Shown: positions 1 to 34,943 of the stretch, in pieces | Position numbering within the stretch: the first letter of the stretch is position 1 | Layout: each line of letters opens with the position of its first letter | Source of the DNA: Acidimicrobiia bacterium | GTDB taxonomy: Bacteria; Actinomycetota; Acidimicrobiia; IMCC26256; PALSA-610 | Direction of reading: 5' to 3' | Length of the DNA stretch: 34,943 nucleotides | Assembly: GCA_036271555.1 (NCBI GenBank) | Contig: DATBAK010000038.1 | Span: 1-34,943 of the forward strand | Made by a program: the position numbers and the translations under genes | The notes under the pieces: generated by a model | Seen by the model: only the letters and a program-made list of their open reading frames with translations | What the model was told of the DNA's origin: nothing | The model's database searches: none

Positions 1-897
1 CTCGGGTTCTCGAGCCAGCTCGTCTTCAACACGTTCCACAACGGGCGCCTGCACGACATGGAGCACGATGACGTCGACCTCGCCTACGCGGCCGCCCGCG
101 CCCACAACCGCGGGATGCTCGAGTTCTGCGCCGGCGACCCGCGGCTGCTGCCGTCCCTCTACGTCCCGCTGGCCGACCCCGAGCGGGCCGTCGCCGCCAC
201 CGGGGACGCGCTGGCCCAGGGCGCGGCTGCGCTGCTCATCGCATCAGGCTGCCCGCCGCAGTACTCACCCAGCCACACCGATTTGTTCGGCGTCTGGGCC
301 CGGGCCGAGGAGGCCGGCATTCCCGTGGTGTTCCACGTCGGCGGCACCGGCACGCTGATCGACCCTCGCTACTTCGTCAACGGCAAGCCCATTCCGCCGG
401 ACTTCCACGGCGGCGAGGAGAACTTCCGCTCGGTCGACTACATGGGCATCCCGCGCCCTCCCGAGCAGACGCTCGCGACGATGATCTTCGACGGCGTGCT
501 CGACCGCTTCCCGAACCTGCGGATCGGCGTGATCGAGCAGGGCGCGATCTGGGTGCCGTCGTGGACGCGGCAGATGGAGGCCGCCTTCGAGGCGTTCGCG
601 CGGCACGAAGAACGGCTGCGCGGTCTCGCGCTGCGGCCGACGGAGTACGTGACGCGTCAGGTCCGGTTCACGCCCTATCCGACCGAGGACGTCGGCTGGA
701 TCATCGAGCAGAACGGGCCCGAGATCTGCATGTTCTCGTCCGACTACCCGCATGTCGAAGGCGGCCGGCGGCCGGTCGAGCGCTTCGAAGCGTCGCTCGC
801 GGGTGTCGGAGACGAGGTGAAGCAGCGTTTCTACTGCGACAACTTCCTCGACCTGATGGGCCGCCGCGCCGGGCGCGTCCTGGAACGGAGCGCCTGA
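1..897 (+). CDS. Amidohydrolase family 2 metal-dependent hydrolase (5'-partial)
   Basis: The reading frame is open from the first base of the window, so the N-terminus lies upstream; 298 residues are visible. The sequence fits the amidohydrolase_2/ACMSD-like TIM-barrel hydrolases, which hydrolyse or decarboxylate small acids with one or two metal ions. Visible landmarks are a strand ending in VVFHVGG (candidate metal-binding His), the stretch LRIGVIEQGAIWVPSW where the family has its later barrel strands, and SSDYPHVEGG near the C-terminus with the expected catalytic Asp. The stop TGA shares one base with the ATG of the next gene, so the two are translationally coupled with a VOC protein. Members of this branch are common in aromatic and steroid catabolic loci; the substrate here is unknown. 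An internal ATG at 58 is not the start, because homology-like sequence continues before it. Confidence 0.85.
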   Translation, partial: LGFSSQLVFNTFHNGRLHDMEHDDVDLAYAAARAHNRGMLEFCAGDPRLLPSLYVPLADPERAVAATGDALAQGAAALLIASGCPPQYSPSHTDLFGVWARAEEAGIPVVFHVGGTGTLIDPRYFVNGKPIPPDFHGGEENFRSVDYMGIPRPPEQTLATMIFDGVLDRFPNLRIGVIEQGAIWVPSWTRQMEAAFEAFARHEERLRGLALRPTEYVTRQVRFTPYPTEDVGWIIEQNGPEICMFSSDYPHVEGGRRPVERFEASLAGVGDEVKQRFYCDNFLDLMGRRAGRVLERSA

Positions 898-1376
898 TGC
901 TGCTGAACGGTGTGAACCATGTCGCGATCCTCACGAACGACGCGAAGCGGCTGCACGCGTTCTACGCCGACGTGTTCGAGGCGCCGGTGACGAAGGACTT
1001 CGCGGCCGGTGAGGACATGCGGCTGTCGTTCATCGACATCGGTCCGACGCACGAGCTCAACGTGTTCGAGATCCCGGGCAACCCCGAGGCGCAGCGGCAG
1101 ACGCCGATGTTCGGGCGCGGCCGCATCGATCACATCGGGCTGCTCGCGGCGTCGATCGACGCGTTCGACGAGATCCGGCGGCGCCTCATCGAGCGTCGCG
1201 CGACCGACGGGTTCGTCACCGACTTCGGCCCGGTGCTGTCGCTGTTCTTCACCGACCCCGACGGCTTGGAAGGCGAGGTGTGCGTGCCGAAGCCCGGCGC
1301 GCAGCCCGACGAGAACAACCCGCCCGGTACGCCCGCCGCGGGATACGAGCGCGTGCTCGACCTGGACAATTCGTGA
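897..1376 (+). CDS. VOC (glyoxalase/dioxygenase) superfamily protein
   Basis: A 159-residue protein starting MLLNGVNHVAILTNDAKRL. It shows the two beta-alpha-beta-beta-beta modules of vicinal-oxygen-chelate proteins: an N-terminal NHVAI strand with the usual metal-binding His, a central IDHIGL repeat of the same strand, and SLFFTDPDGLEGEV near the C-terminus with the candidate Glu ligand. Such proteins are metal-dependent lyases, isomerases, dioxygenases or resistance proteins; the reaction cannot be told from sequence. The ATG overlaps the previous stop by one base. The stop overlaps the GTG of the next gene (GTGA, 1373-1376). The gene is thus the middle member of a three-gene operon. Confidence 0.85.
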   Translation: MLLNGVNHVAILTNDAKRLHAFYADVFEAPVTKDFAAGEDMRLSFIDIGPTHELNVFEIPGNPEAQRQTPMFGRGRIDHIGLLAASIDAFDEIRRRLIERRATDGFVTDFGPVLSLFFTDPDGLEGEVCVPKPGAQPDENNPPGTPAAGYERVLDLDNS

Positions 1377-1669
1377 TCGCGGCGTTCTCGATCACGCCGC
1401 TGGGTGTCGGCGAGTCGGTGAGCGAGCAGGTCGCCGAGGTCGTGCGGATGGTGCGCGCGAGCGGGCTCGCGAACGAGACCAACGCGATGTTCACGAACGT
1501 CGAGGGCGAGTGGGACGACGTGATGGCGCTCATCCGCGACTGCACGATGAAGGTCGCGGAGTCGGCGCCGCGCGTCAGCCTCGTCGTGAAGATCGACTAC
1601 CGGCCGAGCGTCACCGATGGGCTCACGAGCAAGCTCGCGGCCGTGGAAGACCGCCTGCTTCGCGATTGA
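1373..1669 (+). CDS. MTH1187 family thiamine-binding protein
   Basis: A 98-residue protein beginning (V)IAAFSITPLGVGESVSEQV, matching the small ferredoxin-fold MTH1187/YkoF-type proteins that bind thiamine or its pyrimidine. Features of the family seen here are the N-terminal strand with SITPLG, the VRASGL segment, and the VVKIDYRPS strand followed by a helix to the C-terminus. The GTG start at 1373 overlaps the upstream TGA by 4 nt; starting further upstream would add sequence unlike the family. The last 47 bp overlap the 3' end of the convergent oxygenase gene. The role may be thiamine salvage or binding; no thiamine biosynthesis gene is nearby. Confidence 0.85.
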   Translation: MIAAFSITPLGVGESVSEQVAEVVRMVRASGLANETNAMFTNVEGEWDDVMALIRDCTMKVAESAPRVSLVVKIDYRPSVTDGLTSKLAAVEDRLLRD

Positions 1670-2681
1670 CGCGACCAGAAGGCACCGGGAAGCGCACGTA
1701 TTCATCGATCATGAGCAGCCCGAGCTGCGAGTCGCGGTCGACCGCCGGCTCGACACGACCGCGTGCGACGAGGTCGGCGACCAGCCGTTCGACCACCGCG
1801 TCGAGCGTGAGGTCGCCGGCGTGCGCGCGCCAGGCGTCGCGTTCCGCCTCGTCGCGGAAGCAGTAGGCCTTCCACGACACCGAGAACCGCAGGTCGTCCC
1901 AGTCGTAGCGCGCGACGGGCTCGGTGTCGGCGTAGTGCACGGTCCACTGCCGCGCGCCGACGGGGTCGAGCACCATGCCCGGCCGCAGCGGCGGGAGGTC
2001 GTCGGCTGGAACCGCGGCGATGCGGTCGACGCCGTGGAACACGCTGTCGGTGTCGAGCACCATCGCGGTGTTGAACTTCGCCGGGTGCGTCGCCGGCGGC
2101 GCGAACGGACCGTCGGGCCAGTAGGCGAGCGCGCCGCCGTCGCAGTCGTGGAACCACGCGATGCCGGTCGCGATCGGCATGCGCCACTCGTCGAACAGAC
2201 CCGAGTGGTGCATGACGACGAGCAGCCATTGCGGCACGAGCTTCCGATTCAGGCCGCGGAACTCCGGAACGTCGGTGTGCACCGCGAGCTCCTGGCCCGG
2301 AACCATGAGGTTCGCGTACGCGATCGCCGGCTCGATCACCGCGCGGCCGTGCACCGCGCGCGCGGCTTCGAGGAACGCGTCGTGATGCAGGAACGGTTGG
2401 ATGCCTTCGATGCGCGCGGTCTCGCCGTACGCGTACTCCTCGCGGAAGTAGCTCGTGCGGACCGCGAGCGCGCGTCGCGGCTCGTTCGTGCCGAGGCGGC
2501 CGCCGGTACGGATGAAGTTCACGACGCTGTCGTGGCGCTGCGAGAGGCCACGGCCGATCTCGCTGTCGAGCTGCTCGAGCTCCGCGTACATGCGGTACGC
2601 GCCGAAGCGCTCGCAGAGCTCGACCATCGCAGCCGCACCCGCGGCATCGAACAGCTCGTCGATCGCGACGACGTTGCTCAC
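1623..2681 (-). CDS. Fe(II)/2-oxoglutarate-dependent oxygenase-like protein
   Basis: A 352-residue protein starting from GTG (SNVVAIDELFDAAG). It carries the facial-triad pattern of Fe(II)/2OG oxygenases: His135-Thr-Asp137 in AVHTDVPEFRG and a distal His216 in DTDSVFHGVD, with several downstream Arg residues that could bind 2-oxoglutarate. Family assignment rests on that triad and on the spacing of about 80 residues; I do not recognise a named subfamily, and the substrate is unknown. A TAGCCT box lies 8 nt before the GTG, arguing for a leaderless message and for this start. The C-terminal 15 codons run antisense over the 3' end of the thiamine-binding-protein gene. Confidence 0.7.
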   Translation of the reverse strand: MSNVVAIDELFDAAGAAAMVELCERFGAYRMYAELEQLDSEIGRGLSQRHDSVVNFIRTGGRLGTNEPRRALAVRTSYFREEYAYGETARIEGIQPFLHHDAFLEAARAVHGRAVIEPAIAYANLMVPGQELAVHTDVPEFRGLNRKLVPQWLLVVMHHSGLFDEWRMPIATGIAWFHDCDGGALAYWPDGPFAPPATHPAKFNTAMVLDTDSVFHGVDRIAAVPADDLPPLRPGMVLDPVGARQWTVHYADTEPVARYDWDDLRFSVSWKAYCFRDEAERDAWRAHAGDLTLDAVVERLVADLVARGRVEPAVDRDSQLGLLMIDEYVRFPVPSGRVNREAGGLPRPRACS

Positions 2682-2689
2682 GACCGGCG

Positions 2690-2695
2690 AGGCTA
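2690..2695 (-). promoter_or_regulatory. -10 box of the oxygenase gene (leaderless)
   Basis: Reading on the minus strand, TAGCCT is followed by 8 nt and then the GTG start at 2681. The position is that expected of a -10 element with transcription starting at or next to the start codon. No clear -35 is seen. Confidence 0.5.
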
Positions 2696-2728
2696 ACCGG
2701 CCCGGCCGCTTCGGTTTCTCAGCCCGAT

Positions 2729-2752
2729 CCGGCGGTCGTTACGATGCGCCGG
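2729..2752 (+). promoter_or_regulatory. Thiolase promoter region with inverted repeat
   Basis: A TACGAT hexamer (2740-2745) lies about 36 nt before the thiolase ATG and is bracketed by the perfect 6-bp inverted repeat CCGGCG (2729-2734) / CGCCGG (2747-2752). The arms could be an operator around the -10, but arms this short and GC-rich can arise by chance here. The gene also has an SD-like GAAGGGA at 2768-2774, so this one is probably a leadered transcript. Confidence 0.35.
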
Positions 2753-2781
2753 TCTCACCACGACCGCGAAGGGACGCCAAC

Positions 2782-3960
2782 ATGGGCGACGCCGTCATCG
2801 TCTCCGCCTGCCGTACGGCCATCGGAACCGCACGCAAGGGCTCGCTGCTCGACGTGAGCGCGTTCGACCTCGCGAAGTACGCGGTCGCCGAATCGTTGAA
2901 GCGGTCGAACGTGCCCGCGGCCGACGTCGACGACATCGTGCTCGGCGAGTCGCTCCAGGGCGGCGGCGACATCGCGCGCTACGCCGCGATCACGAGCGGC
3001 CTCACCGACGTCCCGGGCATGGTGCACAACCGTCACTGCGCGTCGGGCATGGCCGCGGTGCAGACCGCGTCGGCCAGCATCATGGCGGGCATGGACACGG
3101 TCGTCATCGCGGGCGGCACCGAGTCGATCTCGACGTCGCCGTCGGCGATGAAGCGCGTGCTCGGCACCGACGAGATGCAGCAGTGGATGTCGCCGAGCCA
3201 CCCCGAACAGCCGAACGCACCCGCGTTCGACATGTCGATCACCGTCGGCTGGAACACCGCGCAGAAGGCGAACGTCACGCGCGAGGAGATGGACCACTGG
3301 GCGTGCGAGTCGCACAACCGCGCGGTCGCGGCGATCGACGAAGGTCGTCTCGAAGAGGAGATCTTCCCGATCGACGTACAGCTGCGCGACGGCACGACGA
3401 AGACGTTCTCGGTCGACGAGCACCCGCGTCGCGGGTCGAGCATGGAGAAGCTCGCGGGCCTCAAGCCGCTGCACCCCGAGATCGAGGACTTCAGCATCAC
3501 CGCCGGCAACTCGTCGGGCCTCAACGACGGTTCGGCGGCGATGGTGATCGTCGACAGCGAGTACGCGCAGGAGCACGGCCTCGAGCCGCTCGCGATCGTG
3601 CGGGGCTGGGCGTCGGCGGGCCTGCCGCCGCAGGACACGGGCTTCGGGCCGACACGTGCGATCCCGAAGGCGCTCAAGCGCGTCGGCCTCTCGATCGACG
3701 ACATCGCGCTCTTCGAGATCAACGAGGCGTTCGCGTCGATGTGCGTCGCGTCGACGCGCATCCTCGGCATCCCGCACGAGATCACCAACGTGAACGGCAG
3801 CGGCTGCAGTCTCGGCCACCCGGTCGCGTGCACCGGCGCGCGGATGATCGTCACGCTCATCCACGAGCTGCGCCGCCGCAACGGCGGCTACGGCGTCGCG
3901 AGCATGTGCGCGGGCGGCGGCATGGGCTCGGCGACGGTGATCGAGGTCCTCAAGCCGTGA
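2782..3960 (+). CDS. Thiolase (acetyl-CoA acetyltransferase family)
   Basis: A 392-residue degradative/biosynthetic-type thiolase: it cleaves a 3-ketoacyl-CoA with CoA, or condenses two acyl-CoAs. The nucleophilic Cys86 is in VHNRHCASGM, the NEAFA motif follows in the C-terminal half, the catalytic His is in GSGCSLGHPVACTG, and the second catalytic Cys is in the C-terminal CAGGGMGSA. Length and all four motifs are complete, so it should be active. The ATG at 2782 follows an SD-like GAAGGGA by 7 nt and gives the canonical N-terminus DAVIVSACRTAIG; the open frame extends upstream without similarity. It stands alone, followed by a hairpin and an ECF sigma gene. With the many ACADs of the window it fits fatty-acid or steroid beta-oxidation. 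Confidence 0.93.
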   Translation: MGDAVIVSACRTAIGTARKGSLLDVSAFDLAKYAVAESLKRSNVPAADVDDIVLGESLQGGGDIARYAAITSGLTDVPGMVHNRHCASGMAAVQTASASIMAGMDTVVIAGGTESISTSPSAMKRVLGTDEMQQWMSPSHPEQPNAPAFDMSITVGWNTAQKANVTREEMDHWACESHNRAVAAIDEGRLEEEIFPIDVQLRDGTTKTFSVDEHPRRGSSMEKLAGLKPLHPEIEDFSITAGNSSGLNDGSAAMVIVDSEYAQEHGLEPLAIVRGWASAGLPPQDTGFGPTRAIPKALKRVGLSIDDIALFEINEAFASMCVASTRILGIPHEITNVNGSGCSLGHPVACTGARMIVTLIHELRRRNGGYGVASMCAGGGMGSATVIEVLKP

Positions 3961-3967
3961 TCGGTCG

Positions 3968-3993
3968 GGCCGGGGAGTAAACGTTCCCCGGCC
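3968..3993 (+). terminator. Hairpin downstream of the thiolase gene
   Basis: A perfect 9-bp stem, GGCCGGGGA (3968-3976) / TCCCCGGCC (3985-3993), with an 8-nt loop, starts 7 nt after the thiolase stop. It has no U-run, as is usual in GC-rich actinobacteria. It probably terminates the thiolase transcript before the sigma-factor gene, and could also affect that gene's leader. Confidence 0.6.
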
Positions 3994-4012
3994 GCCACGG
4001 GTTCTCCTCGCA

Positions 4013-4498
4013 GTGGAGGCCGACCGGAACGACTTCGAGGCGTTCTTCGACGAGCACTACGGCGCGGTCCTGCGGTCCGTGGCGCTCGCGATCGGCGATG
4101 CCGGCCGCGCCGAGGACCTGACGCAGGAGGCGTTCGCCCGCGCGTTCCGGCACTGGTCGAAGGTCGCGACGCTCGACCGGCCGATCGCATGGGTCTACGT
4201 GGTCGCGCTGAACGCAGAGCGGTCGCGTTGGCGGCGCGAGCGGCGCGCGCCCGCCGTCGAACCGGCGCCGGTGACGGTGCCCGACGCGTCGAGCTCGGTC
4301 GTGAGCACGATCATCGTGCGCGATGCGCTCGATCGGCTCCCGCCGCGCCAGCGCTGCGCGATCGTCCTCCGCTACCTCGGCGACCTCACCGTCGCCGACA
4401 TCGCCTCGGTGATGGGCTGCGCCGAAGGCACCGTGAAGGCGACCCTGCACCGCGCGCTCGCGCATCTGCGCGTCGATCTCGACGGGAGTGACGAATGA
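4013..4498 (+). CDS. ECF-type RNA polymerase sigma factor
   Basis: A 161-residue sigma-70-family protein of the extracytoplasmic-function class. Region 2 is visible at residues 10-75 (FEAFFDEHYGAVLR, then EDLTQEAFARAF with the region 2.2 DLTQE motif, and the RPIAWVYVVALN helix). Region 4 is at about 105-155 (LDRLPPRQRCAIVLRYLGD, then the DNA-binding helix-turn-helix IASVMGCAEGTVKATLHRAL). The GTG at 4013 is the only start near the conserved N-terminus; no strong SD is seen. The stop overlaps the ATG of the next gene (ATGA), the usual sign of a sigma/anti-sigma pair. Target promoters and the inducing signal are unknown. Confidence 0.9.
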   Translation: MEADRNDFEAFFDEHYGAVLRSVALAIGDAGRAEDLTQEAFARAFRHWSKVATLDRPIAWVYVVALNAERSRWRRERRAPAVEPAPVTVPDASSSVVSTIIVRDALDRLPPRQRCAIVLRYLGDLTVADIASVMGCAEGTVKATLHRALAHLRVDLDGSDE

Positions 4499-5469
4499 AC
4501 ATCGAAGAGCTCCGCGACCAACTCGAGCAGCTCGCGGGTCCGGTACCGCGCGCGACGTCGGCGGCGCGCGCCGCGGTCGGGACGCGCGTTCGCCACGCGC
4601 GCCGACGGCGCAACCTGCTGGCCGGCGGCACGAGCGTGCTCGCGGCGGCGCTCGTCGTCGCGATCGTCGCGGTCGGGATCGGCAGCACGGGCGGATCGGT
4701 GAAGGTGCGTACGACGTCGCCGAGCGCCACCACCGCGCCGACGAACCCGCAGTGTCGCTTCGGGGCGAAGGTGGTGCCGCCGAACCAGGTGCCCGCCGTG
4801 GTGTCGGCGTGGAACGACGGACGCGCCGTCATCGGCGGCGGCGCGCTCTGGACCGCCCGCCGGCAGAACCGCCCGATTCACGACGGGTCGATCTACCGGC
4901 TCAAGATCGGCTGGTACGCGATCCCGTTCGGGCTTCCGACGATCACGGCGCGCCGGCTCGACGGGCCGGGGCGTGCGACCGGCGACGCCAACCAGGCGAT
5001 CAACGAGCACGGGAAGTGGGTCGCGTCGGCGATCGAGCTCCCGAGCGTGGGCTGCTGGGCGATCACCGCGCGCTACCGGCACTCGACGATCACGTTCCGC
5101 GAGCTGATCGGCGACCCGCCGGAACCGCTTGCGATCGGCACGATCACGGGGGTGCTCGAGGAGGTCGGTGGCCCCGCGCCCGGCGCCGCGCACGGGCTCG
5201 CGGGCACCGTCAACGTCACGAACAACGCGCCGTCGGCGGAGGTGCCCGGTTGCCCGCCTGCCGCGTTGGACGTCGCGTGTGCGGCGAGCCTGCAGGTCGT
5301 CACGGACGCGAGCGGTCACTTCCGGGTCGACGTGCCCGCCGGCGAGTACACGGTGAACGGGTACAGCCCGCAGTACCTCGACGGCAACGGTGGATGCGGC
5401 GGCGGTAGCCACCTGCGCGTCGAGACCGCGCAGACGACGCCCGTCGAGGTGGTCTGCCCGATCCGCTGA
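4495..5469 (+). CDS. Membrane-anchored anti-sigma-like protein with large extracytoplasmic domain
   Basis: A 324-residue protein translationally coupled to the ECF sigma gene by a 4-nt overlap. It has an N-terminal cytoplasmic part of about 40 residues rich in Arg, a single membrane helix at about 42-64 (LLAGGTSVLAAALVVAIVAV), and a 260-residue outer part. The short cytoplasmic segment lacks the HxxxCxxC zinc motif of classical anti-sigma factors, so its sigma-binding role is inferred from position only. The C-terminal 130 residues contain VTDASGHFRVDVPAGEYTV, which resembles carboxypeptidase-regulatory-like beta-sandwich repeats. Several paired Cys residues in the outer part could form disulfides. 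A sensor that ties surface conditions to the sigma factor is the likeliest role. Confidence 0.7.
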   Translation: MNIEELRDQLEQLAGPVPRATSAARAAVGTRVRHARRRRNLLAGGTSVLAAALVVAIVAVGIGSTGGSVKVRTTSPSATTAPTNPQCRFGAKVVPPNQVPAVVSAWNDGRAVIGGGALWTARRQNRPIHDGSIYRLKIGWYAIPFGLPTITARRLDGPGRATGDANQAINEHGKWVASAIELPSVGCWAITARYRHSTITFRELIGDPPEPLAIGTITGVLEEVGGPAPGAAHGLAGTVNVTNNAPSAEVPGCPPAALDVACAASLQVVTDASGHFRVDVPAGEYTVNGYSPQYLDGNGGCGGGSHLRVETAQTTPVEVVCPIR

Positions 5470-5475
5470 TCAGCG
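5464..5475. terminator. Palindrome joining two convergent stop codons
   Basis: CGCTGATCAGCG is a perfect 12-bp palindrome centred on abutting TGA (plus) and TCA (minus) stop codons at 5467-5472. The two genes end with no base between them. It is short for a terminator. Confidence 0.35.
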
Positions 5476-6474
5476 AGCAGAGTCGAGGAACCGCGCGCCG
5501 TCGAGCGCGCGTTGCTCCCACCACTCGAGCTCGTCGTTGCGGCCCCCGAGTGCCTTCTCCCACCCGAAGTGCACGAGCCCACCGAGCAGCGCGAGCCCGA
5601 GCTGGCGCTCCCACCACGGTTCCGTGTCGATGCCGTGCAGACGGAGCGCAATGCGGAACGCGTCGATCGTCTCTTCCTTCGAGTGCGGCAGCCGCGCCGC
5701 GTTGATCGCGAGGTACCACGCGAGCTCGCCGCACGCGGTGCCGATGCCCGGCGTCTCCCAGTCGAACAGCACGGTGCGGCCGTCGTCGGTGCAGCCGAGG
5801 TTGCCGAGCTTCCAGTTGCCGTGCACGAACGTGAGCGGCGTCGTCTCGAGCGCGCCGACGAGCGGCGACGGGTCGCGCGCGAGGTCGAGCACGAGCTCGG
5901 CCGCGCGCGGCGCCTCGTCGGGGAAGCGTTCCCAACCCTCGCCGACGAGTTGCGGCACGACCGCGTCGGATTCGATCGCGGCCTCCGTGGTGGCCGTCCA
6001 CGGTGAGAGCTCGAGGTAGCGGTTGGTCATCGGCACGACCTCGAGGTCGTGGCCGCCACCCCAGAACGCCGCGCAGAGCGCCGCGAGGTGGTCGAGGAAC
6101 TGGAGGTGCGTGTCGATCGCGAGCTCGTCGTCGCCCTCCGGCACGAGCCACTCGCCGATGTCGCGCATGATCAACGCGACCTGTCGGTGGCCGGGCGTGC
6201 CGTCGGCCGTCGCGACGTCGACGATCGGTTGGACGAAGCACGACGGCAGCCGGTCGAGCAGGCCGCGCCGCCACAGCACCACCGGCGCGTACGCGAGCTG
6301 TCCGGTCGCGCGCATGGTCCAGTCGTCGCGGATGTCGAGGTACTTCACGACGAACCGCTCACCGTCGACGGTGACGCGCTCGAAGCGCGCGCCCGACTTC
6401 GAGTCGGTGTGCGTCATCGGTTCCCGGTCGGACGCGCCCGCGAGGACACTCTCGAGGGTGCCGACCAGCTTCAC
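5470..6474 (-). CDS. Aminoglycoside-phosphotransferase-fold kinase-like protein
   Basis: A 334-residue protein of the APH/choline-kinase-like fold, starting from GTG (KLVGTLESVLAGAS). Lys44 in FVVKYL is the likely ATP-binding lysine. The catalytic loop reads HGNWKLGN (His218-Asn225) and the metal-binding Asp is D238 in LFDWETPG. The position that is normally the catalytic Asp (HGD) is Asn220, so activity may be reduced or the role non-catalytic. The GTG overlaps the stop of the upstream glutamate dehydrogenase gene (GTGA, 6471-6474), so the two are co-translated. The natural substrate is unknown; antibiotic resistance should not be assumed. An open frame runs further upstream, but only as an antisense-free shadow of the dehydrogenase gene. 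Confidence 0.8.
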   Translation of the reverse strand: MKLVGTLESVLAGASDREPMTHTDSKSGARFERVTVDGERFVVKYLDIRDDWTMRATGQLAYAPVVLWRRGLLDRLPSCFVQPIVDVATADGTPGHRQVALIMRDIGEWLVPEGDDELAIDTHLQFLDHLAALCAAFWGGGHDLEVVPMTNRYLELSPWTATTEAAIESDAVVPQLVGEGWERFPDEAPRAAELVLDLARDPSPLVGALETTPLTFVHGNWKLGNLGCTDDGRTVLFDWETPGIGTACGELAWYLAINAARLPHSKEETIDAFRIALRLHGIDTEPWWERQLGLALLGGLVHFGWEKALGGRNDELEWWEQRALDGARFLDSAR

Positions 6475-9400
6475 CGCGTGACGTCGCCCTGCGACAGGTT
6501 CCGAAGCTCGCGCAGCGCGACCGAAAGGGTCGACACGTCGTACGTGCCCTCGCGTTCGAGGTCGTCGATGACGCCGAGCGCGTGCACGATGCCGGGATGC
6601 GCGGTCTTCCACCGGTCGATCGCGTCGTCGGCCGCGACGCCGGGCGCGAACGTCAGCACCGAGGTGACAAGGGCGCGCCGCTCGTTGGCGAGATCGTCGC
6701 GCAACGCGGAGCGGGCGAGCGCCTGCCATCGGTCGTTGCGTGGGAGGTCGTCGAGGATCCGGTCGCGCAGCCAGTCGAGCCGCAGACGGTCGCCGATCGC
6801 GCACCACATCGCGAGGATCTCGGGCACCGGCCGGTCGAGCGTGCGCGCGACGTCGACGACGTCGGGCGCGCCGACGAGCGACTCGAGGCTCGCGATCGCG
6901 GCGGCGAGCGCGCCGGGCACGCGCTTCTCGACGAGACTCGCGCGAAACTGCTCACGCCAGTCGCGCTCGCTGCCACGCAGCAGCGCGGGCATCGCCTCGA
7001 TGCAGGTGGCGACGCCGGATCCGAGCTCGGCGACCGTCGCCGCGATCGGCAGCGGCCGCGGCCGGTAGCGCACGAGCCAGCGGCTCGACCGCTCGACGAG
7101 CTTGCGCAGCTCGAGGTGCATGCGGGTCTGCGTGTCGACGTCGACGACGCCGTCGAGCGCGGCGATCTGGTCGTGCCGCGCGTCCTGCCCGAAGATCCGG
7201 CCCGCGACGAGGTGCGCGCGCACGATGTCCTCGGCCGACGCGCCGGTCTCCTCGGCGATGCGGAACGCGTAGGTGCTGCCCGCGAGGTTCACCATCCGGT
7301 TGACGAGACCGGTCGCGACGATCTCGCGCCGCAGCGGGTGGCGCGCCATCTCGCCGACGAAACGCGAGCGGATCGCACTGGGGAAGTAGGCGGCGAGTGT
7401 GGCCGCGATGTCGGGATCGTCGAGCAACGGCGAGTCGCGCAGGTCCTCCTCGAGCGAGATCTTCGAGTAGGCGAGCAGAACCGCGAGCTCGGGAACGGTG
7501 AGTCCGTTGCCGCCCCGGACGCGCGCCGCGAACGTGTCGCGGTCGGGGAGGAACTCCAGCGCGCGATCGAGTCGCCCGCGCGCTTCGAGCGCGACCATGA
7601 GCCGCTCGTGCACGCCGGCCATCGGAAGTGCCTGGGATCGGGCGATCGTGAGCGTGTGGTTCTGCGCGACGTTGTCGGCGAGGACGAGCGCGGCCACCTC
7701 GTCGGTCATCGCCACGAGCAACTCGTTGCGCTCGGTCGTGGTGATCGCGTTCGCGCGCACGACCGCGTCGAGCAGGATCTTGATGTTGACCTCGTGGTCG
7801 GACGTGTCGACGCCGGCCGAGTTGTCGATCGCGTCCGAGTTGATGCGCCCGCCGTTGGACGCGAACTCGACGCGTGCCCGTTGGGTGAAGCCGAGGTTGC
7901 CGCCCTCACCGACGACCTTGCACCGGAGCTCGGTCGCGTTGATGCGCAGCGCATCGTTCGTTCGGTCGCCGACCTCGAGGTTCGTCTCGCTCGTCGCTTT
8001 CACGTACGTGCCGATCCCGCCGTTCCAGAGCAGCTCGACCGGCGCGCGCAGGATCGCGGAGATGAGCTCGAGCGACGTCATCGCGGACGCGGTCACCCCG
8101 AGCGCGGTGCGCACCGGATCCGAGAGCGGGATCCTCTTCTGCGCGCGTGGGAACACGCCGCCGCCTTCGGAGATGAGCGTGGTGTCGTAGTCGGCCCACG
8201 ACGACCGGGGGAGCGCGAACATCCGTTCGCGCTCGCGGTAGCTCGATTCGGGATCCGGGTTCGGGTCGAGGAAGACGTGGCGATGGTCGAACGCGGCGAC
8301 GAGACGGATGCCGCGCGACTGGAGCATGCCGTTGCCGAACACGTCGCCCGACATGTCGCCGATGCCGACGACGGTGAACGGTTCGCGCTGCGGGTCGACG
8401 CCGAGGGCCCGGAAGTGCGTCTTCACGGACTCCCACGCGCCGCGCGCGGTGATGCCCATCTCCTTGTGGTCGAAGCCCTCGGATCCGCCGGACGCGAACG
8501 CGTCGCCGAGCCAGAAGCCGCGCTCGATCGCGAGCTCGTTCGCGACATCAGAGAACGTCGCGGTGCCCTTGTCGGCCGCGACCACGAGGTACGAGTCGTC
8601 GGCGTCGTAGCGGACGATGCCGGGCGGCGGGACGGGCTTGCCGTCGACCAGGTTGTCGGTGAGCTCGAGCAGCGCGCCGATGAACAGGCGGTAGCACCCG
8701 ACGACCTCGGTCATGAGCGCGTCGCGATCGGCGGGCGGGTTCTTCACGACGAAGCCGCCCTTCGCGCCGACCGGCACGATCACCGCGTTCTTGACCGTCT
8801 GTGCCTTCATGAGCCCGAGGATCTCGGTGCGGAAGTCCTCGCGGCGGTCCGACCAGCGGATGCCGCCGCGCGCGACGGGTCCCGCGCGGAGGTGCACGCC
8901 GTCGACGCGCGGCGAGCTCACGAAGATCTCGAACTGGGGAAGCGGCTTCGGCAGCTCGGGGACGCCCGTCGGGTCGAGCTTGAACGCGACCGGCGCGCCG
9001 GCGATGTCGTTGTACGCGTTCGTGCGTGTCGTCGCGAGCACGAGCCGCAGCAGCGAGCGCAAGATGCGATCGTCGTCGAGGCTCGTGACCGCGTCGAGTG
9101 CCTTCGTGATCTCGTCGACCGAGCGCTGCACGCTCGCGTCGTCGGCGCGGGGACCGTGCGGATCGAAGCAGTCGCGGAAGAGCGCGACGAGCGCACGCGC
9201 GAGCTCCGGATGCGAGACCAACGCGGCCGCGATGTAGTGCTGGCTGAACGGCGTACCGGCCTGGCGGAGGTAGTGGCTGTACGCGCGCAGCACCGCGACC
9301 TCGCGCCATTCGAGGTCGGCGGCGACGACGAGCCCGTTGAACGCGTCGTTCTCCGTGCTGCCGCGCACGACCGCCGCGAGCGCCTCCTGGAATCGCGGGC

Positions 9401-11261
9401 TGGCGCTGGCCGCTTCGATCGGCACGGGCTTCGTGGTGGGCCGGAGCACGAAACGCTCGATCCACGCGCCCGGACGCGCACGCGGACCGACGCGGTACGG
9501 GCGCTCCTCCACGACCTGCACACCCATGTTCGTGAGCAGCGGCATGATCTCCGAGAGCACGATCGGTGCGCCCGCACCGATGAGCGTGAGCTGGAACGTG
9601 CCGTCGTCGTTCCGCACGAGCCGGATGTTGAGGTCGGGTCGTTCGGGCAGGTGCTCGAGGCAGTCGATGTCCTCGACGGCTGCGGTCGGCGACGTCTCGT
9701 CGGTGTACGCCGGCGGGAAGGCGTCTTCGTACACGCGGTGCAGCTCGCGACCGCCGTCGTCGCCGTGCTCGACGGTGAGCGCGTCGCGCAACGCGTCCGA
9801 CCACGAGCGCGTCGCCGAGGCGACGTCGGCTTCGAGCTTCGCGACGTCGACATCACTGACGTAGCCGGGCACGGTGCGCAGCACGACGTGCAGGCGCGCG
9901 AGCGCGGACTCGCTCACGAGCGCCTGGTAGTCCTCGCCGGTCGCGCGGAAGGTCTGGTGGAGGATCTCCATGATCCGTAGCCGCAGCGCGGTCGTGTACT
10001 TGTCGCGCGGCAGATACACGAGGCACGACACGAACCGTCCGTAGGGATCGTGGCGGATGAAGACACGCACGCGCCGCCGCTCTTCGAGCTGGAGGATTCC
10101 CGTCGCGGTGTCGTACAGCTCGGCGGTCGACGCTTGGAACAGCTCGTCGCGCGGATACCCGTCGAGCACCGCGATCAGGTCGCGCGCGCTGTGACCGCCT
10201 GCCGCGAACCCGGCGCGGTTCACGACGGCCGAGATCTTCTCGCGCAGCAGCGGGATCTCGCGCGGGCTCATGTGGTACGCCTCGGACGTGTAGAGGCCGA
10301 GGAAGCGGTGCTCGCCGCACACCTTGCCGTCGGCGTCGAACTTCCTCACGCCGACGCAGTCGAGGTACGCGGACCGGTGCACGGTCGAGCGCGAGCTGCC
10401 CTTCGTGAGCACGAGCACGTCGTCGGCGCGCGCCTGCTTGCGCAGCTCGGGCGGCAGGCGCGCCGCGAGCCCGTCGTCGCTCGGGTCGCGCAGGATGCCG
10501 AGACCCGTACCGGGCAGCGCGTCGAGCACGTCGGAACCCTGCGACGCGCGCACGGAGAACTCGCGGTAGCCGGTGAAGAGGAAGTGGTCCTCCGCCATCC
10601 AGCGCAGCAGCGCGATCGCGGTGATGCGCGCCTCGCTCGACGGCACGACGCCGGACTCGAGCTCCTCGACGATCGCGTCGACGCGGGCGCGCATCGCGGG
10701 CCAGTCGGAGGTCGCGGCCTCGACGTCGCCGAGCACGCGCAGGATGTCGTCGTGCAACGCGGCGAGCTCGACCGGATCGGTCGTGCGCTCGATCTCGACG
10801 AGCAGGAACGACTCGACGATCTGGTCGGCACCGTCGCCGAGGCCGAGCAGGGTGCCGTCGTCGCGGCGCACGCCGACGACCGGGTGCACGACGAGCTGCA
10901 CCGGCAGGGCGTGCCGTTCGAGCTCGGCGGTGACGGAGTCGACGACGAAGGGCATGTCGTCGGAGACGACCTCGATGACGGTGTGCGGCGACTGCCAACC
11001 GTCGGCGCCGGCTGCGGGATTGCCCACGCGCACGATCACTTCGCCCGGCGCGCGGTGCGCGGCGAGGCGCCAGTGTGCGCGGGCTGCCCCTGCGAGATCC
11101 TCGACCTTGCGCGTCATGAGGTCGTCGAGCGCGACCTCCGCGTAGTAGAGGCGGATGAAGTCGGCGAGCCCGGGCGCCTCGCCCGCGGACACGAACGTCG
11201 TCGCCAGGCCGCACAGCCGGTCGAGGAGTTGCGCGCGTGCATCCTCGAGCGGTCCTGCCAT
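6471..11261 (-). CDS. gdhB: NAD-specific glutamate dehydrogenase, large (about 180-kDa) class
   Basis: A 1596-residue protein of the L-GDH180 class, which deaminates L-glutamate oxidatively to 2-oxoglutarate and ammonia with NAD. The N-terminal ~500 residues hold the regulatory ACT-like part typical of the class. The catalytic core begins near residue 799 (GGIRWSDRREDFRTEIL) and includes Lys834 in VGAKGGFVVK. The nucleotide-binding segment TVVGIGDMSGDVFGNGML and the segment EGGNLGFTQRARVEF follow, and a ~400-residue helical C-terminal domain closes the protein. Length matches the family (about 1600). ATG at 11261 has a TACCCT box 8 nt upstream, suggesting a leaderless message. It shares a 4-nt overlap with the downstream kinase-like gene. 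A role in glutamate catabolism or nitrogen balance is likely. Confidence 0.95.
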   Translation of the reverse strand: MAGPLEDARAQLLDRLCGLATTFVSAGEAPGLADFIRLYYAEVALDDLMTRKVEDLAGAARAHWRLAAHRAPGEVIVRVGNPAAGADGWQSPHTVIEVVSDDMPFVVDSVTAELERHALPVQLVVHPVVGVRRDDGTLLGLGDGADQIVESFLLVEIERTTDPVELAALHDDILRVLGDVEAATSDWPAMRARVDAIVEELESGVVPSSEARITAIALLRWMAEDHFLFTGYREFSVRASQGSDVLDALPGTGLGILRDPSDDGLAARLPPELRKQARADDVLVLTKGSSRSTVHRSAYLDCVGVRKFDADGKVCGEHRFLGLYTSEAYHMSPREIPLLREKISAVVNRAGFAAGGHSARDLIAVLDGYPRDELFQASTAELYDTATGILQLEERRRVRVFIRHDPYGRFVSCLVYLPRDKYTTALRLRIMEILHQTFRATGEDYQALVSESALARLHVVLRTVPGYVSDVDVAKLEADVASATRSWSDALRDALTVEHGDDGGRELHRVYEDAFPPAYTDETSPTAAVEDIDCLEHLPERPDLNIRLVRNDDGTFQLTLIGAGAPIVLSEIMPLLTNMGVQVVEERPYRVGPRARPGAWIERFVLRPTTKPVPIEAASASPRFQEALAAVVRGSTENDAFNGLVVAADLEWREVAVLRAYSHYLRQAGTPFSQHYIAAALVSHPELARALVALFRDCFDPHGPRADDASVQRSVDEITKALDAVTSLDDDRILRSLLRLVLATTRTNAYNDIAGAPVAFKLDPTGVPELPKPLPQFEIFVSSPRVDGVHLRAGPVARGGIRWSDRREDFRTEILGLMKAQTVKNAVIVPVGAKGGFVVKNPPADRDALMTEVVGCYRLFIGALLELTDNLVDGKPVPPPGIVRYDADDSYLVVAADKGTATFSDVANELAIERGFWLGDAFASGGSEGFDHKEMGITARGAWESVKTHFRALGVDPQREPFTVVGIGDMSGDVFGNGMLQSRGIRLVAAFDHRHVFLDPNPDPESSYRERERMFALPRSSWADYDTTLISEGGGVFPRAQKRIPLSDPVRTALGVTASAMTSLELISAILRAPVELLWNGGIGTYVKATSETNLEVGDRTNDALRINATELRCKVVGEGGNLGFTQRARVEFASNGGRINSDAIDNSAGVDTSDHEVNIKILLDAVVRANAITTTERNELLVAMTDEVAALVLADNVAQNHTLTIARSQALPMAGVHERLMVALEARGRLDRALEFLPDRDTFAARVRGGNGLTVPELAVLLAYSKISLEEDLRDSPLLDDPDIAATLAAYFPSAIRSRFVGEMARHPLRREIVATGLVNRMVNLAGSTYAFRIAEETGASAEDIVRAHLVAGRIFGQDARHDQIAALDGVVDVDTQTRMHLELRKLVERSSRWLVRYRPRPLPIAATVAELGSGVATCIEAMPALLRGSERDWREQFRASLVEKRVPGALAAAIASLESLVGAPDVVDVARTLDRPVPEILAMWCAIGDRLRLDWLRDRILDDLPRNDRWQALARSALRDDLANERRALVTSVLTFAPGVAADDAIDRWKTAHPGIVHALGVIDDLEREGTYDVSTLSVALRELRNLSQGDVTR

Positions 11262-11269
11262 CGATTTCG

Positions 11270-11275
11270 AGGGTA
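11270..11275 (-). promoter_or_regulatory. -10 box of glutamate dehydrogenase (leaderless)
   Basis: TACCCT on the minus strand, 8 nt before the ATG at 11261. The divergent phosphatase gene has its own box 35 bp away, so the 62-bp gap holds two back-to-back promoters. Confidence 0.5.
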
Positions 11276-11309
11276 GCCCTCGGATCGCACCGGACTGTGC
11301 GTCGCTGCG

Positions 11310-11315
11310 TAGGCT
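11310..11315 (+). promoter_or_regulatory. -10 box of the IMPase-family gene (leaderless)
   Basis: TAGGCT followed by 8 nt and the GTG start at 11324. It supports GTG as the true start rather than upstream in-frame codons. Confidence 0.5.
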
Positions 11316-11323
11316 CGCCCGCC

Positions 11324-12127
11324 GTGGACGTTGCCGACGGCTTGGCCCTCGCGCTCGATCTTGCAGGGATCGCCGACGAGATCACGATGAACCGCTTCCG
11401 CGCGGTCGACCTCGTCGTCGAGACGAAGCCCGACCTCACGCCCGTTTCGGAAGCGGATCAGGCCGTCGAGCGCGCGCTGCGCGAGCACCTCGCGACGCAC
11501 GCGCCCGGTCACGGCGTGCTCGGCGAGGAGTACGGCGTCGACGCGCCCGGCGCCGAGTTCCGCTGGGTCATCGACCCGATCGACGGCACGAAGAGCTACG
11601 TGCGCGGCGTGCCGGTGTGGGCGACGCTCATCGCGCTCGAGCAGCACGGCGTGCCGATCGTCGGCGTCGCGTCGGCACCCGCGCTCGGCTCGCGTTGGTG
11701 GGCGGGACGCGCGCTCGGAGCGTTCCGCGACGGCGCGCGCGTGCGCGTGTCGGCCGTGCCGTCGCTCGACGACGCGCAGATCTCGTTCGCGTGGGACACG
11801 CAGTCGCGCTTCGACGCCGACGGCATCGGCGCGCGGATGATGGACCTCGCGCGTCGGTGCTGGCGCACGCGCGGTCTCGGCGACTTCTGGCAGCACGTGC
11901 TCGTCGCCGAAGGCGCGTTCGACATCTCGATCGACCCCATCGTGAGCTACTGGGACGTCGCCGCGCTCCTGCCGATCATCGAAGAAGCGGGCGGGCGTTG
12001 GAGCACGGTCGCCGGCGACCGGCCGCCGATGCCCGAGACGTTCGTGTGCACGAACGGGCTCCTGCACGGCGCGGCCGTCGAGGCGCTGGCGGGTCGGAGT
12101 GGTCGGCCCACCGCGCCGTCTGCCTAG
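11324..12127 (+). CDS. Inositol monophosphatase family protein, probable histidinol-phosphatase
   Basis: A 267-residue Mg-dependent phosphomonoesterase. Metal-binding motifs are complete: GEEYG with Glu68/Glu69, DPIDGT at Asp84-Thr89, and SYWDVAALLPIIEEAGGR near the C-terminus, which holds the last Asp ligand. The segment RWVIDPIDGTKSYVRGVPVW resembles actinobacterial HisN-type histidinol-phosphatases, which supply the Hol-P phosphatase step of histidine synthesis. Inositol-1-phosphatase or another sugar-phosphate phosphatase is the alternative, and a sugar kinase follows directly. The GTG at 11324 is chosen from the -10 box and the family N-terminus. The stop TAG (12125-12127) forms part of the next gene's TAGGCT box. 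Confidence 0.82.
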   Translation: MDVADGLALALDLAGIADEITMNRFRAVDLVVETKPDLTPVSEADQAVERALREHLATHAPGHGVLGEEYGVDAPGAEFRWVIDPIDGTKSYVRGVPVWATLIALEQHGVPIVGVASAPALGSRWWAGRALGAFRDGARVRVSAVPSLDDAQISFAWDTQSRFDADGIGARMMDLARRCWRTRGLGDFWQHVLVAEGAFDISIDPIVSYWDVAALLPIIEEAGGRWSTVAGDRPPMPETFVCTNGLLHGAAVEALAGRSGRPTAPSA

Positions 12128-12130
12128 GCT
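12125..12130 (+). promoter_or_regulatory. -10 box of the FGGY kinase, made from the upstream stop codon
   Basis: TAGGCT starts with the TAG stop of the phosphatase gene and lies 9 nt before the ATG at 12140. It would give the kinase its own near-leaderless transcript. Confidence 0.4.
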
Positions 12131-12139
12131 GCGCGCTCC

Positions 12140-13453
12140 ATGACGTCGTCGGTCACCATCGGAATCGACATCGGCACGTCGTCGGTGAAGGCCATCGCGG
12201 CCGATGCCGACGGCACGATCGTCGCGTCGGCGCGCATCCCGCACACGTTCTCGGTGCCCGCGCCGCTCCAGTTCGAGCACGACGCGCGCGTCGCCTGGTT
12301 CGACGGTCCGCGCGCCGCGCTCGAGGCGCTCGGACCGGTCGACGCCGCGGGTGTCGCGGTCGCGGCGATGGTGCCGTCGTTGACCGCGGTCGACGCGAGC
12401 GGCGTGCCGTGCGCGCCCGGACTGCTGTACGGCGACGAGCGGGGGAGCGGTGGCGCGGGCAACCCCGTCGAGAGCGGCGAGTTCGGCCGCTTCCTCGGCT
12501 GGCTGTCGTCGCAAGTGCCGGACGCGCGCGGCTTCTGGCCCGCGCAGGCGGTCGCGAACTTCGCGCTGTGCGGCGAGGGTGTGATCAGCACGACCGGCGC
12601 GATGCTCGCCTACCCGTTGTTCGACGGTCGCGGGTGGGACGAATCCGTGCTCGGCCGGCTCGGTGTGCGCGCCGAGCAGATGCCGCGCATCGCGATCTCC
12701 GGAACGCCGGCAGGCGAGATCACGGGCCGACCCGGTTGCGTGCTCGAAGGCGGGACGATCGACGCGATGGGCGAGCAGATCGTCGCGGGCGCCGACCACG
12801 ACGGCGACGTGCTCGTGATCTGCGGCACGACGTTGATCATCTGGTGCGTCACCGCCGAGCTCGCATCGGTGCCCGGCTTCTTCCCGCTGCCGCACACCGC
12901 GCCGGGCAAGTTCCTCGTCGGCGGACCGAGCAACGCGGGCGGGATGTTCCTCGACTGGGCGCGCCGCCTGCTGCGCGAGGGCGCGCCAGCCGCGAGCGAT
13001 CCGGTGCGCGTGCCGGTATGGGTGCCGTACCTGCGCGGCGAGCGCACACCGCTCGACGACACGACGTTGCGGGCGCAGCTGGTCGACCTCGATCTCACGC
13101 ACGGTCCGGCCGAGGTGCGGCGCGCCGCGTTCGAGGCTGCGGGCTTCATCACGCGCCGCATGATCGACGCGTCGCCGACGCCGGCGCGGCGCATCGTCGC
13201 GACCGGCGGGGGCGTGCGCGTGGGCGAGTGGGTGCAGTGCCTCGCCGACTGCACCGGGCTCCCGGTCGACGTCGTCGCGATCCCCGAGGGCGGCGCGCTC
13301 GGTGCCGCGTTCCTCGCCCGGCTCGCGGCCGGGCTCGAGACGTCGCTGGCCGACGCCGCGCGCTGGGCCCGCACCGACCACCGCGTCGAGCCCGACCCCG
13401 CCTGGGCTGCGCCCGTCGCCGCCCGCTACCAGCGTTTCCTCGAGCTCGCATAA
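12140..13453 (+). CDS. FGGY family carbohydrate kinase
   Basis: A 437-residue sugar kinase of the ribokinase-unrelated FGGY/actin-like fold. The N-terminal phosphate loop is TIGIDIGTSSVKAI; the second phosphate motif is probably VICGTTLIIW in the middle; and the adenosine motif ATGGGVRVGEWVQCLAD with the family signature EGGALGAAFLA closes the protein. It is somewhat short compared with xylulokinases and gluconokinases (480-500 residues), with the loss mainly in the N-terminal half. Substrate cannot be assigned. It lies 12 nt after the phosphatase gene and is followed by a strong hairpin, so the two may act on related sugar phosphates. Confidence 0.88.
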   Translation: MTSSVTIGIDIGTSSVKAIAADADGTIVASARIPHTFSVPAPLQFEHDARVAWFDGPRAALEALGPVDAAGVAVAAMVPSLTAVDASGVPCAPGLLYGDERGSGGAGNPVESGEFGRFLGWLSSQVPDARGFWPAQAVANFALCGEGVISTTGAMLAYPLFDGRGWDESVLGRLGVRAEQMPRIAISGTPAGEITGRPGCVLEGGTIDAMGEQIVAGADHDGDVLVICGTTLIIWCVTAELASVPGFFPLPHTAPGKFLVGGPSNAGGMFLDWARRLLREGAPAASDPVRVPVWVPYLRGERTPLDDTTLRAQLVDLDLTHGPAEVRRAAFEAAGFITRRMIDASPTPARRIVATGGGVRVGEWVQCLADCTGLPVDVVAIPEGGALGAAFLARLAAGLETSLADAARWARTDHRVEPDPAWAAPVAARYQRFLELA

Positions 13454-13481
13454 CTCCGGGTCGCTCCGGGTCGCCCTCGCA

Positions 13482-13499
13482 CGCCCGGGCTCCCGGGCG
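13482..13499 (+). terminator. Hairpin after the FGGY kinase gene
   Basis: A perfect 8-bp stem, CGCCCGGG (13482-13489) / CCCGGGCG (13492-13499), begins 28 nt after the kinase stop. No U-run follows. It is the probable end of the phosphatase-kinase transcript. Confidence 0.55.
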
Positions 13500-13557
13500 C
13501 GGGACGGGAGTGCGCGACGTCGCGTGCTCGCCGCGCCCGCCGCGCTCGCCGCCTTCC

Positions 13558-13611
13558 GGGGAACTGATCGAGAAAAGTGACGCGACGCGTCACCTGACTC
13601 GATCAGATCGG
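13558..13611 (+). repeat. Nested-palindrome repeat, copy 1
   Basis: The outer arms CTGATCGAG (13564-13572) and CTCGATCAG (13598-13606) enclose an AAAA spacer, a perfect inner stem GTGACGCG (13577-13584) / CGCGTCAC (13586-13593) with a 1-nt loop, and CTGA. The flanks GGGGAA and ATCGG are shared with the second copy at 13925-13978. It sits about 20 nt before the ferredoxin -10 box. Its function is unknown: it could be a structured RNA, a protein site or a small mobile palindromic element. Confidence 0.75.
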
Positions 13612-13632
13612 CGGAGCGCCGGGCCCGGCCGG

Positions 13633-13638
13633 TAGGGT
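13633..13638 (+). promoter_or_regulatory. -10 box of the ferredoxin gene (leaderless)
   Basis: TAGGGT followed by 6 nt and the GTG at 13645. The same hexamer and spacing occur before the acyl-CoA ligase gene at 31654. Confidence 0.55.
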
Positions 13639-13644
13639 CGGAAC

Positions 13645-13851
13645 GTGCTCGAGATTCGCATCGACCGAGAGGTCTGCATGGGCTCGGGGAACTGCTCGTT
13701 CTGGGCGCCCGGCGTGTTCGACCTCGACGACGACGGCATCGCGATCGTGACCGATCCCGAGGGCGCGCCCGAGGAGAAGGTCGTCCTCGCGGCCCAAGGT
13801 TGCCCGACCCAGGCGATCGCCATCTTCAAGGACGGCGAGAAGATCGTCTGA
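13645..13851 (+). CDS. Ferredoxin, [3Fe-4S]-type
   Basis: A 68-residue electron carrier. Cluster ligands are Cys11 and Cys17 in CMGSGNC and Cys53 in QGCPTQAI. The position that would hold the fourth cysteine is Ser14, so a [3Fe-4S] cluster is expected, as in the single-cluster ferredoxins that feed cytochromes P450 in actinobacteria. The acidic surface (FDLDDDG, DPEGAPEE) is typical for partner docking. GTG 13645 follows a TAGGGT box by 6 nt. No P450 or ferredoxin reductase is in the window, so the partner is unknown; the next gene downstream is the fused ACAD. The gene is bracketed by two copies of a nested-palindrome repeat. Confidence 0.92.
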   Translation: MLEIRIDREVCMGSGNCSFWAPGVFDLDDDGIAIVTDPEGAPEEKVVLAAQGCPTQAIAIFKDGEKIV

Positions 13852-13868
13852 CGTCCTGCGGCGCATTC

Positions 13869-13909
13869 CGTTGGCACTGAGTCCTCCTCAGCGGGATCCA
13901 CGGCCAACG
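13869..13909 (+). terminator. Nested hairpin after the ferredoxin gene
   Basis: The outer arms CGTTGGC (13869-13875) / GCCAACG (13903-13909) enclose an inner stem CTGAG (13877-13881) / CTCAG (13887-13891). It begins 17 nt after the ferredoxin stop and is probably its terminator. Confidence 0.5.
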
Positions 13910-13924
13910 AAACGCGAGGTGCGG

Positions 13925-13978
13925 GGGAACTGATCGAGAAAAGCGACGCGGGCGCGTCACCGAACTCGATCAGATCGG
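13925..13978 (+). repeat. Nested-palindrome repeat, copy 2
   Basis: The second copy has the same outer arms CTGATCGAG (13930-13938) and CTCGATCAG (13965-13973), the same AAAA spacer, an inner stem GCGACGCG (13943-13950) / CGCGTCAC (13953-13960) with one mismatch, and CGAA in place of CTGA. It is in the same orientation as copy 1, 366 bp away, on the other side of the ferredoxin gene. It lies just upstream of the palindromic operator of the fused ACAD. Confidence 0.75.
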
Positions 13979-13997
13979 ACGAGCCCCCGGCGCCAAG

Positions 13998-14013
13998 CTG
14001 ACACGCTCGTCAG
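13998..14013. promoter_or_regulatory. Palindromic operator A (CTGACACGC motif)
   Basis: CTGACACGCTCGTCAG, extended outwards to the perfect 8-bp arms AAGCTGAC (13995-14002) / GTCAGCTT (14009-14016). It ends 21 nt before the fused-ACAD ATG and would lie between -35 and -10 if the weak GACGAT at 14022-14027 is the -10. Thirteen or fourteen of 16 bases match the sites at 21805 and 30667. Confidence 0.65.
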
Positions 14014-14034
14014 CTTCGTGGGACGATCGGGGTC

Positions 14035-16242
14035 ATGCCGATCGGAATCACGGCCGAACACGTCGAGCTCGCGCAGGTCGCGAGCCGGTTCGTCGAGGCC
14101 CAGGTGCCGCCGAGCGTCGTGCGCCTCACGGTCGACGCGCCCGCCGACGCCCGTCCCGAGTTCTGGGCCGCGCTCGGCGAGCTGGGCTGGACCGGACTGC
14201 ACATCCCCGAGGCCCACGGCGGCTCGGGTTACGGCGCGGTCGAGCTCGCGGTCGTGCTCGAGGCCCTCGGTCGCGGCTGCGTCCCCGGCCCCTTCCTCCC
14301 CACGGTGCTCGCCGCCGCGGTGCTCACCGAGGCTGCGGCCGGTGAAGCCGCGAAGGCGTTGCTCCCCCAGCTCGCGACCGGCGCCAAGGTCGCGACGATT
14401 GCGCTGACGAACGCGCTGGACGGTGAGCCCGTCGCCGACGGGCTGAAGCTGTCGGGCGCGCTCGAGCCGGTGGTCAGCGCGACCGTCGCCGACGTGGCGC
14501 TCGTCGCAGTTCGCAACACCACGTCGGGCGCCGCCACGTGGTGCGTGCTCGACCTCGCCGATGCCAACGTCGCCGTGACGGACCTCGGCAGCGTCGATCT
14601 CACGCGCCGGGCCGGCCGCATCGAGGTCGACGGCGCGGTCGTCGCGATCGACGACGCGCTCGCCGCGGTACCGACCGAAACGGTGCACCACCTCGCCGCG
14701 GTGCTGTTCGCGGCCGAGGCGATCGGCCTCGCGCAGTGGTGTGTCGACACCGCGAGCCAGTACGCGAAGGATCGCGTCCAGTTCGGGCGACCGATCGGAC
14801 AGTTCCAAGCGGTGAAGCACCGCTGCGCCGACATGCTCTCGCGCACCGAGCTCGCACGCGCGGCGGTCTGGGATGCGGCACGCGCGATCGACGACCGCGA
14901 CAACGGCGGCTCGCTCGCGATCGCAGGCGCGGCATCGCTCGCGCTCGACGCGGCCTTCGAGAACGCGAAGGACTGCGTGCAGACGCTCGGCGGCATCGGC
15001 TTCACGTGGGAGCACGACGCGCACCTCTACCTGCGCCGCGCGGTCACGCTGCTCCAGCTCGTCCGGTCGCCGAGCTCGTGGCGGCAGGAAGCCGCGCGCG
15101 TCGCGATGAGGGGCGAACGCCGGCGGCTCTCGCTCGACGTCGGCGAGGACGCCGACCGCCTGCGCGCCGACCTGCGCGCGCTGCTCACCGAAGTGAAGGC
15201 GCTCGACCCGCACGCGCAGCGCATCCGCCTCGCCGAGGAGGGCTACGTCAGCCCCGGCTGGCCGCGTCCGTGGGGCCGCGACGCGAGCGCGCTCGAGCTG
15301 CTCGTCATCGAAGAGGAGTTCCGCGCTGCGAAGATCATGCGGCCCGGCATCAGCGTCGGCGCGTGGGCGCTGCCGAACCTCATCGTCTACGGCACGCCCG
15401 AGCAGCAGGAGCGGTGGATCATGCCGACGCTCCGCGGCGAGATCACGTGGTGCCAGCTCTTCAGCGAGCCCGGCGCGGGCTCCGACCTCGCGGGACTGTC
15501 GACGCGCGCGCAACGGGTCGACGGCGGCTGGATCGTGAACGGGCAGAAGGTGTGGACGTCGATGGCGAAGGAAGCCGACTGGGGCATCCTCCTCGCGCGC
15601 ACCGACCCCGACCGTCCGAAGCACGACGGGATCTCGTGCTTCATGGTCGACATGCACACGCCGGGCATCGACATCCGGCCGCTGCGCGAGCTCACCGGTC
15701 ACGCGATGTTCAACGAGGTGTTCTTCGACGACGCGTTCGTGCCCGACAACGGGCTCGTCGGTCAGGAGCACGACGGCTGGCGCTGCGCGCGCACGACGCT
15801 CGCGAACGAACGCGTCTACATGGGTTCGAGCAACACCATCGGCGGCGGCGTCGTCGGCGTGCTGCGCGAGCTCGAGCAGCACGGCCTTGCCGACGACGCT
15901 GCCGCGCTCGACACCGCGGGCGGCCTCGCGGCGACCGCCCACGCGCTCGCGGTCCTCAGCTACCGGATGACGCTGTCGGCGCTGCGCGGCGCGGACCCGT
16001 CGGGCTCGGAAGCGGCGGTGCGCAAGCTGCTCGGCGTGCAGCACGACCAGCGCGTGCAGGAAGTCGGCATGCGGCTCGCGGGCGCGACGTCGGTGACGAA
16101 CGACGGTCAGCCCGGCGCGTGGGTGCAGTCGTTCCTGTTCAACCGCTGCCTGACGATCGCGGGCGGCACGACCGACATCCAGAAGAACGTGATCGCGGAG
16201 CGCCTGCTGGGCTTGCCCCGCGATCCCGAACCCCAGCCTTGA
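14035..16242 (+). CDS. Fused two-domain acyl-CoA dehydrogenase (FadE34-like)
   Basis: A 735-residue protein with two complete ACAD folds in one chain, as in mycobacterial FadE34. Domain 1 is about residues 1-355 and ends with GGIGFTWEHDAHLYLRRA. Domain 2 is about 370-735 and has EPGAGSDLAG, NGQKVWTSMAKEADW, and ends with AGGTTDIQKNVIAERLLGLP. The Glu of the classical MCAD position is Gly in domain 2, while Glu592 in TLANERVYMG lies where isovaleryl-CoA-dehydrogenase-like enzymes carry their base, so I infer one active site in domain 2 and a partly structural domain 1. The enzyme would introduce a 2,3-double bond into a bulky acyl-CoA such as a steroid side chain. The ATG follows palindromic operator A; MaoC follows 12 nt downstream. 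Confidence 0.9.
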   Translation: MPIGITAEHVELAQVASRFVEAQVPPSVVRLTVDAPADARPEFWAALGELGWTGLHIPEAHGGSGYGAVELAVVLEALGRGCVPGPFLPTVLAAAVLTEAAAGEAAKALLPQLATGAKVATIALTNALDGEPVADGLKLSGALEPVVSATVADVALVAVRNTTSGAATWCVLDLADANVAVTDLGSVDLTRRAGRIEVDGAVVAIDDALAAVPTETVHHLAAVLFAAEAIGLAQWCVDTASQYAKDRVQFGRPIGQFQAVKHRCADMLSRTELARAAVWDAARAIDDRDNGGSLAIAGAASLALDAAFENAKDCVQTLGGIGFTWEHDAHLYLRRAVTLLQLVRSPSSWRQEAARVAMRGERRRLSLDVGEDADRLRADLRALLTEVKALDPHAQRIRLAEEGYVSPGWPRPWGRDASALELLVIEEEFRAAKIMRPGISVGAWALPNLIVYGTPEQQERWIMPTLRGEITWCQLFSEPGAGSDLAGLSTRAQRVDGGWIVNGQKVWTSMAKEADWGILLARTDPDRPKHDGISCFMVDMHTPGIDIRPLRELTGHAMFNEVFFDDAFVPDNGLVGQEHDGWRCARTTLANERVYMGSSNTIGGGVVGVLRELEQHGLADDAAALDTAGGLAATAHALAVLSYRMTLSALRGADPSGSEAAVRKLLGVQHDQRVQEVGMRLAGATSVTNDGQPGAWVQSFLFNRCLTIAGGTTDIQKNVIAERLLGLPRDPEPQP

Positions 16243-16254
16243 AGGGAACGCGCC

Positions 16255-16680
16255 GTGGGTGAGCAGAAGGTCTTCTTCGAGGACGTGCGCGAAGGCGACG
16301 AGGGGCCGCCGCTCTCGCACGCGCTCACGCGCACCGATCTCGTGATGTACGCGGGTGCGTCGGGCGACTTCAACCCGATGCACACCGACGAGGTGGCCGC
16401 GCAGGCCGCGGGACTTCCGAGCGTGTTCGGTCACGGCATGTTCAGCGCGGGGCTGCTCGGCACCGCGGTGACGAACTACGTCGGCATCGGCAACCTGAAG
16501 TCGTACAAGGTGCGGTTCACGAAGCAGACGTGGCCGGGCGAGACGCTCACCACGAAGGTCGTCGTCAGCGAGAAGCGCCCCGACACGTCGGAGGTCGTGC
16601 TCGCGTGCGAGCTCGTGAACCAGGACGGCGAGGCGAAGATCGCGGGCCAGGCCGTCGCCGCGTTGCCGACGCGCGGCTGA
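16255..16680 (+). CDS. MaoC-family enoyl-CoA hydratase (hydratase 2 type)
   Basis: A 141-residue single hot-dog-fold hydratase. The catalytic dyad Asp38/His43 is in GASGDFNPMHTDEVAA, which fits the R-hydratase motif fully. It would hydrate the double bond made by the upstream dehydrogenase. The GTG at 16255 follows an AAGGGA Shine-Dalgarno by 7 nt. Single-domain MaoC proteins in steroid loci often pair with a partner that binds the acyl chain; no second MaoC is visible here, so it is a homodimer or its partner lies elsewhere. It sits between the ACAD and a DUF35 gene, in the order of the mycobacterial igr-type pathway. Confidence 0.9.
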   Translation: MGEQKVFFEDVREGDEGPPLSHALTRTDLVMYAGASGDFNPMHTDEVAAQAAGLPSVFGHGMFSAGLLGTAVTNYVGIGNLKSYKVRFTKQTWPGETLTTKVVVSEKRPDTSEVVLACELVNQDGEAKIAGQAVAALPTRG

Positions 16681-16692
16681 GCGAACCGACCG

Positions 16693-17157
16693 ATGCGCTT
16701 CGACCTCCCGACGCCCGACAACGACACCGCGCCGTTCTGGGACGCGGCGAAGGACGGCAGGTTCCTCCTGCGCCGCTGCCTCGATTGCAACGCGACGTAC
16801 TTCTATCCGCGCCCGTTCTGCCCGAAGTGCTGGAGCGAGCGCGTCGACTGGGTCGAGGCGAGCGGTCGCGCGGTCGTCTACACGTACTCGGTCGTCGTCG
16901 TGAACGACCTGCCGCCGTTCAACGAACGCGTCCCGTACATCGCCGCGGTCGTCGATCTCGAAGAGGGTCCGCGCGTGATGACGAACGTCGTCGACTGCGA
17001 TCTCGACGTGGTGCGCGTCGGGATGCCGGTCGAGGTGACGTTCCGTCCGCTGAACGACGACATCACGATCCCGGTCTTCAAACCGGCGGTTCTTGCAGGA
17101 ACCGGGTCGTCGGCAGAGGCGCCCGGAGCGGCGAGCGGGCAACGGGATGCCGGCTGA
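16693..17157 (+). CDS. DUF35 zinc-ribbon/OB-fold protein 1
   Basis: A 154-residue protein with an N-terminal helix, a zinc ribbon (Cys29, Cys32, Cys43, Cys46 in RRCLDCNATYFYPRPFCPKC) and a C-terminal OB fold (VVYTYSVVVV, VPYIAAVVDLEEGPRVMTN, VGMPVEVTF). Known members bind thiolase-like proteins; in the cholesterol pathway the DUF35 part of ChsH2 forms the aldolase with Ltp2. It follows MaoC by 12 nt. The last ~20 residues (TGSSAEAPGAASGQ) look disordered. The second DUF35 gene of the cluster is only moderately similar, so the two are not a recent duplication. Confidence 0.9.
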   Translation: MRFDLPTPDNDTAPFWDAAKDGRFLLRRCLDCNATYFYPRPFCPKCWSERVDWVEASGRAVVYTYSVVVVNDLPPFNERVPYIAAVVDLEEGPRVMTNVVDCDLDVVRVGMPVEVTFRPLNDDITIPVFKPAVLAGTGSSAEAPGAASGQRDAG

Positions 17158-17584
17158 AACGCCCGTGCCGAGTCGAGCGGGCGCGACCGACATGACGGTT
17201 ATTCTCGGTCGGCTCGCGAGTGTCGACGGTCGGAGTGACTCGTTGCCCAGCCAGGACTGGAACTTCCCGTTCGAGGGTCCGCTGCACGAGGTGTTTCCCG
17301 CGCTGCACGAGGCGCAGAACGCGTGGATGTCGCAGGTCGACTCGCTCACCGCGCCCGACCGCAAGACGCACGAGCTCATCCGCATGGCGGTGACGGTCGT
17401 GTTGCGCAATCACGAAGGTGTGCGCCGTCACGCGATGCTCGCGCACGAGGTCGGCGCGACCTGGGAAGAGGTGCTCGGCTCGATCATGCTGACGACGCCG
17501 GGCGTCGGGCTGCTTCCCGCGGTGCAGGCGATTCCCCACGCGCGCGAAGGCTTCGACGCCGCGCGCACGACCGAAGCGGAGTGA
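17147..17584 (+). CDS. Carboxymuconolactone-decarboxylase-like (AhpD-fold) protein
   Basis: A 145-residue all-helical protein of the CMD/AhpD superfamily. The core reads HELIRMAVTVVLRNHEGVRRHAMLAHEVGATWEEV, where the usual CxxC or CxxH dyad is replaced by NHEG, while the later His residues remain. It cannot therefore be a thiol peroxidase, and a decarboxylase or ring-opening hydrolase role is possible but unproven. The ATG at 17147 overlaps the DUF35 gene by 11 nt; an alternative ATG at 17192 (MTVILGRLASVDG) is also plausible and gives 130 residues. A strong hairpin follows the stop. Confidence 0.75.
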   Translation: MPAETPVPSRAGATDMTVILGRLASVDGRSDSLPSQDWNFPFEGPLHEVFPALHEAQNAWMSQVDSLTAPDRKTHELIRMAVTVVLRNHEGVRRHAMLAHEVGATWEEVLGSIMLTTPGVGLLPAVQAIPHAREGFDAARTTEAE

Positions 17585-17589
17585 CGCGT

Positions 17590-17622
17590 GGCTGAAGCAC
17601 CGGAGCCGGTGAGCGTTCAGCC
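17590..17622 (+). terminator. Hairpin between the CMD-like and second DUF35 genes
   Basis: The arms GGCTGAA (17590-17596) / TTCAGCC (17616-17622) enclose an inner ACCGG (17599-17603) / CCGGT (17606-17610) stem, followed by TTCT. It begins 6 nt after the stop. It may terminate or attenuate transcription before the DUF35-Ltp pair. Confidence 0.55.
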
Positions 17623-17670
17623 TTCTGATCGGAGGCGGCACCCCGTGCCGAGACGAGCGAGCATGCGACC

Positions 17671-18105
17671 ATGAGTACTGACGTGCCTTTTCGGATCCTG
17701 CCGCAGCTGACCGACAACAACCGCGCGTTCTGGCAGGGCGGCGAGCGCGGCGAGCTCGTGTTCTGGCGCTGCCAGGACTGCAAGTTCTACATCCATCCGC
17801 CGCAGCCGATCTGCCCGATGTGTCACTCGAAGAACCTCGCGACCGAGGCCGTCTCCGGCGACGCGACGCTCACGACCTACTCGGTGAACTACCAGCCGTG
17901 GATGCCGGGTCCGGAGCTGCCGTACGTGGTCGCGATCATCGAGATCGTCGAGCAGCCGAGCGTGCGGCTCACCACGAACGTCGTGGGCGTACCGATCGAA
18001 GCGCTCGAGATCGGCATGCCGCTGCACGTCGTGTTCGAGCACCACCCCGACCCCGACGGCGACGTCTGGATCCCGCTCTTCGCCCCGCCGGGATACACGT
18101 CATGA
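17671..18105 (+). CDS. DUF35 zinc-ribbon/OB-fold protein 2
   Basis: A 144-residue protein with the same architecture as the first: N-terminal helix with NNRAFWQGGERGELVFWRC, zinc ribbon at Cys34, Cys37, Cys48 and Cys51, then an OB fold (LTTYSVNYQPW, LPYVVAIIEIVEQPSVRLTTN, IGMPLHVVFEH). It is the more likely direct partner of the Ltp2-like protein, whose gene starts 106 bp downstream. In characterised homologues this module seals the active site of the aldolase and channels the hydrated acyl-CoA. The ATG at 17671 gives the family N-terminus; no clear SD is seen. Confidence 0.9.
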   Translation: MSTDVPFRILPQLTDNNRAFWQGGERGELVFWRCQDCKFYIHPPQPICPMCHSKNLATEAVSGDATLTTYSVNYQPWMPGPELPYVVAIIEIVEQPSVRLTTNVVGVPIEALEIGMPLHVVFEHHPDPDGDVWIPLFAPPGYTS

Positions 18106-18172
18106 CGCCGTCGAACCCGCGGCCGAAGGCGAGCGCGGAGCGAGCGTCGAGGCTCGCCCAGCGAGCGTGCGA

Positions 18173-18197
18173 GTCGGCGTCCCGAAGGGGAGCCGAC
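18173..18197 (+). repeat. Hairpin in the GCGAGCG-rich spacer before the Ltp2-like gene
   Basis: Stem GTCGGC (18173-18178) / GCCGAC (18192-18197), a one-base bulge, then TCCC/GGGA closed by a GAAG loop. It lies in a 106-bp spacer rich in repeated GCGAGCG, just before an AAGGAG Shine-Dalgarno (18199-18204) and the GTG at 18212. It could affect translation of the thiolase-like gene. Confidence 0.5.
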
Positions 18198-18211
18198 GAA
18201 GGAGCGAGCGA

Positions 18212-19420
18212 GTGAGTACCGCCAACGAGATCATCGAGCGGCGCGCCTGCATCAGCGGGGTGGGGCAGTCCGAGATCGGACGCCGGCTCGGGCGCGACCC
18301 GCTCGAGCTCACGCTCGATTCGTGTCTCGCCGCGATCGCGGACGCAGGTCTGACGACGAAGGACATCGACGGCCTCTCGACCTATCCGGGTCCGATGAGC
18401 ACGCCCGCGGGGTTCAGCGGTGCCGGCGCGTACGACGTGATGGACGCGCTGCGGCTGAACTGCGGCTGGTACGGCAGTGGGCTCGAGACATCGGGTCAGC
18501 TCGGCTCGGTGATCAACGCGTGCATGGCCGTCGCGTCGGGACTCGCGAACCACGTGCTCTGCTTCCGCAGCGTCTACGAGGGCAGCGCGCAGGGTGCGAA
18601 GGGTCGTTCCGCGGTGATGCCGGGCGGCGGGGGCGGCGGCAGCTTCAAGGCGAGCGGGTTCATGCAGTGGAACCTCGTGTTCTCCGCACCGTCGGCCGCG
18701 ATCTGGATCGGTATGTTCGCGCAGCGCCACTTCCACGAGTACGGCACGACGCGCGAGCAGCTCGCGTGGATCGCGTTGAACGCGCGGCGCAACGCGGCGT
18801 TGAACCCGAACGCGATCTACACCGCGCCGATGTCGATGGACGACTACTTCGCGGCGCGCATGATCGCGACGCCGTTCTGTCTCTACGACTGCGACGCGCC
18901 GTGCGACGGCTCGACCGCGGTCATCGTGTCGCGCATCGATCGCGCGAAGGATCTGCGCAAGCCGCCGTTGCGTATCGAGGCGGTCGGCTCCGCGATCCAC
19001 GGCCGCCCGTCGTGGGACCAGTTCGACGACCTGTCGACGATGGCGAACCGCGACGCGGCCGCGCAGCTCTGGACGCGCACCGACCTCAAGCCGAGCGACG
19101 TGCAGCTGCTCGAGGCCTACGACGGCTTCTCGTTCATCACGATGTCGTGGATCGAGGCGCTCGGGTTCTGCGAGGTGGGGGAGAGCGGCCCGTTCGTCGA
19201 GGGCGGCACCCGCATCGCGCGCGACGGCGAGCTTCCGCTCAACACGCACGGCGGCCAGCTGTCGGCCGGCCGCCTGCACGGATACGGGTTCCTGCACGAG
19301 ACCGCGGTGCAGATGTGGGGCGAGGCCGGCGACCGGCAGGTGCCGCGCGTGCCCGAGGTCGCGATCGCGGCCGCGGGCGGCGGCAACACCTGCGGCTGCC
19401 TGCTCCTCGTCAAGGACTAG
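18212..19420 (+). CDS. Ltp2-like thiolase-fold protein, probable retro-aldolase
   Basis: A 402-residue lipid-transfer/thiolase-superfamily protein. The region that holds the nucleophilic Cys in true thiolases reads GSGLETSGQLGSVINAC, with no Cys at the expected place. The C-terminal GHP motif is replaced by LSAGRLHGYGFLHE. The segment LLEAYDGFSFITMSWIEALGFC contains a Tyr in the place where Ltp2-type aldolases use tyrosines. I therefore infer a retro-aldol lyase that releases a short acyl-CoA (propionyl-CoA in Ltp2) rather than a CoA-dependent thiolase. The GTG at 18212 is set by AAGGAG 7 nt upstream. It ends the cluster, after two DUF35 genes. Confidence 0.85.
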   Translation: MSTANEIIERRACISGVGQSEIGRRLGRDPLELTLDSCLAAIADAGLTTKDIDGLSTYPGPMSTPAGFSGAGAYDVMDALRLNCGWYGSGLETSGQLGSVINACMAVASGLANHVLCFRSVYEGSAQGAKGRSAVMPGGGGGGSFKASGFMQWNLVFSAPSAAIWIGMFAQRHFHEYGTTREQLAWIALNARRNAALNPNAIYTAPMSMDDYFAARMIATPFCLYDCDAPCDGSTAVIVSRIDRAKDLRKPPLRIEAVGSAIHGRPSWDQFDDLSTMANRDAAAQLWTRTDLKPSDVQLLEAYDGFSFITMSWIEALGFCEVGESGPFVEGGTRIARDGELPLNTHGGQLSAGRLHGYGFLHETAVQMWGEAGDRQVPRVPEVAIAAAGGGNTCGCLLLVKD

Positions 19421-19464
19421 CGGCGATCACACGGTCGCGTGCGTGCTGCTCGCGGCGCGTGCGT

Positions 19465-19812
19465 TCACGACGCGTCCGCGCCTGACCGCGCGCCCGCTCC
19501 GGCGACCTCCGGCTCGGCCGCAGCGTCGGTTTCGCGCGTGTTCGTGCGCTCGCGGATCCGCTTGATCCGCTCGGCGATGTCGGCCGCGGCCTGCTCGAGG
19601 TCGCGCTGGAGTGCTTCGAGCGACTCGAGGTCGCCGAAGCGCCGCCGACCGCGACGACCGCGCTTCTCGCGTCCGCCGCGCGACTCGCGGTCGTGATCGT
19701 GATCGTGATCGTGATCGTGGCCGTGGTCGTGGTCGTGGTGGTGGTGGTGATGATGGTGGCGACGGTCGCGTTCGCGTTCGTCGCAGATGTCGCAGTGGTG
19801 ATGGTGATGCAT
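19465..19812 (-). CDS. Histidine-rich putative metal-binding protein
   Basis: A 115-residue protein with 20 His among its first 40 residues: five in a row after Met1, a CDIC pair (Cys7, Cys10), eight in a row at 19-26, then an alternating His-Asp tract to about 41. A basic RGRRGRRRF segment follows, then a predicted coiled-coil helix (LESLEALQRDLEQAAADIAERIKRIRERT) and a disordered acidic tail. No signal peptide or membrane segment. The ATG at 19812 shares one base with the PadR stop and has AGGAG 5 nt upstream, so it is translated with the regulator. Binding of Ni, Zn, Co or Cu is inferred from composition. It could be a metal store, a metallochaperone or a co-sensor for the PadR protein. 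I know of no named family for it. Confidence 0.75.
   Translation of the reverse strand: MHHHHHCDICDERERDRRHHHHHHHHDHDHGHDHDHDHDHDRESRGGREKRGRRGRRRFGDLESLEALQRDLEQAAADIAERIKRIRERTNTRETDAAAEPEVAGAGARSGADAS
19691..19720 (+). repeat. TCGTGA hexamer tandem repeat coding His-Asp
   Basis: Four perfect TCGTGA units and one imperfect unit encode the His-Asp alternation of the His-rich protein on the minus strand. A codon-level repeat like this can expand or contract in two-residue steps without a frameshift. Confidence 0.8.
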
Positions 19813-20237
19813 CAAGTCTCCTGTTGGTAGCGCCGCAGGAATGCGGTGGTGGTGTCGTTGGTGGCGCGCAGTGCCTTCGCCCACGCGTCGAGCAGCGCGC
19901 GTCCCGCGGGCGTGAGCGCGTAGGTGCGCTTCACGCGACCGGGGAGGTCGTCGCGCCAGCGGGACGCGACGAGCCCGTCTTCTTCGAGGCCGCGCAGCAT
20001 CCGGTAGAGGTTGCCGAGGTCGACGCGCTCATCGGGGACGAGCGCCTCGAGCCGGGCCGCGAGGTCGTAGCCGTGCACCTCGTCGTCGCGCAGCACGAGC
20101 AGCAGCGCGGGTTCGACGAAGCGCTCGACGCGCGCGTGGACCTCCCACGACCCGTCACGCTCGTTCCACAGTCGCGAACGCGCCGCGCCGGGGCGACGGT
20201 GCTGACCGCGATGGTGGGAGTCGTGTCGGTGGTCCAT
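19812..20237 (-). CDS. PadR family transcriptional regulator
   Basis: A 141-residue PadR-type winged-helix repressor. The signature is seen as FVEPALLLVLRDDEVHGYDLAARLE, then DLGNLYRMLRGLEEDGLV (recognition helix) and the wing RTYALTPAGRALL, with a C-terminal dimer helix. A His-rich N-terminal extension of ~20 residues (DHRHDSHHRGQH) precedes the fold and may bind metal, matching the poly-His partner. The ATG at 20237 lies 7 nt after a TATAGT -10 and is preferred to the GTG at 20246, which would fall inside that box. An inverted repeat over the -35 suggests autorepression. It is co-transcribed with the His-rich gene. Confidence 0.9.
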   Translation of the reverse strand: MDHRHDSHHRGQHRRPGAARSRLWNERDGSWEVHARVERFVEPALLLVLRDDEVHGYDLAARLEALVPDERVDLGNLYRMLRGLEEDGLVASRWRDDLPGRVKRTYALTPAGRALLDAWAKALRATNDTTTAFLRRYQQET

Positions 20238-20244
20238 GCCGACC

Positions 20245-20284
20245 ACTATAGATGTTACTTACACTGTGTCAAGCACATAAGTAA
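20245..20284 (-). promoter_or_regulatory. padR promoter with overlapping dyad operator
   Basis: On the minus strand TTGACA (20267-20272) and TATAGT (20245-20250) are separated by 16 nt, close to the sigma-70 consensus. Seven bases later comes the ATG at 20237, so the message is probably leaderless. Centred on the -35 is the dyad TTACTTA (20255-20261) / TAAGTAA (20278-20284) with an inner TGTG/CACA. PadR proteins commonly bind ATGT/ACAT-type dyads, so this is the likely autoregulatory operator. The AT-rich patch stands out in the GC-rich region. Confidence 0.75.
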
Positions 20285-20343
20285 GACGCATACAAACCTT
20301 TCGCCCGCTGCCCAAACTGGTCATAAGCCAGACAGTCGACCTA

Positions 20344-20598
20344 ATGTGCGCCCCCATGCGACGCATCAACCCCATCGGGTGGCTCTTGATCGCGGTGGGC
20401 GTGATCCTGATCATCGTCGGAATCATCTACTTCACGACCACGCCGCCGAACCTGCCCGGCTTCTTCCCGGGCGTGGTGGCGCACCCGAAGGCGGGCCACG
20501 TGTACAAGCACAAGTACACGAAGCGCGGCGGCGCGGCCTTCGTCGTGGCCGTCGTCGCCTTCGTCGGCGCCTACTACGCCGGCTTCCGCCGCCGCTGA
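20344..20598 (+). CDS. Small two-helix membrane protein
   Basis: An 84-residue protein with two predicted membrane helices, at about 11-30 (IGWLLIAVGVILIIVGIIYF) and 63-80 (AAFVVAVVAFVGAYYAGF), joined by a 30-residue loop with PGFFPG and several Lys/His (HPKAGHVYKHKYTKRG). It is divergent from padR and could be controlled by the same dyad. A second in-frame ATG at 20356 is an alternative start. I do not recognise a family. The last codons lie within a palindrome shared with the convergent ACAD gene. Confidence 0.65.
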   Translation: MCAPMRRINPIGWLLIAVGVILIIVGIIYFTTTPPNLPGFFPGVVAHPKAGHVYKHKYTKRGGAAFVVAVVAFVGAYYAGFRRR

Positions 20599-20636
20599 CC
20601 GCGGCGTTCGGAACAACCGAGCGGCGGGGCGGTCAG
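20595..20636. terminator. Bidirectional hairpin containing both convergent stop codons
   Basis: The outer arms CTGACCGC (20595-20602) and GCGGTCAG (20629-20636) each hold one stop codon: TGA of the membrane protein and, read on the other strand, TGA of the ACAD. An inner stem CGTTCGG (20605-20611) / CCGAGCG (20617-20623) closes on an AACAA loop. It can fold equally in either RNA. Confidence 0.65.
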
Positions 20637-21763
20637 GAGCGGGGCGAGAGCGCGAGCGCCGCCAGCTCTTCGAGCGCGTCGTCGGCCGCGCCGAGCGTGT
20701 ACGCGAGCGAGAGCAGGCGCTTGTAGTACAGGTGCACGTCGTGCTCCCACGTGAAGCCGATCCCGCCGAAGACCTGGATCGCGCTCCCGCCGACCTGCGG
20801 GAACGCCTCGCTCGCGAACGCCTTGGCCATCGTCGCGGCCCGGTGCGCCTCTTCGGGCGGTGCGTCGTCGGCGGCCCAGCAGGCGTAGTAGCCCGCGGCC
20901 CGGCCGAGCTCGACGGCGCGCAGCATGTCGGCGCACAGGTGCTGCACCGCTTGGAACGAGCCGATCGGGTGGTCGAACGCGATCCGCTCCTTCGCGTACT
21001 CGACCGCGAGCTCGAGCGCGCGGGCCGCGGCGCCGACGCCGTCGATCACCGTCGCCACCGCCATGCGGTCGACCGTGCGCGCGACCGCGGCGGACGCGTC
21101 GGTCGAGCCGAGCCGCCACCCGGGTGCGCCGTCGAGCGCGACCGTCGCCTGCTTGCGCGTGCCGTCGACCGTCGGCGTCGCGGTGATCTCGATGCCACCC
21201 GCGCTCGTCTGCACCGCGAACACGCCGACGGTGTCGTCGTCGGCGACCGTCGCGCTCACGAGAACGACGTCGCTGCCGACCGCGTCGGGCACGTGCACCT
21301 TCTCGCCCTCGACGACCCAGCCCTCGCCGACGCGGCGAGCACTCGTGTGCGGTGACGCGACGTCGAAGCGCCGACCCGGCTCGAGCAGCGCGACCGTTCC
21401 GACCACCGATCCACTCGCCATCGCGGGCAGCAGGAACGAGTGCTCGCGCGATGCGCCCGCCGCGAGCGACAGCGTGACCGCGCCGACCGCGGTCGCGAGG
21501 TACGGACCGGGATGGACCGCGCGCCCGAGCTCCTCGAGCACGACCGCGGCGTCGACCATCCCCATGCCGGCACCGCCGTGCTCCTCGGGCACGAGCAAGC
21601 CGACGACACCGAGCGCGGCGAGACCGTCCCATACCTCGGGCGTGCGGTCGGCGTCGCCGTCGAGGAGCGGGCGCACGTAGCTCGCGATCGGCGCGCGGTC
21701 GGCGAGGAACCGGCGCACCGAGTCGCGCAGCAGTTCCTGATCCTCCGAGAACTCGAAGTCCAC
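20633..21763 (-). CDS. Acyl-CoA dehydrogenase (non-base subunit type)
   Basis: A 376-residue ACAD with N-terminal FEFSEDQELLRDSVRRFLADR, a mid-domain beta barrel, AKERIAFDHPIGSFQAVQHLCADM, and C-terminal FGGIGFTWEHDVHLYYKR. It resembles domain 1 of the fused ACAD and lacks an obvious catalytic Glu at the IVD-type position. This is the pattern of the partner subunit in the alpha2beta2 heterotetrameric ACADs of actinobacterial steroid degradation, and I infer that it pairs with the divergently encoded ACAD. The GTG at 21763 follows GGAGG by 4 nt; the open frame runs further upstream without similarity. The promoter region carries palindrome B. Confidence 0.85.
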   Translation of the reverse strand: MDFEFSEDQELLRDSVRRFLADRAPIASYVRPLLDGDADRTPEVWDGLAALGVVGLLVPEEHGGAGMGMVDAAVVLEELGRAVHPGPYLATAVGAVTLSLAAGASREHSFLLPAMASGSVVGTVALLEPGRRFDVASPHTSARRVGEGWVVEGEKVHVPDAVGSDVVLVSATVADDDTVGVFAVQTSAGGIEITATPTVDGTRKQATVALDGAPGWRLGSTDASAAVARTVDRMAVATVIDGVGAAARALELAVEYAKERIAFDHPIGSFQAVQHLCADMLRAVELGRAAGYYACWAADDAPPEEAHRAATMAKAFASEAFPQVGGSAIQVFGGIGFTWEHDVHLYYKRLLSLAYTLGAADDALEELAALALSPRS

Positions 21764-21804
21764 CCCGCCTCCGTGTGTGCGATCGCCCTGGTCAGCCCGC
21801 ATTG

Positions 21805-21820
21805 CTGACACGCGTGTCGG
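21805..21820. promoter_or_regulatory. Palindromic operator B (CTGACACGC motif)
   Basis: CTGACACGCGTGTCGG, with a perfect 12-bp core GACACGCGTGTC (21807-21818), lies between the divergent ACAD starts: 19 nt before the plus-strand ATG and 41 nt before the minus-strand GTG. It could repress both genes. It shares its first nine bases with sites A and C. Confidence 0.7.
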
Positions 21821-21825
21821 AAAAC

Positions 21826-21831
21826 TACCCT
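21826..21831 (+). promoter_or_regulatory. -10 box of the plus-strand ACAD (leaderless)
   Basis: TACCCT followed by 8 nt and the ATG at 21840, directly after operator B. Confidence 0.5.
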
Positions 21832-21839
21832 CGCCGCCG

Positions 21840-23033
21840 ATGCGCCTGCAGTACGACGACGCCGACGAGGCGTTCCGCGCCGAGCTCGACGCGTGGTTGG
21901 CGGAGAACTGTCCGCCGCGCGAGGTCTTGAAGCAGCCGAAGCTCTCGAGCGCGCACCTTCCCGACTGGGCGCGCGCGTGGCAGCAGCAGCTCTTCGACGC
22001 GGGCTGGCTCGTGCCCGGCTGGCCGTCCGAGCTCGGCGGTCGCGACGCCACACCGACGCAGCAGATGATCTACTTCGAGGAGATGTCGCGCCGCGAGATC
22101 CCGCGGTCGCTCAACCCGCAGGCGCTCGGCATCATCGCCCCGTCGATCCGCGACTACGGCACCGACGCGCAGCGCGCGCGGTTCCTCATCCCGACGTTGC
22201 GCGCCGAGATCGCGTGGTGCCTCGGCATGAGCGAGCCCGGCGCCGGCAGCGACCTCGCGAGCCTCTCGACGCGCGCGGTGCTCGACGGCGACGAGTTCGT
22301 CGTGAACGGGCAGAAGGTCTGGACGTCGGGCGCGCATCATGCCGACTGGTGTCTCTGCTTCGTGCGCACCGATCCCGACGCGCCGAAGCACAAGGGCATC
22401 TCCGCGCTGCTCGTCGACATGCAGACGCCGGGTGTCGAGTGCCGCCCGTTCCCCGAGCTCTCGGAGCCCGATTTCTGTGACTTCAACGAGGTCTTCTTCA
22501 GCGACGCACGGGTGTCGCAGGAGAACCTCGTCGGGCCGCTGAACGGCGGGTGGGCGATCACGCAGGGCTCGCTCGGTCACGAGCGGGCGATGCTGTGGGT
22601 CGACTACGCGTACAACCTCCAGCGCGCGGTCGGGGCGATGATCGGGCTCGCGGACCGGCCCGCGCCCGGAGGCGGGCGGCTCGGCGACGACGACCGGTTC
22701 CGCGACGCGGTCGCGTCCTTCTACGTCGACACGCAGGCGCTCATGGCGATGGGCTATCGCGGCTTCTCGAAGTTCATGGCCGGCAAGGCGTCGCCCGAGC
22801 ACTCGCTCCTCAAGTTGTACGGGAGCGAGTCGTTGCAGCGCTGCCTGCTCGCCGCGAGCGAGACGCTCGGGCCCGAGATGGTCGACCTCGACGTCTTCGG
22901 TCCGCAGATGTGGCGCGAGGGATCGTGGGCGATCCAGTACCTGCGCTCGTTCAGCGCCACGATCCCGGGCGGAACCAGCGAGATCCAGCGGAACATCATC
23001 GCCGAGCGCGTGCTCGGCCTGCCGCGCGCGTAG
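21840..23033 (+). CDS. Acyl-CoA dehydrogenase (catalytic subunit type)
   Basis: A 397-residue ACAD. Landmarks are WLAENCPPREV near the N-terminus, LGMSEPGAGSDLASLSTRA (FAD/substrate loop), NGQKVWTSGAHHADW, LLVDMQTPGVECRPFPEL, Glu248 in SLGHERAMLW at the position of the isovaleryl-CoA-dehydrogenase base, and the C-terminal IPGGTSEIQRNIIAERVLGLPRA, where the MCAD-type Glu is Gly. It corresponds to domain 2 of the fused ACAD and to the base-bearing subunit of steroid ACAD heterotetramers. The ATG at 21840 follows a TACCCT box by 8 nt. An unknown Cys/His protein gene follows 11 nt after the stop. Confidence 0.92.
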   Translation: MRLQYDDADEAFRAELDAWLAENCPPREVLKQPKLSSAHLPDWARAWQQQLFDAGWLVPGWPSELGGRDATPTQQMIYFEEMSRREIPRSLNPQALGIIAPSIRDYGTDAQRARFLIPTLRAEIAWCLGMSEPGAGSDLASLSTRAVLDGDEFVVNGQKVWTSGAHHADWCLCFVRTDPDAPKHKGISALLVDMQTPGVECRPFPELSEPDFCDFNEVFFSDARVSQENLVGPLNGGWAITQGSLGHERAMLWVDYAYNLQRAVGAMIGLADRPAPGGGRLGDDDRFRDAVASFYVDTQALMAMGYRGFSKFMAGKASPEHSLLKLYGSESLQRCLLAASETLGPEMVDLDVFGPQMWREGSWAIQYLRSFSATIPGGTSEIQRNIIAERVLGLPRA

Positions 23034-23044
23034 GCGATTCGCCG

Positions 23045-23809
23045 ATGGCCGACCCGGAGCGCGTGCTCAGCGACACCGAGATCGCGAAGATGCGGACGCC
23101 GCTGTGGGAGCAGGCGAAGGCCGCGATCGACGCCGGCGACGCCGACGCCGCGAAGGAGCTCGTCGACCGCGCGGTCGCGCAGTGGGCGAGCCTCAAGGAC
23201 TACTCGATCAACTGGATCACGACGCTGCTCACGTTCATCGCCGAGGAGCTCGGTGAAGACGCCGTCGAGCGCGCGCTGCGCCGCACCGGCGACGACTTCG
23301 TGCGGCCGCGGAGGAGCGGCGCGCGAACGCAACCGGCCGGCGCCGGGCCCGAAGGCGCGACGAGCGGGCGCGACCATGCGAACCGCGCGACCGGACGCGA
23401 CTGGGGCGACCTGCCCGCCGCGCAGCGCGCCAAGGTGATCGCGCGCTCGATGCTCGGCAACATGGGCGAGGTCGAGGTCGACGAGGACGACGAGAAGATC
23501 ATCCTCTCGTTCAAGTGCGGCAGCGGCGGCAAGCTCATCGACGACGGCCGCTACGAGGGCGAGCACGCGTACCACGTGCTGACCGAGCCATCGGGTCGCA
23601 CGTTCATGCGCGACGAGCTGTGGGTCTACTGCGCGCACTGCTCGGTGAACAACGAGATCCAACCGCTCGAATGGGGCGAGTCGCCGACGAGCATCGAGCA
23701 CCCGCCGATGCAACCGGGCGAGCGGTGCGTGCACCACGTGTACAAGGACGTGAAGGACACGCCCGTCGACGCATTCCGTCGCGTCGGCAAGGAACCGCCC
23801 CCGCAATGA
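23045..23809 (+). CDS. Conserved-looking Cys/His protein of unknown function
   Basis: A 254-residue soluble protein that I do not recognise. Residues 1-85 are helical (KMRTPLWEQAKAAIDAGD, then ITTLLTFIAEELGEDAVERAL). Residues 88-120 form an Arg/Pro/Ala-rich linker. The C-terminal half is a mixed alpha/beta domain with FKCGSGGKL, VYCAHCSVNNEIQ and GERCVHHVYKD; the four Cys and nearby His could bind a metal. The helical N-terminal part followed by a Cys/His domain recalls small-molecule-binding V4R- or hydrolase-like proteins, but nothing I can name. The gene lies 11 nt behind the ACAD, so it probably serves the same pathway. A repeat hairpin follows. Confidence 0.7.
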   Translation: MADPERVLSDTEIAKMRTPLWEQAKAAIDAGDADAAKELVDRAVAQWASLKDYSINWITTLLTFIAEELGEDAVERALRRTGDDFVRPRRSGARTQPAGAGPEGATSGRDHANRATGRDWGDLPAAQRAKVIARSMLGNMGEVEVDEDDEKIILSFKCGSGGKLIDDGRYEGEHAYHVLTEPSGRTFMRDELWVYCAHCSVNNEIQPLEWGESPTSIEHPPMQPGERCVHHVYKDVKDTPVDAFRRVGKEPPPQ

Positions 23810-23851
23810 CCAACGACGCCTCGATTCGCGACCCGCGGGTGTCCCGTGGGT

Positions 23852-23901
23852 TTAGTGGTACTGCGTTCTTCGGCGATACGCCGAGAACGCAGTACCACTA
23901 A
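23852..23901. repeat. Convergent-end hairpin repeat, copy 1
   Basis: The long arms TTAGTGGTACTGCGTTC (23852-23868) and its exact complement (23885-23901) enclose a one-base bulge (T23869), TCGGCG / CGCCGA and an ATA loop: 23 paired bases a side. It lies between convergent genes and its CTA (23898-23900) supplies the TAG stop of the GrpB-family gene on the minus strand. The second copy is at 34574-34620. It probably acts as a bidirectional terminator or REP-like element. Confidence 0.9.
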
Positions 23902-24464
23902 CCGGCGGTCCAGCCGGTCTCGGTCGCCCACGGCTGTGCGACCGCGATCACGAGGTCGACGACCGGGTCCTTGATGTCGGAGTACACGCCGATGTCGTCC
24001 AGCTCCGCGGCAAGGGTGCGCTTGAACTGCGCGTACGCGGGGACCGCGTCGGGATGGGCGCGGAACCAGTCGCGGAAGAGCAGCGCGAGCCGTTCGTTGG
24101 GTGACCCCGCGACACGCGCGTGGAGGTTCACGTCGCCGTCGGGATGACGGCGACGCGACCAGAGCCGCTTGACCCAGCGCTCGGGATCGTCGTCCCAGCC
24201 CGCGGGCACGTGGTCGTGGTCCCACGGCTCGCGGACGAAGCCGGCTCGCGCGAGCGGCGCGTCGAGCACGGCCGCGGCGCGGTCGAGGTCGTCGACGCGC
24301 GCCTGGAGGTCGATCACGTTCTTCGCGGCCATGCCGGGGATCGACGTGCTGCCGATGTGGTCGACGCGCGCGACCGTGCCCCCGCCCGCGTGTATGACCA
24401 GCGCGGCGAGCGCGGCGGCGCGCTCGGGCCAACGCGTGTCGTATTCGGAGAGCAGCACCGGCAC
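23898..24464 (-). CDS. GrpB family protein (UPF0157, nucleotidyltransferase fold)
   Basis: A 188-residue protein of the GrpB/UPF0157 family, which has a nucleotidyltransferase-like fold and no settled function. The family motif HIGSTSIPGMAAKNVIDLQ is at about 36-54, the Asp/His-containing segment WDHDHVPAGW follows, and VNLHARVAGSPNERLALLFRDW is the typical second half. GTG 24464 lies 6 nt after a TAGAGT box on the minus strand. The TAG stop is the terminal CTA of a hairpin repeat. It is divergent from the hydrolase gene. Confidence 0.9.
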   Translation of the reverse strand: MPVLLSEYDTRWPERAAALAALVIHAGGGTVARVDHIGSTSIPGMAAKNVIDLQARVDDLDRAAAVLDAPLARAGFVREPWDHDHVPAGWDDDPERWVKRLWSRRRHPDGDVNLHARVAGSPNERLALLFRDWFRAHPDAVPAYAQFKRTLAAELDDIGVYSDIKDPVVDLVIAVAQPWATETGWTAG

Positions 24465-24470
24465 GAACGC

Positions 24471-24476
24471 ACTCTA
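24471..24476 (-). promoter_or_regulatory. -10 box of the GrpB-family gene (leaderless)
   Basis: TAGAGT on the minus strand, 6 nt before the GTG at 24464. A plus-strand TACCGT (24483-24488) just beyond it may serve the divergent hydrolase, which also has GAGGGGG at 24501-24507 as a ribosome-binding site. Confidence 0.45.
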
Positions 24477-24512
24477 CGGGGCTACCGTCCGCGCACGATC
24501 GAGGGGGATCCG

Positions 24513-25301
24513 ATGGCGCAGACGGAGTTCGCGCAACGCGGCGACGTGAAGCTCGCGTACGAGACGGTCGGGCGCGGCGAGCCGCCGATCGTGTTCGTGC
24601 ACGGCTGGTCGTGCGACCGCTCGTTCTTCTCGCCGCAGGTCGAGCACTTTGCGTCTCGCCACGCGGTCGCGTCGATCGACCTGCACGGTCACGGCGAGAG
24701 CTCGCGACCCGAACCCGGCGCGGGCCGCTACTCGATCGACGCGTTCGCCGACGACGTGCTCGCGGTCGCGGCCGATGCCGGCTTCGAGCGCCCCGTCGTG
24801 ATCGGTCACAGCATGGGTGGCGTCACCGCGCTCGCGTGCGCGGCGCGTCCCGGCGCCGTGCGCGCCGCGGTGCTGGTCGATCCCGCGCCGATGGTGAACG
24901 CGTGGGTGAAGGAGTACCTCGCCGGCGTCGTCGACAACATCGAGACCGACACCGACGGCGCGTACCGCACCGACTTCGTCGGCAACATGTTCCTCCCGAC
25001 CGATACCGCGCGCCGCGCCGAGATCATCGCGGGCATGTCCGAGATGCCGTGCGGCCCGGCGGCGGCTGCGATGCGCGGGATCATCGACTTCGACTCCGCT
25101 GCCGCGCTCGGCAACGTCGAGGTCCCGCTGCTCACCATCGGGTCGGCGACCGCGTCGGATCAGCCCGCCGAGCTGCGCGGCGCGTGCCCGACGATCACGA
25201 TCGGCCAGACGGTCGGCGCCGGCCACTTCAACCAGCTCGAGGTGCCCGATCAGGTGAACGCGATGATCGAGCGCTTCTTCGCGGTCAACGGGATCCGCTA
25301 G
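24513..25301 (+). CDS. Alpha/beta hydrolase
   Basis: A 262-residue serine hydrolase of the alpha/beta fold. The oxyanion-hole motif VFVHGWSCDRS, the SIDLHGHGESSRP strand-loop, the nucleophile elbow GHSMGG, and the catalytic His in GAGHFNQLE near the C-terminus are all present; the acid is probably an Asp in the last third. The GAGGGGG 5 nt before the ATG gives a strong ribosome-binding site. Esterase, lactonase, dehalogenase and C-C hydrolase (HsaD/MhpC-type) activities are all possible; nothing in the neighbourhood decides. Confidence 0.88.
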   Translation: MAQTEFAQRGDVKLAYETVGRGEPPIVFVHGWSCDRSFFSPQVEHFASRHAVASIDLHGHGESSRPEPGAGRYSIDAFADDVLAVAADAGFERPVVIGHSMGGVTALACAARPGAVRAAVLVDPAPMVNAWVKEYLAGVVDNIETDTDGAYRTDFVGNMFLPTDTARRAEIIAGMSEMPCGPAAAAMRGIIDFDSAAALGNVEVPLLTIGSATASDQPAELRGACPTITIGQTVGAGHFNQLEVPDQVNAMIERFFAVNGIR

Positions 25302-25311
25302 CTGAGTCGTC

Positions 25312-25352
25312 GCCGTTCGGCCAGAACGGCCGGGTCGCTCCGCGGCCCGGCC
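25312..25352. terminator. Tandem hairpins between convergent hydrolase and M24 genes
   Basis: First hairpin GCCGTTC (25312-25318) / GAACGGC (25324-25330) with a 5-nt loop, overlapping a second stem GGCCGGG (25328-25334) / CCCGGCC (25346-25352). They start 11 nt after the hydrolase stop, as expected for a terminator of that gene. Confidence 0.55.
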
Positions 25353-25359
25353 GACTGGT

Positions 25360-25402
25360 CGACTGAGGCGTCGGGGAGGGCGAAGCTTGCGAGCCCGACC
25401 AG
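25360..25402 (-). repeat. Dispersed intergenic repeat, copy 1
   Basis: Read on the minus strand it begins CTGGTCGGGCTCGCAAGC and matches the sequence at 31554-31591 (CTGGTCGGGCTCGCAGGC) for about 28 bases with one or two changes and one gap, then more loosely. GTCGGG/CCCGAC arms can form a hairpin here. It lies just beyond the stop of the M24 gene. Confidence 0.45.
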
Positions 25403-25407
25403 AGATC

Positions 25408-26856
25408 TCAGAGCGCTCGCAGCTGCTCGATCGGGAGCGTGGTCCAGACGTCGTGCCCGTCGGCGGTGACCGCGACGCAACGCTCGGCCCGGAAGCCGCC
25501 GCCGCCGTCCTCGTGCACGTAGGGCTCGATCATCAGCACGTCGCCGGGCGTGAGCACCATCGTGCGCTCGACGTCGACGCCGAGATCCGTGCCCGCGAAC
25601 GGCGGCACGACGCCGCCGAACCCGACGCCGTGCGCGACGTACAGACCGCACGGCCACGGCGGCTCGCCGGCGCTCCACCCGTCGAGCGCGGCGGCGCGCA
25701 GATCGGCAGCGGTGGCGCCGGGACGGATCGCGTCGGTGACGCGATCGGCGAGCTCGGTCCAACGGCGCGCGAGCTTCGCTTCCGCAGCGGTCGGATCGCG
25801 ACCCGCGATGTAGGTCGCGCCGAAGTCGGTGACGTACCCGTTGTGGAAGCAGCCGGCGTCGAGCCCGACGAGGTCGCCGCGCTCGATCACGCGTTCCGAC
25901 GTCAGCTGCCGCCACGGCGCGCGCCCCGCCCATTCACCGCGCAGCCACGGCACCGCCGCGCGGTCGCGCGGGATGACCGTGACGACATGGTCGATGTGCG
26001 GCTGGAGTCCGAGCAGCGCGGCCTCGCGTGCGAGCACGTCGGAGCACTCGCGCTCGGTCATCCCGACCGCCCACGTGTGACGCGCGCGCACGACCGCGCG
26101 TTCGGTGCGGAGGTAGCCCTCGCGCAAGGTCGCGACTTCGGTCGGCGCGCGCGGGATGCTGCCCGCGAGCACCATGCCGCCCGCGTCGACGACGTCGAAC
26201 CGTTGGGTCAGGCGCATGTGCTCGGTCGGCGTCAGGCGGTCGACGGCGATGCGACCGTGACGCGGCAGCGCGGTGAGCGCGGCCTCGACGTCGGCTTCGT
26301 CGAGGAGTGTGTCGCCGACGAGCGCCGCGCCCGCGCGGCCGGTGAGCAGGCGGATCGCCTCGGGCGTGCGCAGCCACCAGCCGGCGATGCCCTGCGCGTC
26401 CGCCGTGGCGAGCGCGCGAGCGCGTCGCGGCGCGACGAGCTCGTCGTCGTCGACCACCCCGCCGGTTGCCGCGGGCGGCAGCGGCCCGAGTGCAGGCTCG
26501 GCGTCGACGATCGTCGCACTCGGAAACGCGGCCGCGAGCGCCGCGAATGCGCTCGGTGCGGCGCGATCCATCGCGATGCGTTTCGGCACGGAACCGATCC
26601 ACCGCGGCAGCGCGCGCGCGAAGGCGGTCGGGTCGAACGCGATCGGATGCACGTGGTCGGCCGGGAGATGCAACGCGCCATCGGGGTCGGGTGTGCACAC
26701 GTGGACCGAGCCGTCGCGCGTCATCACCAGCGCCGGTCCCGGAGGGTCGCTCTGGAACACGCGGATGCGGCGGTGCCCGCCGATCGCCTCCTGCGCGGCG
26801 ACGCCGGTCAGGACCAGCGCGTCGACGTCGAGATCGCGGAGGAATCCGGCATTCAC
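25408..26856 (-). CDS. M24 family metallopeptidase (Xaa-Pro aminopeptidase-like)
   Basis: A 482-residue protein with an N-terminal creatinase-like domain (about 1-240) and a C-terminal pita-bread M24 domain. Both Asp ligands are in VGLDAGCFHNGYVTDFGATY, the His is in VAHGVGFGG, and two Glu are in MIEPYVHEDGG and RAERCVAV. All five metal ligands are present, so it is a dinuclear aminopeptidase or prolidase-like enzyme, not a creatinase, which lacks them. The GTG start at 26856 overlaps the hyuA stop (GTGA), so the three genes hyuB-hyuA-M24 form one operon. A downstream amide or dipeptide cleavage step after the ring-opening reaction is plausible. Confidence 0.88.
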   Translation of the reverse strand: MNAGFLRDLDVDALVLTGVAAQEAIGGHRRIRVFQSDPPGPALVMTRDGSVHVCTPDPDGALHLPADHVHPIAFDPTAFARALPRWIGSVPKRIAMDRAAPSAFAALAAAFPSATIVDAEPALGPLPPAATGGVVDDDELVAPRRARALATADAQGIAGWWLRTPEAIRLLTGRAGAALVGDTLLDEADVEAALTALPRHGRIAVDRLTPTEHMRLTQRFDVVDAGGMVLAGSIPRAPTEVATLREGYLRTERAVVRARHTWAVGMTERECSDVLAREAALLGLQPHIDHVVTVIPRDRAAVPWLRGEWAGRAPWRQLTSERVIERGDLVGLDAGCFHNGYVTDFGATYIAGRDPTAAEAKLARRWTELADRVTDAIRPGATAADLRAAALDGWSAGEPPWPCGLYVAHGVGFGGVVPPFAGTDLGVDVERTMVLTPGDVLMIEPYVHEDGGGGFRAERCVAVTADGHDVWTTLPIEQLRAL

Positions 26857-28907
26857 GCGACGTCGACGAGGGTGTCGCCGTTGGGCAGCACGCGCGCGAT
26901 GTCGTTCGGTCGCAGCACCAGCGTCGTGAACCGGCTCTGCACGACCGCGGGACCGGTGAGCTCGGGACCGGGCGCGACCTGCGCGGCGTCGTAGACCGGC
27001 GCGTCGGTCCAGCCGTCGCCGACGAACAGCCGCCGGCGTGCGACGGGCTCCGGCAACGCCTCCTCCGCGAGCGCGAGCGGTTCGGGGCGGTCGACGAGCC
27101 CGGTTGCGATGAGACGCACGCCGCGCACCGTCGGCTCCTGCGCGCGGGCCTCGATGAGCCGCGCGGCCTCGTTTTGCCGGTGGAACTCCTCGACCGCCGC
27201 CTTCACGTGATCGAGCGTGAAGGGCTCGCCGGACCGGCGCGTGAGCGCCAGGCCGCGGTCGAACGTCTGTCCCGGATAGACGAGGTTCAGCAGCCACTCG
27301 AATCGCAGGCGATCGTCGGGCACGTTCGCGGCCGCGAGCTCCGCGCGCGCGGCGCGCTCGAGGTCGACGGCGAGCGCCTCGAGCCGCGCGGGATCGACCT
27401 GCTCCCACGACGAGATCAGTGTGCGCGTCGCGTCGACGACGTGGTCGGCGGTGAGCAGGCCGAGCGCGGAGAAGCCGGGTGCCGCACGCGGGATCAGCGC
27501 GCGCCGCATGCCGAGCGCGGCGGCCTGCGTGGTTGCGTGCACCGCGCCCATTCCGCCGAACGCGACGAGGTCGAGCCTTCGGGGGTCGGCGCCTGCGAGC
27601 GAGAGCACGCGCCGGACCGCGTCGGTCATGTGCGCGTCGACGAGCGCGACGACCGCGGCGGCCGTCGCCTCCGCGTCGAGTCCCGCGGCGCGACCGAGAT
27701 CGGCGAGCGCGGCCCGCGCCGCGTCCTCGTCGAGCCGCAACCGGCCGCCCCAGAACGCGCCCGGATCGAGCCGGCCGAGCACGAGGTCGGCGTCGGTCAC
27801 CGCGGGGCGCGTGCCGCCGCGGCCGTAACAGACGGGACCGGGTTGTGAACCCGCCGACTCGGGACCGACGTGGAGGATGCCGTTTTCGTCGTGCGCGATC
27901 GACCCGCCGCCCGCGCCGATCGACACGATGTCGACCATCGGGAGCGCGATGCAGTAGCGATGCCGCCAGTTCCAGTCGCTCTTCAGCTCGGGCCGACCGT
28001 TGCGGATGAGGCAGACGTCGTAGCTCGTGCCGCCCATGTCGACCGATACGACATCGTTCAGACCCGCGGCGGTCGCGGCGCGCGCCGCGGCGACGACCCC
28101 GCCGGTGGGACCGGATCCGATCGTCGCAACCGCGCGGCTGCCGATTGCCGACGGCGTCGCGACACCGCCGGCCGACGTCGCGATCAGCAGCTCGCTCGCG
28201 TACCCCGCGCCCCGCAGCCGGCTCTCGAGGCGATCGAGGTAGCGCACGATCGGCGGACCGACATACGCGTTCACGAGCGTCGTGGAGGTGCGCTCGAACT
28301 CGGGCGGCTTCGGATACACCTCGTGCGAGAGCGACACGAGCTCGACGTCGGGAAACTCCTCGAGCACGAGCTCGCGCGCGCGGTGCTCGTGCGCAGCGTT
28401 CAGGTACGAGTGCAGGAACACGATCGCGATCGACGTGACACCGAGCTTCTGCAGTCGCTGCGCCGCGGCGCGCACGCCGGCTTCGTCGAGCGGCGTCTCG
28501 ACGTCGCCCTCGGCGGTCATGCGCTCGCGGATCTCGAGTCGCACGCGGCGGCGCGCGATCGGCTCGGGCGCGGGATACGCAGGATCCCAGATGTCTTCCT
28601 TGTAGCAGCGGCGGAACTCGATCTCGTCGCGGAAGCCCTCGGTGACGAGCAGACCCGTCGACGCGCCCGACATCTGGATCATCGTGTTGTCGCCGGTCGT
28701 CGTGCCGTGCACGATCGACGTCGTGGCCGCGAGCAGCGCGTCCGCGCTCGCGTACCCCGATGCCTCCGCGAGCCGGCCGATGCCCGCGAGCACGCCCTCG
28801 GACTGGTCCTGCGGGGTCGTCGGCGTCTTCTCGAGGATGAAGCTGCCGTCGGGCGAGAGCAGCACGCAGTCGGTGAACGTGCCGCCCACATCCAGACCGA
28901 TTCTCAT
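26853..28907 (-). CDS. hyuA: Hydantoinase/oxoprolinase subunit A
   Basis: A 684-residue ATP-binding subunit of the HyuA/5-oxoprolinase/acetone-carboxylase family. The actin-like phosphate loop is RIGLDVGGTFTDCVL at the N-terminus, followed by HGTTTGDN, the conserved ATSAGGVATP, TIGSGPTGGVVAA, VSVDMGGTSYDVCL and IGAGGGSIA. Together with subunit B it opens a lactam or hydantoin ring, or carboxylates a ketone, with ATP. The ATG at 28907 overlaps the hyuB stop by 4 nt (ATGA). The family covers N-methylhydantoinase, oxoprolinase and acetophenone carboxylase; substrate cannot be told from sequence. Confidence 0.93.
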   Translation of the reverse strand: MRIGLDVGGTFTDCVLLSPDGSFILEKTPTTPQDQSEGVLAGIGRLAEASGYASADALLAATTSIVHGTTTGDNTMIQMSGASTGLLVTEGFRDEIEFRRCYKEDIWDPAYPAPEPIARRRVRLEIRERMTAEGDVETPLDEAGVRAAAQRLQKLGVTSIAIVFLHSYLNAAHEHRARELVLEEFPDVELVSLSHEVYPKPPEFERTSTTLVNAYVGPPIVRYLDRLESRLRGAGYASELLIATSAGGVATPSAIGSRAVATIGSGPTGGVVAAARAATAAGLNDVVSVDMGGTSYDVCLIRNGRPELKSDWNWRHRYCIALPMVDIVSIGAGGGSIAHDENGILHVGPESAGSQPGPVCYGRGGTRPAVTDADLVLGRLDPGAFWGGRLRLDEDAARAALADLGRAAGLDAEATAAAVVALVDAHMTDAVRRVLSLAGADPRRLDLVAFGGMGAVHATTQAAALGMRRALIPRAAPGFSALGLLTADHVVDATRTLISSWEQVDPARLEALAVDLERAARAELAAANVPDDRLRFEWLLNLVYPGQTFDRGLALTRRSGEPFTLDHVKAAVEEFHRQNEAARLIEARAQEPTVRGVRLIATGLVDRPEPLALAEEALPEPVARRRLFVGDGWTDAPVYDAAQVAPGPELTGPAVVQSRFTTLVLRPNDIARVLPNGDTLVDVA

Positions 28908-30673
28908 GGTCGCGCTCGCTTCGCTCGTTCGGCGCGGAGCTTGTCGGTCGCGGCGACGTCGAGCGCGAGCGTGCAGTCGTCGAGCGTGCCGGTGATCACG
29001 ACGCCGTAGTCGCGCGCCGCGGACTCGATCGACACGTATTCGTCCCACACGTCGTCGAGCACGGCCTGCGGATCGCGCGCCAACGGTTCGCCCCAACCGC
29101 CCCCACCGCCGAACTCGTACACCAACTGCTCGCCGGTCTCGAGTCGCACGCCGGCGACCGACGGGTCGACGTGCACTTCGGATCCGGGCGGTCCGCCGAC
29201 CCGTAGCGTGCAGCGATCCGGGGAGCCGGACGCGCCGCCCGCGATGCCCGGATGCACGTGGTACTGGTTCACGACGTACTGGTTCACGCTCGTCGGCGTG
29301 CGCACCTCCTTCACGAAGTGCGAGCCGCACCCGCCGCGCCACTGGCCTGCGCCGCCGGAATCGGTGAGGTAGTTGCGGCCGCGCAGGATGTGCGGGAACA
29401 GCACCTCGTTCAGCTCCGCCGACGCCTTGATGAGGTTGCCGTTCGACGCGACGAGCGCGCCCCAACCGTCGACGCCGCGCACCGCGTTCACCCAACCCGC
29501 GTTCGTCTCACCACCGTGGTCGAAGAACGCGCGCCCGGTCCGCGGGTCGTGGTCACCCCACATCTGGCGCGGGCTGCCGTACTTGTACGTCTGTGGCGCG
29601 CAGCGGTCGGGGAGGATCTGCGCCATCGCGACCGCGATCACGTCGCCGACCTCGACTCCCGGATGGTGGGTGCCGCTCGACACCGGCTTGCCCGGCGTCG
29701 GGTTCACGCACGAGCCGAGCGGCGCGCGCAGGTCGATGCAGTCGAAGAAGCCCTCGTTCTTCGGGATCGTCGGATCGACGAGCGATGCGAGCTGGGCGAT
29801 CGTGTAGCCGCGCGTGTTGCCGAACGTCGACCACGCCTGGATCTCGGGCCGTTCGTCGGAGCCTGCGAAGTCGACGACGAGATGATCGTCCTCGACCGTG
29901 ATCGCGACGTGCACATGGATGTCGCGATTGCCGGCGGGATCGGAGTCGACGTATACGTCGGCTTCGTACGTGCCGTCGGGCCACTCCGCGATCTCGGACG
30001 AGAAGCGTCGCTTCGCGTCGGCGATCGTCCAGTCGACCGCGGCGCGCACCGCGTCGGCGCCGTTCGCCTCCGCGATCTCCGTCAGGCGCGCGACACCGAG
30101 CTGCGCGGCACCGACCTGCGCGCGGAGGTCGCCGACGAAACCTTCGAGCCGGTTGTTCGCGCGCATCGTCAGGATGACGTCGCGCCGCTCGCGCCCGCCG
30201 TCGATGATCTTCAGCAACGGATAGCGCGTCCCTTCCGACCAGATGTCCTTCGCGAACACGTTGTAACCGCCCGCCATCGCGCCGCCGGTGTCGCCGTGGT
30301 GGCACTGGATCGACGCGATGAGCAGCAGGCGGTCGTCGGCGTCGAACACCGGCGCGAACACGTTGAAGTCGGGGAGGTGACCGCCGCCGTGGTACGGGTC
30401 GTTGGCGACGATCACGTCGCCGGGCTGCAGCTCGTCGCCGAAGAAGTCGATCGCGAATCGCACCGGCAGCGTCGACGACAACATGAACTGCGGGATCCCG
30501 ACCGACAGCGCGGCGAGCCGCCCGTGCGCGTCGAGGATTGTCGCGTTGCGCTCGTTGCTCTGGTTCAGGATCGGCGTCGTCGCGGTGCGCGACACGAAGG
30601 TCGCCATCTCGAAGCAGACCGTCTCCATCGCGGAGCGAATGACCTCGGCCGTCACCTGATCGATGGCTGACAT
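28904..30673 (-). CDS. hyuB: Hydantoinase/oxoprolinase subunit B
   Basis: A 589-residue HyuB-family subunit, starting SAIDQVTAEVIRSAMETVCFEM. Conserved stretches include PGDVIVANDPYHGGGHLPDF, IQCHHGDTGGAMAGGYN, GNTRGYTIAQLASL, SSGTHHPGVEVGD and LTDSGGAGQWRGGCG, and the C-terminal EFGGGGGWGEPLARDP. It works with HyuA in the same ATP-dependent reaction. The ATG at 30673 lies 7 nt after a TAGCCT -10 and inside palindrome C. It is the first gene of the hyuB-hyuA-M24 operon; the methyltransferase gene ends only 15 bp upstream, so read-through is also possible. Confidence 0.93.
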   Translation of the reverse strand: MSAIDQVTAEVIRSAMETVCFEMATFVSRTATTPILNQSNERNATILDAHGRLAALSVGIPQFMLSSTLPVRFAIDFFGDELQPGDVIVANDPYHGGGHLPDFNVFAPVFDADDRLLLIASIQCHHGDTGGAMAGGYNVFAKDIWSEGTRYPLLKIIDGGRERRDVILTMRANNRLEGFVGDLRAQVGAAQLGVARLTEIAEANGADAVRAAVDWTIADAKRRFSSEIAEWPDGTYEADVYVDSDPAGNRDIHVHVAITVEDDHLVVDFAGSDERPEIQAWSTFGNTRGYTIAQLASLVDPTIPKNEGFFDCIDLRAPLGSCVNPTPGKPVSSGTHHPGVEVGDVIAVAMAQILPDRCAPQTYKYGSPRQMWGDHDPRTGRAFFDHGGETNAGWVNAVRGVDGWGALVASNGNLIKASAELNEVLFPHILRGRNYLTDSGGAGQWRGGCGSHFVKEVRTPTSVNQYVVNQYHVHPGIAGGASGSPDRCTLRVGGPPGSEVHVDPSVAGVRLETGEQLVYEFGGGGGWGEPLARDPQAVLDDVWDEYVSIESAARDYGVVITGTLDDCTLALDVAATDKLRAERAKRARP

Positions 30674-30682
30674 GCGTGTCAG
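30667..30682. promoter_or_regulatory. Palindromic operator C (CTGACACGC motif) over the hyuB start
   Basis: Read on the minus strand this is CTGACACGCATGTCAG, a near-perfect palindrome that contains the hyuB ATG. It overlaps the -10 box TAGCCT (plus 30681-30686, minus strand). Fourteen of 16 bases match each of sites A and B. A bound repressor would block both the -10 and the start site. Confidence 0.7.
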
Positions 30683-30686
30683 GCTA
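30681..30686 (-). promoter_or_regulatory. -10 box of hyuB (leaderless)
   Basis: TAGCCT on the minus strand, 7 nt before the ATG at 30673, overlapping operator C. Confidence 0.5.
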
Positions 30687-30688
30687 AA

Positions 30689-31537
30689 TCACGCGTCCCG
30701 TCCCCCGCTCACGGCGAAGGCGGCGGCCGCGAGCTCGAGCCGCCCGTCGGTCACCTTCTCGTGCAGCGCGACGCGCACAGCCTCGGCGATGCGCGTCGCG
30801 GTCTCGGGATCGGCGGAGCGCATCGCTTCGCGGACGGCACCGATCCGCAGACTGCGCTGCGCGAACGCGTCGACCCGATCGGCGGGGAGCACGACCGGAT
30901 CGGTGATCGGCGTCACCTCGATGTCGACGAAGCCGGCCGCCGTGAGGATCGAGCGCACCCGGTCGGGTTCCGAGAGCGTGAACGGTCCGGGCTCGTCCGG
31001 GCCCGGCATCGGTGGCAGCGCACCGGTCACGGTCACGGCCGCCGACCCGGGAAGGAGCATCCATTCGTTCAGGAAGATCGGTTGCCAGCACGCGAAGGCG
31101 AGCCGTCCTCCGGGTGCCAGCGCGCGCCCGATGTTCGCGAACGCGGCGGTGAGGTCGGCGAAGAACATCACGCCGAATCGCGAGAACGCGGCGTCGAACG
31201 TGCCGTCGCCGAACCGCTCGACCTGCGCGTCGGCGACCGCGAACGTCGCGTGGTCGATGCCTTCCGACGCGCCGCGTTCGCGTGCCGCGTCGATCATCGA
31301 CGGCGCGATGTCGACGCCGAGCGCGGCGCCGTCGGGCGCGACCCGGCGCGCGAGCTCGATCGTCGTCGACCCCGAGCCGCAACCGACGTCGAGGACGCGC
31401 TGACCGGGTCGGAGTGGGAGTCGCGCCATCGCCGCCACTCCGAACGGTGCCGCGACCGTCGTGCTCGCGGCCTCCGCTGCGAGCCAGTCGGGAACGAGCG
31501 TCTCCCAGAACTCCGCCTGCGCGTCGTTCGCTGCCAT
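30689..31537 (-). CDS. Class I SAM-dependent methyltransferase
   Basis: A 282-residue methyltransferase. Motif I is VLDVGCGSGSTTIEL, the acidic post-I residue is in ALGVDIAPSMI, motif II is TFDAAFSRFGVMFF, and motif III is LAPGGRLAFACW, as in the UbiE/type-11 group that methylates small molecules. The ATG at 31537 lies 7 nt after TAACAT (plus 31545-31550) and is preferred to the ATG at 31546, which lies inside that box. It is divergent from the acyl-CoA ligase gene and upstream of hyuB. The substrate is unknown. Confidence 0.88.
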   Translation of the reverse strand: MAANDAQAEFWETLVPDWLAAEAASTTVAAPFGVAAMARLPLRPGQRVLDVGCGSGSTTIELARRVAPDGAALGVDIAPSMIDAARERGASEGIDHATFAVADAQVERFGDGTFDAAFSRFGVMFFADLTAAFANIGRALAPGGRLAFACWQPIFLNEWMLLPGSAAVTVTGALPPMPGPDEPGPFTLSEPDRVRSILTAAGFVDIEVTPITDPVVLPADRVDAFAQRSLRIGAVREAMRSADPETATRIAEAVRVALHEKVTDGRLELAAAAFAVSGGRDA

Positions 31538-31544
31538 CGTCGGC

Positions 31545-31550
31545 ATGTTA
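31545..31550 (-). promoter_or_regulatory. -10 box of the methyltransferase (leaderless)
   Basis: TAACAT on the minus strand, 7 nt before the ATG at 31537; it decides between the two candidate starts. Confidence 0.45.
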
Positions 31551-31553
31551 TTT

Positions 31554-31591
31554 CTGGTCGGGCTCGCAGGCTCGCCCTCCGAGACGCCGCA
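31554..31591 (+). repeat. Dispersed intergenic repeat, copy 2
   Basis: CTGGTCGGGCTCGCAGGC followed by TCGCCCTCC matches the minus strand at 25360-25402 with one gap and few changes. It lies in the 128-bp divergent spacer between the methyltransferase and the acyl-CoA ligase. Confidence 0.45.
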
Positions 31592-31653
31592 GGACTCGGT
31601 CGAGGTCGCGCTGCTCGCCCCCGCTCACGCCCGGTGATGGGAAGGCGGGTCGG

Positions 31654-31659
31654 TAGGGT
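31654..31659 (+). promoter_or_regulatory. -10 box of the acyl-CoA ligase (leaderless)
   Basis: TAGGGT followed by 6 nt and the ATG at 31666. GTCGG/CCGAC arms flank it (31649-31653 and 31661-31665), which might be a small operator or chance. Confidence 0.5.
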
Positions 31660-31665
31660 TCCGAC

Positions 31666-33320
<1,655 letters not shown>

Positions 33321-33324
<4 letters not shown>

Positions 33325-34562
33325 GCGAGCGAGCGCCGCTGCCGCTCGCCGGCATCCGCGTCGTCGACGTCACCCGTTTCGTCGCGGGCCCGCTCGCGAC
33401 GTTCTTCCTCGCGTCGATGGGCGCGGACGTCGTCGCGATCGAACGTCCGGGCGGCGAGACGAGCCGGCAGCTTCCGCCGTTCGGTCGCGCCGACGGCGGG
33501 TCGAGCCCGACGCCCGTTGACGACGCGATGTCGATCCCGTACCTCAAGCGCGGACGCGGCAAGCGCAGTGTGTCGATCGCGCTCGACCAGGCCGACGGGC
33601 GCGCGCTCGTCGCGCGGCTCGCGGCGCGCGCCGACGTGTTCTTCGAGAACTCGCGACCCGGCGTGATGGAACGCCTCGGCTTGGGTTTCGACGCGCTGAT
33701 CGCGGCGAACCCGCGCCTCGTGTATGCGTCGATCTCCGGCTACGGGCAGACAGGCCCGCGCTCGGGCGCGCCGGCGATGGACCAGGCGGTGCAGGCGGCG
33801 TCGGGTCTGATGGCGAAGACGGGCGATGCCTCCGGGCCGCCGACCCGCAGCGGCGCCGCGGTCGGCGACTTCGCGAGCGCGGCGTTCGCGGCGATGGGCG
33901 TGCTCGCCGCGATTCGTCAACGTGACGAAAGTGGTCGCGGCCAGCACGTGGACCTCTCGATGCTCGACGTGCTCACCGCGCTCGTGTGGGACGAGCCGGT
34001 CGACCACTACGCCGACTCGGGTCTGCCGGTGCGGACCGGGAACGCGGATCCGCGGGGCGCGCCGATCAACGTGTACCCGACGAGCGACGGCTGGGTCGCG
34101 GTCACGACCACGACGAACGAGCAGTGGCAGCAGCTCGTGCTCCTGCTCGGCCGCGCGCACTGGGCGACCGAGATGCCGACGATCCGCGACCGCGCCGCTC
34201 GTGGTCCGGAGATCGACGACGAGTTCGCGGCGTGGTCGCGCACGCTGCCGTCGGCGGAGGTCGAACGGTTGCTCGTCGGCATTGGCATCGCGGCGTCGAC
34301 GGTGCGCGATCCGGTTGCGGCGCGCGACGATGCGCAGCTGGCACACCGCGGTCTGCTCGAACCGTTGCGCCATCCGTCGGCGCCGGCCGGGTCGCCATCC
34401 GGGTTCGTGGGGCCGCGGCTGCCGATCGACTTCGCCGGTCGCGTTGCCCAGCTGCCGCCGGCCGAGACGCTCGGCACGAGCACCGACGCGATTCTCTCCG
34501 ACTGGCTCGGTCTCGACGCCGACGAGCTCGCGCGCCTGCGCGAGGCCGGTGCGATCGCCTGA
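33321..34562 (+). CDS. CaiB/BaiF family CoA-transferase
   Basis: A 413-residue class III CoA-transferase, which moves CoA between acids through an aspartyl-CoA intermediate. The N-terminal LAGIRVVDVTRFVAGPLATFFLASMGADVVAIERPGG-like stretch is typical, followed by YLKRGRGKRSVSI, NSRPGVMERLGLG and SGYGQTGPRSGAPAMDQ. The catalytic Asp is D183 in GAAVGDFASAAFA. Such enzymes act on carnitine, bile acids, 2-methylacyl-CoAs or aromatic succinates. The GTG at 33321 overlaps the ligase stop by 4 nt. The gene ends 12 nt before a hairpin repeat. Confidence 0.93.
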
Positions 34563-34573
34563 CCCGCCCCTCG

Positions 34574-34620
34574 GTGGTACTGCGTTGATCGGCGATACGC
34601 CGATAACGCAGTACCACTAA
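34574..34620. repeat. Convergent-end hairpin repeat, copy 2
   Basis: The arms GTGGTACTGCGTT (34574-34586) / AACGCAGTACCAC (34605-34617), a one-base bulge (G34587), and ATCGGCG / CGCCGAT closed by the ATA loop. The stem differs from copy 1 at the C-G/A-T pair next to the bulge, with both sides changed so that pairing is kept. Its CTA (34617-34619) is the TAG stop of the minus-strand acetyltransferase, as in copy 1. Confidence 0.9.
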
Positions 34621-34943
34621 CGCACGAGATCGCGGGCGAACAGTTCCATCAGCAGGCCGTCATGCCAGGTGCCGTCGGTGCCGCGCTCGTACTCGCGCAA
34701 CACACCGACGCGCGCGAAGCCGACCTTCTCGTAGCAGCGGATCGCGCGCGCGTTCGCGAGCGCGGGATCGATCGTGAGGCGGTGGTGTCGGCGCGTTTCG
34801 AGCAAGAAACGCGCGATCGTGCGCACCGCGTCGGAGCCGAGGCCGCGCCCTTGCGCGTCGTCGCGCAGCGCGAGGTCGATGCCCGCGAAGCGGTACTGCG
34901 CGCTGTCTTCTTCGGAGACCTGGAGGTAGCCGACGACGTCGTC
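34617..34943 (-). CDS. GNAT family N-acetyltransferase (5'-partial)
   Basis: The frame is open to the window edge, so the N-terminus lies beyond it; 108 residues are visible. The acetyl-CoA-binding motif A is seen as LRDDAQGRGLGSDAVRTIARFL (Q/R-x-x-G-x-G), then motif B ANARAIRCYEKVGFARVGVLREYE. This resembles RimJ/RimL and aminoglycoside 6'-N-acetyltransferase-type enzymes; substrate unknown. The TAG stop comes from the hairpin repeat. A GTG at 34826 is internal to the domain and is not the true start. Confidence 0.85.
   Translation of the reverse strand, partial: DDVVGYLQVSEEDSAQYRFAGIDLALRDDAQGRGLGSDAVRTIARFLLETRRHHRLTIDPALANARAIRCYEKVGFARVGVLREYERGTDGTWHDGLLMELFARDLVR

Follow-up and report, generated by a model that had tools for sequence, protein, structure and literature searches.

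Why should the gene for a PadR-family repressor be coupled to one for a small protein loaded with histidines? Two such genes lie in the window, the whole 34,943-nucleotide stretch of DNA analysed here, and an earlier note had read them as a metal-responsive switch. The upstream gene (19812–20237, reverse strand; ATG at 20237, TGA at 19814–19812) encodes a 141-residue member of the PadR family (Pfam PF03551; E=3.6e-16, 59.4 bits against a gathering cut-off of 27). Its winged-helix domain spans residues 45–117 (19887–20105, reverse strand) and is preceded by an N-terminal arm whose start carries the histidines that the earlier note had pointed out: five in residues 1–13 (20199–20237, reverse strand), followed by Arg20-x-Arg22. 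All homologues tabulated have histidine or cysteine in this arm. Residues 20–33 (20139–20180), which lie ahead of the winged helix and are modelled as a β hairpin, contain an invariant R-x-R and a near-invariant G-x-W-x-V. The AlphaFold2 model of the protein (mean pLDDT 84.9) features the winged helix and a C-terminal helix at residues 110–140, and Foldseek matched it to Rv3488 with a probability of 1.00 and 37–39% identity.

The second gene (19465–19812, reverse strand) encodes a DUF5320-like protein of 115 residues, which we call the partner. Its ATG shares the A at 19812 with the stop codon of padR, in the form TGATG, and an AGGAG within the 3′ end of padR (19818–19822, reverse strand) is its likely ribosome-binding site. 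The N-terminus is packed with ligand residues much as first described, with 20 histidines in the first 41 residues. HHHHH and the CDIC motif (residues 7–10) occupy residues 2–10 (19783–19809, reverse strand), and a His/Asp tract extends over residues 19–41 (19690–19758, reverse strand). At the DNA level, this tract is a 6-bp tandem repeat (TCGTGG, 10.8 copies, 89% matches), so the exact length is probably a product of slippage. AlphaFold2 assigned the tract a pLDDT of about 50, and the partner N-terminus is probably disordered.

The earlier note had treated the poly-His stretch as the defining feature of the partner, a view that the homologues do not support. What they keep is a C-terminal helix, placed by AlphaFold2 at residues 57–99 of the window protein (19516–19644, reverse strand; LExLQRDLExxxADIAERI), with a mean pLDDT of 93–98 in residues 61–90. 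The consensus across homologues is LExLQRDLExxxADVAxRI, with Glu66, Arg70, Leu72 and Glu73 invariant, and a leave-one-out hidden Markov model (HMM) of the helix recovered the window partner at E=2.7e-12. The N-terminus varies, being rich in His, Met or Cys. As judged from these alignments, the helix is the conserved part of the partner, and the long poly-His stretch is one extreme version of its tail.

Searching relatives for the PadR–partner linkage upheld it clearly. By leave-one-out HMM, the partner helix gene comes straight after padR in 27 of the 29 readable loci that belong to one PadR clade. It is absent behind all 33 more distant PadRs, although for one or two of these the downstream sequence is short. 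In the tree, the close group forms a single clade of 31 sequences (support 100/98) that includes three loci from outside Acidimicrobiia; nine close relatives came from a scan of genome contigs. Stop and start codons overlap by 1 or 4 nt in 16 of the 18 loci compared. PadR proteins matching at E<=1e-15 are present in 35 of 395 Acidimicrobiia genomes. On gene order and sequence similarity, the pair is a conserved two-gene unit in Acidimicrobiia and a few other bacteria. Locus L020, from the window's own family, is without the helix; the gene in the same overlapping position there encodes a His-rich protein that contains a hydrophobic segment. In locus L037, which belongs to the clade, the end of PadR itself weakly matches the partner helix (E=0.08), a possible fusion of the two proteins. 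On a Mycobacterium riyadhense plasmid (L101, 1453–1991), the gene for a PadR without the N-terminal part overlaps that of a Cys-type partner in which the helix is conserved.

The unit lies inside a cluster of acyl-CoA dehydrogenase, MaoC, ChsH2-like and thiolase genes (14035–19420 and 20633–23033), which resembles gene sets for steroid or acyl side-chain degradation. The neighbours in the window (acyl-CoA dehydrogenase, thiolase, ChsH2-like) are not metal genes. Elsewhere the unit is flanked by a P-type ATPase and a pyrophosphatase (L008), a P-type ATPase (L006), or MFS, MerR and ArsR/rhodanese genes (L009). Because the flanking genes differ between lineages, the unit looks self-contained; together with the 27 of 29 linked loci and the conserved placement of the operator described below, this agrees with the original description of a self-contained, autoregulated pair. 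The intergenic region that holds the padR promoter also lies upstream of a small divergent ORF (20344–20598, forward strand), which is predicted to encode a membrane protein and had no Pfam match over the cut-off.

The promoter is as near to consensus as first reported. A −35 box, TTGACA (20267–20272, reverse strand), is separated by a 16-bp spacer from a −10 box, TATAGT (20245–20250, reverse strand), giving 11 of 12 consensus matches; one such promoter was found, compared to 0.1 in shuffles. The ATG of padR follows only 7 nt past the −10 box, and the padR transcript should therefore be leaderless. Given a leaderless transcript from this promoter, an upstream in-frame GTG would not be the padR start.

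The operator originally proposed was a TTACTTA/TAAGTAA dyad. Its arms are present (20284–20278 and 20261–20255), but 8.7% of shuffles of the padR intergenic region (a frequency of 0.087) yield such a dyad and none of 25 homologous promoters carries it; we rejected it as the operator on both grounds. The element common to the homologous promoters, aligned on the start codon, is instead an RTGT-N5-ACAY palindrome. Counting copies with at least 7 of 8 matches, we found at least one in 23 of 26 homologous promoters (shuffle mean 2.95, maximum 7) and two in 17 of 26 (shuffle mean 0.28, maximum 3). Most copies fall either at −41, and then include the −35 hexamer, or within the spacer at −24 to −27. 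The predicted operator 1 of the window, ATGTGCTTGACAC (20266–20278, reverse strand), includes the −35 box, and the predicted operator 2, GTGTAAGTAACAT (20252–20264, reverse strand), lies inside the −35/−10 spacer. ATGT/ACAT inverted repeats are a known type of PadR operator, and members of the family are known to autoregulate (PMC3506622). This family trait of the target promoter is represented here by the two RTGT-N5-ACAY copies, with a 5-bp spacer that is shorter than the 8–10 bp of LmrR-type sites (PMC3506622). On account of the operator position, its conservation and the family precedent, an autorepressed two-gene operon is well supported by the sequence comparison.

A double-site pattern search of the 4.68-Mb genome returned the window pair as the sole match, the pattern being one that doubles with GTGT first and ACAC last escape. 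Single RTGT-N5-ACAY sites number 81 per strand, compared to 15 for a reversed control. No second target emerged from this regulon search among the sites listed; of the two that we inspected, one is located where a reductase-like coding sequence begins and the other precedes a TetR-type gene, and neither is a double site. In locus L097 (1944–1980), a TTACATAC/GTATGTAA palindrome immediately precedes the GTG start of a TetR-type gene and is probably that gene's own operator; judged by this spacing, the gene is probably leaderless too.

Does the unit have anything to do with metals? The partner N-termini contain on average 18.9% His, Cys and Met, compared to 5.2% in flanking proteins, and 25 of 26 reach at least 10%, as opposed to 7% of background windows. 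The tails are His-rich in the window and L018, Met/His-rich in L021, L024 and L031, and Cys-rich in L009 and L032; they are hard to align among homologues, and in many of them Gly and Arg are abundant as well. The His contents of the PadR arm and the partner are not correlated (Spearman 0.25, p=0.21), and the Cys contents are weakly so (Spearman 0.44, p=0.025, with no correction for relatedness or for the five tests). What makes a role for metals plausible is the enrichment of His, Cys and Met in these N-termini and the precedent of a nickel-responsive PadR, NfeR/YqjI, a repressor relieved by excess nickel (PMC7981267). As the dominant ligand residue varies among His, Met and Cys, no single metal can be named.

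These observations can be rationalized by the following mechanism, which taken as a whole we give an even chance of being right. A PadR dimer would bind the two adjacent RTGT-N5-ACAY sites over the −35 box and spacer of its own leaderless promoter and, once bound, would presumably keep RNA polymerase off it. The overlapping second gene would be translated along with padR, yielding a small protein that combines the conserved helix with a probably disordered N-terminus rich in His, Met or Cys. The helix most likely docks on PadR, a contact suggested by the gene linkage and the weak L037 case, and the composition of the N-terminus suggests that it binds a transition metal or a metal cluster. Metal status would then alter the binding of PadR to DNA, so that the unit could set its own level. 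The gene overlap, the clade-wide linkage, the predicted operator pair at a fixed position, the partner architecture and the ligand enrichment are all read directly from sequence. A more specific version regards the unit as a hitherto undescribed metalloregulatory module whose metal sensor is a separate, fast-evolving partner, translationally coupled to PadR: lineages would swap His, Met or Cys tails and thereby retune metal specificity, while PadR, the docking helix and the operator pair stay fixed. We put this version forward tentatively, as something short of probable.

The partner could instead be the effector, a buffer or chaperone for a metal or an Fe–S or Mo cluster that is made on demand, with PadR alone sensing the signal, either through the His or Cys residues of its arm or by binding a small molecule. 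The arm indeed carries His or Cys, and there is a precedent in PhaQ, a PadR-like repressor that acts on its own promoter and shares a transcript with the downstream gene phaP (PMC9049629). Further support comes from the neighbours of genes for DUF5320 (PF17253), a family to which 16 of 23 partners show a match at E<1 (the best at 5.8e-6). Scored singly, partner homologues reach up to 24.5 bits, under the 27-bit gathering cut-off, and the window partner had no match to the model at E<=1, again short of that cut-off. Like the partners, DUF5320 proteins combine a Cys/Met/His/Gly-rich N-terminus with a C-terminal helix, and some are encoded beside PadR. The Chloroflexota plasmid CP069395.1 has an annotated PadR–DUF5320 pair beside a NifB/NifX cluster-binding gene, and DUF5320 genes also adjoin ATPase genes (L136). 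A genome from another actinobacterial family contains a Cys-type DUF5320/PadR pair in the opposite gene order, its PadR having an N-terminal CSC; this pair and the one on the plasmid count in favour of the proposed mechanism as well. However, the clade-wide conservation lies in the helix, and L037 seems to hold that helix inside PadR, which favours a contact between PadR and partner; we consider the effector reading rather unlikely. An account without any metal, in which the His/Asp tract is low-complexity sequence grown by slippage and the helix does no more than adjust PadR or the stability of the partner itself, draws on the 6-bp repeat beneath the tract, on the poor alignability and predicted disorder of the N-terminus, and on its frequent Gly and Arg. 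Against it, the ligand enrichment recurs in 25 of 26 partners and in three forms (His, Met, Cys), and we judge this account unlikely.

The same PhaQ precedent raises the question of whether the unit belongs to a polyhydroxyalkanoate (PHA) system, as PhaQ plus a phasin-like helical partner. The best NCBIfam match of the window PadR is the PhaQ model TIGR02719, and PhaQ of Priestia (Bacillus) megaterium is 40% identical to it over the PadR domain. In loci L059–L079, PhaQ-type PadRs that look Rubrobacter-like (a guess at the taxon) are followed by a conserved helical gene whose sequence reads as phasin-like. The match to TIGR02719, however, scores 63.1 bits against an equivalog cut-off of 139.35, and the window's genome contains no PHA synthase PhaC (PF07167); for these two reasons we rejected the PHA reading, which is very improbable. 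PhaC tracks the more distant PhaQ-like PadRs, being enriched in genomes that have them (4 of 8, p=0.0004), and not this unit (3 of 27 genomes, p=0.17). The partner homologues are DUF5320-like rather than phasins, and Pfam gave no phasin match for the window partner.

How does the autorepressed PadR–partner unit compare with known systems? The earlier note had held that no system of this layout is described. For the layout itself this does not stand, as PhaQ–PhaP is an autoregulated two-gene arrangement of the same kind (PMC9049629). The differences lie in the detail: phaQ and phaP are 172 bp apart and the window genes overlap, and the window partner is not a phasin. NfeR/YqjI of Escherichia coli and Klebsiella pneumoniae is a PadR protein with a His-rich N-terminal extension. 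It controls a neighbouring ferric reductase gene, whereas the window unit has a small partner in that place and its metal response is hypothetical; no ferric reductase gene was identified among the neighbours of the window PadR. The window PadR has the fold of Rv3488 and of other small PadR proteins whose structures are solved, and we know of no Rv3488-type PadR encoded with a ligand-rich helical partner. Literature searches on PadR with His-rich proteins, DUF5320 or Acidimicrobiia returned nothing on this arrangement. Precedents thus exist for the layout and for a metal-responsive PadR, and the part of the novelty claim that survives is their combination with an exchangeable ligand-rich helical partner, which the searches made did not find. 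The operator, the partner helix and the clade are now defined well enough for direct testing. Should the proposed mechanism hold, it would provide a first function for DUF5320-like proteins. Metal-sensing repressors normally have their sensor in the same chain; a conserved unit with a separate, exchangeable ligand-rich protein would illustrate a way to retune metal specificity while leaving DNA recognition untouched.
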